Assembly (NCBI GenBank): GCA_001321855.1
Contig: JPUP01000078.1
Span: 1 to 64,000, forward strand
Direction of reading: 5' to 3'
Source of the DNA: SAR11 cluster bacterium PRT-SC02
Lineage (GTDB): Bacteria > Pseudomonadota > Alphaproteobacteria > Pelagibacterales > Pelagibacteraceae
DNA length: 64,000 nt
Shown here: positions 1 through 64,000 of the stretch, one piece after another
How positions within the stretch are numbered: position 1 is the first letter of the stretch
Layout: each line of letters starts with the position of its first letter
Made by a program: the position numbers and the translations under genes
Notes under the pieces: model-generated
What the model was told of the DNA's origin: nothing
Seen by the model: only the letters and a program-made list of their open reading frames with translations
Databases searched by the model: none

Positions 1-273
1 GGAAAAACAAAATTAATTAAGGGTATAACAAAAGAAGATGTTTATGTGACATTATCTAAAAGGGACTCAAGAAAATTAAAAGTTTTTATTGATTACGATG
101 GTCCGGTTATTGCTCCTATCAAAAAAGATCAAGAAATTGCAAAATTAAAAGTATATAAAGATCAAGAACTTTTAAATGAGACAATTATTTTTGCGTCACA
201 AGATTTAAAAAAAGTCAATTTTATTAAAAGTATATTTAATTCTATAAATTATTTGATTTGGGGTGATGTATAA
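1..273 (+). CDS. D-alanyl-D-alanine carboxypeptidase, C-terminal part (partial at window start)
   Basis: Frame open from base 1 (GKTKLIKGITKEDVYVTLSKRDSRKLKV...); PBP5-type C-terminal domain-like text, located directly upstream of tmk. Confidence 0.7.
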   Translation, partial: GKTKLIKGITKEDVYVTLSKRDSRKLKVFIDYDGPVIAPIKKDQEIAKLKVYKDQELLNETIIFASQDLKKVNFIKSIFNSINYLIWGDV

Positions 274-910
274 AAAAAAACCTTATTTCATCGTCTTTGA
301 AGGGGTAGAGGGATGTGGTAAATCTTTTCAATCAAAAAAATTGTATTTAAATTTAAGAAAAAGTTTTTCTACTATTCTTACAAGAGAACCAGGAGGAACA
401 AAAAGTGCAGAACTTATAAGAAAATTAATTTTAGATGATTATTTTAAAAAAGATGATAAAAATAAATTTGATAAATATACTGATACGTTGCTTTATTTAG
501 CCTCAAGAAACGAGCATGTAAATTCAAAAATTAAACCTGCATTAAAAAAAGGTAAAATAGTTATTTGCGATAGATTCACTGATTCTACTCATGCATATCA
601 AGTTTATGGGAAAAAAGTTAAAAAAAGTTTTATAAAAAATATTCATAATATTATTTTACAAAAGATTAGACCTAATTTAGTTTTCATTCTTAAAGTAAAT
701 CAAAAATCAGCTCATAAAAGACTTATAAAAAGAAAAAATAAAAATAGATATGATAAATTTTCAAAGAATTTTTATAGAAAAGTACAAAAATATTTTTTAA
801 AATTATCAAAAAACAAAAAAAATTATATTGTTTTAGACTCGTCTTCAAATACCAAAGATTTAGAAAAAAAAATATATGAGATTGTATTAAAAAGACTTAA
901 AAATGGATAA
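263..910 (+). CDS. tmk: Thymidylate kinase
   Basis: FEGVEGCGKSFQSK P-loop, TREPGGT, DRFTDSTHAYQ motifs. Confidence 0.97.
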   Translation: MMYKKKPYFIVFEGVEGCGKSFQSKKLYLNLRKSFSTILTREPGGTKSAELIRKLILDDYFKKDDKNKFDKYTDTLLYLASRNEHVNSKIKPALKKGKIVICDRFTDSTHAYQVYGKKVKKSFIKNIHNIILQKIRPNLVFILKVNQKSAHKRLIKRKNKNRYDKFSKNFYRKVQKYFLKLSKNKKNYIVLDSSSNTKDLEKKIYEIVLKRLKNG

Positions 911-1832
911 GACACTTTTAGAGCCAGAACATACCTTAAAATTGATTAGTTATCATAAAAAGATGAATGAATTCCAAAAGCTTTATAATTTTAATAAATT
1001 ACCAAAAGTAATTATGCTTTCAGGTGAGAAGGGCATAGGAAAATTTACCTTTATAATTCATTTAATAATTTCTTTAATTGATAAAGAAAACTATGATTTT
1101 AAAAATTTGTCAATTTCAAAAAAATCTTTGACTCATAAACAAATAATTTCAAAAGTATTTTCTAATATTATAATTATCAAAGGTGATAATAATATATCAG
1201 TGAAAATAGAAGATATCAGAAAACTAAAAGAAATTATTTTAAAAAGTAATTTAAATGAAAAACCAAGATTTGTAATACTTGATGATTTGGACAAATTTAA
1301 TATTAATTGTCAAAATGCATTATTAAAAATAATTGAGGAACCCCCTAAAAATAATTATTTTATTCTGATCAATAATAAAAAAGATAAGATAGCTCAAACA
1401 ATTCAATCAAGATCTTTAGAATTTAAATTTTTTCTCAGAGAAAGTGAAAAAATATTTATAATAAAAGAAATTATCAAAAAAAATGATTTAGAGTGTAAAT
1501 TTGACTATTTAAATTTTCCATTATCTCCGGGTAAATTTGTTAACTTTAACTATTTAAGCATCAAAGAAAAAATTGATTTAGATCAATCGATTGTAACTTC
1601 AATCGGAAATCTTCTAAAATTATTTAGAAAAACAAAAAATAATTATTGTATTTTGTTTATAAAATATTTATTGGACAATAATATTTATAAAAAGATAGTT
1701 TTGAAGGATAGTGATCTAATGTCTCAAATTGATAATAAAAATGAGACAATGAAGCTTATTGATGATTTTGTTTTATTTAATTTGAGTCACAATTCTACAT
1801 TACAATTAATATCTGAAAAATTTAATGAATAA
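903..1832 (+). CDS. holB: DNA polymerase III delta' subunit
   Basis: GEKGIGKFTF, NALLKIIEEPP motifs; follows tmk. Confidence 0.9.
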   Translation: MDKTLLEPEHTLKLISYHKKMNEFQKLYNFNKLPKVIMLSGEKGIGKFTFIIHLIISLIDKENYDFKNLSISKKSLTHKQIISKVFSNIIIIKGDNNISVKIEDIRKLKEIILKSNLNEKPRFVILDDLDKFNINCQNALLKIIEEPPKNNYFILINNKKDKIAQTIQSRSLEFKFFLRESEKIFIIKEIIKKNDLECKFDYLNFPLSPGKFVNFNYLSIKEKIDLDQSIVTSIGNLLKLFRKTKNNYCILFIKYLLDNNIYKKIVLKDSDLMSQIDNKNETMKLIDDFVLFNLSHNSTLQLISEKFNE

Positions 1833-3369
1833 CAAAAATTTTTATATAACGACACCTATTTATTATCCGTCTGGAAAACCACATATGGGTCACGCCTATT
1901 CTAGTATTATAGCAGATATTTTGGCCAGATTTAATAAAATTGATGGTAAAAATGTTTTTTTTCTTACTGGAACAGATGAACATGGATTAAAAATACAAAG
2001 GGAAGCTGAAAAAAATAATAAAAATCCGATTGATTTTTGTGATGAATTATCAAAGAAGTTTAAAGACCTTACTTCAACATTGTATTTATCGAATAATGAT
2101 TTCATACGTACTACAGAGAAAAGACATTATGAGTCAGTTAAAAATATATGGAACAAGTTGTATGATAATGGGAATATATATTTAGATAAATACAGTGGTT
2201 GGTATTCTGTTTCTGATGAAGCTTATTATGACGAAGATGAAATAGAAACAAGAGACGGCAATAAATTTGCAAAATTATCAGGATCAAAAGTAGACTGGGT
2301 GGAGGAAGAGTCCTACTTTTTTAGATTATCAAAGTGGTCTGAAAAGTTATTGGAGCATTATGATAAAAATCCTGAATTTATTCTACCATCTTCAAGAAAA
2401 AAAGAAGTTGTAAATTTTGTTAAAAAAGGCCTTAAAGACCTCTCTGTAAGTAGAACTTCATTTACTTGGGGAATTAAAGTTCCTCAAAATCATAAACATG
2501 TAATATATGTTTGGTTGGATGCTTTAACAAATTACATAAGTGCTCTTAATTATCCAAATACAAATGACAAATTATATAAAGAATTTTGGCCAGCAAATAT
2601 ACATATTATCGGTAAAGATATTTTAAGATTTCATGCTATTTATTGGCCAGCATTTTTAATGGCTGCTGAGATCAAATTGCCTAACAGAGTATATGGACAT
2701 GGCTGGATATTGTCAGATGAAAAAAAAATGTCAAAATCATTAGGTAACATTTTGGATCCAATAGAGATTATTGACAAATATGGAATTGATCAATTGAGAT
2801 ATTATTTAATGAAAGACGTATCTTTAGGAAATGACGGAAATATATCTTTAGAAAATTTAACAAATTGTATAAATAATGATCTGGCTAATAATTATGGAAA
2901 CTTATGCCAAAGAGTCTTAACTTTTGTAGAAAAAAATTGTGACAATACAATTCCAATACCTTCAAAGAGGGCAGAAGAGGATGAGGTTTTTAATAAGAAA
3001 ATTATAAATCAAGTTGATAAATTAAGATTATTGATGAATAAACAAGACATAAATAATTATATAAAAACCGTTGTAAATTTTTCTTTTGAAGCTAATAAAT
3101 ATTTTAATGATACTGAACCATGGAGTTTAAAAAATTCTGATAAAATTAGAATGGAGCAAATTATTTATACAATATTAGTTCAAATTAAGAATATAAGTAT
3201 ATTATTAAGTCCTATCATACCTGTTGCAACAAACAAAGTGTTTAAAATGATGAATGTAAATCCTGAGGATTGTAGAATTCAAAACATAAATAATAACGAT
3301 ATTTTAAAACATAAAAAAAAATTGAATAAAAAAGATATCTTATTTAAAAAGGTTGAAAATGATAATTGA
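1825..3369 (+). CDS. metG: Methionyl-tRNA synthetase
   Basis: TTPIYYPSGKPHMGHAYSS and KMSKSLGN motifs. Confidence 0.97.
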   Translation: MNNKNFYITTPIYYPSGKPHMGHAYSSIIADILARFNKIDGKNVFFLTGTDEHGLKIQREAEKNNKNPIDFCDELSKKFKDLTSTLYLSNNDFIRTTEKRHYESVKNIWNKLYDNGNIYLDKYSGWYSVSDEAYYDEDEIETRDGNKFAKLSGSKVDWVEEESYFFRLSKWSEKLLEHYDKNPEFILPSSRKKEVVNFVKKGLKDLSVSRTSFTWGIKVPQNHKHVIYVWLDALTNYISALNYPNTNDKLYKEFWPANIHIIGKDILRFHAIYWPAFLMAAEIKLPNRVYGHGWILSDEKKMSKSLGNILDPIEIIDKYGIDQLRYYLMKDVSLGNDGNISLENLTNCINNDLANNYGNLCQRVLTFVEKNCDNTIPIPSKRAEEDEVFNKKIINQVDKLRLLMNKQDINNYIKTVVNFSFEANKYFNDTEPWSLKNSDKIRMEQIIYTILVQIKNISILLSPIIPVATNKVFKMMNVNPEDCRIQNINNNDILKHKKKLNKKDILFKKVENDN

Positions 3370-4135
3370 TTCTCATTGCCATCTAGATTATGAACCTATC
3401 AACTCTTCATTAGACGAGGTAATTGAAAGAGCAAAAAAAAATGGAGTAACTAACATGCTAACAATTTCTACTGAAGATAAAAAATACTCAAAAATACTCG
3501 AAATAGTTAACAAATATAAGAATGTTTATGGCACATATGGTATTCATCCCCATGAAGCAAATGTTCATCAAAAAATTAATTCAAAGACAATTATTGAAAA
3601 GATAAAAATGAACAATAAAATTATAGGCATTGGTGAAACGGGTTTAGATTTTTATTATAACCATTCAGAAAAAGATATTCAGATTAAATTATTTTTGGAG
3701 CATATAAAAGCATCTAGGGAACTTAATTTACCACTAATTGTTCATACACGTGCTGCAGAAAACGAAACTTATAATATATTAAAAAAAGAAAATAAAAATA
3801 GAGATTTAAAAATTTTAATACATTGTTTTACTGGTTCTGTCGATTTCGCAAAAAAAATTCTCGATTTAAATTGTTATATATCTGCTAGTGGTATTGTAAC
3901 ATTTAAAAAGTCCTCAGAGTTAAGAAAAGCATTTGAAATAGTTCCTTTAGAAAGATTATTAGTCGAAACTGACTCACCTTATTTATCACCCGAACCATTA
4001 AGAGGAAAATCGAATGAGCCAGGAAATATAGTTCATACAATTAAATTTTTATCAAATTTAAAAAAAATTGATTATGAGTCAATTATTTCACAAACATCAA
4101 AAAATTTCTTAAATTTATTTGGAAAATTAAATTGA
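3353..4135 (+). CDS. tatD: TatD family metal-dependent hydrolase (start possibly at 3359)
   Basis: IDSHCHLDY, GIGETGLDFYY, VETDSPYLSP motifs. Confidence 0.93.
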   Translation: MKMIIDSHCHLDYEPINSSLDEVIERAKKNGVTNMLTISTEDKKYSKILEIVNKYKNVYGTYGIHPHEANVHQKINSKTIIEKIKMNNKIIGIGETGLDFYYNHSEKDIQIKLFLEHIKASRELNLPLIVHTRAAENETYNILKKENKNRDLKILIHCFTGSVDFAKKILDLNCYISASGIVTFKKSSELRKAFEIVPLERLLVETDSPYLSPEPLRGKSNEPGNIVHTIKFLSNLKKIDYESIISQTSKNFLNLFGKLN

Positions 4136-4902
4136 AAAAAAAATTTACTATCTTAGGCTGCGGTAGCTCAATAGGATCTCCATGGATTACAAATTATTGG
4201 GGTAATTTAGACAAAACTAATAAAAAAAATATTAGAACAAGATGTTGTGCTCATATACAATATAATGATTTATCAATTTTATTAGATACATCTCCTGATA
4301 TAAAACAGCAATTACTAAAAAATAAAATTACAAATGTTGACTCCGTTATCTATACTCATGAACATTCAGATCAAACTTCAGGTATTTTTGAATTGAGGCC
4401 TTTTTATTGGAAAAATAAAAAAAAAATATCAATATTTGGAAGTAAAAAAACTATTAATATTTTAAAACAAAAATATGATTTTTGCTTCAAGAAAAAATAT
4501 GACTATAAACCAATAATGAGTGCTAAAATAATAAAGAATAATTTTACTATTAAGAATAAATTAACTGCTTTAAAAATAAAATCTTTAGAAGTTGAACATG
4601 GTTTAATTAAGTCAACAGCTTATATATTTAAAAAAATAGCTTATGTAAGTGATTGCAACAAAATAGAAGAAAAAAATTTAAAACATTTTAAAAATTTGAA
4701 TTATTTGATAATTGATTGTTTGCGTTTATCTAAACATAACTCACACTTAAATTTGGATCAGTCACTTCTTTTAATTAGCAAAATAAGACCAAAAAAAGCT
4801 ATTTTAACAAACTTACATACAGATTTAGATTACGAAAAATTAAAAAAAATATTACCTAAAAATGTAATTCCTGCATTTGATGGTTATCACTTTACTTTTT
4901 AA
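4132..4902 (+). CDS. Metallo-beta-lactamase fold hydrolase (PhnP-like)
   Basis: LGCGSSIGSP, THEHSDQTSGI motifs; TTG start; follows tatD. Confidence 0.85.
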   Translation: MKKKFTILGCGSSIGSPWITNYWGNLDKTNKKNIRTRCCAHIQYNDLSILLDTSPDIKQQLLKNKITNVDSVIYTHEHSDQTSGIFELRPFYWKNKKKISIFGSKKTINILKQKYDFCFKKKYDYKPIMSAKIIKNNFTIKNKLTALKIKSLEVEHGLIKSTAYIFKKIAYVSDCNKIEEKNLKHFKNLNYLIIDCLRLSKHNSHLNLDQSLLLISKIRPKKAILTNLHTDLDYEKLKKILPKNVIPAFDGYHFTF

Positions 4903-5437
4903 TCTCTTTCTCTATTAAATTAATAAATTTCTTTGATGTCGGTTTTGTGAAAGAGGCAAAAGTATCTACAATTTTTCCATCTTTTCCAATAACAATTTTG
5001 TGAAAATTCCATTTAGGTATTGCTCCCAAGCCATGATTTTTTTTTGCCCATTTATAAAAAGGATGAGCGTTAGTTCCAATTACATCAATCTTCTCGGTCA
5101 TCGGAAAGTTAATACCAAAATTTGTTTCACAAAAACTTTTAATTTCTTCATTTGTACCAGGCTCTTGTTTAAAGTTATTTGTTGGCACTCCTAAAATGAT
5201 GAGATTATTTTCTCTATATTTTTCCCAAACAAACTGTAAATCTTCATATTGCGGTGTGTAACCGCATCTACTTGCAACATTAACAACTATTATCACATTA
5301 TTTTTATACTTTTCCATCAGAATAGTTTCACCATTAATACCTTTAAAACTTAAATCATAAAGCGATTTTCCTTGATAGCTTTTAGCCGAGTTAATAAATG
5401 AAAATATCATAAAAAATATTATAATAAATTTGCCCAT
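4892..5437 (-). CDS. Glutathione peroxidase family protein
   Basis: NVASRCGYTPQYEDLQ, GVPTNNFKQEPGTNEEIKSFC, KWNFHKIVIGKDG motifs; N-terminal signal-like segment. Confidence 0.93.
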   Translation of the reverse strand: MGKFIIIFFMIFSFINSAKSYQGKSLYDLSFKGINGETILMEKYKNNVIIVVNVASRCGYTPQYEDLQFVWEKYRENNLIILGVPTNNFKQEPGTNEEIKSFCETNFGINFPMTEKIDVIGTNAHPFYKWAKKNHGLGAIPKWNFHKIVIGKDGKIVDTFASFTKPTSKKFINLIEKEIKK

Positions 5438-5439
5438 AT

Positions 5440-5832
5440 TTATTTTCCCAAGGCCTTAATTAAGGCTTTAAAAGGAAGAACAACACATTCTACACGATTA
5501 CTATTTTTTTTCAAAAGATCTTTAAATGGTTTAAATTTTTCTGGTAATTTTATATTATTATTTGAATTTTTTAATATCAGATAATCTTTTTTTAAAGACT
5601 TAATTGAAAAAGTATTTATTTTTTTTGACAATATACTTGCAGAAGCTTGACAAATTATACATGACTCAGTTTCATACCTCATAGAAATTATTTTTTCTTT
5701 TTTTGCAACTAATTGAATTTTAATTTTGTCACCACACATATGGTTTTTGGAATTTGAATAGTGTGTAAAATAATTCTTTAAACCATAATTCTTAGTGTCT
5801 GATGCAAGTTTTATTATTTTATCGTCTATCAT
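5440..5832 (-). CDS. Iron-sulfur cluster scaffold (SufU/NifU N-terminal-like)
   Basis: CGDKIKIQL, CIICQASASILS, RVECVVLPFKAL three-cysteine pattern. Confidence 0.8.
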   Translation of the reverse strand: MIDDKIIKLASDTKNYGLKNYFTHYSNSKNHMCGDKIKIQLVAKKEKIISMRYETESCIICQASASILSKKINTFSIKSLKKDYLILKNSNNNIKLPEKFKPFKDLLKKNSNRVECVVLPFKALIKALGK

Positions 5833-7010
5833 TTTTTTGAGAAGTAAATTAAAATGAATCCTAAAATTGTAGACAAAAACGAACCAACTAAAACACCAAT
5901 TTTTACTCCATCCATATATTCAATATCATTGACAAATGCTAGATTTCCCACAAATAGACTCATTGTAAATCCTATACCAGTAAGTACACCAACACCATAA
6001 AAAGATAAAATATTTGAGTTATTCGGCATTGCAGCAAGTTTTAATTTTATTGATACGATAGAGAATAGAAAAACACCAATTTGTTTTCCAAAAAATAATC
6101 CACAAACAATTCCTAAGGGAACACTTTCAAAAAGTGAATTAAAACTTAACCCCTCCAAAGAAACACCGGCATTAGCAAAGGCAAAGATTGGCATAATTCC
6201 AAACGCTACATATGGAGAAATTGAATGTTCTAATTTTAATAATAACGAGTCTTTTAATCCTATTGCTTTATTATTATTTTTATGCGGTATTGTTAAGGCT
6301 AGAATAACACCTGAAATTGTTGCATGTATACCTGACGCATGAGTAAATTCCCAAAGAAAAATTCCAATAATTAGATAGGGAATAAAATTTCTAACATTAA
6401 ATCTATTTAATAAAATTAGAACGATAACACTCAAAAACATTAAAGCTAAGTATGTAATCTGCACATTATCTGAATAAAAAAATGCAATTATAATTATTGC
6501 CCCCAAGTCATCAATGATCGCTAAAGCTGTTAAGAACACTTTCAATGAAACAGGAACTTTTTTTCCTAATAGAGATAGGACTCCAAGTGAAAAAGCTATA
6601 TCAGTGGCTGAAGGTATTGCCCAACCTTTTAGAGTAATAGCATTACCATAATTAATAATTATATATATTAATGCTGGAACAACCATTCCTCCCACTGCAC
6701 CGATAATAGGTAGAAGTGCTTGTTTAGGATTAGAAAGTTCACCCTGAATAAACTCTCTTTTGATTTCGAGTGAAACTAAAAAAAAGAATATGGCCATCAA
6801 GACATCGTTAATCCAATGTATAACTGTTAAATTAAGACCAATATCTCTAAAACCTAATAAAAATTTGGTCTCTAAAGTTTCATAATATAGGTCACTTAAA
6901 TTTGAGTTGCTGATTATCAACGCTAAAATTGCAGCAAATAATAAAACAAGCCCTGATGCAGCTTCAAGCCTGAAAAACCATTTGAAAGGTTTAGAGATGT
7001 ATTGAATCAT
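5829..7010 (-). CDS. nhaA: Na+/H+ antiporter NhaA
   Basis: SATDIAFSLGVL, ALAIIDDLGAI, HASGIHATISGV motifs. Confidence 0.97.
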   Translation of the reverse strand: MIQYISKPFKWFFRLEAASGLVLLFAAILALIISNSNLSDLYYETLETKFLLGFRDIGLNLTVIHWINDVLMAIFFFLVSLEIKREFIQGELSNPKQALLPIIGAVGGMVVPALIYIIINYGNAITLKGWAIPSATDIAFSLGVLSLLGKKVPVSLKVFLTALAIIDDLGAIIIIAFFYSDNVQITYLALMFLSVIVLILLNRFNVRNFIPYLIIGIFLWEFTHASGIHATISGVILALTIPHKNNNKAIGLKDSLLLKLEHSISPYVAFGIMPIFAFANAGVSLEGLSFNSLFESVPLGIVCGLFFGKQIGVFLFSIVSIKLKLAAMPNNSNILSFYGVGVLTGIGFTMSLFVGNLAFVNDIEYMDGVKIGVLVGSFLSTILGFILIYFSKK

Positions 7011-7084
7011 ATGTATTATTTACTTCCATCTTTAACATCTTTCAATTGCCAAAAAGTCATAATTAACTTATAAAATTAGCCATT

Positions 7085-7161
<77 letters not shown>

Positions 7162-7165
7162 TTTT

Positions 7166-8311
7166 ATGATAAATTTTTTTAAACCAGAGAATAAATTTAA
7201 TATTAATTTACAAAGTCCCTCAAAGTCATTTTGGACAACTTTTAAAAAAGCATTTCTAATCAAAAAAGATTTTAAATCTTTTTGGAAAAATCTGAATAAA
7301 GATAATTTACCTAAAGAATTAGTAGAAATTACTAATCAATTTTTAAAAACAGAGAGTTATGAATGGGTTTCAAAATTTTGGAGACATTGCATGATTAATC
7401 ATTTCAAATCTATAAATAAAAAATCATCAAAAGAAGCATTAGAGTCTATTATTTTAACCGATGTAACTTCACATACATATTTTGAAAAAAAAAATTTTAA
7501 TAATACTAGCAAAAATTTAAAAAATCATGAAAACGCAAATATAAACATTTTTAAAAAACATAAAAATTTAAGCACATATGACTCAATAAGTTATAACACT
7601 ACAACATTATTGTATTATAATTTAAAAAAAGAATTTACTAAATCAATATATGAAAAAATAAATAGAAAGTTTTATAGTCAATACTCACCTAATATAGAGA
7701 TTGATAATTTAGAAATAAATCAACACCTTATGTATACTATTAATGAATTAGAAAGATTACAAAAAATTATCGATTTCAGAAAAAAAGATATCAGAATTTT
7801 GGAGATAGGGGCAGGGTACGGTAGAACCGCAAATGCAATTATATCTTTATATGAAGGCGTCAAATACGTGATTGCTGACATTCCACCAACTATATTTGCA
7901 TCTATGACAAATTTAAAAAAACATTATCCTAATTTAAAAATTGCTTCTGCATTAAATCTGAACAATTCAAACGATATAAATCATCTTATCGATGAAAATG
8001 ATGTAACTTTTATATTTCCACACCAATTGCGACAATTAGGTAATAAAAAATTTGATCTAGCTTTAATGATTGGTGTATCCTTAGAAATGGAACCTCGTGA
8101 TATAAAAAGATATATGAATTTTATAAATACTCTCTCAAGTAATTTATACATGAAGGTATTTGAATTTTCTGGCCTTCCATACTCATTTTACAAATTTTAT
8201 CGACATAACGTTAAATCTGATTATTTTATACATGAGAATTGGGAAGAATTATTTAATGAGGTAGGAACAGAGACAGATTTTATGTATCATTTAGGGTATA
8301 AAATAAAATGA
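7166..8311 (+). CDS. Putative sugar O-methyltransferase (SAM-dependent)
   Basis: [19 protein letters not shown]-binding motif; supplied ORF begins inside tRNA-Pro, in-frame ATG at 7166 is the likely start. Confidence 0.75.
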
Positions 8312-8589
8312 GAATTGCAAGAATTTATTTACCTACTAAGTCTGCAATGCAATCTGGTAAAGGTAAAACTGAAAAATGGGTACTAGAATTCGTATCACAA
8401 AAAAGCAAATACAATCCATTAATGGGTTGGGAAAGCTCGAAAGATACTAATAGTCAAATAAAACTCAATTTTTCGTCTAAAGAACAGGCAATTGAATATG
8501 CTAACAAAAATAACATTAAATATAAGTTAATTGAGCCAAATAAAAAAAAATTTGTTATAAAATCTTACGCTGATAACTTTTTGAATTAA
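8308..8589 (+). CDS. NADH dehydrogenase accessory subunit, NDUFS4-like (ETC complex I conserved region)
   Basis: ARIYLPTKSAMQSGKGKTEKWVLEF...NPLMGWESSKDTNSQIKLNFSSKEQAIEYAN. Confidence 0.88.
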   Translation: MRIARIYLPTKSAMQSGKGKTEKWVLEFVSQKSKYNPLMGWESSKDTNSQIKLNFSSKEQAIEYANKNNIKYKLIEPNKKKFVIKSYADNFLN

Positions 8590-8591
8590 TT

Positions 8592-9596
8592 ATGTGGCGA
8601 AGTTTTTTTACAGAGAGAAAATGGTTAGTTTGGTCTTGGGGAGGATTTATTTTTATAATTCTCTCGCTGTTAGCTCAAACTTATATCGATGTCAAAATCA
8701 ATGAATGGTATAAAGGATTTTACGATCTCTTACAAAAAGCACCAGAGAGAGAACTTTCTGAGTTTTACGATGGAATTTTGCTATTTATGAAATTAGCCAT
8801 TCCGTATGTTATAATTTACACAGTTACCAACTATTTTACTCGATTATGGGCTTTTAGATGGCGTGAAGCCATGACCTTTTCTTACATGCCTTATTGGAGA
8901 GCAGTAGACGCTAAAGTTGAAGGTGCATCTCAGAGAATTCAGGAGGATGCAATGAATTTTGCTAAAATAGTTGAGAGTCTTGGATTACAAGTTGTTAGAG
9001 CCATTATGTTACTTATTGCATTTATTCCAATATTGTGGGGATTATCTTCTAATGTTGTAATTCCTTTTTTTAAAGATATATCTGGATCTCTCGTTTGGGT
9101 ATCATTAACTGCAAGTTTAGGGGGTCTTGTAATTAGTTGGCTTGTGGGTATTAAATTACCAGGCTTAGAATATAATAATCAGAAAGTAGAGGCTGCTTTC
9201 AGAAAAGAATTAGTTTATGGAGAAGATGACAGAAAAAATTACGTTCAGGCTCCAACTATTTTACAACTTTTTACAGGAATAAAATTTAATTATCATAGAT
9301 TGTTTCTTCATTATGGTTATTTTGATTTATGGTTAATAATGTATAATCAAACAATGATTATTGTTCCTTACCTATTAATGGGACCTGGTCTTTTTACTGG
9401 CGCTATGACTTTAGGAGTTCTCATACAAACATCTAGTGCCTTTAGAGAAGTTCAAAGTAGTTTTTCACTTTTCCTTCAAAACTGGACTAGAATAACTGAA
9501 TTAAGATCAATTCACAAAAGATTGATGGAATTTGAAACTGCTATTAATTTTAAAAACAAGTTGAGAAAACCTAGAAAATCTGATGTAAGAGCTTAA
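8592..9596 (+). CDS. SbmA/BacA-like peptide transporter
   Basis: INEWYKGFYDLLQ, FRWREAMTFSYMPYWR, QRIQEDAMNFAKIVESLG, KNYVQAPTILQLFTGIKFNYHRLFLHYGYFDLW. Confidence 0.88.
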   Translation: MWRSFFTERKWLVWSWGGFIFIILSLLAQTYIDVKINEWYKGFYDLLQKAPERELSEFYDGILLFMKLAIPYVIIYTVTNYFTRLWAFRWREAMTFSYMPYWRAVDAKVEGASQRIQEDAMNFAKIVESLGLQVVRAIMLLIAFIPILWGLSSNVVIPFFKDISGSLVWVSLTASLGGLVISWLVGIKLPGLEYNNQKVEAAFRKELVYGEDDRKNYVQAPTILQLFTGIKFNYHRLFLHYGYFDLWLIMYNQTMIIVPYLLMGPGLFTGAMTLGVLIQTSSAFREVQSSFSLFLQNWTRITELRSIHKRLMEFETAINFKNKLRKPRKSDVRA

Positions 9597-10495
9597 TGGA
9601 ACTCTACATCAAACTGATAGACGTCATACTCCCTGTTTTTTTTGTAATTGGTATAGGGTACTATCTCGGTAGAAAAGATCCTAATTTTAACACTGATTTT
9701 ATAACTACATTGGCTGGTAATGTAGGTACACCTGCGATGATTTTTTATACTATTACATCAACAGGTGTAACTTTAGAAACATTTATAGAATATTTTATTT
9801 ATGCTTTAGTTATAATTGGAGGTTTTGCTGCAATAGGTTTAATTGTTCTTGCTTTAATGAAAAAAGACATTGTGAGTGAACTCCCTCCATTAATACTTCC
9901 AAATACTGGTAATATGGGTATTCCTATTTGCCTTTTTGCCTATGGGACAGAAGGTCTGGGTATAGCCTCAGCTATAGCATCAGTAATCATCTTACTGCAC
10001 TTCACGTTAGGTGTTCTTTTAGCAAAAAAAAGTTTTTCACTTAAAATATTGATTGCTAATATGCCTATTTACGGGATAATAGCAGCTGTAATTGTTTTAT
10101 ATTACGATTGGGATGTTCCTGGTTTTGTAGTAAACACGACCTTTTTATTAACTTACGCAACAATTTTTCTGGTTCTTATGTCTTTAGGAATTGCTTTAAC
10201 AAAGTTAAAAGTCGTTTCATGGTTAAATGCATCAATTTTAAGTTGTGTGAGAATTATAATTGGACCAATAATTGGTTTTAGTTTAATTCAATATTTAAAT
10301 CTTAGTGGAGTAGCGGCTGGAGTGCTTTTAATTCAATCTGCAATGCCAAGTGCTATTTTAACTTATTTAGTAGGTTCGATGTATTCAGAGAGAAGGGTAG
10401 TCGATAGTATTGCTAGTGTTATAGTTACTTCCACTATAATGTCATTTATAACTATCCCTTTTGTAGTTTATTTTAGTCTTAAATATTTTCAGTAA
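9596..10495 (+). CDS. AEC (auxin efflux carrier) family transporter
   Basis: Hydrophobic; LPNTGNMGIPICLFAYG, QSAMPSAILTYLVGSMY motifs. Confidence 0.85.
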   Translation: MELYIKLIDVILPVFFVIGIGYYLGRKDPNFNTDFITTLAGNVGTPAMIFYTITSTGVTLETFIEYFIYALVIIGGFAAIGLIVLALMKKDIVSELPPLILPNTGNMGIPICLFAYGTEGLGIASAIASVIILLHFTLGVLLAKKSFSLKILIANMPIYGIIAAVIVLYYDWDVPGFVVNTTFLLTYATIFLVLMSLGIALTKLKVVSWLNASILSCVRIIIGPIIGFSLIQYLNLSGVAAGVLLIQSAMPSAILTYLVGSMYSERRVVDSIASVIVTSTIMSFITIPFVVYFSLKYFQ

Positions 10496-10874
10496 ATACA
10501 GTAGCTTACAGCAAATAATTAATGTTTTAGACTATAAGATTAGTAAATATTACTTACTTAAAATTTAATTTTACAAACAAATACCATTAAAATGATAATA
10601 AATATGCCTTAAACTAATAAAAAATATAAGTTTTTTTTTAATTTTTAATTATAAAAAGTGTTATTTAATAAAAAACACAGAAGAAACCAAAAAAAATTGA
10701 CTAAAAATTAGCATTATATATTCAAGCCTTGCAGTTAAGGAATATATCGTTTAATCGTCCATATGAGTGGTTTTTTTTGCGATCAATATTAATTCTATGC
10801 AACCATGCCTTGTATTCATGCAATTTACAATAATTAAATGGCTTATTAGCTAGAACCGTTGGTATTAAATACTT

Positions 10875-11153
10875 TTAGAATGAAAAACCCTCTTTTTTTA
10901 ATAATTTTCGCTTTGTTTTAATACCTCCTCTACCAGAGTAACCGCCTAATCGTCCATCAGTTCTTATCACTCTATGACATGGTATTACAGGAGGATAGGG
11001 GTTTCTCGCTATTGCGTTTGCCACCGCCCTTACTGACTTTGGCTTTCGAACCGCTTTTGCAACCTCTAGATACGTTTTTACTTTACCCCTAGGTATTTTT
11101 TTAAGGTATTTCCAAACTTTTATTTGAAAATGAGTACCCTTAAGTTTAATCAT
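10875..11153 (-). CDS. Methylated-DNA--cysteine S-methyltransferase, C-terminal domain-only protein
   Basis: FQIKVWKYLKKIPRGKVKTY, RAVANAIARNP, PVIPCHRVI with active-site Cys. Confidence 0.9.
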   Translation of the reverse strand: MIKLKGTHFQIKVWKYLKKIPRGKVKTYLEVAKAVRKPKSVRAVANAIARNPYPPVIPCHRVIRTDGRLGGYSGRGGIKTKRKLLKKEGFSF

Positions 11154-11310
11154 AAAGAAGAAAAGCTAAAAAGCTAATGGCAATTATAAAAATAAAGATA
11201 AATGTTGTTTTAACTGTTTTTTTTTTACTATCTTTAATTTTTTCCCAATAATTGAGACTAAAGTAGACTAGAGCAATAAAAAGGCCGCCAATCAATATAT
11301 ATTTTATCAT
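11146..11310 (-). CDS. Small membrane protein, 54 aa (below the length cutoff of the supplied ORF track)
   Basis: Hand translation MIKYILIGGLFIALVYFSLNYWEKIKDSKKKTVKTTFIFIFIIAISFLAFLLYD*; two hydrophobic stretches; overlaps start of the downstream methyltransferase gene by 8 nt. Confidence 0.65.
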   Translation of the reverse strand: MIKYILIGGLFIALVYFSLNYWEKIKDSKKKTVKTTFIFIFIIAISFLAFLLYD

Positions 11311-11311
11311 T

Positions 11312-11698
11312 TTAATCCTTCAAAACCTCAATAATATCACCATCTCTAGATCCCTCTAGTTTCTTTAATTCATGCGGGTTATTCGCTTTAGCCCATAGAT
11401 TAGCTGATGAAACAAGCCTAATTTCGTCCTTTTTGCTTGCAGGAGTAGGACCAAAACCTATTGCAATGGCGTTTCCTTGGTTCCAAAAAGCTATCTCACC
11501 AATGTTAAAGACCTCTTTAGCGTTCTTTTCAGGCTTAATTGTATTCTTTGGTATATAAAAATACACTTCCTTACCCCAAGTGTTTACTTTTGATTTAATT
11601 GGAAGCATAGAATAAATTTCTTTACCTGTTGAAGTGTCCATCACTTTGCATTTAATTGACATATTCATAATTTTAATTTTTATATTCATTCCAAACAA
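11312..11698 (-). CDS. Cyclophilin-like fold protein
   Basis: YFYIP..., GEIAFWNQGNAIAIGFGPTPASKKDEIRL pattern typical of the family. Confidence 0.7.
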   Translation of the reverse strand: MFGMNIKIKIMNMSIKCKVMDTSTGKEIYSMLPIKSKVNTWGKEVYFYIPKNTIKPEKNAKEVFNIGEIAFWNQGNAIAIGFGPTPASKKDEIRLVSSANLWAKANNPHELKKLEGSRDGDIIEVLKD

Positions 11699-11742
11699 CT
11701 CTTAATTTAATATATTGACATCAAATTAGAACTAATATATTA

Positions 11743-11769
11743 TTTCCGATAATTAATGGTTATCGGAAA
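11743..11769. repeat. Perfect inverted repeat TTTCCGATAA-(TTAATGG)-TTATCGGAAA
   Basis: 10-bp arms, 7-bp spacer, ending 6 bp before the ATG of the tyrosine recombinase. Confidence 0.9.
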
Positions 11770-11775
11770 AAACAT

Positions 11776-12693
11776 ATGAATAAACTTGTAGTTGATATAA
11801 AATCCCTTGAGCTAGATACTTTGAAGAATCTTAGTAATGCCAAGGCAGATAATACTTTAAGAGCATATAAAGCTGATTATAGAGATTTTTTAGAGTTTTG
11901 TACAAAACATAGTTTTAAATCAATGCCAACAGAACCAAAAATAGTAGCTCTCTATCTCACTCATTTATCAAAATACTCTAAATTCAGCACTTTAAAAAGA
12001 AGATTGGCCTCTATTAGCGTTATACATAAATTAAAAGGACACTACATTGATACTAAACATCCTCTAATAATGGAAAATCTTTTAGGTATAAAAAGATTAA
12101 GAGGAAGTAATCAAAAAGCAAAAAAGCCGTTATTAATCAATGAGTTAAAAACAATTATTGATGTAATAGATAAAAGTAAAAATAAATTTTTAAAAAAAAC
12201 AAGGAATAAATCGTTAATACTTCTGGGTTTTGCTGGAGGCTTTAGACGATCAGAACTAGTTTCTATTGATTACGATGATATAGATTTTGTAAGTGAAGGT
12301 GTGAAAATATTTATTAAAAGGTCAAAAACAGATCAATCAGGTGAAGGGATGATTAAAGCAATACCCTATTTCATAAATGAGCAATATTGCCCTGTTAAAA
12401 ACTTGAAGAATTGGATTAATTTATCAGATATAAAAACAGGCAAAGTTTTTGATATATCTGACAAAAGTGTTTCCTTATTAATTAAAAAATATGCCGCATT
12501 AGCAGGCCTCGATGAAAAAAAATATTCAGGTCATAGTTTAAGGTCAGGATTTGCAACCTCAACAGCTGAGTCTGGCGCTGAAGAGAGAAACATTATGGCT
12601 ATGACAGGCCACAAGTCAACTCAGATGGTCAGGAGATACATTAAAGAGGCTAATTTATTTAAAAACAACGCATTAAAAAAATTAAAAGTATGA
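11776..12693 (+). CDS. Tyrosine recombinase/integrase family protein
   Basis: Catalytic residues: GGFRRSE (R), KRSKTDQ (K), HSLRSG (HxxR), GHKS (H), RRYI (Y). Confidence 0.95.
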   Translation: MNKLVVDIKSLELDTLKNLSNAKADNTLRAYKADYRDFLEFCTKHSFKSMPTEPKIVALYLTHLSKYSKFSTLKRRLASISVIHKLKGHYIDTKHPLIMENLLGIKRLRGSNQKAKKPLLINELKTIIDVIDKSKNKFLKKTRNKSLILLGFAGGFRRSELVSIDYDDIDFVSEGVKIFIKRSKTDQSGEGMIKAIPYFINEQYCPVKNLKNWINLSDIKTGKVFDISDKSVSLLIKKYAALAGLDEKKYSGHSLRSGFATSTAESGAEERNIMAMTGHKSTQMVRRYIKEANLFKNNALKKLKV

Positions 12694-13772
12694 ATTATAT
12701 TAAAAATATAATTCTCTTTTTTGGCTCTATATTACTATCTTTTTTTTTAGTTTACTTAATTGTATTATTTTGGGTATCTATTAATGAAAAATATATTTCA
12801 GATAATAATTTTACAAATAAAGAAGAACTGAATTTTCACAGGAATTATTCAAACAAAGTTCATCATTTAAGAGGAAAACATTTCATTAAAGAAAATATTA
12901 AAAAAGAAGAGTACTTTTTTACAGAGGTTTCAAAATATTCAAAAAATAAGATCAATTTTTTAATACAAGGAGACTCATGGGCAGAATATCTATCAACAAA
13001 AAACCTATCTAAAAAGAAGCTTAATGAAATAGCAAAAATAAATAAAATTGGACTTATAAATGCCGGAATAGCATCGTTTTCCCCCTCGCCTATGACTGTG
13101 CAATTTCAAATTTTAAAAGATGATTTTAATATTTCACCTTCAGTGGTAATAGCAATAATAGATCAAACCGATATTGGTGATGAACTTTGCAGATATAGAT
13201 CAAAAATTAAATTTGATAAATACAAAAAAAAAATGTTTATAGAACGAGAAAAAAACACCGGAGCAATTTTTGACTATTCAAAATATTATAATTTTTCAGA
13301 AATTATATTTAAGAAGAGTAATTTTGAAAAAATTTATATAACAAATTATTATTTTAAAAAATTTTATCATGAAAATGTTTATAAATTTAAGAATAGAAAT
13401 ATTAAATCTTCAAAATGCACTTTTAAAGATATTCAAAAATATTTATTTAAGCTCGATGATGACGATGAAAATTATTTTATTAGTGTGTTAAACGCTTATA
13501 TTTCAAAAGTTTTAGGTTCAAAAAATAATATAAAATTATATATAATAAGTCATCCTCATAGAAAACATTTAAATAATAAGTATAATGTAAATATAAGTGA
13601 TATTATAGACAAATTAGAATTACCTAAAAATGCTTATCATATAAATTATACAAAAATAATTGATAAAAATACAAATTTAACAATCTTTGAAAAAGATGAT
13701 CCTGCATCACATCTAAGTGATAATTCTCAATCGCTATTTATTGAGAATATATTTAATTCAATTTTAAATTAA
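12690..13772 (+). CDS. Membrane-anchored SGNH/GDSL-hydrolase-like protein
   Basis: N-terminal TM; IQGDSWAEY (block I-like) and DDPASHLSD (block V-like D..H). Confidence 0.55.
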   Translation: MNYIKNIILFFGSILLSFFLVYLIVLFWVSINEKYISDNNFTNKEELNFHRNYSNKVHHLRGKHFIKENIKKEEYFFTEVSKYSKNKINFLIQGDSWAEYLSTKNLSKKKLNEIAKINKIGLINAGIASFSPSPMTVQFQILKDDFNISPSVVIAIIDQTDIGDELCRYRSKIKFDKYKKKMFIEREKNTGAIFDYSKYYNFSEIIFKKSNFEKIYITNYYFKKFYHENVYKFKNRNIKSSKCTFKDIQKYLFKLDDDDENYFISVLNAYISKVLGSKNNIKLYIISHPHRKHLNNKYNVNISDIIDKLELPKNAYHINYTKIIDKNTNLTIFEKDDPASHLSDNSQSLFIENIFNSILN

Positions 13773-14767
13773 ACACATTCTATTATTTTTTTAGACATTG
13801 AAATCATTTGATCTCTAAATACTTTGTTATAATTTTTTAAATGATCAGTGTATTTTTGATAAAAATCAGCTTTATTTTCTTCAATAATATCAACAATTTT
13901 TGCATTAAAACAGCCTGCCAAGTGGGTTAAGGAACCGTGACATCCAACAAATATTTTGCATTTGCAAACAATTGAACAAACCTGAAAATAATTTTGTCTA
14001 TCTATTAAGAAAACTTTATTATTATTAATACTTTTTTCAAATAAATTGCCAGCGATAAATTTAAATTCTTTTTTAAGTTCTTCTAATAAATCTAAATTAG
14101 TGTTACCTGTTGTAATCACTATGTTCATCATAGTTTTCTTTACTAATGACTCAATAAAACTATTTAAATTTTCTTTGTTTACATTAATTTGCTTATATTT
14201 TTTGATATATTTATTTACGAACCATTTTTCATCAAAATGTAAAACTAAAAAACTCTCATCAAGGGGTAGTGATTTATTAAATTTATCAAAATCATTTTTA
14301 TTGTAAATATTTTTGTCCTGCTCTATTAATAATATATTATAATAATTTAAGATATTCTGAATTGTTTGAATTTTTGTTACTTTATATTCGTTATCAAAAA
14401 CATTTATTTTTCCTAAAATTTTAAATAATAAGAAATGAATAAACTTTACACAAACAAATATTTTTATTTCAGATTTTATAAAAAAAGAAAGAAATATAGA
14501 TCTATTCTTTCTATCAGCAGTTATTATATCAGTTATTTTTTCATTATTTATTAAATTAATAAATTTTCTTATTTCACTTATCTTTTTTTTTGGAAATAAA
14601 ACTACTTTATCTACGTATTTGTTATTTTTTATGAGTTCGTAATTCTTTTCTGAGGCAACAATTATTATTCTACAATTTTTAAAACTTCTTTTTAAAGACT
14701 TTATCAAAATTAATGTTAATAAAAAGTCCCCAACTCTGTCCGACCTGAAAATTAAAAAAGTTTTCAT
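13769..14767 (-). CDS. Glycosyltransferase family 9 (heptosyltransferase-like)
   Basis: FRSDRVGDFLLTLILIKSLKRSF...; C-terminal VGCHGSLTHLAGCFNAKIVDI. Confidence 0.8.
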   Translation of the reverse strand: MKTFLIFRSDRVGDFLLTLILIKSLKRSFKNCRIIIVASEKNYELIKNNKYVDKVVLFPKKKISEIRKFINLINNEKITDIITADRKNRSIFLSFFIKSEIKIFVCVKFIHFLLFKILGKINVFDNEYKVTKIQTIQNILNYYNILLIEQDKNIYNKNDFDKFNKSLPLDESFLVLHFDEKWFVNKYIKKYKQINVNKENLNSFIESLVKKTMMNIVITTGNTNLDLLEELKKEFKFIAGNLFEKSINNNKVFLIDRQNYFQVCSIVCKCKIFVGCHGSLTHLAGCFNAKIVDIIEENKADFYQKYTDHLKNYNKVFRDQMISMSKKIIECV

Positions 14768-16905
14768 TAATTTTTCTTTTTATCCCACGCATATTTATTC
14801 TTATCTTTAATACCTAAAGTTCGCTTAATAATATAATTTGCAACTAAATCAGAATTAAACATTTTTAAATATTTTTCTTTCCCATTTTTGCCAATATTTC
14901 TTCTTAATTTTTCATCTTTAGATATTTTTATAATTTTTTCTGATAAATCGTCTAAATTTTTGTAAAAAACCATCTCATTTTCATTAAAAAAATCTCTATA
15001 TTTGGTTCTTTCATCAATTAATGTGACTAGTCCATTTCCAATAATTTGCGTAATTCTATCACTGCTGTAATATTTAATTGGTTCTCCCCTACTTAAATTT
15101 AAACCCATTTTTGAATTAGATATTGTCTTAAAATAATGGTCAGCCCATATAGGTTGAACTTTATCTAAACCATAGATATCAAACTTTACGTCATTAGTTC
15201 TTCTTATTAATTTATTAACAAAGTCAGCTCTGTCGTCAGATTTACCTGTTTTTAACACACCTCTATGTACACCGTGACTAAGAGCGAAGAAAACATCCAT
15301 ATTACAATTTTTTTTATAATTTTCTAATGTTTCAAATGATTTATCTGACGGATTTGGTATGAAATAATTTCCTATATTATTTGGCAAGAATTTTAAAACA
15401 TCTGGACTTGTAGTCAAAAAATTAGCCTCCAGATGTTTTGATTTATCTAATATTCTTTGTTTATTTCTTTCATAATCAGGTCCTTTTTTATTCAACGGAT
15501 CTAAAAACCACTGGGATATTTTTAAATTGGGATAATCATCTTTTAATTCACCAAGAGTTGCCTCAGAGATTAGATCGGCGTGACCTAAAATCAATAAATC
15601 TGGTTTAAAATTGTAGCAAGTTTTTTTTAATTTATCATTTAAATGCTTAGAGCCTGATAAATCATTATAATTTTTATAATACTTTTGAATGTCTCTATCA
15701 CTAAAATCTAAAATACTATGACCCAATCTAATAAAACCATTGTTTAATCTTCTTCCAGTGTTAAAAAATAACCTGCCATTATGTCTCTCATTAAAATTAG
15801 TGACATGTAGAATTCTTAAATTCTCAGATGATTTTATTGTGTTAAATCTATTAATAATTCCAAGTTTCTCTTCTCTATAATCATCAATTTTATTTGATAC
15901 ATAATTATGTGTAAGATAAAAATTTTTAAGCGACAACTTCTGTATTTTTCTTCTTAAAGAAACTTGTTTTATTAAATTATCTAAACTTTTAAATAATTCT
16001 TGGGGTGTAATTTTTTTTAAAATAATTCCATTAGTGATAGTTTCAGGTAAACCTCCTCTATTACTTATAATCACAGCGCATCCAGCCGAAGACGCTTCTA
16101 AGCTTGTTCGACCGAATGGTTCTTCCCACCTAGAACATACAACAGCAATACTAGTTTTTTTGTATATATCTAAAACTTTATTATGTTTTAGAAAACCATA
16201 ATTTATGAGATTTTTATGATTAAAGATTATTTTATCTCTTTGTTCATCGCCGATAACATTTGCTTTCCAGTTTGGATATTTTTTTAGTATTTTTAAAACT
16301 GCTGAACCAAAGATATCATACCCTTTTGATCTATTAAGCTTTCCAACAAAAGTAATGTAATTTTTCTTTTTTAATAGATTTACTTTTTGTTTTTTTGCCG
16401 ACTGAAAAACAACTAAAAGTTTTTCACTATTAACAAATTTATTTTGCATACCCTCCAAGAATCTTTTCTTTGACCAATTGCTATTAAAGATAATTTTAAA
16501 GCAATTTTTTAGTAAAAATTTTCTTTGATTGATAGTTTTTGATCCGGTCATAGTTAGAGGATCGTTATGAAAATATAGAACATAATTACGTTTTGAAAGA
16601 TTATTTACTAATTCGTTTAAATAATTAGGTCGATTATGTATTTCAATTAATTCCGAGGGGCTCTCTTTTTCAATACTGATAAAATTATTTACATATATTT
16701 TACTTTTACTTTGGAGTCTAAATTTTGAAAGAGGAATATTGTTGTATCTTAGCTTAAAACGTTCTTTGAAATTTGTATTACCATAAATGGTAATTTTATT
16801 TTTATACTTACTGATATTTACTGTATCTCTAACAAATAGTGAGACTGCGCCTGGATAAATTGGAGAAAAATTTTCTTTATATGGTAAAAGAATTGAAATT
16901 TTCAT
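14767..16905 (-). CDS. Two-domain glycosyltransferase: N-terminal GT4-like plus C-terminal CgeB-like domain
   Basis: FVGKLNRSKGYDIF, RWEEPFGRTSLEASSAGCAVIISNRGGLPE; second half LRILHVTNFNERHNGRLFFNTGRRLNNGFIRLGH...SRGEPIKYYSSDRITQIIGNG. Confidence 0.8.
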   Translation of the reverse strand: MKISILLPYKENFSPIYPGAVSLFVRDTVNISKYKNKITIYGNTNFKERFKLRYNNIPLSKFRLQSKSKIYVNNFISIEKESPSELIEIHNRPNYLNELVNNLSKRNYVLYFHNDPLTMTGSKTINQRKFLLKNCFKIIFNSNWSKKRFLEGMQNKFVNSEKLLVVFQSAKKQKVNLLKKKNYITFVGKLNRSKGYDIFGSAVLKILKKYPNWKANVIGDEQRDKIIFNHKNLINYGFLKHNKVLDIYKKTSIAVVCSRWEEPFGRTSLEASSAGCAVIISNRGGLPETITNGIILKKITPQELFKSLDNLIKQVSLRRKIQKLSLKNFYLTHNYVSNKIDDYREEKLGIINRFNTIKSSENLRILHVTNFNERHNGRLFFNTGRRLNNGFIRLGHSILDFSDRDIQKYYKNYNDLSGSKHLNDKLKKTCYNFKPDLLILGHADLISEATLGELKDDYPNLKISQWFLDPLNKKGPDYERNKQRILDKSKHLEANFLTTSPDVLKFLPNNIGNYFIPNPSDKSFETLENYKKNCNMDVFFALSHGVHRGVLKTGKSDDRADFVNKLIRRTNDVKFDIYGLDKVQPIWADHYFKTISNSKMGLNLSRGEPIKYYSSDRITQIIGNGLVTLIDERTKYRDFFNENEMVFYKNLDDLSEKIIKISKDEKLRRNIGKNGKEKYLKMFNSDLVANYIIKRTLGIKDKNKYAWDKKKN

Positions 16906-17150
16906 AAATTAATAGATTTAATTATATTTCTCAATGCTCGGTTTTTTTTTAAGTAATACTCTCTGCTTAAAGCTTTTGATTTAGTTTCATAACACTCTTT
17001 GTATATAAGTTTCCATTTTCTACCTTTTGTAAACTTTGCTCCTTTACCTTTGTTGTGTAACTTTACTCGTTTTTGAAGATTATTAGTATATCCCACATAT
17101 GTGGTTTTTTTTTGCCCTAGAGATTTGAGCATATAAACATAGTAACTCAT
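16902..17150 (-). CDS. GIY-YIG nuclease superfamily protein
   Basis: YYVYMLKS...TYVGYTNNLQKRVKLHNKGKGAKFTKGRKWKLIYKE. Confidence 0.93.
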   Translation of the reverse strand: MSYYVYMLKSLGQKKTTYVGYTNNLQKRVKLHNKGKGAKFTKGRKWKLIYKECYETKSKALSREYYLKKNRALRNIIKSINL

Positions 17151-17155
17151 TGGGT

Positions 17156-17947
17156 TTAGTATCCCTTATTTTCTTTACCTTTTTGTGACCCTTTTAATTT
17201 TTCAATAGCTGTTTTAGCTCCTGCACTCATAAACCTTTGGTCAGCACCTACTGTTACAAAATCAAAACCAGCTTTTATCATTTCTTTTGCATAATCAGCT
17301 GTAGCATTGTGAATACCTGTAAATAATTTGTGTTTTTTTGCATTATCTAATATTTTCATTATTTGATCATATGTTTTTGATCCTTTGGGATTGTCGAAAC
17401 CGGGTTTTTGACCAATAGCCAAACTCAAATCTGCTGGACCGATATAAATACCGTCTAATTTTTTTGTGGTCATAATATCTTCTAAATTTTTAAGAGCTTC
17501 ACTTGTTTCAATCATTGCTAATTTTAGTATTTCTTCATCCGCAAAATCTGCATAGTCTGGGCCGCCGTATATAAGTCCTCTAATAGGTCCAAAGCTTCTG
17601 TATCCAAGTGGCGGATATAAACAAGCATTGACAAAATTTTCAGCTTCTTTTCTATTGCTAACCATTGGGCAAATTATACCATAGCAACCAGCATCTAAAA
17701 TTTTCATAATTTGTCCAGGTTCATTCCAATTAACTCTAGCCAATGGTGTTGTTTCAGTTGTGGATATAGCTTGTAGCATCTGTAAAGCGTTCGGATAATC
17801 GATTACACCGTGTTGCATATCAATAGTAAGAGAGTCCCAACCTTGATTTGCCATAACTTCTGCAGAGAAAGAACTTGGTATTTGCAACCAGCCATTAATA
17901 ATTGGTTCACCTTTTTTAAACATGGATTTAATCTTATTTTTTTTCAT
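17156..17947 (-). CDS. HpcH/HpaI family aldolase
   Basis: DSLTIDMQHGVIDY, MIETSEALKNLEDI, DGIYIGPADLSLAIG motifs. Confidence 0.92.
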   Translation of the reverse strand: MKKNKIKSMFKKGEPIINGWLQIPSSFSAEVMANQGWDSLTIDMQHGVIDYPNALQMLQAISTTETTPLARVNWNEPGQIMKILDAGCYGIICPMVSNRKEAENFVNACLYPPLGYRSFGPIRGLIYGGPDYADFADEEILKLAMIETSEALKNLEDIMTTKKLDGIYIGPADLSLAIGQKPGFDNPKGSKTYDQIMKILDNAKKHKLFTGIHNATADYAKEMIKAGFDFVTVGADQRFMSAGAKTAIEKLKGSQKGKENKGY

Positions 17948-19389
17948 TAATTGTGAATACCAAGATGTGTATATTTTATATTCAAATAATCTTTGATGGC
18001 CATAGATCCACCTTCTCTTCCATAACCAGTTTGTTTTATTCCGCCAAACGGGGCTTCAGCTAATGCAACAACAGGTGTATTTACCGCCACAGTACCACTC
18101 TCCATAAGTTCTGAGGCTTTGTTAGCCTTCTCCATATCGTTTGTGTATAAATAGCTAGCTAATCCTAACTCATTATTGTTAGCCCTCTCAATGACTTCAT
18201 CAAAAGATTTAAATGTTAAAATTGGTACTAATGGACCAAAAGGCTCTTGCTTCATGATTGTATAATTATCTTTCACGTTATCAAAAATAGTTGGTTCATA
18301 ATAATAACCTTTATTAAATCCAGCTGGTCTTTTTCCACCACACAATACATCAGCGCCCTCTTTTTTTGTTGTTTCCACTAAAGCCTCTATTTCCTCTAAT
18401 CTTTTTTTTGTGGTTAAAGGGCCTAGTATAGTATCTTTATCTAAACCGTTACCAATTTTTAGTTTTTTTGTTTTTTCTACCATTAATTTAGCAAAATCAT
18501 TTTTTTTACTTTCATGTATGTAAAATCTTCCTGGAGAAATACAAACTTGGCCGTTATTTCTAAATTTTGCTGTAATTGCCATATCTGTTACTTTATTTAA
18601 ATCAACATCGTCAAAAACAATAAAAGGTGAATGACCACTTAATTCCATCGTTACTCTTTGAACTTTATCGGCTGCTTTTTTTAAAATAAGTTTACCCACT
18701 CTAGTTGATCCAGTGATTGAAACTTTTTTAACAATGTCAGAGGACATTAAATTGTCAGAGATAAAAGCAGGATCTCCAGATAATAAATTAACAACACCTG
18801 GTGGTACACCTGCTTCTTTACAAATATCTACCAATTGCATTACAGCACCAGGAGTTATTGTATCAGGCTTTACAATAACAGAGCATCCAGCAGCTAATGC
18901 TGTTGAGATTTTTCTTGAAGCAAGTATAACTGGAAAATTCCACGGAACTAATGCTGCTACAACTCCAACCGGTTGATAATAAACATGTATTCTAGTATTA
19001 GGAAATCTACTTTGCAGCGTCTCTCCATATATTCTTTTTGTTTCTTCAGAATTCCATTCAAATATATCAGCAGCACCACCTACTTCACCTGCACCTTCCG
19101 TTAAAGGTTTTCCTACTTCAAGAGTTAACCATTTCGATAAAATATCAACTTTGCTTCTAATAAGATCTGATATTTTTCTAATTATTTTAGACCTTTCCCA
19201 AGGAGATGTATTCTTCCAGATTTCTAAACCCCTCTCTGCTGACTTTAAAGCTAATTGAATATCATTTTTATTTGCTTTTGAAGCCTTACCTATAATTTCT
19301 TCTGTAGCTGGATTTAAAACCTCATAAGTCTCACCACTTGAAGATTTCTGCCATTTGCCATCTATAAATTGTCCAAATTTTTCGTACAT
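17947..19389 (-). CDS. NAD(P)-dependent aldehyde dehydrogenase
   Basis: VPWNFPVILASRK, VTMELSGHSPFIVFDD, NNGQVCISPGRFYIH, KQEPFGPLVPI. Confidence 0.95.
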   Translation of the reverse strand: MYEKFGQFIDGKWQKSSSGETYEVLNPATEEIIGKASKANKNDIQLALKSAERGLEIWKNTSPWERSKIIRKISDLIRSKVDILSKWLTLEVGKPLTEGAGEVGGAADIFEWNSEETKRIYGETLQSRFPNTRIHVYYQPVGVVAALVPWNFPVILASRKISTALAAGCSVIVKPDTITPGAVMQLVDICKEAGVPPGVVNLLSGDPAFISDNLMSSDIVKKVSITGSTRVGKLILKKAADKVQRVTMELSGHSPFIVFDDVDLNKVTDMAITAKFRNNGQVCISPGRFYIHESKKNDFAKLMVEKTKKLKIGNGLDKDTILGPLTTKKRLEEIEALVETTKKEGADVLCGGKRPAGFNKGYYYEPTIFDNVKDNYTIMKQEPFGPLVPILTFKSFDEVIERANNNELGLASYLYTNDMEKANKASELMESGTVAVNTPVVALAEAPFGGIKQTGYGREGGSMAIKDYLNIKYTHLGIHN

Positions 19390-19437
19390 AATAATTATTG
19401 ATAATTAAGATATAATTAAATACTTTATAGAGAATTT

Positions 19438-21282
19438 ATGAAAAACATTCAACTTACTTGTGCACAGGCAATAGTAAAATTTTTGATAAAGCAAAAAATT
19501 TTGATTGATGGTAAAAAAGAACCTCTTTTTCCTGGAGCATTTGGTATTTTTGGTCACGGAAATGTTGCTTGCTTAGGTCAAGCTCTTCAAGAGAATAAAA
19601 AAGATTTACCAACTTGGAGAGGACACCATGAACAAAATATGGCCCTTACTGGTATTGCCTACTCAAGAGCTAAAAGACGTAAACAAATATTTATAGCGAC
19701 AAGTTCTGTTGGTCCTGGGTCAACAAACATGATAACAGCTGCTGCTGTTGCATTAAGTAATAGGTTACCGATTTTATTTTTGCCTGGAGACACATTTGCA
19801 AACAGAATGCCCGATCCGGTATTACAACAAGTTGAACATTTTAATAATCCTGGGATTACGCAAAATGATGCTTTCAAACCTGTTGTTAGATATTTTGATC
19901 GAATAACTAGACCAGAACAAATTATATCAAGTTTACCTCAAGCTATTGAAATAATGCTAGATCCTGCAGATTGTGGTCCCGCATGTCTATCTTTATCTCA
20001 AGATGTGCAAGGGGAAAAATTTGAATACCCCGAGGAATTTTTTAAAGAGAGAATACACACAATCAGGAGACCAAAGCCAGATGACTACCAAATAAAAAAA
20101 GCAGCTGAAATAATTAAAAATTCTAAAAATCCATTAATTATTTCTGGGGGAGGAGTTTTTTATTCTGATTCAATGAACGAATTATCAAATTTTGCAAAAA
20201 AACATAATATACCGGTCACTCAAACTGTAATGGGTTATTCAACAATGACAAAAGATCATTCTCACTTTCTTGGACCGATCGGTGGACTTGGAGGTAAGGC
20301 AGCAAACAACATGGCAAAAAAAACAGATCTTGCAATTGCTGTGGGAACTAAACTTGCCGATTTTACAACTGGATCTTGGGCAAATTTTGAAAACTCAAAT
20401 TTTAAATTAGTATGTATTAATACTTCAAGATTTGATGCTAATAAGCATTTAGCTCAAGCTGTTATAGGAGACGCGAAGGTTTCACTTATGGAATTATCAC
20501 AATCACTTGGAAATTGGAAAGCAAATTCTGACTGGTATGATTTATCTAGAAAAGAATTAAAGAATTGGAATAATTACGTTGATAAAGAAAGTGGTCCAAC
20601 TAATCAAAAATTACCAAGTTACGCACATGCAGTTGGGGCTATTTATAGAAATTCAAACCCATCAGATATTGCTGTTACAGCTGCTGGAGGATTAGTGGGT
20701 GAAGTAGTTCAAGTTTGGAGGCCAAAAGAATTGAATACTCATGAAACTGAGTGGGGTTTTAGTTGTATGAGTTATGAAATATCTGGAGCTTTAGGAATTA
20801 AAATGGCCAATCCCGATAAAGAAGTAATTACATTTGTTGGAGATGGATCTTACCTACTTTACAATTCTGATATTTATAGTTCTGTAATAACAGATAACAA
20901 ATTGATTATCATTGTTTGCGATAATGGAGGTCATGCAGTTATAAATAGATTACAGCTTTATAAAGGAGGTAAAGAATTTAATTGCTTATTAAAATCATCT
21001 AAGACACCTAACTTAGTACCAGTAGATTTCGCCTCACATGCTAAAAGCATGGGAGCTAACGGCGAACATGTAAACTCAATAAATGAATTAGAAAATGCAT
21101 TTAAAAGAGCAAAAAAATCAAAAAAAACATACGTTATTAGCATACATACCGATGGCTACCAATGGTTAGAGGGATCAGCTTATTGGGAAAGCCCTACTTT
21201 ATCTATCCCAACAACAGAAGAAAATAAAAAAGCCTTAAAAGAACATTTGGAAGGTAAGAAAAAACAAAGAAAAGGTGTATAA
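19438..21282 (+). CDS. iolD: Thiamine-diphosphate-dependent enzyme, IolD-like (trihydroxycyclohexane-1,2-dione hydrolase)
   Basis: FGIFGHGNVACLGQAL, RGHHEQNMALTGIAYSRA, GDGSYLLYNSDIYSS. Confidence 0.88.
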   Translation: MKNIQLTCAQAIVKFLIKQKILIDGKKEPLFPGAFGIFGHGNVACLGQALQENKKDLPTWRGHHEQNMALTGIAYSRAKRRKQIFIATSSVGPGSTNMITAAAVALSNRLPILFLPGDTFANRMPDPVLQQVEHFNNPGITQNDAFKPVVRYFDRITRPEQIISSLPQAIEIMLDPADCGPACLSLSQDVQGEKFEYPEEFFKERIHTIRRPKPDDYQIKKAAEIIKNSKNPLIISGGGVFYSDSMNELSNFAKKHNIPVTQTVMGYSTMTKDHSHFLGPIGGLGGKAANNMAKKTDLAIAVGTKLADFTTGSWANFENSNFKLVCINTSRFDANKHLAQAVIGDAKVSLMELSQSLGNWKANSDWYDLSRKELKNWNNYVDKESGPTNQKLPSYAHAVGAIYRNSNPSDIAVTAAGGLVGEVVQVWRPKELNTHETEWGFSCMSYEISGALGIKMANPDKEVITFVGDGSYLLYNSDIYSSVITDNKLIIIVCDNGGHAVINRLQLYKGGKEFNCLLKSSKTPNLVPVDFASHAKSMGANGEHVNSINELENAFKRAKKSKKTYVISIHTDGYQWLEGSAYWESPTLSIPTTEENKKALKEHLEGKKKQRKGV

Positions 21283-21290
21283 GCTTTTTT

Positions 21291-22448
21291 ATGAAAAAAG
21301 TTTTTAATGTTGGTTTAATTGGCTGCGGTCATATTGCCGAAACATATTTCAGAGCACATAATTATTTTAATAATTTTAAAATCATCAAATGTGCAGATAT
21401 TAATTTTGATGCAGCCCAAAAATGCGCAAAGAATTTTAATATAAAAGCAATATCTGTTAATCAACTATTAAAAGATAAAGAAATTGATATTGTATTGAAC
21501 TTAACTATTCCAAAAGCTCATTATATCATTGCTAAAAAAGCTATCTTAAATGGAAAACATGTTTATTCTGAAAAACCATTAGCAACCTCCTTTCGAGACG
21601 GCAAAAATTTAATAAGATTAGCTAAGAAAAAAAAAATTTTTGTTGGGAATGCACCAGATACTTTTCTTGGTGGTGGAATGCAAAAAGCCAGAGAATTAGT
21701 TGATAAAAAAACTATTGGTAAAATAAAATTTGGTAATGCTATCTTTGCATATCCAGGGATACAATCATACCACCCAAACCCTGAACCTTGGTTTGCTAAA
21801 AATGAAGGTGGTCCAGTTATTGATATGGGGCCATATTATTTGACTGCTCTAGTAAATCTTTTAGGGCCTGCAAAAAATGTTTTAAGTCAATCACTTCAAA
21901 ATACCTCAAAAAGAGTTATTGGAATTGGCCCAAAAAAAGGAAAGATAATTAAAGTTAAGTGTCCAACAACCTATTTTTCAACAATTATGTTTAAAAATGG
22001 GACAATAATTAGATTAACCTTATCTTTTGATGTTATTTCTCATTTGCGAAATCATATAGAGCTTTATGGAGAAAAAGGTTCTATGGTGGTACCAGATCCA
22101 AATATGTTTGGTGGCTCTGTATTGATAAGTAAAAAAATGAATAGTAATTGGAAAAATTATAAAACTAATAAGACAACACTAGGAAAGATTAATATAAGAA
22201 CGCAAAGTGCAAGAGCGAACGAGTCACCAACAAATGCTAATTATAGAGGTGCAGGATTAGCAGAGATGATAAATGCAATTAAAAACAAAAAGAAACATAG
22301 ATGTAATGAAGATTTATCATTACATGTTTTAAATATTATTGACGCTATCCATAAATCTGCCAAAAAAAGAAAAAAAATAAAATTAGAAGTTGATTGTAGT
22401 AAACCTAAATTTTTTACAAAAAAAGAGATAAATTTGATAACTAAATAA
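21291..22448 (+). CDS. Gfo/Idh/MocA family oxidoreductase
   Basis: NVGLIGCGHIAETYFRA, SEKPLATS, GGPVIDMGPYYLTALVNLLG. Confidence 0.92.
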   Translation: MKKVFNVGLIGCGHIAETYFRAHNYFNNFKIIKCADINFDAAQKCAKNFNIKAISVNQLLKDKEIDIVLNLTIPKAHYIIAKKAILNGKHVYSEKPLATSFRDGKNLIRLAKKKKIFVGNAPDTFLGGGMQKARELVDKKTIGKIKFGNAIFAYPGIQSYHPNPEPWFAKNEGGPVIDMGPYYLTALVNLLGPAKNVLSQSLQNTSKRVIGIGPKKGKIIKVKCPTTYFSTIMFKNGTIIRLTLSFDVISHLRNHIELYGEKGSMVVPDPNMFGGSVLISKKMNSNWKNYKTNKTTLGKINIRTQSARANESPTNANYRGAGLAEMINAIKNKKKHRCNEDLSLHVLNIIDAIHKSAKKRKKIKLEVDCSKPKFFTKKEINLITK

Positions 22449-23340
22449 AATTTTGCCGACTTAAAATTGCTGCTCCTCTCACACCACTTGCATCACCAAA
22501 TTTAGGTTTTAGAAATACTGTTTTAAGATTAGGCTCATTAATTAATTTTGCACTCATCGTTTTAATCTCATCCAAAAAATCAATTTCATTTGAAATACCA
22601 CCGCCAAAAACAATTGCATCAGGGTCTAAAGTTGTAATAATTGTAATTAAACATCTTGAAAGTATATCTTTATAATTAATGATAAATTCAAATTCATTAT
22701 TATTTTTTTTTCGATATCCAGAAAAAATTTCTTTAGCACTCAAATTTTTATTAAATTTTTCATAATATCTTTTTTCAATAGATTTTCCTGATAAGTAACC
22801 TTCAATTCTATTATTAAAATTATCAATTTGTCCTGGCTCCAAATTTGGTACATTAAATAAAGGAGTATGATTAAGACTCCATTCACCACCTAATCCATTA
22901 GCTCCTTGAATAATCTTTTTATTGATTACTAAACCTCCACCACAACCGGACCCAAGTATAATACCAAATACAGTCTCATAATTGCTGGCTGAACCGTCAA
23001 AAGACTCGGATAAACAAAAACAATTAGCATCGTTATCGGTTAAAATATTATTTTTAATATTTTTCTTTAAATCCTTTATTAAATTCTTTGAATTTAACCA
23101 CAAAGAATTATGTGCATTTTTAATCAAACCACTCGTTTTATCAACTGAACCAGGATGACAAATACCAACATTGAAGTTTTCATTTTTATTATCAAGTTTT
23201 TTTATAATATCTTCTAATGATAAAAGTGTTTTTTGATAATCTGAAGGAGTGGGTATTCTATCTCTTTTTATCTCTTTATTGTTATTATCTAGTAAAACAT
23301 ACTCAATTTTTGTTGCGCCTAAATCAATACCAATTTGCAT
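22441..23340 (-). CDS. ROK family sugar kinase
   Basis: IGIDLGATKIEYVLLD, TDNDANCFCLSE, GIILGSGCGGGLVI, DPDAIVFGGGISN. Confidence 0.92.
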   Translation of the reverse strand: MQIGIDLGATKIEYVLLDNNNKEIKRDRIPTPSDYQKTLLSLEDIIKKLDNKNENFNVGICHPGSVDKTSGLIKNAHNSLWLNSKNLIKDLKKNIKNNILTDNDANCFCLSESFDGSASNYETVFGIILGSGCGGGLVINKKIIQGANGLGGEWSLNHTPLFNVPNLEPGQIDNFNNRIEGYLSGKSIEKRYYEKFNKNLSAKEIFSGYRKKNNNEFEFIINYKDILSRCLITIITTLDPDAIVFGGGISNEIDFLDEIKTMSAKLINEPNLKTVFLKPKFGDASGVRGAAILSRQNFI

Positions 23341-23341
23341 T

Positions 23342-24133
23342 TTAGGATGAAGATCTATTCATTTCTTGAAGTTCAACTTCCAGCTTATTTAGTTCTTCTC
23401 CACCCGCCATCATGCTAAGAAGTTTTTCTCTTGAAATATCTTTTTTTTCATAAGTTCCTAAACTTTTACCTCTATTTAACACTGTAAAACTATTTCCAAC
23501 TGGATAAGCGTGATGAACGTTATGGGTAATTAAAATTACAGCTAAGCCTTGCGATGCAGCCTTGACTATATATTTTAAAACAACTGAAGCCTGATGAACT
23601 CCTAATGCTGAAGTTGGTTCGTCTAGTATAAGTACTTTTGCACCAAAATAAATTGCTCGACTTATCGCAAGACATTGTCTTTCCCCACCCGACATAGTGC
23701 CGACAGCCTGAGAAGGGTCTCTTACGTCAATACCTATTTGACCCATTCTTTCTGCTGCAATTTGGTTTGCTTTTTCAATATCAAAAACTTTAAACAGAGG
23801 AAAGCCTTTCATAGGTTCTCTACCCATAAAGAAATTTCTAGTAACGCTCATTAATGAAACCAGAGCTAAATCTTGATAAACTGTAGCTATACCCATATCT
23901 AATGCATCTTTTGGACTATCAAAAATTGTTTTTTTGCCCTCAACTATTATTTCTCCCTCATCGGGTTTGTGAACTCCTGCTAAAGTTTTTATTAAAGTCG
24001 ATTTTCCAGCTCCATTATCTCCTAAAAGACACATAATCTCTCCTTTTTTTAATTTCATAGTTACATCTTTAAGCGCTATAACTTTACCGAAAAATTTACT
24101 GATATTATTAAACTGTACTAAATAATCTGACAT
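23342..24133 (-). CDS. ABC sugar transporter ATP-binding protein, single-domain (FrcA-like)
   Basis: [41 protein letters not shown]. Confidence 0.93.
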
Positions 24134-25260
24134 TATTTACTTTCAGTTACTTTTCTTCTTATATAATTATTAAATATAACCGCTATTAACATCATCGCTC
24201 CTAAAAAAACTTTAAACCAGTCTGTGTCTACATCGGTATAAAATATCCCCATTGATACCGTACCAAATATTAGGGCTCCAAAAGCTGCTCCAATAGCAGA
24301 TCCATATCCGCCAGTTAATAAACAACCGCCTACAACAGCTGCAGCTATTGCTTCAAGCTCTTTCAATGTCCCCCTCATTGTATCTGCTGATCCAGCATCT
24401 AGTACTTGAATAGTAGCAAAAATCGTTGCTGCTACTGCTGTACCAATAAATAAACTTATTTTTACTCTTCCAACTGGTACACCTACATTATTTGCTCCAA
24501 TCTTGTCCCCACCAGATGCAAATATCCAATTACCATATCTAGTCTTCATCAATATCCATGTGGAAATAATTGCTAAAGCAATAAACCATATTACTGAAGG
24601 CGGTATACCGGTGGCAAGAGGTGTGCCGTCAGTTCTTAAAGCAATTAAATTCATTGAACCAAGCCAAGAAAAAAACCACTTAAATGTATCAGTAGCAAAA
24701 ATCCATGCTAGAGGATCATCTTCAATTAAAACTCTTAATCCTGGAACTTGGGTACGACCAGTGATCAGCCTTGTTATTGCTAAAGTAGCTCCTCTTAAAA
24801 TAAATAACATAGCAAGAGTTACAATGAATGACGGTAAACCTGTTCTAACAACCAAAATTCCATTAAAATATCCTACTAGTACAGCCATCGAAAATGCAAA
24901 TATAATACTCATCCACAATGGCCATCCCCAATAAATCGCTGGTATGGCTATACATATTCCTGCAAAACCAATCATTGACCCGATTGATAAATCAAATTCA
25001 CCACCTATCATAAGCATTGCAGCAGCTATCGCGATGATTCCCAGGTTTGCAGAAACGTCAAGAAAATTTAAAACACCATAAGCACTAAACATTCCAGTGT
25101 CACCAGCAACTATACCAAAGAAAATAAATACTAGAATCGCTCCACCCAAAGCACCAAGCTCGGGCCTATTTAGTAATAATCTTAATTTTGAAACTTTTTT
25201 TAGTCTTTCATCCTGATTAAAATCAGTTTTTTTCTCAATACTTTTTGATTTTGTAGACAT
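24133..25260 (-). CDS. ABC sugar transporter permease (CUT2/FrcC-like)
   Basis: [61 protein letters not shown]. Confidence 0.92.
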
Positions 25261-25274
25261 ATTAAAAAACCTAT

Positions 25275-25310
25275 AAAAAAAGGCCTAGAGAAATATCGCT
25301 AGGCCTTTTT
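25275..25310 (-). terminator. Rho-independent terminator/attenuator hairpin between binding-protein and permease genes
   Basis: AAAAAGGCCTAG-(CGATATTTCT)-CTAGGCCTTTTTTT on the minus strand, GC stem plus T tract. Confidence 0.85.
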
Positions 25311-25320
25311 GATATTTATC

Positions 25321-26244
25321 TTATCTATAACCTTGAGCGGCCCATTTAATTACACTCTTAGCATTTTGAGGTGTAACAAAACCTGGTCCTGTCATAACTA
25401 CACCAGCAGGCATAGTTCCATATCTCATATATTGAGTAAAGATTGCTATAGGTAAATAACCTTGTAGATACTGTTGTTGATCGATTAAGAACTCAACTTT
25501 TCCAGCAGCAGCAGCTTTTAGCATACCTGGAGACATATCGAATGTACCAAGTTTGACGCTTCCAACTTTTCCAGCAGACTCTAAAGCTTTTAGAGCAGCT
25601 TCACCTGCAAGACCAGCTCCTAAAGTTAGAATTGTGTCATATCCGCCACCTAATTTAGCAGCTACAGCTTTTTGAATTTCAGTTGGGTCATTTGATGTAC
25701 CTAATATATCAACAGATCCACCAAAACCTTTTTTGAAACCAGCACATCTTCTATCTAAAGCGACGTTACCTACTTCGTGGTTAACACATAGTGCTTTTTT
25801 ACCACCAGAAGCTTTCATTTTTTGTCCACCGCCTACACCAGCTTCAAACTCTGTTTGACCTACGTGAGCACTAATACCTAATTTCATGTAGTCGTCTGAA
25901 CCTGAATTCATTGAGATTACTGGAATACCTGCAGAAATTGCAGCTTTAACAGATTTACCTAAAGCGGCAGCATCAGGTAAAGTTATTACAATACCTTTTG
26001 GTTTTTGAGAAACAGCATTATCGATTAATTTTGCCATTTCGACCATATCAAACGTTGCTGGGGCTGTATATTTGCAAGATACTTTCATATCTTTACAAGC
26101 TTTATCAACTCCATTTTTTGCAACAGACCAGAAAGGGTCATTTGCTTGTCCATGAGATACAACAATAATATCAACTGCTAAAGCAGCTACTGACATCATT
26201 GCCCAACTCATGAGAGCAGCAATTGTTAAGTATACTTTCTTCAT
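25321..26244 (-). CDS. Periplasmic sugar-binding protein of ABC transporter
   Basis: Signal peptide MKKVYLTIAALMSWAMMSVAALA; NDPFWSVAKNGVDKAC, IDQQQYLQGYLPI. Confidence 0.92.
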   Translation of the reverse strand: MKKVYLTIAALMSWAMMSVAALAVDIIVVSHGQANDPFWSVAKNGVDKACKDMKVSCKYTAPATFDMVEMAKLIDNAVSQKPKGIVITLPDAAALGKSVKAAISAGIPVISMNSGSDDYMKLGISAHVGQTEFEAGVGGGQKMKASGGKKALCVNHEVGNVALDRRCAGFKKGFGGSVDILGTSNDPTEIQKAVAAKLGGGYDTILTLGAGLAGEAALKALESAGKVGSVKLGTFDMSPGMLKAAAAGKVEFLIDQQQYLQGYLPIAIFTQYMRYGTMPAGVVMTGPGFVTPQNAKSVIKWAAQGYR

Positions 26245-26344
26245 GATTATTTCCTCATTTGTTTGTTAATTTTGCGCAATTAAAACAAAAAATTTATAAA
26301 ATTACAAAAGGAAAATAAATATTTACAACTTCTGGTAGTTGAAT

Positions 26345-27340
26345 TTACTTTAATTTTATTACTTTTTTTTGATTTAAAGATTGATATGCGGCATTAGCAA
26401 TTTTTAAAGCAAAATAACCATCTTGAAATGTTGACCTTGGTTTAAAGTTTTTTTTGTGTAAAGCAATCAATTCATTAAGTTGAAGATTGTAAGCTTCTTT
26501 ATATCTTTCAATAAAAAAGTTTAAAAAAGGTTTTTGCGAGTGTGATTGATTTGAATTAAAAATCTCTGTGGCTGTATTTTTTTGATTACCAGAAAAAAGC
26601 ATACCTTTTTCTCCAAATAATTCGACTCTTTGATCATAACCGAATGAACAATGTCTAGAATTTGTTATTACGCATAAGACACCTTTTTTTGATTTCATAA
26701 TAACTGTCGCTAATTCATGATCTTTAATTTTCTTGTATAAAGGGTCAAAAGAACTTGTTGAAGAACTAATTTCAGAAATATCGTCATTCTTTAAATAATA
26801 TCTGCATAAATCAAAGTCATGGATCATCATATCTCTAAAAATACCTCCAGATGATTTAAGATAGGCTTTAGAAGGAGGAGCGGGATCTCTGCTTGTAATT
26901 ATTATTTTCTCTAATCTTCCAATTCTACCCTTATCTAAATCCTTTTTTATAGAGTCATGACCAGGGTCAAATCTTCGATTAAATCCTAATTGTATTTTAG
27001 AATTATATTTTTTAACGATTTTAAATGTTTTTATAATTTTTTTTATATTTAAATCTAAAGGTTTTTCACAAAAAATAGTTTTATTATATTTAATACCCTC
27101 TTCAATAAATTTAATATGAGTACTTGTAGGACTTGAAATAAAAATAATATCTACCCTTTTATCTGAAAAAATTTTTTTATAGTTATTCTCTATACTGCAA
27201 TTATAAAGTCTTTTTGCTTTTTTTCTTAGTTTTTCTATTTTTTCGTAAACATATAAAAGTTTAAGACTGTTATTTAAACTAATATTTTGGGCATGCATTT
27301 GACCAATTCTGCCAAAACCTAAAAGTGCTACATTAATCAT
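26345..27340 (-). CDS. iolG: Inositol 2-dehydrogenase-like Gfo/Idh oxidoreductase
   Basis: VALLGFGRIGQMHAQNI, FCEKPLDL, GFNRRFDPGHDSIK, GGIFRDMMIHDFDLCRYYL. Confidence 0.85.
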   Translation of the reverse strand: MINVALLGFGRIGQMHAQNISLNNSLKLLYVYEKIEKLRKKAKRLYNCSIENNYKKIFSDKRVDIIFISSPTSTHIKFIEEGIKYNKTIFCEKPLDLNIKKIIKTFKIVKKYNSKIQLGFNRRFDPGHDSIKKDLDKGRIGRLEKIIITSRDPAPPSKAYLKSSGGIFRDMMIHDFDLCRYYLKNDDISEISSSTSSFDPLYKKIKDHELATVIMKSKKGVLCVITNSRHCSFGYDQRVELFGEKGMLFSGNQKNTATEIFNSNQSHSQKPFLNFFIERYKEAYNLQLNELIALHKKNFKPRSTFQDGYFALKIANAAYQSLNQKKVIKLK

Positions 27341-27397
27341 AAATTCTTTTGTAACTTTATTATTAATAATATAAAATATTATTACTTTCTTAAAAAT

Positions 27398-28297
27398 ATG
27401 TCGATAAAATTAGGAATAGCACCTATAGCATGGAGTAATGATGATATGCCTGAATTAGGTGGCAAAACTTCATTAGAGCAATGTTTAAAAGAGGCCAGTA
27501 TGGCAGGCTTTACTGGAATTGAGTCTGGCGGAAAGTTTCCAATGGACTCTAATGAACTTATTCCAAAGCTAAACAAAGAGAAACTCAAATTATGTTCAGG
27601 TTGGTATGGAGCTCAACTTCTTAAAAGATCACCAAAAGAGGAATTTAAACTTATGCAAAAACAGCTTAAACTATTCAAAGATTGTGAATCCCCCTGCATG
27701 GTTTTTGCCGAAGTAACAGACTCTATTCAAGGAGATCCCAGAACCCCATTATCAAAAAGACCTATATTATCAAAAGATGATTGGAAAAAATTTATTAATT
27801 CCATAAATGAGATTAGTAAAATGATGATAGATGAAAACATGCCATTAGCTTATCATCATCACATGGGGACTATAATAGAAACTGAGGATGATACTTGTAG
27901 ACTTATAGAAAATACGAATGATACAGTTAAATTATTAGTGGATACTGGCCATATGTTTTTTGCAAAAGGGAACTCCATTAAATTAGTTGAAAATTTTTAT
28001 GAACGTATAATTCATGTTCATTGCAAAGACATTAGAAAAGATATTTTAAAAAAATCTTTAAGAAATGACTCGACATTCAGACAAGCATTTTTAGATGGGG
28101 CATTTACCGTGCCAGGTGATGGATGTATTGACTACATTCCTTTTTTAAACGCTTTAAAAAAAAAAAATTATTCAGGATGGCTTGTGGTAGAAGCTGAACA
28201 AGATCCAGCTAAGGCAAATCCATTTGAATATGCAAAAATAGGTTTTAATTATTTAAGCAAAACTGCAAAACAATGTGGTTTTGAAATCACTAATTAA
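27398..28297 (+). CDS. iolE: IolE-like myo-inosose-2 dehydratase (TIM barrel)
   Basis: LGIAPIAWSNDDMPELGG, LAYHHHMGTIIE, LLVDTGHMFFAKG, FTVPGDGCIDYIPFLNALKKKNYSGWLVVEAEQDP. Confidence 0.92.
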   Translation: MSIKLGIAPIAWSNDDMPELGGKTSLEQCLKEASMAGFTGIESGGKFPMDSNELIPKLNKEKLKLCSGWYGAQLLKRSPKEEFKLMQKQLKLFKDCESPCMVFAEVTDSIQGDPRTPLSKRPILSKDDWKKFINSINEISKMMIDENMPLAYHHHMGTIIETEDDTCRLIENTNDTVKLLVDTGHMFFAKGNSIKLVENFYERIIHVHCKDIRKDILKKSLRNDSTFRQAFLDGAFTVPGDGCIDYIPFLNALKKKNYSGWLVVEAEQDPAKANPFEYAKIGFNYLSKTAKQCGFEITN

Positions 28298-28803
28298 CGA
28301 TATAAAGAAACTAATTCATTATTGCCAGCAGCCACACAAGGCGATTTAACACAAGTGCCAACTACCCATTCAGAACCTGCCTCTGACTCAAAATTATTTG
28401 AAGAAACGAAAATTATACCTTTATCTGTAGATTGACCCGCTTTACCCTCTGCTTGAATTCTAGGATCTTGAGATGTTTGAATTAAAGGTTTTTCTATTGA
28501 ATAAGGGTTTTTTAGTTCAATATTAGATAATACATAACTTACGATTTTATCTGACGTCCAAACAGCATTACATTTTTCGCCCCATGATGTTAAAGCTTTT
28601 TCATTTGAACTACAGATATTTACCTGATCGTTGATAAAATTAATAACTGATTTATGATTATATTTTATATCGTTTGCTTTTTGTAAAACTTCTGATCTAG
28701 TTGAGGCTGTCCATATTAACATTACAACTACATATGTAATAGAACTTAAAACTAAAATTTCTAATGGACCAAAATTCTTAAATTTCCTGGTTACGTTTAT
28801 CAT
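28294..28803 (-). CDS. Hypothetical protein with one N-terminal TM segment and a Cys-containing extracytoplasmic region
   Basis: ORF; hydrophobic ILVLSSITYVVVMLIWTA followed by soluble part with four Cys. Confidence 0.6.
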   Translation of the reverse strand: MINVTRKFKNFGPLEILVLSSITYVVVMLIWTASTRSEVLQKANDIKYNHKSVINFINDQVNICSSNEKALTSWGEKCNAVWTSDKIVSYVLSNIELKNPYSIEKPLIQTSQDPRIQAEGKAGQSTDKGIIFVSSNNFESEAGSEWVVGTCVKSPCVAAGNNELVSLYR

Positions 28804-29756
28804 AATTTTACAATCATAGATTTATCAATCTTATTATTAAAAAAATCAATAATATTTTTAGTTGATTCTAAAGACATTCTTGATTTACACTCGTTTGTAA
28901 ATGTTGCTGAATGTGGACTTAGCAAAACTTTTTTATTAGATAATAGTGGATTTATTTTATCAATTGGTTCTTTATCAAAAACATCTAAACCTGCTCCAAA
29001 AATTAAATTTTCTTTTAATGCTTTATCTAAATCATTTTCATTAATAACTCCACCTCTAGCTGTATTAATTACAATTGCTTCTCTTTTCATCATTTTAAGT
29101 TTAGAATAGTTAATCAAGTTTTTAGTTTTTTCAGTTAGTGGAACATGAAAAGAAATGTAGTCACAAATTTTTAATCCATCATCGAGATTTTCAATTTTTT
29201 CTCCCCCAAAACTTTCTATAGTTTCTTTTGAAACAAAAGGGTCAAAAACTTTTATCTTCATTTCAAATCCTAAACATCTTTTTATTAAACTTTGCCCAAT
29301 TCTTCCAAATCCAACGACTAAGATCTCTTTATTATAAAGTTCGAACGTTGTAATAGATGATGCATTTTTTTTAAAATTTCCAATTCTGACTTCGTTGTCA
29401 TATTGGCTCATGCTTTTAGATATAGATAACATCATATAAATTACGTGTTCTGCAACTGCCACAGCATTAGCTTTTGCGGTAATTAATAATGTTATATTGT
29501 TCTTTTTAATATAATTTAAATCAACATTGTCATACCCAACACCATGTCTAGATATAACTTTCAAGTTTTTGCAATTTGACATGATTTTTTCATTCAATTT
29601 TGAAACTCTAAGTGTACAAGCATCAAAATTAGGAAGGGTTTTTATCAAGTTTTCTTCTGAAGTGTCTTCAATTATTTCATGTTCAAAGGCTGGATTATTT
29701 TTTAATAAATCAATTCCATCTTGATGAATCTTTTCTATAATTGCTACTTTATACAT
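28800..29756 (-). CDS. D-isomer-specific 2-hydroxyacid dehydrogenase
   Basis: VVGFGRIGQSLIKRC, NTARGGVINENDL, GLDVFDKEP, LSPHSATFT. Confidence 0.93.
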   Translation of the reverse strand: MYKVAIIEKIHQDGIDLLKNNPAFEHEIIEDTSEENLIKTLPNFDACTLRVSKLNEKIMSNCKNLKVISRHGVGYDNVDLNYIKKNNITLLITAKANAVAVAEHVIYMMLSISKSMSQYDNEVRIGNFKKNASSITTFELYNKEILVVGFGRIGQSLIKRCLGFEMKIKVFDPFVSKETIESFGGEKIENLDDGLKICDYISFHVPLTEKTKNLINYSKLKMMKREAIVINTARGGVINENDLDKALKENLIFGAGLDVFDKEPIDKINPLLSNKKVLLSPHSATFTNECKSRMSLESTKNIIDFFNNKIDKSMIVKL

Positions 29757-29763
29757 TTATTTT

Positions 29764-29838
29764 TGGCGGTCCCAAGGGGAATCGAACCCCTCTTTCATGG
29801 ATGAAAACCATGTGTCCTAACCGATAGACGATGGGACC
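29764..29838 (-). tRNA. tRNA-Glu (anticodon TTC), CCA encoded
   Basis: Reverse complement GGTCCCATCGTCTATCGGTTAGGAC...GGTTTTCATCC...GGGACCGCCA. Confidence 0.96.
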
Positions 29839-31601
29839 GTATTTTTGATTGTCTTATTAACAGAAATATCATCTATAATAAACTCTACATTTTTCTCACC
29901 TCTCCACTCATTTAGGGACAATTTTCCTGCCAAGTTGATAGTTTTGTTGTTTTTGCTTAATAAATATTGTCCAATTTCATTATTTATAACATTAAATGCT
30001 ATTGATTTTAGATTTGATCCATCTTTGCCCTCTAAGATGGATTTAACATGATTTTCGCCAACAACAAATGATTTTACAACTTTCATATCTTCAATGATAA
30101 ATTTTGGCTCTGGATTGCCAGAACCAAATGGTGACAAAAGATTAATTTTTTTAAAAAAATCTATATTTAAAGCAGACGGAGATATTTGAGAATCAATATA
30201 AAGATTTTTTTCAAAAGATTTGAAATTTTTTGCAGATTTAAATTTGCTAAACACAAATTCTTCAAATAATTTCAAGTTAGATATTTTAATAGAAAAACCA
30301 CCAGCCATTTTATGGCCACCGCCTTTGATTAATATCTTTTTTTGGACAGCCGCTAGTATTACTGAACCTATATCAAAACCTACGATTGATCTAGCCGAAC
30401 CCTTACCGTTTTTACCATCAGTGGTAATAATAATTGTTGGTTTATTGTAAATGTCTTTAATTCTTGAAGCCACTATTCCAATTATACCCTCATGCCAATT
30501 TCGACCATTCAATATTATGACTGGATTCTCTTTTTTTATTGGCACATCATTAATTATCTCATCAAGAAGTTTTTTCTCTAAACTTTTCCTTTCTGTATTA
30601 TATAAGTTTAAATCAGTCGCTATTTTATATACTTCAGATGAATTAATATTTAAAAGTAAATTAGCACCATGACTACATTTGCCAACTCTACCACCAGCAT
30701 TTATCCTGGGACCTAAAACATAACCTAGGTGATAAGTGGTTGGAGTGGTTTGTATATCACATATATCAATTAGAGTTTTGAGACCTAAGTTTTTTCTTAA
30801 TCTAATAATCTCAAGACCTTGTTTTACTAAAGCTCTATTTAAACCTATAAGAGGAACAACATCGCATACGGTTCCTATTGATACGAGATCTAAAAAATTT
30901 AATAAATTTGGTTCATTAATATTATTCTCTACAAACCAATTGTTTTCTCTAAGTTTTTTATTTAAAGCAACTAAAAATAAAAATGTTACGCCCGCTGCAC
31001 ATAAATAATTTAAATTTGAATTATCGTCAAATCTATTAGGGTTCACTATCGAATAAGCTTTTGGGAGGGTTAAATCAGATTGGTGGTGATCTAAAACAAT
31101 TACATCAGTTTCATTGGAATGAGCAAACTTTATTGGATCGTAAGATACAGTTCCACAATCAACGGTAAAAATTAATTTCACCTTATTTTTGATGAATTTT
31201 TTAAAAGTTTCAATGTTTGGCCCATAACCCTCTTTTTTTCGATCTGGAATATAAATATCATATTTATAATTTATTAATTTAAAGTAATTGCCAAGAATGG
31301 CAGTGGAAGAAGCTCCATCAACATCATAATCGCCAAAGATAGCAATTTTACTTTTTTTTAATATAGTTTCGTAAGTTTTTATAACGGCCTTATCCATATC
31401 TTTAAGAATATTTGGATTTGGCAACATATTTTTGATTGATGGGTTAATAAATAATTTAATTTCATTTTTATGAATCTTTCTTATTGCTAAAAGTTTTGAC
31501 GTAATTTCATCTAAATAATAATTTTCTTTAATATAGTTGGAATAATTATTGTCAAAATTTTTTAAAATCCATTTTTTACCCGTAAGTGAAATTGATTTCA
31601 T
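29817..31601 (-). CDS. recJ: Single-stranded-DNA-specific exonuclease RecJ
   Basis: AIFGDYDVDGASSTAIL, VDCGTVS, VLDHHQSD, GPRINAGGRVG motifs. Confidence 0.95.
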   Translation of the reverse strand: MKSISLTGKKWILKNFDNNYSNYIKENYYLDEITSKLLAIRKIHKNEIKLFINPSIKNMLPNPNILKDMDKAVIKTYETILKKSKIAIFGDYDVDGASSTAILGNYFKLINYKYDIYIPDRKKEGYGPNIETFKKFIKNKVKLIFTVDCGTVSYDPIKFAHSNETDVIVLDHHQSDLTLPKAYSIVNPNRFDDNSNLNYLCAAGVTFLFLVALNKKLRENNWFVENNINEPNLLNFLDLVSIGTVCDVVPLIGLNRALVKQGLEIIRLRKNLGLKTLIDICDIQTTPTTYHLGYVLGPRINAGGRVGKCSHGANLLLNINSSEVYKIATDLNLYNTERKSLEKKLLDEIINDVPIKKENPVIILNGRNWHEGIIGIVASRIKDIYNKPTIIITTDGKNGKGSARSIVGFDIGSVILAAVQKKILIKGGGHKMAGGFSIKISNLKLFEEFVFSKFKSAKNFKSFEKNLYIDSQISPSALNIDFFKKINLLSPFGSGNPEPKFIIEDMKVVKSFVVGENHVKSILEGKDGSNLKSIAFNVINNEIGQYLLSKNNKTINLAGKLSLNEWRGEKNVEFIIDDISVNKTIKNTVPSSIG

Positions 31602-32542
31602 TTTTTTATTTTATTTGTTATTTTTTTTTTAATTTTTTTATTTTTGTGCAAAGCATATGTTGAAGCTAAAAAATAATCATTTTCTTCTTTAATGCCATTT
31701 ATTATTTTTCCATCGGTTATTGCTGTAGCGCAAAAAATTGCATCTCCTTTTATAATTTCATTTATATTATATTTTTGTTTTGGATCTTTTATTCCCATTT
31801 TTAGAGATCTTTTAGCCTCCTCTTCATTTTTTAAAACTAATCTAGTTTGAATTTGACCTCCTAAACAAGATAATGCTGCTGCCGCTAATACTCCCTCAGG
31901 TGCACCACCAATACCCATATAAATATCTATTGGGGACTTCTCATCACAGACTGCCATCACACCATAAACGTCACCATCAGTTATGAATTCAATTTTAACA
32001 CCAATTTTTTTAAGTTCATTAATTATGTTTTCATGTCTAGGTCTTTTTAAAACACATGCTGTAATATCGTTTTTTTTTTTATTCATCGCTTTTGATAATA
32101 ATTCTATATTTTCCCCAACTGTATTATCTAAGTCTAAAAGATTATTAGGTAAATTTGAACCTATTGCAATTTTTTCCATGTAAGTATCTGGTGCAGACAA
32201 TATATTATTTTTTTCTGTGACCGCGATCATAGAAAAGGAATTTGGTAAATTATTAGCTACAAAATTTGTACCTTCCAGAGGATCTAGTGCTATATCTAAG
32301 ACTTGACCTTTATTTGTTCCTACTTTTTCACCAATATAAAGCATTGGTGCTTCGTCCATTTCTCCCTCTCCTATTACTATTTGACCAATCATATCAATTT
32401 TATTTAATTGATATCTCATTTCATCGACGGCACCTTTATCAGCAAGCTTTTTATCACCTTTTCCTATATGCCTATAAGCTCCGAACGCAGCTCGTTCTGT
32501 AACTTCTATGAATTTATTTAGATAAGCTGGATCTATCGACAT
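31598..32542 (-). CDS. glpX: Fructose-1,6-bisphosphatase class II
   Basis: IGKGDKKLADKGAVDEMR, IGEGEMDEAPMLYIGE, DPLEGTN, GIGGAPEGVLAAAAL. Confidence 0.96.
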   Translation of the reverse strand: MSIDPAYLNKFIEVTERAAFGAYRHIGKGDKKLADKGAVDEMRYQLNKIDMIGQIVIGEGEMDEAPMLYIGEKVGTNKGQVLDIALDPLEGTNFVANNLPNSFSMIAVTEKNNILSAPDTYMEKIAIGSNLPNNLLDLDNTVGENIELLSKAMNKKKNDITACVLKRPRHENIINELKKIGVKIEFITDGDVYGVMAVCDEKSPIDIYMGIGGAPEGVLAAAALSCLGGQIQTRLVLKNEEEAKRSLKMGIKDPKQKYNINEIIKGDAIFCATAITDGKIINGIKEENDYFLASTYALHKNKKIKKKITNKIKK

Positions 32543-33837
32543 TAATCATTTTCTATTCTTATTAATTTCGGTTTTCCAATAATATATGCTTTTTTTTCCA
32601 ACTTTTTTAAAGATTTTGTTAATAAGTCATTTTTGCAATTATGAGTAATAATTACAATTGAAGAACTCAACTTATTTGGATTTGGATCTTGTATTAATCT
32701 TTTTATTGATACTCTATTAGAAGAAAATATACTTGTTATATTCGATAAAACACCATGTTTATCTTTAACATCTAGTTTTATATAAGCAGAAAAAACTCTA
32801 TTAATCATATCGTCAGAAATAATTTTTTTTCTTTGTTTTTTAGAAATTGAAAAAGGATATTTTATATTTCCCCTTAAAATTGAAGATATGTCTGAAATGA
32901 GAGCAGACGTTGTAGCTTCAGGACCAGCACCTTCACCTTGTATAGTGCTTTGCCCAACGGGGTCTCCGTCTACTATGACTGCATTCAAGACACCATCAAT
33001 ACTCGCTATATAAGAAGTTTTTTTAACTAAGGATGGATGAACTCTTTGACAGATCTTATTGTTAATCAATTCAGCGATACCAAGTAATTTAATTTTATAT
33101 CCTAATTTATCTGCATTAATTATGTCTTTTTTATCTATAAAATTTATTCCCTCAATATGAATTTTATTATTAAGAAAGGAATTAAAACACAAAGATGATA
33201 ATATTTTAAGTTTTGATGCAACATCATCTCCATTTATGTCAGAAGATGGATTTGCTTCAGCGTACCCAAGATCTTGTGCTTTTTTTAAAGCTTTTTGAAA
33301 AGACAGTTTATCTTTATACATTGATGTTAAAATATAGTTGCTGGTTCCATTTAAAACACCTTGTACTTTTGATATTCTATTAGCAATCAAACCTTCCTTT
33401 AAAGATCTTATAATAGGAACACCACCACATACAGCAGCCTCATATTCCAAATTTACTTTATTTTTTTCTGCTATTTTAGATAAATCATCTCCATATTTAG
33501 CAATTAAGGCTTTATTTGCAGTAACAACATGTTTTTTATTCTTTAGTGCGCTAAAAACTAAATTTTTAGCTGGACCTTCCGCTCCGCCAATCAATTCAAC
33601 GATTATATCAACTTTTTTTGATTTTGCAGCATCCATGTAGTTTTTAAGCCATTTAGATTTTGGTATCTTAATTTTTCTTTTTTTTTTGATATTTTTTGCT
33701 GATATAAATATGATTTTAGGTTTTGAAGTATTTTTTTTTTCTAGTTGCTTAATATTAGCGCTAAGAAATTTATACAAATAAGATCCAATATTTCCAAGAC
33801 CTACGATTGCTATATTCATTATTCTTTTTTTTTTCAT
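32542..33837 (-). CDS. hom: Homoserine dehydrogenase
   Basis: VTANKALIAKYG, GVLNGTSNYILTSM, GYAEANPSSDINGDD; ACT-like C-terminus. Confidence 0.95.
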   Translation of the reverse strand: MKKKRIMNIAIVGLGNIGSYLYKFLSANIKQLEKKNTSKPKIIFISAKNIKKKRKIKIPKSKWLKNYMDAAKSKKVDIIVELIGGAEGPAKNLVFSALKNKKHVVTANKALIAKYGDDLSKIAEKNKVNLEYEAAVCGGVPIIRSLKEGLIANRISKVQGVLNGTSNYILTSMYKDKLSFQKALKKAQDLGYAEANPSSDINGDDVASKLKILSSLCFNSFLNNKIHIEGINFIDKKDIINADKLGYKIKLLGIAELINNKICQRVHPSLVKKTSYIASIDGVLNAVIVDGDPVGQSTIQGEGAGPEATTSALISDISSILRGNIKYPFSISKKQRKKIISDDMINRVFSAYIKLDVKDKHGVLSNITSIFSSNRVSIKRLIQDPNPNKLSSSIVIITHNCKNDLLTKSLKKLEKKAYIIGKPKLIRIEND

Positions 33838-33839
33838 TT

Positions 33840-34370
33840 TTAATTAAGTGATGTTATATCAGGAAATTTATTTCCCCTACTCTTTTTTAAAATATATTCT
33901 GATATGCTTTCTATATCGCATTTTTCAATTATACTACAAATATCTACTTGTTCTTTTTTAACAGTTGTTTTTTTTTTAATATTCTGAGTTTTTATTATAC
34001 TATTTGGATTTTCAGTCTCTTCCTTTTTATTGACTTTTTTAACTTTCCTCTTTTCAATTTTAATTTTCTCTTTAATTAATTTTTTTTCTTTTTTATTCAA
34101 TATTTTTAATTCTTTTAAATTTTTATTATCTCTGACTTTTGATAATATAATAGTCTTACCTTTTACATTTTCTTTGGATAAATTATATTCAACTAAATCT
34201 TCATATTTATAAGTTTTTTTTTTTAAAACTCTTACCTCTAAACTTAAATTATCCCTGAAATATTGCTTAGCCTCATCATTGTTTATGCAAACATGGTCAC
34301 CACAAATTATAACAGACTTGGTTTTTTTAGCGCAACTTATTAAAAGAAGGAAAATTATTAAATATCTCAT
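33840..34370 (-). CDS. Lys-rich hypothetical lipoprotein
   Basis: Lipobox-like LLLISCAKK at N-terminus; charged low-complexity middle. Confidence 0.6.
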   Translation of the reverse strand: MRYLIIFLLLISCAKKTKSVIICGDHVCINNDEAKQYFRDNLSLEVRVLKKKTYKYEDLVEYNLSKENVKGKTIILSKVRDNKNLKELKILNKKEKKLIKEKIKIEKRKVKKVNKKEETENPNSIIKTQNIKKKTTVKKEQVDICSIIEKCDIESISEYILKKSRGNKFPDITSLN

Positions 34371-35401
34371 ACTAAGCCCAAAGTTTCTTTAAATTTAAAC
34401 AATATATTCATATTTTGTACTGCCTGACCAGAGGCACCTTTAATAAGATTATCTATAGCAGAAAAAATTATAAGCTTATTTTTAATTTTACTTTGGCAAA
34501 CTGATATTTCACAATTATTGGTATTTATAACATTGCCAGAACCAATTTCTTCATTTGCTTTTTTTATTTTAATAAATATATCGTCTTTGTAGAAACTTTT
34601 AATTTCTCTTAAAATCTTTTTTACTGTAACATTTCTATTTGTTTCAACATATATGGTTGATAACATTCCTCTAAAAGTAGGTATTAAATGAGGATTAAAG
34701 GTATACTGCACCTTAGACTTAATTAATCTTTCAAATTGTTGATCTATTTCAGATGTATGTCTATGATTGGTAACAGCATATGCATATGCAGATTGATAAA
34801 AATTCTTATGTCTAAATTTATTTAAATAATTTTTACCCGCTCCTGAATAACCAGATTTTGAGTCAATCGTAATATTATACCTTTTAATAAGATTTTTCTT
34901 CAATAGTGGTATAAGTGGAATTTGAATAGATGTTGGATAACACCCGGGATTTGAAATTATTCTAAATTTTTTTAAATTATTTTTTTCTAGCTCTGACACC
35001 GAATAAATGGATTTTTTTATTAAATTTTTAGCTAAATGGTTTTTTTTATAAAACTTTTTATAATCTTTTGGATTTGATAATCTAAAATCTGCTGATAAAT
35101 CTATAAATTTAAGTTTGGGATATTTTTTGTATTTTGCTTTAATTATTTTTTGAGCTTCTCTATTAGGTAATGACAAAAAAATTAGATGTAGATCATTATA
35201 ATCGATAGTTGAAATATTTGAAATTGCTGGGAGTTTTTTTTTTATTCTTTTATCAAAAAATTGAATTTTTTTACCAATATTTTTTTGAGCACAAAGATAT
35301 TTTATTTTAACATGTGGATGTTTAGACAATAACAATACTAAATCTAACCCAACATAACCTGTGGCACCTATAACTCCAATTTTAATTAATTTTTTTGACA
35401 T
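34367..35401 (-). CDS. argC: N-acetyl-gamma-glutamyl-phosphate reductase
   Basis: GVIGATGYVGLDLV, SNPGCYPTSIQIPL, HRHTSEIDQ. Confidence 0.96.
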   Translation of the reverse strand: MSKKLIKIGVIGATGYVGLDLVLLLSKHPHVKIKYLCAQKNIGKKIQFFDKRIKKKLPAISNISTIDYNDLHLIFLSLPNREAQKIIKAKYKKYPKLKFIDLSADFRLSNPKDYKKFYKKNHLAKNLIKKSIYSVSELEKNNLKKFRIISNPGCYPTSIQIPLIPLLKKNLIKRYNITIDSKSGYSGAGKNYLNKFRHKNFYQSAYAYAVTNHRHTSEIDQQFERLIKSKVQYTFNPHLIPTFRGMLSTIYVETNRNVTVKKILREIKSFYKDDIFIKIKKANEEIGSGNVINTNNCEISVCQSKIKNKLIIFSAIDNLIKGASGQAVQNMNILFKFKETLGLV

Positions 35402-35446
35402 AAAAAACTTATATCACCGAAATCAAAAATATTAAATTTAAATGAT

Positions 35447-35881
35447 TTATCGTTTAGAAAATTGAAAGCTTCTTCTAGCTTTTCGATGGCCGTATTTTTT
35501 TCTCTCAACAACTCTTGAGTCTCTTGTTGTTAATTTTTCTTTTTTTAAAGTTTTTTTTAATGTGTCGTCTTGTAAAATTAATGCTCTTGAAATACCAAGT
35601 ATTATTGCTCCTGCTTGGCCTGATAACCCTCCACCGTGAACTGAGCATTTCACATCATAGCTTTTTAAAACATTAGAAATCTCCAAAGGACGAGTAACTA
35701 TTAATTGATGAACAGGTCTTTTAAAATAATTGATCATTTTTTTTCCATTAACATATATATTACCAGATCCTTTTTTTAACCAAACTTTTGCAATTGCGTT
35801 TTTTCTTCTTCCAGTCGCGTATTTGCTTTCCTTAAAATCAACTTTTATTTTTTTTAAACTTATTTCTTGAGCTATATTCAT
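35447..35881 (-). CDS. rpsI: Ribosomal protein uS9
   Basis: [44 protein letters not shown]. Confidence 0.98.
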
Positions 35882-36339
35882 TTTAAAGTTTTATTACTTT
35901 TGTTCAAAGATCCAAAATTAATTATTTTTGGTTTTTGATTTTCGTGAGGATGTTTATCTCCTTTGTATATTTTTAGTTTTGTTAATTGCTTTTTAGATAA
36001 TGGACCACCTGGCAACATTCTTTTTACTGCCAGTTTTAAAATTTCTGAAGATTTATCTTTTTCTTTATAAATATTTGGTGTTATTTCTTTTATACCACCT
36101 GGATGACCTGTGTGTCTGTAATATTTTTTATTTTCCATCTTTTTGCCGGTAAATTTTATTTTCTCAATATTAGTTACAATTACAAAATCACCGTTATCTA
36201 GATGATTATTAAAAGTTGGTTTATTTTTTCCTCTTAGAATTTTTGATATATGCGCTGCCAATCTACCTACGACTAAATTTTCGGCATTAATTACATACCA
36301 ATCATTTTGAAGTTCTTTTTTTTTTGCAAAAGGTGTCAT
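35878..36339 (-). CDS. rplM: Ribosomal protein uL13
   Basis: [45 protein letters not shown]. Confidence 0.98.
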
Positions 36340-36412
36340 AAATTATGGCGATAATTACTAATAAATATTGCTAAAGTCAAATATTTAAACGCATTACTTA
36401 ACTGCTAATTAA

Positions 36413-37435
36413 TTAAGTATTGTGACTATAAACTACTCTTATAAAACTTAAGAATAATAATATGCCGATTAATTGATGAGCTGAAGCAAAATAAATATTT
36501 ACGCCACTAATTAAAGTAAAAATTCCAATTAATGCTTGAGTTAATAAGATCAAAAGGAATGTTAAATAGTATTTTGATAATAATTGTTTGTTTTTTTTAA
36601 AAATAAATATCCCATAGGTTAAAGATGATAAAAAAACTATATAAGCTAATAATCTGTGATAAAATTGAACAAGGCTCCTATCGTTAAAATTCAGAAAATC
36701 ATTAAAACTTTTAAACATAATATCATCCGGATAAAAATTATTATTCATAAGAGGCCAAGTATTATAAATTTGACCTGCATCTAAACCTGAAACAAATGCC
36801 CCGAATATTATTTGTAATACAATCAATACAAATAAGAAAAATAAAATTTTATTTTTATAAAATACTTTAAATGTTTTATTTTTATCAAGGATTATATTAA
36901 GGTAATTCCAATAAAGAAGTCCCATTATAAAAAAAGCAGTAATCAAATGAATAGATAATCTATAATGACTTACAGTTACTTCATTAGTTAAACCACTAAC
37001 CACCATATACCAACCTATTAACCCCTGAAATAAAATTAAGAAAAAAATAAAATAAAAGTTCAATAAATAATTTTTTTTAATTTTTTTACTTATCGTAAAA
37101 TAAAGAAGTGGCAAAAGATAAACAATGCCAATTACTCTTCCTAAAACTCTGTGAAAATATTCCCAATAAAAAATAATTTTAAACTCACCGATTGTCATTG
37201 ATGGATTAAGTACGGCAAATTGTGTTGTATTTTTATACAGTAAAAAATATTTGTCCCATTGCTCATTATTGAGGGGAGGTAAAATTCCACTGAATAATTC
37301 CCATTTTGTTATAGATAATCCTGAGTCAGTTAACCTTGTTAATCCACCTACCAAAATCATAAAAAAAATTAAAATAATCAATGTTTTTAACCATAATTCT
37401 AAATATTTTTTATGAATAGGATTATTTAAGATCAT
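36413..37435 (-). CDS. ctaA: Heme A synthase CtaA/COX15
   Basis: GGLTRLTDSGLSITKWELFSGILPP, YWEYFHRVLGRVIG, FVSGLDAGQIYNTWPLM, QFYHRLLAY. Confidence 0.96.
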   Translation of the reverse strand: MILNNPIHKKYLELWLKTLIILIFFMILVGGLTRLTDSGLSITKWELFSGILPPLNNEQWDKYFLLYKNTTQFAVLNPSMTIGEFKIIFYWEYFHRVLGRVIGIVYLLPLLYFTISKKIKKNYLLNFYFIFFLILFQGLIGWYMVVSGLTNEVTVSHYRLSIHLITAFFIMGLLYWNYLNIILDKNKTFKVFYKNKILFFLFVLIVLQIIFGAFVSGLDAGQIYNTWPLMNNNFYPDDIMFKSFNDFLNFNDRSLVQFYHRLLAYIVFLSSLTYGIFIFKKNKQLLSKYYLTFLLILLTQALIGIFTLISGVNIYFASAHQLIGILLFLSFIRVVYSHNT

Positions 37436-37484
37436 AGTTTAATATATATTATATATTTAATTACAAAGTTATATTTATGTCGCG

Positions 37485-37760
37485 ATGAATAAGAAATTAA
37501 ACAAAATTAGAGTAAAATTAGATAAATTAGATAACAAAATGTTAAATATAATTTCAAAAAGAACAAGGCTAATTGATAATGTTATTAAAATTAAACTTTA
37601 TAAGAAGGATATAGTAGATAAATCTCGAATTAAAAAAATCTTATCTAATATTAAAAAAAAATCTCAATCAAAAAATATTGATGTTATTCTTACTAGAAAA
37701 ATATGGTCATCAATGATTAAAGCTTATATAGATTATGAGTTTAGAAATTTTAAAAAATAA
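37485..37760 (+). CDS. Chorismate mutase-like (AroQ type)
   Basis: RVKLDKLDNKMLNIISKRTRLIDNVIKIK...IWSSMIKAYIDYE. Confidence 0.7.
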   Translation: MNKKLNKIRVKLDKLDNKMLNIISKRTRLIDNVIKIKLYKKDIVDKSRIKKILSNIKKKSQSKNIDVILTRKIWSSMIKAYIDYEFRNFKK

Positions 37761-37952
37761 TTATTTACTGTGCGGTGGAAGTTTTTTTTCAATAAAAAAT
37801 TCGTGTTTCCTTGTATTGGGATTATATTTTTTAATTTTTAGTTTATTTTTTGCTTTTTCCCCTTTAGTTGGTTTTTTAGCATAGTAAATAAAAGCACTAT
37901 CGGGTTTTGACTCTGGAACCATTCTTACTTTTATATGAGTTTTTTTAGCCAT
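37761..37952 (-). CDS. rpmG: Ribosomal protein bL33
   Basis: MAKKTHIKVRMVPES...YYAKKPTKGEKAKNKLKIKKYNPNTRKHEFFIEKK. Confidence 0.85.
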   Translation of the reverse strand: MAKKTHIKVRMVPESKPDSAFIYYAKKPTKGEKAKNKLKIKKYNPNTRKHEFFIEKKLPPHSK

Positions 37953-38328
37953 TTCTTTTTATTCTTTGTATTTTATCTAATATCTTTTTTGCTTTATTTT
38001 TAAAATTAGTTTTAATAATGTTATTTTTTACACTGGAACTATTATAATCGTCAAGCTTTTTAAACTCTTTTAATATTTTTTGAGCACCAATTATAGATAA
38101 TCCTCTATCTTTTAATAAAAATCTTATAAACTTAATTTTTTCAAGATTGTCTTTATTAAATAACCTCCTATTGCCATTTAATCTAATAGATTTAATTATA
38201 CTAAATTTTTTTTCCCAAAATCTAATTGTATTAACAGTAATTTTTTGATTATTATTTAGTTCTAAATTTATTGTTTTCACAATTTCAGATATAGAATATA
38301 AATACTTAGAATTTTTTTTAGAATTCAT
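37945..38328 (-). CDS. MerR family transcriptional regulator
   Basis: YSISEIVKTI...TIRFWEKKFSIIKSIRLNGNRRLF. Confidence 0.9.
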   Translation of the reverse strand: MNSKKNSKYLYSISEIVKTINLELNNNQKITVNTIRFWEKKFSIIKSIRLNGNRRLFNKDNLEKIKFIRFLLKDRGLSIIGAQKILKEFKKLDDYNSSSVKNNIIKTNFKNKAKKILDKIQRIKRNG

Positions 38329-38620
38329 TATTTAATTTTTTTATAAAATCTTTAGATGCTCTAAAAGATATTGTTTTTCTTGCTAAAATCACATATTCAA
38401 TTTTATCTTTGGGATTTCTACCTATTCTTTTTGATTTATTTAAAATTTTAAATGTACCAAAGTTATTTATATTTATTACATTATTATTTATAAGTTCTAT
38501 AATTATAAGGTTTAATAAATCTTCAATAATTTTTTTAATATAAATTACAGAAAGTCCAGTATTTTGACTTATAAAATATGATAAATCTTTTTTTGTAATC
38601 TTATTGTGCTTTTTCTCCAT
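38318..38620 (-). CDS. ihfA: Integration host factor alpha-like (HU/IHF family)
   Basis: ITKKDLSYFISQNTGLS...INNFGTFKILNKSKRIGRNPK. Confidence 0.9.
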   Translation of the reverse strand: MEKKHNKITKKDLSYFISQNTGLSVIYIKKIIEDLLNLIIIELINNNVININNFGTFKILNKSKRIGRNPKDKIEYVILARKTISFRASKDFIKKLNNEF

Positions 38621-39641
38621 TCAAATGTTTTAAATTATTTTTAACTTGATCAATTAATTTACCTTTAACAATTTTATAGCATAAATCAATTGAGTAATAA
38701 AAACCAAGGGAGTCGGTAGCGCCATGACTTTTTACCACTGGACCATTTAAGCCAAGAAATATTGCTCCATTAAATTTTCTTGGATCTAGTTTGTTCTTAA
38801 ATTTTTTTAAACTAAAGTATGAAAAAAGAATTGAGAATTTAGATAATAAACTATCTTTTAGAGCTACTTTAAGATTGTCTGTAATAAATTTTGCAGTTCC
38901 TTCGGCTGTTTTTAATGCGATATTTCCTGTAAAACCATCAGTAACTATTACATTTGAAAAACCATCTGTTATTTTATTCCCTTCAATATAACCATTAAAA
39001 ACAAAATCCCCATTGTTACTAATTTGTTTTAGATTACTATGGGCTTTTTTTAATATATCTGTTCCTTTAATTTCCTCAGATCCAATATTTAACAACGCCA
39101 CCTTGGCAATTTCGTTGGGAAATAAAGATTTGTAAAGAGCTGACCCCATTTCAGAAAATTCTACTAAATTATTTTCATTACAATCAATGTTGGCACCAAG
39201 ATCCAAAACTACATTCATTCCATTTTTATTTGGCCATAATCCTGCTAAAGCAGGCTTATTAACATTTTCAATCATTTTTAATATCATTCTTGATGTAACT
39301 AATAATACTCCAGTGTTGCCTGCGGATAATGATATGTCTGCTCCAGTTTCATTTTGGGAACTTATTGATTTCCACATACTGCTGTTTTTGGAACTTTTAA
39401 TTGCCGTGAGTGGTGTTTCATTATCAGAAACTACCGCCGTAGTATGAAAAATTTTAAAAAAAGTATCAGATATTTTATTTTTTTTTATTTCATGTAATAT
39501 TTTTTTTTCATCACCAAATATATGAAATATAAAATCGTTCTTGTTTTTATTATTATCAATGAAAATTTTTACACCTTGAATATTTTTTTTTGGTGCATTT
39601 TCACCACCCATTGCATCAATGGCAATTGTTACATTTTTCAT
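38601..39641 (-). CDS. plsX: Phosphate acyltransferase PlsX
   Basis: IAIDAMGGENAPK, SAGNTGVLLV, VTDGFTGNIALKTAEG, FLGLNGPVVKSHG. Confidence 0.97.
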   Translation of the reverse strand: MKNVTIAIDAMGGENAPKKNIQGVKIFIDNNKNKNDFIFHIFGDEKKILHEIKKNKISDTFFKIFHTTAVVSDNETPLTAIKSSKNSSMWKSISSQNETGADISLSAGNTGVLLVTSRMILKMIENVNKPALAGLWPNKNGMNVVLDLGANIDCNENNLVEFSEMGSALYKSLFPNEIAKVALLNIGSEEIKGTDILKKAHSNLKQISNNGDFVFNGYIEGNKITDGFSNVIVTDGFTGNIALKTAEGTAKFITDNLKVALKDSLLSKFSILFSYFSLKKFKNKLDPRKFNGAIFLGLNGPVVKSHGATDSLGFYYSIDLCYKIVKGKLIDQVKNNLKHLNGEKAQ

Positions 39642-39647
39642 TTTTAT

Positions 39648-39821
39648 CTAGATATCTAAAATCTTTTTACCTTTATAAAAACCTGATTTAAGATCAATGT
39701 GATGAGATAATCTATACTCACCACTCTTTTTATCTTCAACAACATTAGCTGCAGTTATTTTGTGATGAGATCTTCTCTTATTCCTTCTAGAAACTGATGT
39801 TTTTCGTTTTGGTACAGCCAT
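39648..39821 (-). CDS. rpmF: Ribosomal protein bL32 (57 aa, absent from the supplied ORF track)
   Basis: Hand translation [57 protein letters not shown]. Confidence 0.96.
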
Positions 39822-39822
39822 A

Positions 39823-40326
39823 TTAATTATTAAAGTTTATATCTCCTTTTATAATAGATTCAGGATCTAATTCAAAACAAAATTTATAAAAGTTGTTAAA
39901 ATAAACCCCTATTTGCTGAGAATTTTCATTCAATTCATGGTTTAGGCTCTTAAAATATTTTTGTAAGAGTTCAAAATTAAACTCAAACTTTTCGTCGTCA
40001 GAAAGGTTTATTTTAAGCAAAATATCATAAAAATATCTATTAAATATTTTCATCTTTTTGTTTACATTTACATCACCCAAACCTTGTTCTCTTAGATCAT
40101 ATTCAATATTATTAAATATTTCATCATATGCATTCTGGTCAAAAGTTTTTTTATGTTTAAATTTGAAGATATTTAAAATAATAGAAAAATGAAAAAAAAT
40201 TAATAAAAGTCTCGTATCAAAGGTATCTTTAAATTTAAATCTTTTATAAAAAAAAATATTTCGTGATATTTCCAAAAGTCTATTGTATAATGAGTTTGTA
40301 TGTTTTTTTTTAAAATTAAAAATCAT
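39823..40326 (-). CDS. Ubiquinol-cytochrome c chaperone family (CBP3-like)
   Basis: [15 protein letters not shown]...[39 protein letters not shown]. Confidence 0.85.
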
Positions 40327-40776
40327 AAATTTTTATCAATTCTATTAATTTATTTATTATTATTAAGCAACTGTCAATTAAAACCCCCTAAAGACGTACA
40401 TGGTATTAATTTCATTAAAAAAAGATACGAGATGATAAAATTAAATGAAAATAACAAAAATGATGTAATAAAAATACTTGGTAGACCTCACATTATAGAT
40501 AAAGACAAAACTGAAAAATGGTTTTATTTAGAGAGAATTTTAACTAGAGACAGAGTATATAAGATTAATAAAAAAAAACTTTTAGAAAATAACGTAGTTG
40601 AGTTTTCTTTTAACAAATATGGTGTCATTTATTCAAAGAAATTTTACAATGAAGATAATATGAATGAAATCAAGTTCTCTAAGGAAGTTACAGAGAACAA
40701 TATAAGTGAAAGAAGCTTTATTGCAAATTTTTTACAAAGTGTTAAACAAAAAATGTATAAAGGTATTGGAAATTAA
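40300..40776 (+). CDS. bamE: Outer membrane assembly lipoprotein BamE (SmpA/OmlA)
   Basis: Lipobox [27 protein letters not shown]. Confidence 0.85.
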
Positions 40777-42874
40777 TGAGCTATAACCGACAATAGCAGT
40801 AATGCAACGATGTTGGTTATTTTTATCATTGGATTTACAGCAGGTCCGGCTGTGTCTTTATATGGGTCTCCAACTGTATCACCTGTAACAGCAGCTTTAT
40901 GGGCCTCGGATCCCTTCCCTCCATAGTTTCCATCTTCAATATATTTTTTGCATTATCCCATGCGCCACCACCAGCAGTCATTGATATTGCAACGAACAAG
41001 CCAGTTATTATTACGCCAAGCAACATTGCGCCTAAAGCTGAAAGTGCAGCAACCTTACCTCCAATAAAAAGTATAAATAAATAAACAACGATTGGTGAAA
41101 GCACGGGTAACAATGAGGGAATAACCATTTCTTTTATTGCTGCTTTAGTTAATAAATCAACTAATTTTCCATAATCTGGTTTTCTTTTTCCTTTCATTAT
41201 TCCCGGGATTTTTTTAAATTGTCTTCTTACTTCTAATACAACTGCACCACCAGCTCTACCAACTGCTTGCATTCCCATTGAGCCAAATAAATATGGGAGT
41301 AAGCCACCAATTAAAAGACCTATTACAACAAAAGGATTTGATAAATCAAAACTTACTATTAAACCGTTTAGGGATGACGTTGGATCGTTTGCATAATATT
41401 TTATGTCCTCCGTGTAGGCAGCAAAAAGTACCAATGCACCTAAACCTGCTGATCCGATTGCATAACCTTTTGTTACAGCCTTCGTAGTGTTACCAACGGC
41501 GTCTAAAGCATCTGTGGTTTTTCTAACACTTTTTGGAAGTTTAGACATTTCTGCTATGCCACCTGCATTATCTGTAACTGGACCATATGCATCTAAAGCA
41601 ACTACCATTCCAGTTAAAGCCAACATAGATGTCACAGCAATTGCAATACCATATAAGCCGGCTAGATAATTTGTAAAAAGAATTCCAATAACAATTATTA
41701 TAGCTGGTATAGCTGTTGCTTCCATAGAAATTGCTAACCCTTGAATAACATTTGTACCATGTCCCGTTGTTGAAGACTTAGCCACACTTTTTACTGGCCT
41801 ATAATCAGTTCCGGTGTAATATTCAGTTATCCAAATTATCAATCCAGTAATTACAAGGCCTGATACTGCGCATAAATATAAATCTAATCCAGTAAATTTT
41901 ATATTTTCTGATGTATATGTTTTATTTAGTCCAATAGAGTTTTCGGTAATAGGATATAAAATAATCAATGATAAAATAGCAGTAGCTATAAATCCTTTAT
42001 ATAAAGCACCCATAATACTTTTATTTTTGCCAAGTCTTACAAACCATGTACCTATTATAGATGTTATTATGCAAGAACCCCCGATCGCTAAAGGATAAAT
42101 CATCATTGATAAATTATTAGGAAAAAATATTGAAGCCAAAACCATTGTTGCAACAATTGTTACAGCATAAGTTTCAAATAAATCGGCTGCCATTCCTGCA
42201 CAATCACCGACATTATCGCCAACGTTGTCCGCTATGACAGCTGGGTTTCTTGGATCATCTTCTGGAATTCCAGCTTCTACCTTTCCAACTAAATCAGCTC
42301 CCACATCTGCACCTTTTGTAAAAATTCCACCGCCTAATCTTGCAAAAATTGAAATTAAAGATGCTCCGAAACCTAAAGCAACTAACGCGTTAACTATTTC
42401 TCTATTTTCTACATTTAAATTTAATAAAATAATATAATAAAGTGAGATAGCTAAAAGAGCTAAACCAGCAACTAATAAGCCAGTAATTGCTCCAGATTTA
42501 AATGCTATCGATAAACCTGCTTGTAAACTATTTCTTGAGGCCTCAGCAGTTCTCACATTAGCTTTTACTGAAATTAGCATTCCAACATATCCCGCTAAAC
42601 CAGATAAAGTTGCTCCAATTAGATAACCAATCCCTACTAAAAAATTAAAAAAATAAGTTACGATTATCAACACTACTATACCTACGAAAGCTATTGTTTT
42701 ATATTGTCTATTTAAATAAGCTTTGGCTCCAATTTGAATAGCTTCAGCAATCTCTTGCATCCTAGAATTACCAGGATTTGCTTTTAATATCTGACCAGAA
42801 AGCAGATAACTGTATGCAACAGCCAAAATGCCTGTAAAAACGATTAAATACAATAACTCTAATGATTCATTCAT
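40773..42874 (-). CDS. hppA: Membrane-bound proton-translocating pyrophosphatase, K+-independent type; frameshifted near 40944-40949 (supplied ORF is 40835..42919)
   Basis: [57 protein letters not shown]; canonical C-terminus continues in another frame to TAA at 40773; likely start MNESLELL at 42874. Confidence 0.95.
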
Positions 42875-42956
42875 ACTTCTAAAGAGCTGATAAATGCCAA
42901 ATAAAAATATAAAAGGCAAGTAAAATATATTAATAAAATTAATAAAAATACTTTAA

Positions 42957-43361
42957 TTATTGATCTTTTCTTAAAATATTTCCAATTTTATCTAATATAG
43001 CGTTTAAGTATCCTATTTTTGTTTTTTCTAAAAAAAATTCAGATGTTTTTAAATATTCACTTATAATCACTTTTTTTGGATTATTATGTTTAAATAATAG
43101 TTCAAAAATAGCTGCAAATATAATAATTTTAAGAATTTTATCGGTTTTGTCTAAATCAATATCATTTTTTAGATGTTTGATAATAGTTTCTTCAATTAGA
43201 TCTTTTCTTTCAATTGTGCCTTCAGTTACATCCTTTATAAATTTTTTAAATTGACTTTTTGTATAAATTATTTTGTCATCAGGATTGATTAAATTACTAT
43301 ATAGCTTTTGAATAACCCTTACTCTAGGGCTTTTATTGCTATTTGTTTTTTTTGGTATCAT
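42957..43361 (-). CDS. nusB: Transcription antitermination protein NusB
   Basis: RVRVIQKLYSNL...KIIIFAAIFELLFK...VIISEYLKTSEFF; follows ribH. Confidence 0.9.
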   Translation of the reverse strand: MIPKKTNSNKSPRVRVIQKLYSNLINPDDKIIYTKSQFKKFIKDVTEGTIERKDLIEETIIKHLKNDIDLDKTDKILKIIIFAAIFELLFKHNNPKKVIISEYLKTSEFFLEKTKIGYLNAILDKIGNILRKDQ

Positions 43362-43756
43362 TCTTTTTGAGGTTGTAAAACATCTAGAACTGCTTCAACT
43401 GCTTCTTTCCCTTTAATGTTTCTTTGTTCTGCTTGCCTTGTATTTAAACATGTTAAAACAGCGTTACCAATTGGTTTTCTATAAGCTATGGCTACTTCCA
43501 TCAAACCATTAGTAATTGCTTGAGAAATTAAATTAAAATTGGGCGTGTCTCCCTTAATAATAATTCCTATAGCTACAAAACCATCATATTTTTTTATGTT
43601 TCTAGATATCGACACGGGTATTTCGAAAGCACCGTTTACAGAAATTGTATCAAAAGATATTTTTTTTTGCTCTAAAATTAAAGAAGCTGATTTAAATAAT
43701 TGATAGGTATCATTATATCTTGATTTTACTATTAAGATTTTAGGTTTTTTTTTCAT
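43358..43756 (-). CDS. ribH: 6,7-dimethyl-8-ribityllumazine synthase
   Basis: VNGAFEIPVSISR, AIGIIIKGDTPNFNLIS, GNAVLTCLNTRQAEQR. Confidence 0.96.
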   Translation of the reverse strand: MKKKPKILIVKSRYNDTYQLFKSASLILEQKKISFDTISVNGAFEIPVSISRNIKKYDGFVAIGIIIKGDTPNFNLISQAITNGLMEVAIAYRKPIGNAVLTCLNTRQAEQRNIKGKEAVEAVLDVLQPQKE

Positions 43757-44811
43757 AAAATAATCTCTTGCCTCGTAATCTTAATACCATAACCGTTTAA
43801 TGCAATAATACGTTTTTTTGTTCTTGATACTAATATCATTTTATTTATTTTAAGATCTTTTATTATTTGAGCACCAACCCCATAGTATCTTAATATATTG
43901 TTATTCTGAGGAAAATTTTTTTTTTTAAGATTGCCCTTAACAAGTATTAAAGCGAAAGTATTATATTTTTTAAGATATTTCAAAGACCTTTTGAACATAT
44001 CGTTATTAACATTAAATGTATTATTTGTAAAATTGGACGAAATAACTCTAACTCTTACTGTTTTATTATATTTAAACTTTCCTCTTGTGATAGCGTAATT
44101 TTCTGACCCGTCTAGTTTATTTTTATATATACTTACATTAAAAGTGCCAAAACTTTTTATATAAATTTTTTTACTTGATACATTATAAATTAATCTTTCA
44201 TTTTTTAATCTATGGGAAATTAAATCTTCTATTTTGCCTATTTTAAGTTTATGTTTTTTAGAAAATAATACTAAATCATTGAAACGGGCCATTGTTCCAT
44301 CTTCATTCATCACTTCACAAATTACTGCACTTGGATTTAATTTAGCTAGTTTAGATATATCTATTGATGCCTCTGTGTGACCAGCTCTTTCTAGAACGCC
44401 ACCTGGTTTACTTATTAATGGAAAAACATGACCTGGTGAAACTAAATTCTTTTTTGTAGAACTTTCTTTAATAGCAATTTTAATTGTTTTTGCTCTATCC
44501 TTAGCAGATATACCAGTGGATATTCCTTTTTTTGCCTCTATTGAAATTGTAAATGCAGTTTGATTTCTTGATTGATTTATAGGTGACATTAATGGCAGAT
44601 TTAATTTTTTAACTTTTTGTTGAGTTAGCGCTAAACAAATTAACCCTCTACCGTGTTTAGCCATAAAATTAATTGACTTTGAATTGCATTTTGATCCAGG
44701 GATTACTAAATCACCTTCGTTTTCTCGATTTTTGTCATCTACCAAGATAAACATCTTTCCTCTTTTTGCGTCTCTAATTATATCGCTTATAGGAGATATA
44801 TTTTTTTTCAT
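43753..44811 (-). CDS. ribBA: Bifunctional DHBP synthase / GTP cyclohydrolase II-like
   Basis: MFILVDDKNRENEGDLVI, FMAKHGRGLICLAL, GVLERAGHTEASIDI, YYGVGAQIIKDL. Confidence 0.93.
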   Translation of the reverse strand: MKKNISPISDIIRDAKRGKMFILVDDKNRENEGDLVIPGSKCNSKSINFMAKHGRGLICLALTQQKVKKLNLPLMSPINQSRNQTAFTISIEAKKGISTGISAKDRAKTIKIAIKESSTKKNLVSPGHVFPLISKPGGVLERAGHTEASIDISKLAKLNPSAVICEVMNEDGTMARFNDLVLFSKKHKLKIGKIEDLISHRLKNERLIYNVSSKKIYIKSFGTFNVSIYKNKLDGSENYAITRGKFKYNKTVRVRVISSNFTNNTFNVNNDMFKRSLKYLKKYNTFALILVKGNLKKKNFPQNNNILRYYGVGAQIIKDLKINKMILVSRTKKRIIALNGYGIKITRQEIIL

Positions 44812-45410
44812 AAATGATTAGTAAGTTTTAATAAATATTTACTAAAAATATCAAACTCAATATTAACTAAAGAATTTTTTTTTAATTTTACTAAATTTGT
44901 AAGCTTAAGAGTGTGCGGTATTACGGTAATTTGAAATCCTTTATTAGTTACTTTAGAAATAGTTAACGAAACTCCATTAACAGAAATTGAACCCTTTTCT
45001 ATTAAATAAATTAAATGTTTCCTTTTTAAATTAAAATCTATGATCCATGATTTATCTATTATCGTTATTTTATTTACAATCGCAGTTGTATCGACATGAC
45101 CTTGAACGTAATGGCCAGAAACTTTATTTCCAAAGTTTAAAGATTTTTCAATATTAAGTAATTTGCCAACACGAGCATACTTAAAATTTGATCTGTTTAA
45201 TGTTTCTTTTGATAAATAAAAAAGGAAACTTTTTTTTAATATTTTTATTAAAGTTAGACACACCCCATCAACACAAACAGACTCACCTATATCTGTTTTT
45301 TTGAATTTTATATCTGATTGTATTTCTAAAACTAAGCTACCAACGACATATTTTGGGCTTTTTTTTATTCTTTTGATTATTCCAAAGTTATAAATAATAC
45401 CATTAAACAT
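44808..45410 (-). CDS. ribE: Riboflavin synthase alpha chain
   Basis: MFNGII, VCVDGVCLTL, SGHYVQGHVDTTA, SVNGVSLTI. Confidence 0.95.
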   Translation of the reverse strand: MFNGIIYNFGIIKRIKKSPKYVVGSLVLEIQSDIKFKKTDIGESVCVDGVCLTLIKILKKSFLFYLSKETLNRSNFKYARVGKLLNIEKSLNFGNKVSGHYVQGHVDTTAIVNKITIIDKSWIIDFNLKRKHLIYLIEKGSISVNGVSLTISKVTNKGFQITVIPHTLKLTNLVKLKKNSLVNIEFDIFSKYLLKLTNHL

Positions 45411-46530
45411 TTTTAATTTTTACTTTATACAAAATATCATTGTCTAGAAAAACACTTATTTTATATTTTTTTTTGAATTTGATTTTGTTTATGTAATTTT
45501 TTGTTGTATTATTATGTCCATATTGTTTAAGTTTTGTTGAGGTTTTAAAAATATACAAATTATTTAAAAAATTATATCTTAATAAAAAATTTAAAAATAT
45601 TAGTCCTGTTTCTGATAATATTCTTGAGTATCCTTTTTTTTTTAAATAATTTAAAACTTTTTTAAAAAAATCGAAGGAATTTATACTTTGAATATTTTTA
45701 ACTATTGCACCTTTTTTTTTTAATAAATTTATTTTTTTTGATACTTTAGACTCAGTAATAATTATTATTTTTCTATTTTTTATATCGAATAAATCTAAAG
45801 TTCTTTTAATTTTTAGTTTACGGTCAATTATAACTACATCAGGGCTTTTATTTTCTAAACCTCGAATCCTGCAATTTAGAAGAGAGTTATCTCGATTTAT
45901 TGACTTTGAAGTTGATATCAAGCAATCATAAAAAGATCTTATAAATTGAGCCCTTTGTCTAGACTTAAAATTAGTTATATTTTTGTTTTTTTTATTTATT
46001 GAATAATTGTCTTTTGAAAGTGCTATTTTAGCATCCACTAATGGATATTTGTCTGAGTGTTTTAAAAGATAACTCTCATAAAAATTACTACCTTTTTGTT
46101 TTTCAATAAGTTCATTAACTTTGATTTTGTGAATTTTTAAATTATCTATTGATTTTTTTTTTGACCTAGGATCTTCATCGTAAACTGAAAAATAAATATT
46201 CTTAATATTTTTTTTTCTGATTATATTTGTACAAGGTTTAGTTTTTCCGTAATGCGAACAAGGTTCTAAAGTTGTGTAAAGATTTGCATTCTTAAAATTA
46301 ATTTTTTTATTTAAAGCATTAAACTCTGCATGAGGTCTACCTTTTAATGATGTGTAGCCAGAGGATAAAACAGATCCATTTCTTTCAACTATACAACCTA
46401 CTGAGGGATTGGTTCCGGTAGATCCAAGATTAATTTTAGCTTTTTCAAAAGCAAGATTAATAAAATATTTTTCTAAACTATTAAATTTATTTTTGTGGTT
46501 TGCCATCCAGTTTTTCAATATATTCACCAA
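45403..46530 (-). CDS. ribD: Riboflavin biosynthesis deaminase/reductase (start possibly 46506)
   Basis: [39 protein letters not shown]. Confidence 0.94.
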
Positions 46531-46951
46531 ATTCCTCTACTTCTTTAAAATTTGTGTATACTGAAGCAAATCTAACATAAGCAATTTTGTCTAGTTCTTT
46601 TAAATTTTCCATTACTTTTTTACCAATAACATTAGATTGAATTTCAGATTGTCCCATCTCTTCAAGCTCTCTTGAAATTTTGGTTACATGTCTTTCTATA
46701 GTGTTTGAGTCGATTGGTCTTTTTTTTAAGGCTGTAAATAGTGATTTGGCAAGTTTCTCTCTATCAAACGGTACTCTTCTGCCGTTTTTTTTTATTACTG
46801 ATAGCTCTCGGAACTGAACTCTTTCAAATGTTGTAAATCTTTGACCGCCATTACACGTACAATATCTTCTTCTTCTAATAGCTGATCCATCTTCACAAGG
46901 TCTAGAGTCAACGACCGAAGTATCTTTTTCTCTACAAAATGGACATATCAT
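46487..46951 (-). CDS. nrdR: Transcriptional repressor NrdR
   Basis: [31 protein letters not shown]...[11 protein letters not shown]. Confidence 0.98.
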
Positions 46952-46966
46952 AGTAATTAAATATTA

Positions 46967-48268
46967 TTAAGCACTATATATAGGGAATGCACTACAAAGA
47001 TCAATAATCTCTTTTTTTACTTCTTCCTCTATTTTTGAATTATCTGAAGTATTTTTGGATAAACCTTGCACTACTTTTGTAATTAAATCTGCAACTAGCT
47101 TAAATTCCTTCTCTTTAAATCCTCTTGTTGTACAAGCTGGAGTTCCAAGGCGTATTCCGGATGTAATCATAGGACTTTGAGTGTCAAAAGGTATTCCATT
47201 TTTATTACATGTTATGTTTGCTCTACCAAGACTGGCTTCTGCGTCTCTGCCAGTTACATTATAAGGTCTTAGGTCTACAAGCATAAGGTGAGTGTCTGTT
47301 CCACCTGAAAAGATTTTAAAATTATTTTGAATTAATTTATCAGAAAGAGATCTTGCATTATTAACGACTTGCTTTGTATATCTTTTAAAACTTGGATCAA
47401 GAGCTTCTTTAAAACAAACTGCTTTAGCTGCAATAACGTGCATGAGAGGTCCCCCTTGTAATCCAGGAAACATAGCGCTATTAAATTTTTTAATTAAATT
47501 TTCATCATTAGTTAAGATAATACCTCCCCTTGGACCTCTTAAAACTTTGTGAGTAGTTGAAGTAACTACATCTGCGTAATCAGTCGGATTTGGATAAGCA
47601 CCTCCTGCAACCAGACCAGAAAAATGAGCCATGTCGACAAGCAAATAAGCTTTAACTTTATCTGCAATTGACCTAAATTTTTTGAAGTCAATTACTCTTG
47701 AGTAAGCGCTCCCACCAGCTATCAATATTTTAGGTTTATGTTCTAAGGCTAATCTTTCAACACTTTCATAATCAATTAAACCAGTATTTTTGTCTACATC
47801 ATAATGAATTGCATTAAACCATTTCCCTGATTGAGCTGGTTTCGCTCCATGAGTTAAATGACCACCTGAATTTAAACTCATAGCTAATATTGTATCACCT
47901 GGTTTGATAAGAGCTAAATAAACTCCTCCGTTTGCTTGAGCCCCGGAGTGTGGTTGAACATTTGCAAACTTACATTTAAATAATTTTTTTGCTCGTTCAA
48001 TTGCTAATTTCTCAGCTTCATCCACAAATTCACATCCTCCATAATATCTTTTACCTGGATAGCCTTCGGCATATTTATTAGTTAATACTGAACCCTGTGC
48101 TTCGAGAACAGCTTTTGAAACAATATTTTCTGAAGCTATAAGCTCGATATGATTTTTTTGCCTATCATATTCTTTACTAATTGATTTGAATATTTCTTTA
48201 TCTGAAAATTCTAAATCATCCTCAAAAAAAGGATTTTTGATATCAGTAATCTTTTTTAAAATTGACAT
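46967..48268 (-). CDS. glyA: Serine hydroxymethyltransferase
   Basis: [50 protein letters not shown]. Confidence 0.98.
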
Positions 48269-48705
48269 TATATTTTTCTTATTCTCCTTTGGTGCCTACC
48301 ACCTTCAAATTTAGTTTTTAGAAACATACTAACAATTTTTCCAATGCTATTTTTTTTTGTCAATCTTGCTCCTATGCATAATATATTAGCATTATTATGT
48401 GATCTACACAAATAAGTAGATGTTTTATTATAACATACTGCCGCTCTAACACCTCTAATTTTATTGGCTGAAATAGCCATCCCCGTACCTGAGCCGCATA
48501 CCAATATACCAAAATCACTTTTTTTACCCTTTATTCTTTTAGCAACTTTTTTTGCATAATCAGGATAATCTACTGATTTGTTGTTGTGTGGACCCAAGTC
48601 AATTAATGAAATTTTGTTCTTGTAAAGTAAAGTTTTAATATATTCTTTGATTTTATAGCCGGCGTGATCTGAAGAGATGCAAATTTTTTTGTTAAACGAT
48701 TTCAA
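48268..48705 (-). CDS. rpiB: Ribose-5-phosphate isomerase B
   Basis: [55 protein letters not shown]. Confidence 0.97.
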
Positions 48706-48706
48706 T

Positions 48707-49303
48707 TTAATTAAAACGGTTCTCTAACATACAGGCTACTATATGTATTCTGTCTTGTTCTCCACCATTAAAAAAATTATGATATCTGGTATTATTAGTT
48801 ATCCAAACTTTACCATCAGCAGGCATATGTTTAGCAATATCTTCTATTACCATCCGACAACCAGGATTTGTGATGATTGGTATATGTAATCTAGGTTCTG
48901 GATCTTTATGCCAACTTAAAGTAGACCTTGGTTGTTTCAATAGTATCCTTACTCTACCTAATTTAAATTTTTTTCTAAGTTTATTATAAACTTCTTCAAA
49001 ATAAGTATTCTTAAATTCATCTAATAATTCAGTATATTTTTCTTCTTCGATAGGTTTGTCTCTTGCAACTTCTTTTCCGGACTCATCAGGTTTTGTCCAG
49101 TAGACACCTCTTACATTATGTCCTTTTATCGAGTCATCGTCTCCAGGAATTTTGTTTAAAGGAATTGCAGCAAAGTTCGTTATACCTAATGTTTGGTACT
49201 TTGAATTTTTTAAAACATCTTCAAGTGCCGATCTAAGCTTAACAATATCAAATTTTAAATCAGGAACTTGGTAAAAATCGTTGAAGTCTGGGCTATTTGA
49301 CAT
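48707..49303 (-). CDS. Aspartyl/asparaginyl beta-hydroxylase-like 2OG-Fe(II) oxygenase
   Basis: STLSWHKDPEPRLHIPIITNPGCRMVI, NNTRYHNFFNGGEQDRIHIVA. Confidence 0.75.
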   Translation of the reverse strand: MSNSPDFNDFYQVPDLKFDIVKLRSALEDVLKNSKYQTLGITNFAAIPLNKIPGDDDSIKGHNVRGVYWTKPDESGKEVARDKPIEEEKYTELLDEFKNTYFEEVYNKLRKKFKLGRVRILLKQPRSTLSWHKDPEPRLHIPIITNPGCRMVIEDIAKHMPADGKVWITNNTRYHNFFNGGEQDRIHIVACMLENRFN

Positions 49304-49381
49304 ATTTAATAAATTTAAACACTTTAATAAGTTATTATAATATTATATTTGTCGCATTAAACAATATTAAAGTTATTAAAA

Positions 49382-50380
49382 ATGAAGATTTTAGGAAACT
49401 ATCCAACCACAAGATTGCGAAGAGTTCGCAATACAAATTGGGTCAGACGACTCGTTAGCGAAAATAATTTATCAGTGAATGATTTAATATTGCCTATTTT
49501 TTTAACAGAAGGAAAAAATAAAATCGAAAATATAAAAAATATGCCTGGAGTAAAAAGATACTCGTTGGATAAACTCAATGCAATTTTAAGGAAATGTAAA
49601 CAGTATAAAATACCGATGGTAGCACTTTTTCCACATACAAAAAAAAGTAAAAGAGATCCATTGGGAAAAGAAGCACTCAACGAAAATAATCTTGTTTGTA
49701 AAGCAATATATTCAATAAAAAAAAATTTTAAAGATATTGGAATTATGTGTGATATAGCACTTGATCCATATACCTCTCATGGTCATGATGGTATATTAAA
49801 AAATAATGAGATAGATAACGATGAAACCATTAAAATATTATCAGAACAAGCATTGATTCATGCTAAAGCTGGTTGTGATGTAATTGCTCCATCTGATATG
49901 ATGGATGGTAGAATTGGTTTAATTAGAAAAAAACTTGATCAATTTAATTTCAAAAATGTAAAAATTTTATCCTATGCTGTTAAATATGCATCAAATTTTT
50001 ATGGACCATTTAGAGAAGCAGTAGGATCAAAAAATATTTTAAAGGGTGATAAAAAAACTTATCAAATGGATTATAGAAATTCTGATGAAGCCTTAAGAGA
50101 AGTTGGTTTAGATATTAAGGAAGGTGCAGATTTTATAATGGTTAAACCTGGTTTGCCCTATTTAGATATCATTAGAAAAATAAAAGACAATTTTAAAGTT
50201 CCAATTTTTTCATACCAAGTTTCTGGAGAATATAGCCTCTTGAAAAATGGTATTAGGCAAAAAATTATTAGCAAAGATGCTGTTAAAGAAAGTCTTGTAT
50301 CTCTCAAAAGAGCTGGCTCTTCCGCTATTGTTACTTATTTTGCGCTTGAAATTGCAGAAAAGTTAAAAAATCTTAAGTAA
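49382..50380 (+). CDS. hemB: Delta-aminolevulinic acid dehydratase
   Basis: CDIALDPYTSHGHDGI, GCDVIAPSDMMDGRIG, QMDYRNSDEALREVGLDIKEGADFIMVKPGLPYLD. Confidence 0.98.
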   Translation: MKILGNYPTTRLRRVRNTNWVRRLVSENNLSVNDLILPIFLTEGKNKIENIKNMPGVKRYSLDKLNAILRKCKQYKIPMVALFPHTKKSKRDPLGKEALNENNLVCKAIYSIKKNFKDIGIMCDIALDPYTSHGHDGILKNNEIDNDETIKILSEQALIHAKAGCDVIAPSDMMDGRIGLIRKKLDQFNFKNVKILSYAVKYASNFYGPFREAVGSKNILKGDKKTYQMDYRNSDEALREVGLDIKEGADFIMVKPGLPYLDIIRKIKDNFKVPIFSYQVSGEYSLLKNGIRQKIISKDAVKESLVSLKRAGSSAIVTYFALEIAEKLKNLK

Positions 50381-51053
50381 AATATTTTTCTAATAAATTA
50401 CGTGAAATTGGAAATTTTAAGTTATTTTGATTATAAAATTTTTCTATCAAAATTTTTTTTGTAAATTCTAAAGATCTTTTTATTAATTTGTTTGATATTT
50501 CTAATGGGATTTCTCTTTTAATTAAAAAATATGGAATATCATAAGATGTATTATCAATTTTTACACTTATAAATTTACTTTCAACATTTTGGTGTTTTTG
50601 AAATTTTTCGAGTTCTGTATCATAACCTAGTTCTTTGATTAAATTAAGTTCCCAAAAAATATATAAAATTATCCATTGGTCTAAATCTAATTTACTAAAA
50701 AGATTACCTAGTGACTGATATATAGCTTTATTTTTTTGTGACTCAGGTAGCAAAGTATTTAACAAGGTCGTTATACTAATTATCGCTGTTGTTCTCTTTT
50801 TATCATTAAAATATTTTGCTGATATGGGCTCTATAATTTCTGTTTTAAAATATCCAATTTTATTAGGATTTTTCGATGTATTTATAAGGTGAATTTTATT
50901 TCCTATTTGTAAAAAATTTTTAATTTTCCTAGAGTTCCCCCCATAAACAATGCCACTTACTTTACCATGTAAACTTGTAAATACATTTATAATTGAAGCA
51001 TTTTCTCTAAACTTATTCTTAGATAATAAGTATCCCTCGCTCTCCCAGTTCAT
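50373..51053 (-). CDS. recO: DNA repair protein RecO
   Basis: WESEGYLLSKNKFRENASIINVFTSLHGKVSGIVYGGNSRK. Confidence 0.92.
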   Translation of the reverse strand: MNWESEGYLLSKNKFRENASIINVFTSLHGKVSGIVYGGNSRKIKNFLQIGNKIHLINTSKNPNKIGYFKTEIIEPISAKYFNDKKRTTAIISITTLLNTLLPESQKNKAIYQSLGNLFSKLDLDQWIILYIFWELNLIKELGYDTELEKFQKHQNVESKFISVKIDNTSYDIPYFLIKREIPLEISNKLIKRSLEFTKKILIEKFYNQNNLKFPISRNLLEKYFT

Positions 51054-51721
51054 ATTATTTTCATATCATATAATAAATTTTTTGCAGCATTTTGTTGTGC
51101 TATTTTTTTGGAATTCCCAAATCCAATATATTTTTTTGACATTTTGATTTGAACAGTCGCTTTAAAATTTGGATTGTGATGAGGCCCAGAAATTTTTTGC
51201 AATTTGTACTTGGGTAATAATTTAAATTTTTTTAAACTATACTCTTGTAAAGTTGTTTTAGAGTCAATTACAGTTGTTTTCGATGATTTAAGATAAATTT
51301 CCCAATTTTTAATAATAAATTTTTCAGCAGTATTATAACCGAGTTCTAAATATATTACACCGATAACTGCCTCTAAACAATCGCTGAGTATTTTATCATC
51401 TGATCTTTTAAGATTCTTAAAGCTATCACCTAAGAACATGAATTTTCTTAAATTTAGTTTTTTTGCTATTGAAGCACAAGTTTTTCTATTCACTAAGTTA
51501 GAAAATTTTTTATCAATAATACCTTCAGACTCTTCTGGATAAATTTCTAAAAGTTTTTTAGAAATTACTAAGGCTAAAACTCTATCTCCAAGAAATTCTA
51601 ATTTTTCATAATTATCTTTGGAATTATAACTTTTATGAGTTAAGCTTTTTTCTACTAAAGTTAAATTTTTAAATTTTACCTCAAGAATATTTTCAAATTT
51701 TTCTAATTTTAATTGTTTCAT
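51050..51721 (-). CDS. rnc: Ribonuclease III
   Basis: KLEFLGDRVLALVISK, DCLEAVIGVIYLELGY, dsRBD C-terminus. Confidence 0.96.
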   Translation of the reverse strand: MKQLKLEKFENILEVKFKNLTLVEKSLTHKSYNSKDNYEKLEFLGDRVLALVISKKLLEIYPEESEGIIDKKFSNLVNRKTCASIAKKLNLRKFMFLGDSFKNLKRSDDKILSDCLEAVIGVIYLELGYNTAEKFIIKNWEIYLKSSKTTVIDSKTTLQEYSLKKFKLLPKYKLQKISGPHHNPNFKATVQIKMSKKYIGFGNSKKIAQQNAAKNLLYDMKII

Positions 51722-52479
51722 AAAGATTTAAATAATCTTTCTAATCTAAAAGATTTATCCAAATTCCAGAATTTTAAAACACTTCCTTCTAATGTATCAT
51801 TCGAAAAAAAAATGTATTTTGCTTTTCCAACTAAATTAATATTTTGTACATAACCAACACTTGATAAAAATCTACTGTCTTTTGAGCAATCTCTATTATC
51901 ACCCATTAAAAAATAATGATTTTGAGGCACAACATATTTATCGCTATTTTGTAATGTGCCTTTTTTATTGTAAGCAGCTAGATATTTCTTTCCATTAGGT
52001 AAAGTTTCTTCGTAAATAATATTTTCCAACTCGTAAGAACCACATCTTATAGAATATTTTTTTTTAATTATTTTTCTTTTTATTTTTTCTTTATTTATAA
52101 ATATTTCACCATTTATAAATTGAATTTCATCTCCTGGTAAACCTATCAAACGTTTAATATAGTCGGTTCTATTGTCTGCTGGTGTTTTAAAAACAACTAA
52201 ATCTCCCTGATTAGGTTCAACCCTTATAAAACGATTATTTGATAAAAAAAAGGGACTGAAAGGAAAAGAATGTTTGCTATAACCATAAGACATCTTAGAA
52301 ACAAAAATTCTATCACCTATTAGTAAATTAGGCTCCATTGATGATGAGGGTATATAAAAAGGCTGGACGATTAATGAACGTATTAAAATTGCAATTATTA
52401 ATGCATAAAAAATTGTTTTGATATTATCAATTAATATTGTTTTAATTTTTTTGCTAATCATTGATATATAAAAACACAA
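51718..52479 (-). CDS. lepB: Signal peptidase I (start likely 52461)
   Basis: IPSSSMEPNLLIGDRIFVSK, DYIKRLIGLPGDEI, YFLMGDNRDCSKDSR. Confidence 0.97.
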   Translation of the reverse strand: MCFYISMISKKIKTILIDNIKTIFYALIIAILIRSLIVQPFYIPSSSMEPNLLIGDRIFVSKMSYGYSKHSFPFSPFFLSNNRFIRVEPNQGDLVVFKTPADNRTDYIKRLIGLPGDEIQFINGEIFINKEKIKRKIIKKKYSIRCGSYELENIIYEETLPNGKKYLAAYNKKGTLQNSDKYVVPQNHYFLMGDNRDCSKDSRFLSSVGYVQNINLVGKAKYIFFSNDTLEGSVLKFWNLDKSFRLERLFKSL

Positions 52480-52841
52480 GCAATAGCATAATTACTTTCA
52501 TCAGATAAAGATAAAAAAACTTTAATTTTTTTTTTGTACAATTTATTCACAGTTTTTAAACTTTTTCCCTTTAAATTTATATGTGGTTTACCTTTTTTAT
52601 TATTTAAAACTTCTATTTCATTAAAACTTAAGCCTGTAGAAATACCTGTACCCAGGGCTTTAGAAAATGACTCTTTTGCGGCAAATCTTTTTGCAAAACA
52701 ATTAAATTTTTGTTTTTTTTTTGAACAATATATTATTTCGTTTTTTGAGAAGACTCTTTTTAAAAATTTTTTATTTTTTTTTATACTTTTTGTAAGTCTT
52801 TTTACATTAACTATATCTGTTCCAATTCCTAAAAATTTCAT
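52458..52841 (-). CDS. acpS: Holo-[acyl-carrier-protein] synthase
   Basis: GIGTDIVNVKRL, FAKRFAAKESFSKALGTGIS. Confidence 0.95.
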   Translation of the reverse strand: MKFLGIGTDIVNVKRLTKSIKKNKKFLKRVFSKNEIIYCSKKKQKFNCFAKRFAAKESFSKALGTGISTGLSFNEIEVLNNKKGKPHINLKGKSLKTVNKLYKKKIKVFLSLSDESNYAIACVFIYQ

Positions 52842-53566
52842 TGGTTAATAATTTTTTTAAAATTTTTAATAGATCTGCCAATTCCAACAAAAATAGAGTC
52901 CCCTATAAGAAAATGACCAATGTTAAATTCTTTTATATTTATTATTTTTGATAATATTCTTGCAGATTTGTAAGTTATTCCGTGGCCAGCATGTATTTCT
53001 AGCCCAATTGACACTCCAAAATCTATGGCTTTTTTTATTTTGCGGAATTCATTTTGGTAATTTTTTTTATTATTTATTAATCTGCATATTTTACCAGTAT
53101 GTATTTCTACACAATCTGCATTAAAATAAAATTTTGCTAATTTGAGATCTCTTATTTTGGGCTCAATAAAAAGGCTTATTCTTGAACCATTTTTTTTTAA
53201 TTTTGTAATTATTTTTTTTAAAAACTGTTTATTGTAATCTAAGTTTAAACCGCCCTCGGTCGTAATCTCTTTTCTTTTTTCGGGAACAAAACAAATAAAA
53301 TCAGGTTTATATTTCATCGCAATCCTAAACATTTCATTTGTAGCAGCAATTTCCAAATTAATTGGTATTTTGCTTTTTTTTTTTAAAACCTTAAGATCAT
53401 TATCATTTATATGTCTTCTGTCTTCACGAAGATGAACGGTCACAGAGTCTGCGCCGTGAGTTTTTGCAAAATTTGCAGCTCTTAAAGGATCTGGGTAATT
53501 TTCACCTCTTGCATTTCTAACTGTAGCGACATGATCTATGTTAACTCCTAATCTTTTTTTTTTCAT
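52838..53566 (-). CDS. pdxJ: Pyridoxine 5'-phosphate synthase
   Basis: LGVNIDHVATVRNARGENYPDPLRAA, VTVHLREDRRHI, LEIHAGHGITY. Confidence 0.98.
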   Translation of the reverse strand: MKKKRLGVNIDHVATVRNARGENYPDPLRAANFAKTHGADSVTVHLREDRRHINDNDLKVLKKKSKIPINLEIAATNEMFRIAMKYKPDFICFVPEKRKEITTEGGLNLDYNKQFLKKIITKLKKNGSRISLFIEPKIRDLKLAKFYFNADCVEIHTGKICRLINNKKNYQNEFRKIKKAIDFGVSIGLEIHAGHGITYKSARILSKIINIKEFNIGHFLIGDSIFVGIGRSIKNFKKIINQ

Positions 53567-54171
53567 TAGAGACTCCTGCTTCCAGGTTTTATGGCCTTAA
53601 TTTTTTTTAACTCATGGGGCAATTCATTTTGATTGTATGTGGGGATATCTATTTTTACTTGTGAAATAATATTTTCTTTAATGAGTGATGAACCCTTTGA
53701 CCTGTCAATTAAACATGCGTAACCAGCAATTACAGCACCAGATTTTTTAATAAGTTCAGAACATTCTAAACTAGATTTACCAGTTGTAATGACATCTTCA
53801 ACAATTAGAACTTTTAAATTTTTTTGGATTTTGAAATTTCTCCTTAACTCAAAAGAATTATTTACTCTTTCAGAAAAAATAGTATCTTTATTAAGAATTT
53901 TACCAATTTCATAACCAACTATAATACCACCCATTGCTGGAGAAAGGATTAAGTCAAAGTCAGGCACAGCTTTTTTTATTTTTTCTGCTAAAGAATTGCA
54001 AAATTTAACTGCAAATTTTGGCTTACTCATTAATTGAGCACATTGAATATATTTACTACTATGTAAACCAGAGGATAGTATAAAATGACCTTCTATAAGT
54101 GCCTTAGTTTCCTTTAAAATTTTCAAAGATTCTTCGTAAGAAAGCATTTTTTTTCTGTTTGTGTCTAACAA
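53566..54171 (-). CDS. pyrE: Orotate phosphoribosyltransferase (start possibly 54147)
   Basis: FILSSGLHSSKYIQCAQ, VLIVEDVITTGKS. Confidence 0.95.
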   Translation of the reverse strand: MLDTNRKKMLSYEESLKILKETKALIEGHFILSSGLHSSKYIQCAQLMSKPKFAVKFCNSLAEKIKKAVPDFDLILSPAMGGIIVGYEIGKILNKDTIFSERVNNSFELRRNFKIQKNLKVLIVEDVITTGKSSLECSELIKKSGAVIAGYACLIDRSKGSSLIKENIISQVKIDIPTYNQNELPHELKKIKAIKPGSRSL

Positions 54172-55852
54172 TTTTAAAATTTAAATTTTTTTGTTTAATT
54201 TGACTTATCAAGTTTGTAAATTTTTTCAAATCATTTATTTGTAAATCAAATGAAAATTGAAGAAAATCTTGTTTTTTTTTTAATAATTCTACATTAATAA
54301 TATTTCCTTTATTTAGTCCAATAATTGTACTTATCTCACCTAATACTCCTGGTTTATGAGGGAGATCAACTATTAATGTTGAATGGTAAATTTTATTACT
54401 TTTTTCCTCTGATTGAAAAGATCTATCTTGCCAATATTTTCTTATAGACGCTCTGGCCTTTCCTGTTTTAGAGGAGGACAACCAGTGTAATGAAGGTGAA
54501 ACTTTTTTTGAATTCAAAATTTGTATCATGTCGCCATTTTTAAGTTCAGTTTGCAAAGGAGACTCCCGCCCATTTATCTTACAGCCTATAGCGGTATCTC
54601 CTATTTTTGTATGAACAGCATAAGCAAAGTCAATTGCTGTAGCTGCTTTTGGTAATTTTATAACTGCCCCTTTAGGTGTAAAGCAAAAAACATTATCTTG
54701 AAACATTTGCAATTTTGTAAATTCATAATAATGTTCGGGGCTATTACCGGTCTCTATAATTTCTACTAAGTCTCTTAACCAATCATATTCTTTCCAAGAT
54801 ATCTCTGAAAATTTTTCTGATGATTTATATTTCCAGTGAGATGCTATACCTCTTTCAGCAAATTCATGCATTTCTCTAGTTCTTATTTGAATTTCTATTC
54901 TTTGCCTATGAGGACCTATTACTGCAGTATGTATTGATTTGTATCCATTTATTTTTGGTGTAGATATATAATCTTTAAATCTTCCTGGTATTGCTGGGTA
55001 TTCAGAATGAAAAAAACCTAATGTCTTATAGCAATCATCAATATTACTTACAATAATTCTAAAACCTACAATATCTGTTAATTGCTCTAGGGAAATTTTT
55101 TTATTTTGTATTTTTCTCCAAATTGAAAAAGGGGTTTTTTCTCTACCGGCGATTTCTGCAAAAATTCCATTTTTATTTAGTAAACTGATTAAGTCAGCAG
55201 AAATTATTTTAAAACTATCCTCTCTGTTATTCTTAATAAATTTCAACCTTTCCTGAATTAAATCTCTTGCTTTTTTGTTTAAAATTTCAAAAGATAAATC
55301 CTCTAGCTCATCTCTTATTCTATTCATTCCCATTCTGTCCGCTAAAGGGGCATATATTTCCATAGTTTCTTTAGCAATTTTTTGTTTTTTCTCTTCAGAT
55401 TTGAACGCTTTAATCGTTCTCATGTTGTGCAATCTATCTGCAATTTTTACTAGAAGCACTCGTATATCCTTTGAAGTTGCTAAAATAAGTTTTCTAAAAT
55501 TTTCTGCTTTTGAATTATCAACAACTTTATTTTCTAAAGCTGATATTTTGGTTACCCCATCAACTAAATCGGCAACTTCTTTGCCAAATTCTTTTAGTAC
55601 TAATTCATATGTCGCTGATGTGTCCTCTATAGTATCATGAAGCAATCCTGTGACTATTGTGGCACTATCTAATTTTAGATCACTAAGAATATTTGCAACG
55701 GCTAAAGGATGAATTACAAAAGGATCGCCTGATTTTCTTTTTTGGTTTTTGTGTGCGGTCATAGCAAAATCGAAGGCTTTATTTAAAGATTTGGAGTTCA
55801 AAAATCTATTGTAAGATTTGATTTTACTAATTAATTCATTATTACTAATCAT
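54104..55852 (-). CDS. spoT: RelA/SpoT (p)ppGpp synthetase/hydrolase
   Basis: GLLHDTIEDTSAT, KIADRLHNMRT, NGYKSIHTAVIGP, TGKARASIR; no separate ACT call. Confidence 0.96.
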   Translation of the reverse strand: MISNNELISKIKSYNRFLNSKSLNKAFDFAMTAHKNQKRKSGDPFVIHPLAVANILSDLKLDSATIVTGLLHDTIEDTSATYELVLKEFGKEVADLVDGVTKISALENKVVDNSKAENFRKLILATSKDIRVLLVKIADRLHNMRTIKAFKSEEKKQKIAKETMEIYAPLADRMGMNRIRDELEDLSFEILNKKARDLIQERLKFIKNNREDSFKIISADLISLLNKNGIFAEIAGREKTPFSIWRKIQNKKISLEQLTDIVGFRIIVSNIDDCYKTLGFFHSEYPAIPGRFKDYISTPKINGYKSIHTAVIGPHRQRIEIQIRTREMHEFAERGIASHWKYKSSEKFSEISWKEYDWLRDLVEIIETGNSPEHYYEFTKLQMFQDNVFCFTPKGAVIKLPKAATAIDFAYAVHTKIGDTAIGCKINGRESPLQTELKNGDMIQILNSKKVSPSLHWLSSSKTGKARASIRKYWQDRSFQSEEKSNKIYHSTLIVDLPHKPGVLGEISTIIGLNKGNIINVELLKKKQDFLQFSFDLQINDLKKFTNLISQIKQKNLNFKIVRHKQKKNAFLRRIFENFKGN

Positions 55853-56364
55853 TAGTTAATTATATCACTTTTAGTTAATCTTGTAATCTGAATACGTAAA
55901 TTTAAATTTAGATCTGATATTAAATCATTTATTTTTTTATTAGTTATTGGGTGTCTCCATTCAGGATTAAGATCTCTCATTGGAAAAAGGACAAAATTTC
56001 TTATATGTAATCTAGGATGGGGTATGTTAATTTGCTTAGTATTTTTTACTATTCCTTTAAAATCAATTATATCAATATCACATACCCTGGGAAAATTCGT
56101 AACTTTTTTAACTCTACCTATTCTTTTTTCAATATACTTTATCCTGTTTAATAAATTCTCAGGCGTTAATTTGCTCTTAACTTTAATACCTATATTTAGA
56201 AATTTTGGAAAAACTGAGTTTGGATATGAGGGTGTTTCATAAATAGATGATGTTTTAAGAATAATTATCCCATATTTTTTTATTGATTGAATTGCATATT
56301 TTATATTGTCGATTCTTTTCCCTAATCTTGAGTCTAAGTTTGAACCAATATTCAAATAAATCAT
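55852..56364 (-). CDS. folK: HPPK, 2-amino-4-hydroxy-6-hydroxymethyldihydropteridine pyrophosphokinase
   Basis: [53 protein letters not shown]. Confidence 0.95.
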
Positions 56365-56837
56365 TTTTGTCTATCTCTAAAAATCTTGGCTTTTTCTCTA
56401 TGCCAGTCTCTCTTCTTTTTTACTTGTCTCTTATCATAAAGTTTTTTTCCTTTAGCCACAGCAATTTGAATTTTTGCTTTACCTTTTAAAAAATAAAGTT
56501 TGGTTGGCACTAATGTTAATCCATCTTGATTTATCCTGCCTATTAATTTATTAATCTCTTTTTTTTTTAATAATAATTTCCTATCTCCTCTCGGATCATG
56601 GTTGTTGTATGACGATTGTTTATATAAAGGGATATGAGAATTGATTAAGAATATTTCTCCATTTTTATCTAGAGCAAAAGACTCGGAAATATTTGCTTTC
56701 CCATCTCTTAATGATTTTACTTCAGAACCTTTCAAGCAAATTCCAGCTTCAATTAATTCTTTAAAAAAATAATTAAAACTTGCTTTTCTGTTAAGACAAA
56801 TAATTTTTTGACCAAGAGATCTATTTTTAATCATCAA
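56361..56837 (-). CDS. smpB: SsrA-binding protein
   Basis: [61 protein letters not shown]. Confidence 0.98.
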
Positions 56838-57718
56838 AGCAGTTTCGCGACTTCAAGTGCTTTTTGAACTTCTTTCTTAGTACTTTCCATAACCTCAACT
56901 AAGGGCAGTCTAACAGTGGGTGGAGATAATTTTAATAAAGATGCAGCATATTTGACGGGAGAAGGATTGCTCTCAATGAATAATGCTTTATGAAGTGGTG
57001 ATAATAATTTATTTATTTCATTTGCTCTAGTTAAGTTTTTGTTGTTATTTAAATTAAGAGAACAAGATTGAAACTCCGCGCACATTTTTGCAGCTACATT
57101 TGCTGTTACACTAATACAACCAGAACCACCTCTTTTATTAAACTCTAAAGCATTATGATCCTCGCCAGTTAATTGCAAAAACTCTTTTCCCATAAATTTA
57201 ATTGACTGATCAACACGTTCTAAATTACCTGTTGCGTCTTTGACCCCTATGATATTTTTTAATTCAAACAACTTACTCATAGTTTCAACTGACATATCTA
57301 TAACAGATCTTGAAGGAATATTATAAATGATGATTGGTATACCTACATTGTCATTAATTTTTTTGTAATGTTGGTAAAGACCTTCTTGTGTGGGTTTATT
57401 ATAATATGGAGTTACAATAAGTAATCCGTTGGCTTTAGATTTTTCTGCGTACTTGGATAACTCTATGGCTTCTTCTGTAGAGTTTGAACCTGTGCCAGCT
57501 ATAACAGGTATTTTGCCCTTACACTCTTTCACAGCTATCTCTATAACTTTCTTATGTTCATTATGAGATAAAGTTGGTGATTCACCGGTCGTTCCAGCTG
57601 GGACTATGCCATTCGTCCCATTTTGTATGTGATGTTGAATTAAATCTACATAATTACCTTCATCTAATTGATCATCTTTAAATGGAGTTATTAATGCTAC
57701 GATTGAACCTTTGAACAT
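56834..57718 (-). CDS. dapA: 4-hydroxy-tetrahydrodipicolinate synthase
   Basis: [53 protein letters not shown]. Confidence 0.97.
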
Positions 57719-57750
57719 AAGTTAATATAAGAATATTTATAGTTTAATTT

Positions 57751-59994
57751 ATGCTTAAAAGATTAATTAGTCTAGTTATATTATTAAGTTTAATAATAAA
57801 TTTTGAGATAAGCTCTGAAGAAACTCGATTTTTATTACCAAAAAATAAACCTTCGGTATTTAAAAAAATTGATAATATTAAAAAAAATACCGAGATTATA
57901 ACACCGTCAAAAAAACCAGAAATATTTGAGAAGAAAACGACTATTGAAAAGGTTGCAAAAGAAAAAGAGAAAACAATATTTAAAGATAATGTAATAAAAA
58001 AACAGCTCAAAACCAAACAAATAAGCTCTTTTTTGGTTCCTAAAAAAAAACCCAAATCTTATAAAGTAGTTTCTTCTGCTAAAAGATCAAAATATTTAAA
58101 CCAAAAAGATTTTGATAGAGCAAAGTTAGTTTTTGAACAATTTAAAGCAAGGAAATGGATAACAGGATATCAAACTTCAACTAAAATTAAAGATAAAGAA
58201 TTTAAAAATTTTATTAGGTACCTATATTTGATTAAAGTTGGAAATAACGCAACATTCAATGATTATCAAATATTTATAGATAGAAACCCAGATTATCCTA
58301 GAATAGGACGACTTCGGTATTTAGCTGAGAAAAAAATTTATTTAAAAAATACAACACCAAATAATGTTACTAATTGGTTTGAAAAATATCCTCCTGTAAG
58401 CGGTACTGGGAAATTAAAACTTGCAGAGGCAATGATGAAAAAAAATAATAACTCGGAAATATCTGTCTTAATAAAAGATGGTTGGATTAACGCAGACTTA
58501 AGTAAAAGCGAATTAAGATATTTTAGAAATAAATTTAAATCGATTTTAACGTCAGAAGATCACATTAAAAGAGCTGATCATTTAGCGTGGGAAAAAAAAT
58601 ATTGGGATTTAAAAAGAATGTTAAAATATTTACCAAAAGATCATAAAGCGCTTTATAACGCTAGACAAATATTAATGAGTAATTCTTATGGTGTTGACAA
58701 TGCTATTGCCAAAGTGCCAACAAGATTTAAGAAAGATATAGGTTTGCAATATGATAGACTTAAATGGAGAAATAGACGAGGTAGACTAGAGTCTTCATTG
58801 CAAATTTTATATGACAATTCAAATAAATCGGAGGAAGAATTAATAAGAGCCGATCTTTGGTGGACTCAAAGAGAAAGTATTGTAAGAAGTTTAATTTATA
58901 AAAAAAGATATAAAACAGCATACAAGGTAGCTAGCGAGCATGGTCTATCTTCAGGTCCTGAATTTGCCGATGCTGAATGGCTCTCTGGTTGGATAGCACA
59001 TGCGTTTTTAAAGTCTCAAGAATATGCCATCGATCATTTTCTTAATTTTTATGATAACGTGAGTTACCCAATAAGTGTTGCAAGAGGCGCATATTGGTTA
59101 GGTAAATCATATCAGGCATTGGGTGATAAAAAGAATTCTGAAAAATATTTTTCAGAAGGTTCAAAGTTTTTAACAACTTATTATGGTCAACTTGCATTGA
59201 AAGAACTAAATTCTCAAAACAAAATGACATTAATAGATGAAAGTAAATTTTCCAGTGAATATGAAAAAAAATTTAATAAAAATAGGCTTATAAGAATTGT
59301 AAAAATTCTTAAAGAATTAGATGAAACTAAATATTCAAAATCAATCATAAAACATTTAGCTGATTTAGATATAGAGAATGGTAGTGAAATTCTTGCAGCA
59401 AAATTGGCTACAGATATTGAAAGATATGATTACGCAATTCAAATTTCTAAAAAAGCCTCTTACGAGAAGAGATTTTATTTAAAATATAATTATCCAATAA
59501 TTACGACTCCGAGAAAAATAAATAATAAAATCATGCCTCCTCCCGAAATGATATTAGCTATAATTAGACAAGAAAGTGAATTTGATAGAAGAGCAAATAG
59601 TTATGTAGGTGCAAGGGGAATGATGCAACTTATGAAATACACCGCAAAAATTGTTGCTAAGCAAGCAAAACTCCCTTACAGCATAAGCGGATTAACTAGG
59701 GACCCAGAGTATAATATTAAATTGGGATCATATTATTTCAATTCTTTATTAAGTGATTATAATAACGTTTTTCCGTTTGCTATTGCAGCATATAACGCCG
59801 GGCCAAATAGAGTAAAAACTTGGAGGAGAATAAACGGTGATCCATCAAAGAACGAGCTAAGCTATATTGATTGGATAGAGTTAATAAGATTTAAAGAAAC
59901 TAGGAACTATGTTCAAAGAGTCATTGAAAATATTAATGTTTATAGATTTATGATAAGTCAACAACCTGAAAAAATAAGTGGATTTTATAAATAA
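57751..59994 (+). CDS. Soluble lytic murein transglycosylase
   Basis: MILAIIRQESEFDRRANSYVGARGMMQLM, AIAAYNAGPNRVKTWRR; Slt-like helical N-terminal region. Confidence 0.95.
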   Translation: MLKRLISLVILLSLIINFEISSEETRFLLPKNKPSVFKKIDNIKKNTEIITPSKKPEIFEKKTTIEKVAKEKEKTIFKDNVIKKQLKTKQISSFLVPKKKPKSYKVVSSAKRSKYLNQKDFDRAKLVFEQFKARKWITGYQTSTKIKDKEFKNFIRYLYLIKVGNNATFNDYQIFIDRNPDYPRIGRLRYLAEKKIYLKNTTPNNVTNWFEKYPPVSGTGKLKLAEAMMKKNNNSEISVLIKDGWINADLSKSELRYFRNKFKSILTSEDHIKRADHLAWEKKYWDLKRMLKYLPKDHKALYNARQILMSNSYGVDNAIAKVPTRFKKDIGLQYDRLKWRNRRGRLESSLQILYDNSNKSEEELIRADLWWTQRESIVRSLIYKKRYKTAYKVASEHGLSSGPEFADAEWLSGWIAHAFLKSQEYAIDHFLNFYDNVSYPISVARGAYWLGKSYQALGDKKNSEKYFSEGSKFLTTYYGQLALKELNSQNKMTLIDESKFSSEYEKKFNKNRLIRIVKILKELDETKYSKSIIKHLADLDIENGSEILAAKLATDIERYDYAIQISKKASYEKRFYLKYNYPIITTPRKINNKIMPPPEMILAIIRQESEFDRRANSYVGARGMMQLMKYTAKIVAKQAKLPYSISGLTRDPEYNIKLGSYYFNSLLSDYNNVFPFAIAAYNAGPNRVKTWRRINGDPSKNELSYIDWIELIRFKETRNYVQRVIENINVYRFMISQQPEKISGFYK

Positions 59995-59996
59995 AC

Positions 59997-60091
59997 TGGC
60001 GGTGAGAGAGGGATTCGAACCCTCGGTACGGCTTTTCAACCGTACGTCGGTTTAGCAAACCGATGGTTTAAACCAACTCACCCATCTCACC
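59997..60091 (-). tRNA. tRNA-Ser (anticodon GCT), CCA encoded, long variable arm
   Basis: Reverse complement GGTGAGATGGGTGAGTTGG...TCGGTTTGCTAAACCGA...variable stem TACGGTTGAAAAGCCGTA...CTCACCGCCA. Confidence 0.96.
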
Positions 60092-60143
60092 AAATTAGTA
60101 TATTTATATAAAAATTTTATCTATATTGCATCAGATTTAATCA

Positions 60144-61016
60144 ATGGAGCAGCATCAATTAAAAGGAGTCATATCTACTATTTCCGCGTCTTTATGGTGG
60201 GGAATAATAGGTGTTATTTATTTTAAATTCGTATCATTTGCCTCACCATTGGAATTAACAATACATAGAACTATTTGGACAGCATTTTTACTTATTTTGA
60301 TTACTTTTTACTATTCTAAATGGGATGAATTTTTTACAATTATAAAAAAACCCTACAATATGATTATACTATTTGTAAGTGGTCTTTTAGTTACAATAAA
60401 TTGGTTTACTTGGTTGTATGCAGTAAGCACTGAAAAATTATTAGATGCAAGTTTAGGTTATTATATTTTTCCTTTGTTAAGTGTATTTCTTGGGGCATTA
60501 TTTCTTAATGAAAAACTAAATAAATATAAAATAATTGCTGTCATTTTGGTGGGTATTTCACTAATTTATCTGCTTATTAAACTTAATGAAATTCCTTGGA
60601 TTGGAATGATAGTTGCAATTACCTTCAGCCTATATGGGCTAATTAGAAAAAAAATTAAGATTTCATCTGATATTGGTTTACTTATTGAAACATTATTAAT
60701 ATCTCCGATTGCAATACTTCTATTCATTTATTTAATGAAAAATAATCTAAATGTTTTTTCTGTGAAAGAGCCATTACTATCTTTTTATTTATTTTGGGCT
60801 GGATTTATGACTTTAGTACCTTTATTTTTGTACACTATAGGTTTTAATATAGTTGGAATAGGACCAGCCAGTATGATATTTTTTTTAACACCTACTGCGC
60901 AATTTATTTTGGGTTTAATGTACTTTAATGAACCTTTAGTTTTTGATAAACTTGTTGGGTTCGTTTTGATTTGGATTTCAGTAATAATTTATTTAAATGA
61001 ATTACGCAAAAAGTAA
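60144..61016 (+). CDS. rarD: EamA/RarD-type transporter
   Basis: LKGVISTISASLWWGIIGVIYFKF, TINWFTWLYAVSTEKLLDASLGYYIFPLLSVFLGALFLNEKL. Confidence 0.88.
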   Translation: MEQHQLKGVISTISASLWWGIIGVIYFKFVSFASPLELTIHRTIWTAFLLILITFYYSKWDEFFTIIKKPYNMIILFVSGLLVTINWFTWLYAVSTEKLLDASLGYYIFPLLSVFLGALFLNEKLNKYKIIAVILVGISLIYLLIKLNEIPWIGMIVAITFSLYGLIRKKIKISSDIGLLIETLLISPIAILLFIYLMKNNLNVFSVKEPLLSFYLFWAGFMTLVPLFLYTIGFNIVGIGPASMIFFLTPTAQFILGLMYFNEPLVFDKLVGFVLIWISVIIYLNELRKK

Positions 61017-62440
61017 ATAAAGAGAATTAATATTGGAATTAAAATTGCTGCCATAAATGAAATAAAAAGTAAATTTGATAAGATAAAATTGTTAATATAA
61101 TTTTCTGAAATTATATTTCCAATTAAAATACTACTTTGAAAATTTTGATTAGGAAAAAAAAGTATACCTGATATTAGTCCTGAAATTATAGAGACTGTAG
61201 CTATTTTTGTATTAATCGATTTGTTAAAAAATCCATAAAATATTGTTATTACTGCTGCACAACAAAATAAGTCAGCAAGAAGAAAAAGGTATAAAATACT
61301 GAGCCCTTTAGAGGAAATAATAAAAGTTATAAGACAAATAATAATAATTATATAATTTGATTTTCTTTTAATATTGTTTTTATTAATGTTTTTATTCAGG
61401 TCCCTGCCATTTATTATGAAAACACTGGATATAGCATTTATAAGAGTATCAATAGTGCTTAGCGTTAATGATATTGCTAAAATTAAAATTGCCAGCACAA
61501 TTACTAAGTTTTGATTTTTAAGCATTATTTCAAAAAATGCTAGGTCAGGGACAATTTCAGAATTTATTGAAATTGATATTAGGCCTGAGTAACCAAACCA
61601 AAAAACAATAGTAAAAGTTATTATAGAAGAATAAATTAAACTTGTTTTTAATATATTATTATTTTTAGCTGAAAAAACTCGCTGCCAATTTCCTTGGTGA
61701 AATAAATTAGTTGCTGCAACAGCAATAAAAAATGTTAAGAATGCAGTATAGTTTGGTATATAGTCTTTATCGATTAAATTAGAAGATTTATTTTTAATTA
61801 AATCCCAACTAGATGATCCAAGGTTACCTAAAATAAAATAAATAGATAAGATAATAATAATAGATAAAAAGATAAATTGATACTTATCAGTTTCAATTGA
61901 TAATTTAAATCCACCTTTCAATATATAAGTTAAACAAATTAACAATGTTAAAGCTGATGTTTTCCATAAAGAGGTGTTTGATATATATTTAAGTAAAGAA
62001 GATATAGCTGTAACTTCTGCTATTAGAAATATTGTTAAATAAAATATTATTAAAAATAAGCATATTTTCAAAACTATTTTACCAAACCGTTTGTCTATAA
62101 ATTCAGTTAAAGAAAGTCCCTTTGGCAATTCTTTTCTAATTTTAGGTCCAAAATTATATAAAAATAACATTGGTGCTGCAGTTCCCAATGCATAACCGGT
62201 TACTGCGCCTATTCCTCCCCATGTGGCTGCTGAGGCGGGTCCAAATAAAATCCAGGCTCCTAAAGCGGACGCTGAAATACTTGATGTTAAAGCAAATGTA
62301 TTTTCATTTCTATCGCCTACAATATAATATGAATTATCCAATTTTTTTTTTCTATTAAAATGACCTAAAACTATGAAAATTAGACCCATTAATAAAATTA
62401 CTGCCAATGAAGAATTTGAAGATAAATGTACTTTTTCCAT
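60989..62440 (-). CDS. thiV: Sodium:solute symporter family transporter, probable thiamine-precursor (HMP) transporter ThiV
   Basis: SSS text SYYIVGDRNENTFALTSSISASALGAWILFGPASAATWGGIGAVTGYALG; immediately preceded by a TPP riboswitch. Confidence 0.85.
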   Translation of the reverse strand: MEKVHLSSNSSLAVILLMGLIFIVLGHFNRKKKLDNSYYIVGDRNENTFALTSSISASALGAWILFGPASAATWGGIGAVTGYALGTAAPMLFLYNFGPKIRKELPKGLSLTEFIDKRFGKIVLKICLFLIIFYLTIFLIAEVTAISSLLKYISNTSLWKTSALTLLICLTYILKGGFKLSIETDKYQFIFLSIIIILSIYFILGNLGSSSWDLIKNKSSNLIDKDYIPNYTAFLTFFIAVAATNLFHQGNWQRVFSAKNNNILKTSLIYSSIITFTIVFWFGYSGLISISINSEIVPDLAFFEIMLKNQNLVIVLAILILAISLTLSTIDTLINAISSVFIINGRDLNKNINKNNIKRKSNYIIIIICLITFIISSKGLSILYLFLLADLFCCAAVITIFYGFFNKSINTKIATVSIISGLISGILFFPNQNFQSSILIGNIISENYINNFILSNLLFISFMAAILIPILILFIYFLRNSFK

Positions 62441-62441
62441 T

Positions 62442-62505
62442 TTTCCCTTACTGAATTACCGGTCAGGTTCTTCGGGTATGATCTCAGTCTTTTAGACACC
62501 CCGTT
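62442..62505 (-). promoter_or_regulatory. TPP riboswitch (THI element)
   Basis: Minus strand: CGGGGTG...CTGAGA...ACCCGAAGAACCTGA...CCGGTAATTCAGTAAGGGA, the conserved thi-box blocks in canonical order. Confidence 0.95.
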
Positions 62506-62511
62506 TACTTA

Positions 62512-63795
62512 TCATACACCTATTATTGGAAGTGAGTCAAATGATGCTGTATCTATTCTAGATGAATGTTCTCTTCTCATTTTCCAACCTTTGCTTAAAC
62601 CTGCATGAGCAATACTAATTGCATATCTTCCATATTTTGAATTTGTGTAATCTATAGCTTTCATTAATTTTTTTGATTTATTCTCTAATAAAGGTGTAAG
62701 GAGATTACGATCATTTTGTTTTGCGTCTTTTAAATTTGATAATATTATTCCTGCTTTTTGATATGAATATCCATATTTATATATATCGTTTAAAGCCTTA
62801 ACTGCGTTCTTTATTAACTCGATGCTGTTACTAGAAGGAATTGCCAAATCTATTGTTTTTGAATTTGAATAATACTTTTTGTTCTTATCAAATGGACTAG
62901 TTCTGATAAATACAGTTATTGTTTTTGCTAATTGATCGTCTGCTCTGATTTTTTCTGCTGCATTTAAACAATGTGTGACAACTGACTCTTCTAATTCTTC
63001 TATATTTTTTACTTTTCGTCCGAATGATCTTGAAACACAGCAATTTTTTCTCTTTTCTTGCTCCATTTGTAGATTAATACAAGGTATTCCTCTTAACTCC
63101 ATTGCTGTTTTAGCGCCTAAAACATTTGTCCCCTTTTTTACCCAGGTGTTTGAAACATTTTTTAAGTCATAGGCATTACGAATATTATTCTTATAATAAA
63201 ACTTAGATAACTGCTTTCCAACTCCCCAAACTTTTTCAATAGGAAATTTTTTTAGTTTTTCATCTATATCTTTTTTTAAATATACAACTCCTGTTTTTTC
63301 TTTTTTTGCTATGTGGTTTGCCACCTTGCTTAAGGTTTTAGTAGAGGCTATACCTACACTTGTTGGTATACCTGTCCATCTAAGTATTCTTGATCTAATT
63401 TGTCTGCCATATTCTTCTATTCCTTCGTGATCCATAAAAGATAGGTCTATAAAAGCTTCATCGATAGAATATATTTCAACTTTAGGTGAAAAGGTTTTTA
63501 ATACCTTCATTACTCTTCTAGAGATGTCTCCGTATAATGCATAGTTTGAAGAATAGACTTCTATTTTGTTTCTAGTTATTAATTTTTTTACTTTAAAATA
63601 AGGTTCGCCCATTTTTATACCCATATCTTTTGCCTCTTGTGATCTAGATATTACGCAACCATCGTTATTCGACAAAACAACTACAGCTCTCTTTTGTATT
63701 TTTGGTTTAAAAAGCCTTTCGCAGGAAACATAGAATGAGTTGCAATCTATGAGGGCTATTATATTTTTTTTAGTGGTGTACTTGATGGATGACAT
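62512..63795 (-). CDS. umuC: Y-family DNA polymerase V catalytic subunit UmuC
   Basis: ALIDCNSFYVSCERLFKP, VLSNNDGCVISRS, YSIDEAFIDLS, GIASTKTLSKVANHIAK. Confidence 0.97.
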   Translation of the reverse strand: MSSIKYTTKKNIIALIDCNSFYVSCERLFKPKIQKRAVVVLSNNDGCVISRSQEAKDMGIKMGEPYFKVKKLITRNKIEVYSSNYALYGDISRRVMKVLKTFSPKVEIYSIDEAFIDLSFMDHEGIEEYGRQIRSRILRWTGIPTSVGIASTKTLSKVANHIAKKEKTGVVYLKKDIDEKLKKFPIEKVWGVGKQLSKFYYKNNIRNAYDLKNVSNTWVKKGTNVLGAKTAMELRGIPCINLQMEQEKRKNCCVSRSFGRKVKNIEELEESVVTHCLNAAEKIRADDQLAKTITVFIRTSPFDKNKKYYSNSKTIDLAIPSSNSIELIKNAVKALNDIYKYGYSYQKAGIILSNLKDAKQNDRNLLTPLLENKSKKLMKAIDYTNSKYGRYAISIAHAGLSKGWKMRREHSSRIDTASFDSLPIIGV

Positions 63796-64000
63796 AAGTT
63801 ACAACTCCCCAAATAATTATTTCTTGATCATTTGCTAGATATATTTTTTCTGACGATTTATCCAAACCAGATGTTAAGAATGTTTTTCCTTTTTCTTTCA
63901 AGATGGTTTTGACTACGAGTTCATCATTAACATTGGCAATTACTGTTGAAAAGTTTTTAGGATTGATGCTCCTATCTACTATTAACAAATCACCGTCGTA
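63770..64000 (-). CDS. umuD: UmuD-like S24 peptidase (partial, runs off window end)
   Basis: YDGDLLIVDRS...; immediately upstream of and overlapping umuC. Confidence 0.85.
   Translation of the reverse strand, partial: YDGDLLIVDRSINPKNFSTVIANVNDELVVKTILKEKGKTFLTSGLDKSSEKIYLANDQEIIIWGVVTYVIHQVHH

What the first reader, a model, noticed from the sequence alone, without database searches (positions are those of the whole stretch)
11743..11778. Perfect 10-7-10 inverted repeat directly upstream of a solo tyrosine recombinase
Seen: TTTCCGATAA-TTAATGG-TTATCGGAAA ends 6 bp before the recombinase ATG (11776). Known: tyrosine recombinase core sites have roughly 9-13 bp inverted arms flanking a 6-8 bp crossover region. 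Inference: this could be the recombination core site of the enzyme (invertible switch, dif-like or att site). It could instead be an autoregulatory operator, or an RNA hairpin sequestering the GGA of the ribosome-binding site. I noticed no second copy in the window, and no transposase, phage or plasmid genes accompany the recombinase.
Basis: partly seen in the sequence, partly recalled or inferred. Interest (0 to 1): 0.65.

Follow-up and report, generated by a model that had tools for sequence, protein, structure and literature searches.

The report
Solo-recombinase dif site of SAR11
The small mirror-image DNA repeat is very probably the site where SAR11, the most abundant group of ocean bacteria, untangles joined chromosomes before dividing; it uses one enzyme of the Cre/lox type usually found on plasmids instead of the standard XerC/XerD pair that SAR11 had been reported to lack.

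Summary
It is almost certainly a dif site. The genome is a Pelagibacteraceae (SAR11) bacterium.

All 144 distinct orthologous recombinases examined have this repeat at their promoter. The 17-bp core occurs essentially once per genome. In 8 of 11 single-contig genomes the recombinase is the only tyrosine recombinase. The cumulative GC-skew maximum (replication terminus) lies 0.7-2.0 kb from the site in 6 of 6 contigs tested, the window included. The sister family keeps classical XerC and XerD.

The recombinase is not of the XerC/XerD lineage. Trees, best sequence matches and best fold matches place it with plasmid-borne Cre-like recombinases. Its relatives on plasmids of five phyla carry the same kind of site (TCCGATAA-N6/7-TTATCGGA; 13 found, 0.22 expected), as does SloxP of the SCre system.

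SAR11 therefore appears to run chromosome dimer resolution with a Cre/lox-type module at the terminus. A 2009 survey stated that P. ubique has no dif/Xer, and that no Cre/lox-like replacements were known. Recombination itself has not been shown. The site overlaps the recombinase promoter, so autoregulation is likely as well.

The parts
11743..11769 (+). dif-like recombination core: two perfect 10-bp inverted arms (11743-11752, 11760-11769) around a 7-bp central region TTAATGG (11753-11759); imperfect dyad extends to 11739-11773
11715..11743 (+). sigma-70-type promoter of the recombinase: TTGACA (11715-11720), 17-bp spacer, TATTAT (11738-11743); the -10 box abuts the left arm, so transcription should start inside the site
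   Evidence: read; TTGAC starts 23-24 nt before the 14-nt left arm in 141 of 144 orthologues
11776..12693 (+). solo tyrosine recombinase, 305 aa, Cre-like plasmid-recombinase lineage; probable chromosomal dimer-resolution recombinase (works as 'Xer')
   Evidence: PF00589; catalytic residues R157, K184, H253, R256, H279, Y288 invariant in A1; trees; fold search
10424..11756 (.). replication terminus region: maximum of cumulative GC skew within the window at 10424, 1.3 kb from the centre of the repeat

Best explanation
The repeat is the chromosomal dif site of a SAR11 bacterium and the adjacent gene encodes its only dimer-resolution recombinase. Two monomers of the one enzyme bind the two identical arms. 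A tetramer pairs the sites of the two halves of a dimeric chromosome at the terminus and exchanges strands in the 7-bp centre, giving two monomers, probably with FtsK at the septum. The enzyme and site are a Cre/lox-type module of a kind otherwise found mainly on plasmids; it stands in for XerC/XerD in the family Pelagibacteraceae. Because the site overlaps the gene's own promoter, bound recombinase should also dampen its own transcription. Shown here: anatomy, conservation, single copy, terminus position, absence of XerCD in complete genomes, enzyme lineage, same site type in plasmid relatives. Inferred: binding, recombination, dimer resolution, FtsK role, autoregulation, direction of descent from plasmids.
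For: (1) Site upstream of 144/144 orthologues; central 7 bp TTAATGG or TTAATTG in 137 of 144. (2) Core present essentially once per genome: 105/151 genus genomes; all 11 single-contig genomes have exactly one perfect core, next to the recombinase. (3) Cumulative GC-skew maximum 748, 1106, 1080, 2019, 1037 and 1332 bp from the site in six contigs of 64-472 kb, window included. (4) One PF00589 protein in most genomes and in 8 of 11 single-contig genomes; sister family f2 has XerC plus XerD. (5) Presence fits universality given genome incompleteness: 112 +/- 5 expected, 107 observed. (6) 13 sites with GATAA-N5-8-TTATC cores and long dyads in 21 plasmid loci of homologous recombinases from five phyla, 0.22 expected; SloxP has the same core. 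(7) FtsK gamma domain in 36/38 genomes, own genome included. (8) Best fold matches are Cre, then XerH. (9) In E. coli, Cre/loxP at the terminus is reported to suppress the filamentation of a dif mutant (cited in PMC2731167). (10) In P. ubique a gene annotated xerD, probably this one, and recA rise together in two published experiments.
Against: No recombination, binding or dimer data exist. Full-chromosome GC skew could not be run; for the 1,308,759-bp genome only bases 1-800,000 were readable, where the skew minimum (307.6 kb) lies 37 kb from the antipode of the site. Some nearly complete genomes lack both gene and site (G211, G219, G133, G174), which may be assembly gaps or real loss. Whether FtsK acts on this enzyme is untested.
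Confidence: 0.9

Rival explanations
1. The repeat is only an autoregulatory operator: the recombinase, or another dimeric regulator, binds it to repress the recombinase promoter, and the enzyme acts elsewhere.
For: The site abuts the -10 box and spans the expected start point of a well-conserved promoter.
Against: It does not predict the terminus position, the conserved 7-bp centre, or the same kind of site 44 to more than 1000 bp from the gene in plasmid relatives. No other copy that could be the real target exists in the genomes.
Confidence: 0.05
2. An invertible switch, phage or island attachment site, or remnant of a mobile element.
For: The enzyme family is common on plasmids.
Against: One copy per genome and no partner site; gene and site present throughout a bacterial family and always together; upstream neighbours fall into only 7 families, with no element boundary noticed. 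The extra integrases in some genomes are separate proteins elsewhere.
Confidence: 0.02
3. An RNA hairpin in the 5' leader that hides the ribosome-binding site of the recombinase mRNA.
For: The window sequence folds better than shuffles (z -3.0, -12.8 kcal/mol).
Against: Class B sites carry no GGA in the 3' arm; plasmid sites lie far from the start codon or beyond other genes; it does not predict the terminus position.
Confidence: 0.02

Closest known systems
XerS/difSL of streptococci and lactococci; XerH/difH of campylobacters and helicobacters
   Same: One tyrosine recombinase; one site at the terminus, usually beside the recombinase gene; replaces XerC/XerD.
   Different: The SAR11 enzyme is a Cre-like plasmid-type recombinase and scores far below the NCBIfam cut-offs for XerC, XerD, XerS and XerA; site arms are a perfect dyad around 7 bp, against 11 bp in difSL and 6-10 bp in difH; the site overlaps the gene's promoter.
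XerL/dif of Legionellales (PMC9765430)
   Same: Single-recombinase system in a group thought to lack dif/Xer; dif with perfectly symmetric 10-bp arms near the GC-skew maximum; in Coxiella the gene is on a plasmid.
   Different: XerL is longer (catalytic Tyr387). XerL was not compared by sequence here. XerL has experimental proof, SAR11 none.
SCre/SloxP and Cre/loxP, plasmid dimer resolution
   Same: Homologous recombinase (30% identity to one recombinase on the SloxP plasmid, 22% to Cre); SloxP has the same core TCCGATAA-N6-TTATCGGA; one enzyme on two identical arms.
   Different: Chromosomal, at the terminus, single copy, directly before the gene; spacer 7 in this reading of the arms; in SAR11 it is the chromosome's own system, not a plasmid's.
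XerC/XerD with canonical dif
   Same: Location at the terminus, low-GC symmetric site, presumed function.
   Different: One enzyme, not two; different lineage (100/100 split in trees); 7-bp centre against the 6 bp reported for all proteobacterial dif.

Membership tests
Xer/dif chromosome dimer-resolution system, single-recombinase type | One copy of the site per chromosome | tested here: met
Xer/dif chromosome dimer-resolution system, single-recombinase type | Site at the replication terminus (GC-skew switch) | tested here: met
   6 of 6 contigs within 2.0 kb of the cumulative maximum; whole chromosomes not testable
Xer/dif chromosome dimer-resolution system, single-recombinase type | A single conserved chromosomal tyrosine recombinase and no XerC/XerD pair | tested here: met
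Xer/dif chromosome dimer-resolution system, single-recombinase type | Recombinase catalyses recombination at the site; loss causes filamentation | not testable with these tools
   needs experiment
XerC / XerD / XerS / XerA protein families | Score above NCBIfam cut-off for the equivalog | tested here: not met
   72-84 bits against cut-offs 220-335 for XerC, XerD, XerA; 60 against 267 for XerS
Canonical dif | 6-bp central region | tested here: not met
   7 bp between the conserved arms in all 144 family sites
Cre/lox-type plasmid recombinase systems | Recombinase groups with plasmid/Cre recombinases rather than XerC/XerD | tested here: met
   no XerH, XerS, XerA or XerL sequence was in the trees
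Cre/lox-type plasmid recombinase systems | Symmetric site of about 34 bp with a 6-8 bp spacer, near the gene | tested here: met
   35 bp, 14-7-14 in this reading
Cre/lox-type plasmid recombinase systems | Acts without accessory factors | not testable with these tools
   needs an in vitro assay

The most novel reading that the evidence does not exclude
The family Pelagibacteraceae replaced its XerC/XerD chromosome dimer-resolution machinery with a Cre/lox-type module of plasmid origin, a mobile-element recombinase domesticated as the chromosome's own dif system, whose site doubles as the operator of its gene.
Probability: 0.7. Interest if true: 0.85.

Novelty: new variant of a known kind. Interest (0 to 1): 0.8.

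Why it matters
SAR11 is among the most abundant bacteria in the sea and a model of genome streamlining. A survey of dif/Xer in proteobacteria (PMC2731167) named P. ubique as a free-living bacterium that had lost dif/Xer and took this to show that streamlining can discard the system. It also asked whether such bacteria use something like Cre/lox and noted there was no evidence. These data indicate that they do. They give a natural case of a Cre/lox-type system at a chromosome terminus, bear on the debate whether mobile-element recombinases can be domesticated for dimer resolution (PMC8138268), mark the terminus exactly in a group where replication rates are inferred from metagenomes, and offer a large family of candidate Cre/lox pairs for genome engineering.

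Tried and rejected
The identity of that genome with P. ubique HTCC1062 rests on my memory of its exact length; a paper search did not confirm it. Phage relatives are weak, at most 32% identity over part of the protein, so a phage integrase origin was set aside. A second integrase 17 kb from the site in G124 is a separate phage-type integrase, apparently beside a tRNA gene, not a partner. Plasmid origin was tested with trees: the SAR11 clade groups with plasmid enzymes against XerC/XerD but is not nested inside them, and adding other alphaproteobacterial homologues leaves the root region unresolved, so the direction of transfer is inferred. Suzuki and Nakayama 2011 is not in the library; the SloxP letters came from memory and were verified only by an exact match in the Shewanella sp. 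ANA-3 plasmid. Which of that plasmid's two recombinases is SCre was not settled.

Full report
What was reported and whether it is there. The repeat TTTCCGATAA-TTAATGG-TTATCGGAAA is at 11743-11769, 6 nt before the ATG (11776) of a 305-aa tyrosine recombinase. It is unique in the window and in the 656-kb, about 60% complete genome. By itself it is only mildly improbable: 0.13 such repeats are expected per window. So conservation had to decide.

Conservation. Orthologues with 61-78% identity occur across the genus. Named records place the group in the Pelagibacteraceae, order Pelagibacterales (SAR11). Among 144 distinct orthologues, sampled over several genera of the family, 144 have the site directly upstream. 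Two arm types occur: class A (..TTCCGATAA / TTATCGGAA.., 103) and class B (..ACTAxxGATAA / TTATCAATAGT.., 41). The central seven bases are TTAATGG in 104 and TTAATTG in 33. Arms stay largely symmetric in both classes. The core GATAATTAATKGTTATC (at most 1 mismatch) is in 105 of 151 genus genomes, essentially once each, nearly always beside the recombinase, with almost no hits for the reversed control pattern. Presence of the recombinase (107/151) is what universal presence predicts for genomes of this completeness: 112 +/- 5.

One recombinase, no XerC/XerD. PF00589 finds one protein in nearly all genus genomes that have any and in 8 of 11 single-contig genomes of the family; the other three have extra integrases elsewhere. 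All 11 have exactly one perfect core, just upstream of the recombinase. The sister family of the same order has classical XerC and XerD, recognisable in sequence, and no close relative of this enzyme. The FtsK gamma domain is present in 36 of 38 genomes searched, including the window's own genome.

Position. In six contigs of 64 to 472 kb the maximum of cumulative GC skew, the mark of the replication terminus, lies 748, 1106, 1080, 2019, 1037 and 1332 bp from the site; the last is the window itself, with the maximum at 10424. If the site lay at random in the other five contigs, the product of the five chances is about 4e-11; this overstates the case because the genomes are related, but the downstream neighbour genes fall into 21 families and the upstream ones into 7, so local gene order is not fixed. 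In G201 (1,308,759 bp, which I recall as the length of P. ubique HTCC1062; not confirmed by a paper) the site is at 998,842-998,858. The skew minimum in the readable first 800 kb is at 307.6 kb, 37 kb from the exact antipode.

What the enzyme is. It scores well below the NCBIfam cut-offs for XerC, XerD, XerA and XerS. The closest relatives outside SAR11 found here are alphaproteobacterial homologues at up to 45% and plasmid-borne 'site-specific integrases' at up to 40-42% identity, with matches in 2315 plasmid records. Alignment with a sister-family XerD covers only 89 residues. Trees put SAR11 and plasmid enzymes, with P1 Cre when included, together against XerC/XerD with 100/100 support. A predicted structure (mean pLDDT 75.6) matches Cre in its 28 best hits, then XerH. 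All catalytic residues are invariant in the alignment.

The site travels with the enzyme. In 21 plasmid loci of homologous recombinases I found 13 repeats with a [C/G]ATAA-N5-8-TTAT[C/G] core and at least 9 of 14 symmetric positions, against 0.22 expected, upstream of the gene and mostly with a 7-bp centre. Hosts are Bacillota, Chlamydiota, Bacteroidota, Actinomycetota and Betaproteobacteria. Niallia has ACTTCCGATAA-TATATAG-TTATCGGAAGT; Mesobacillus has ACTAACGATAA-TATATAG-TTATCAATAGT, the class B arms of SAR11. SloxP, the site of the Cre-like SCre system, reads TCCGATAA-CTGTAA-TTATCGGA in its core. Some alphaproteobacterial homologues have such sites too. A site that keeps its form beside one enzyme family across phyla, in unrelated promoter settings, is best read as that enzyme's substrate.

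How it probably works. Two identical arms and one enzyme suggest a Cre- or XerH-like tetramer that synapses two sites and exchanges strands in the central 7 bp; the exact crossover length is not established by symmetry alone. Single copy at the terminus means that its only partner is the sister site of a dimeric chromosome. The promoter TTGACA-17-TATTAT ends at the left arm (in 141 of 144 orthologues the TTGAC box lies 23-24 nt before the 14-nt arm), so the start point falls in the site and bound enzyme should repress its own gene. This last step and the role of FtsK are inferred.

Relation to the literature. Carnoy and Roten 2009 state that P. [quoted passage not shown] They note that Cre/loxP at the terminus suppresses filamentation of dif-deficient E. 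coli, but that there was no evidence of Cre/lox-like systems in dif/Xer-deficient proteobacteria. A gene annotated xerD (SAR11_1019, probably this gene, since the P. ubique-sized genome G201 has only one PF00589 hit) rises together with recA under sulphur limitation, and xerD with recA also in the light; this fits a link to recombination. A similar correction was made experimentally for Legionellales (XerL). I found no paper in the held library that describes a SAR11 dif site; subscription papers are not covered.

Limits. Everything is sequence-based. The terminus position was tested in contigs, not whole chromosomes. XerL, XerS and XerH sequences were not in the trees. Descent from a plasmid is the simplest reading, but the tree root does not prove the direction.

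Noticed in passing
L333, L334, L336, L341 (other alphaproteobacterial families): Homologues of the recombinase (35-45% identity) in other alphaproteobacterial genomes also have a GATAA-N6/7-TTATC-type dyad close by; whether these are chromosomal systems or plasmids was not settled.
   Followed up: partly
L316, L320, L322, L252, L319 (plasmid loci): Plasmids of many phyla carry a wide family of recombinase plus symmetric lox-like site modules, for which I saw no description: a large pool of candidate orthogonal Cre/lox pairs.
   Followed up: partly
L217:17500-18700 (genome G124): A phage-type integrase next to what looks like a tRNA gene, about 17 kb from the dif site in a SAR11 genome; several other SAR11 genomes have one extra integrase.
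   Followed up: partly
10875-11153 (-): A 92-aa protein that is only the DNA-binding domain of O6-methylguanine methyltransferase (PF01035), an alkyltransferase-like protein, one gene away from the site.
   Followed up: no
G211, G219, G133, G174: SAR11 genomes rated 93-99% complete that lack both the recombinase and the site; either assembly gaps at the terminus or real loss.
   Followed up: no
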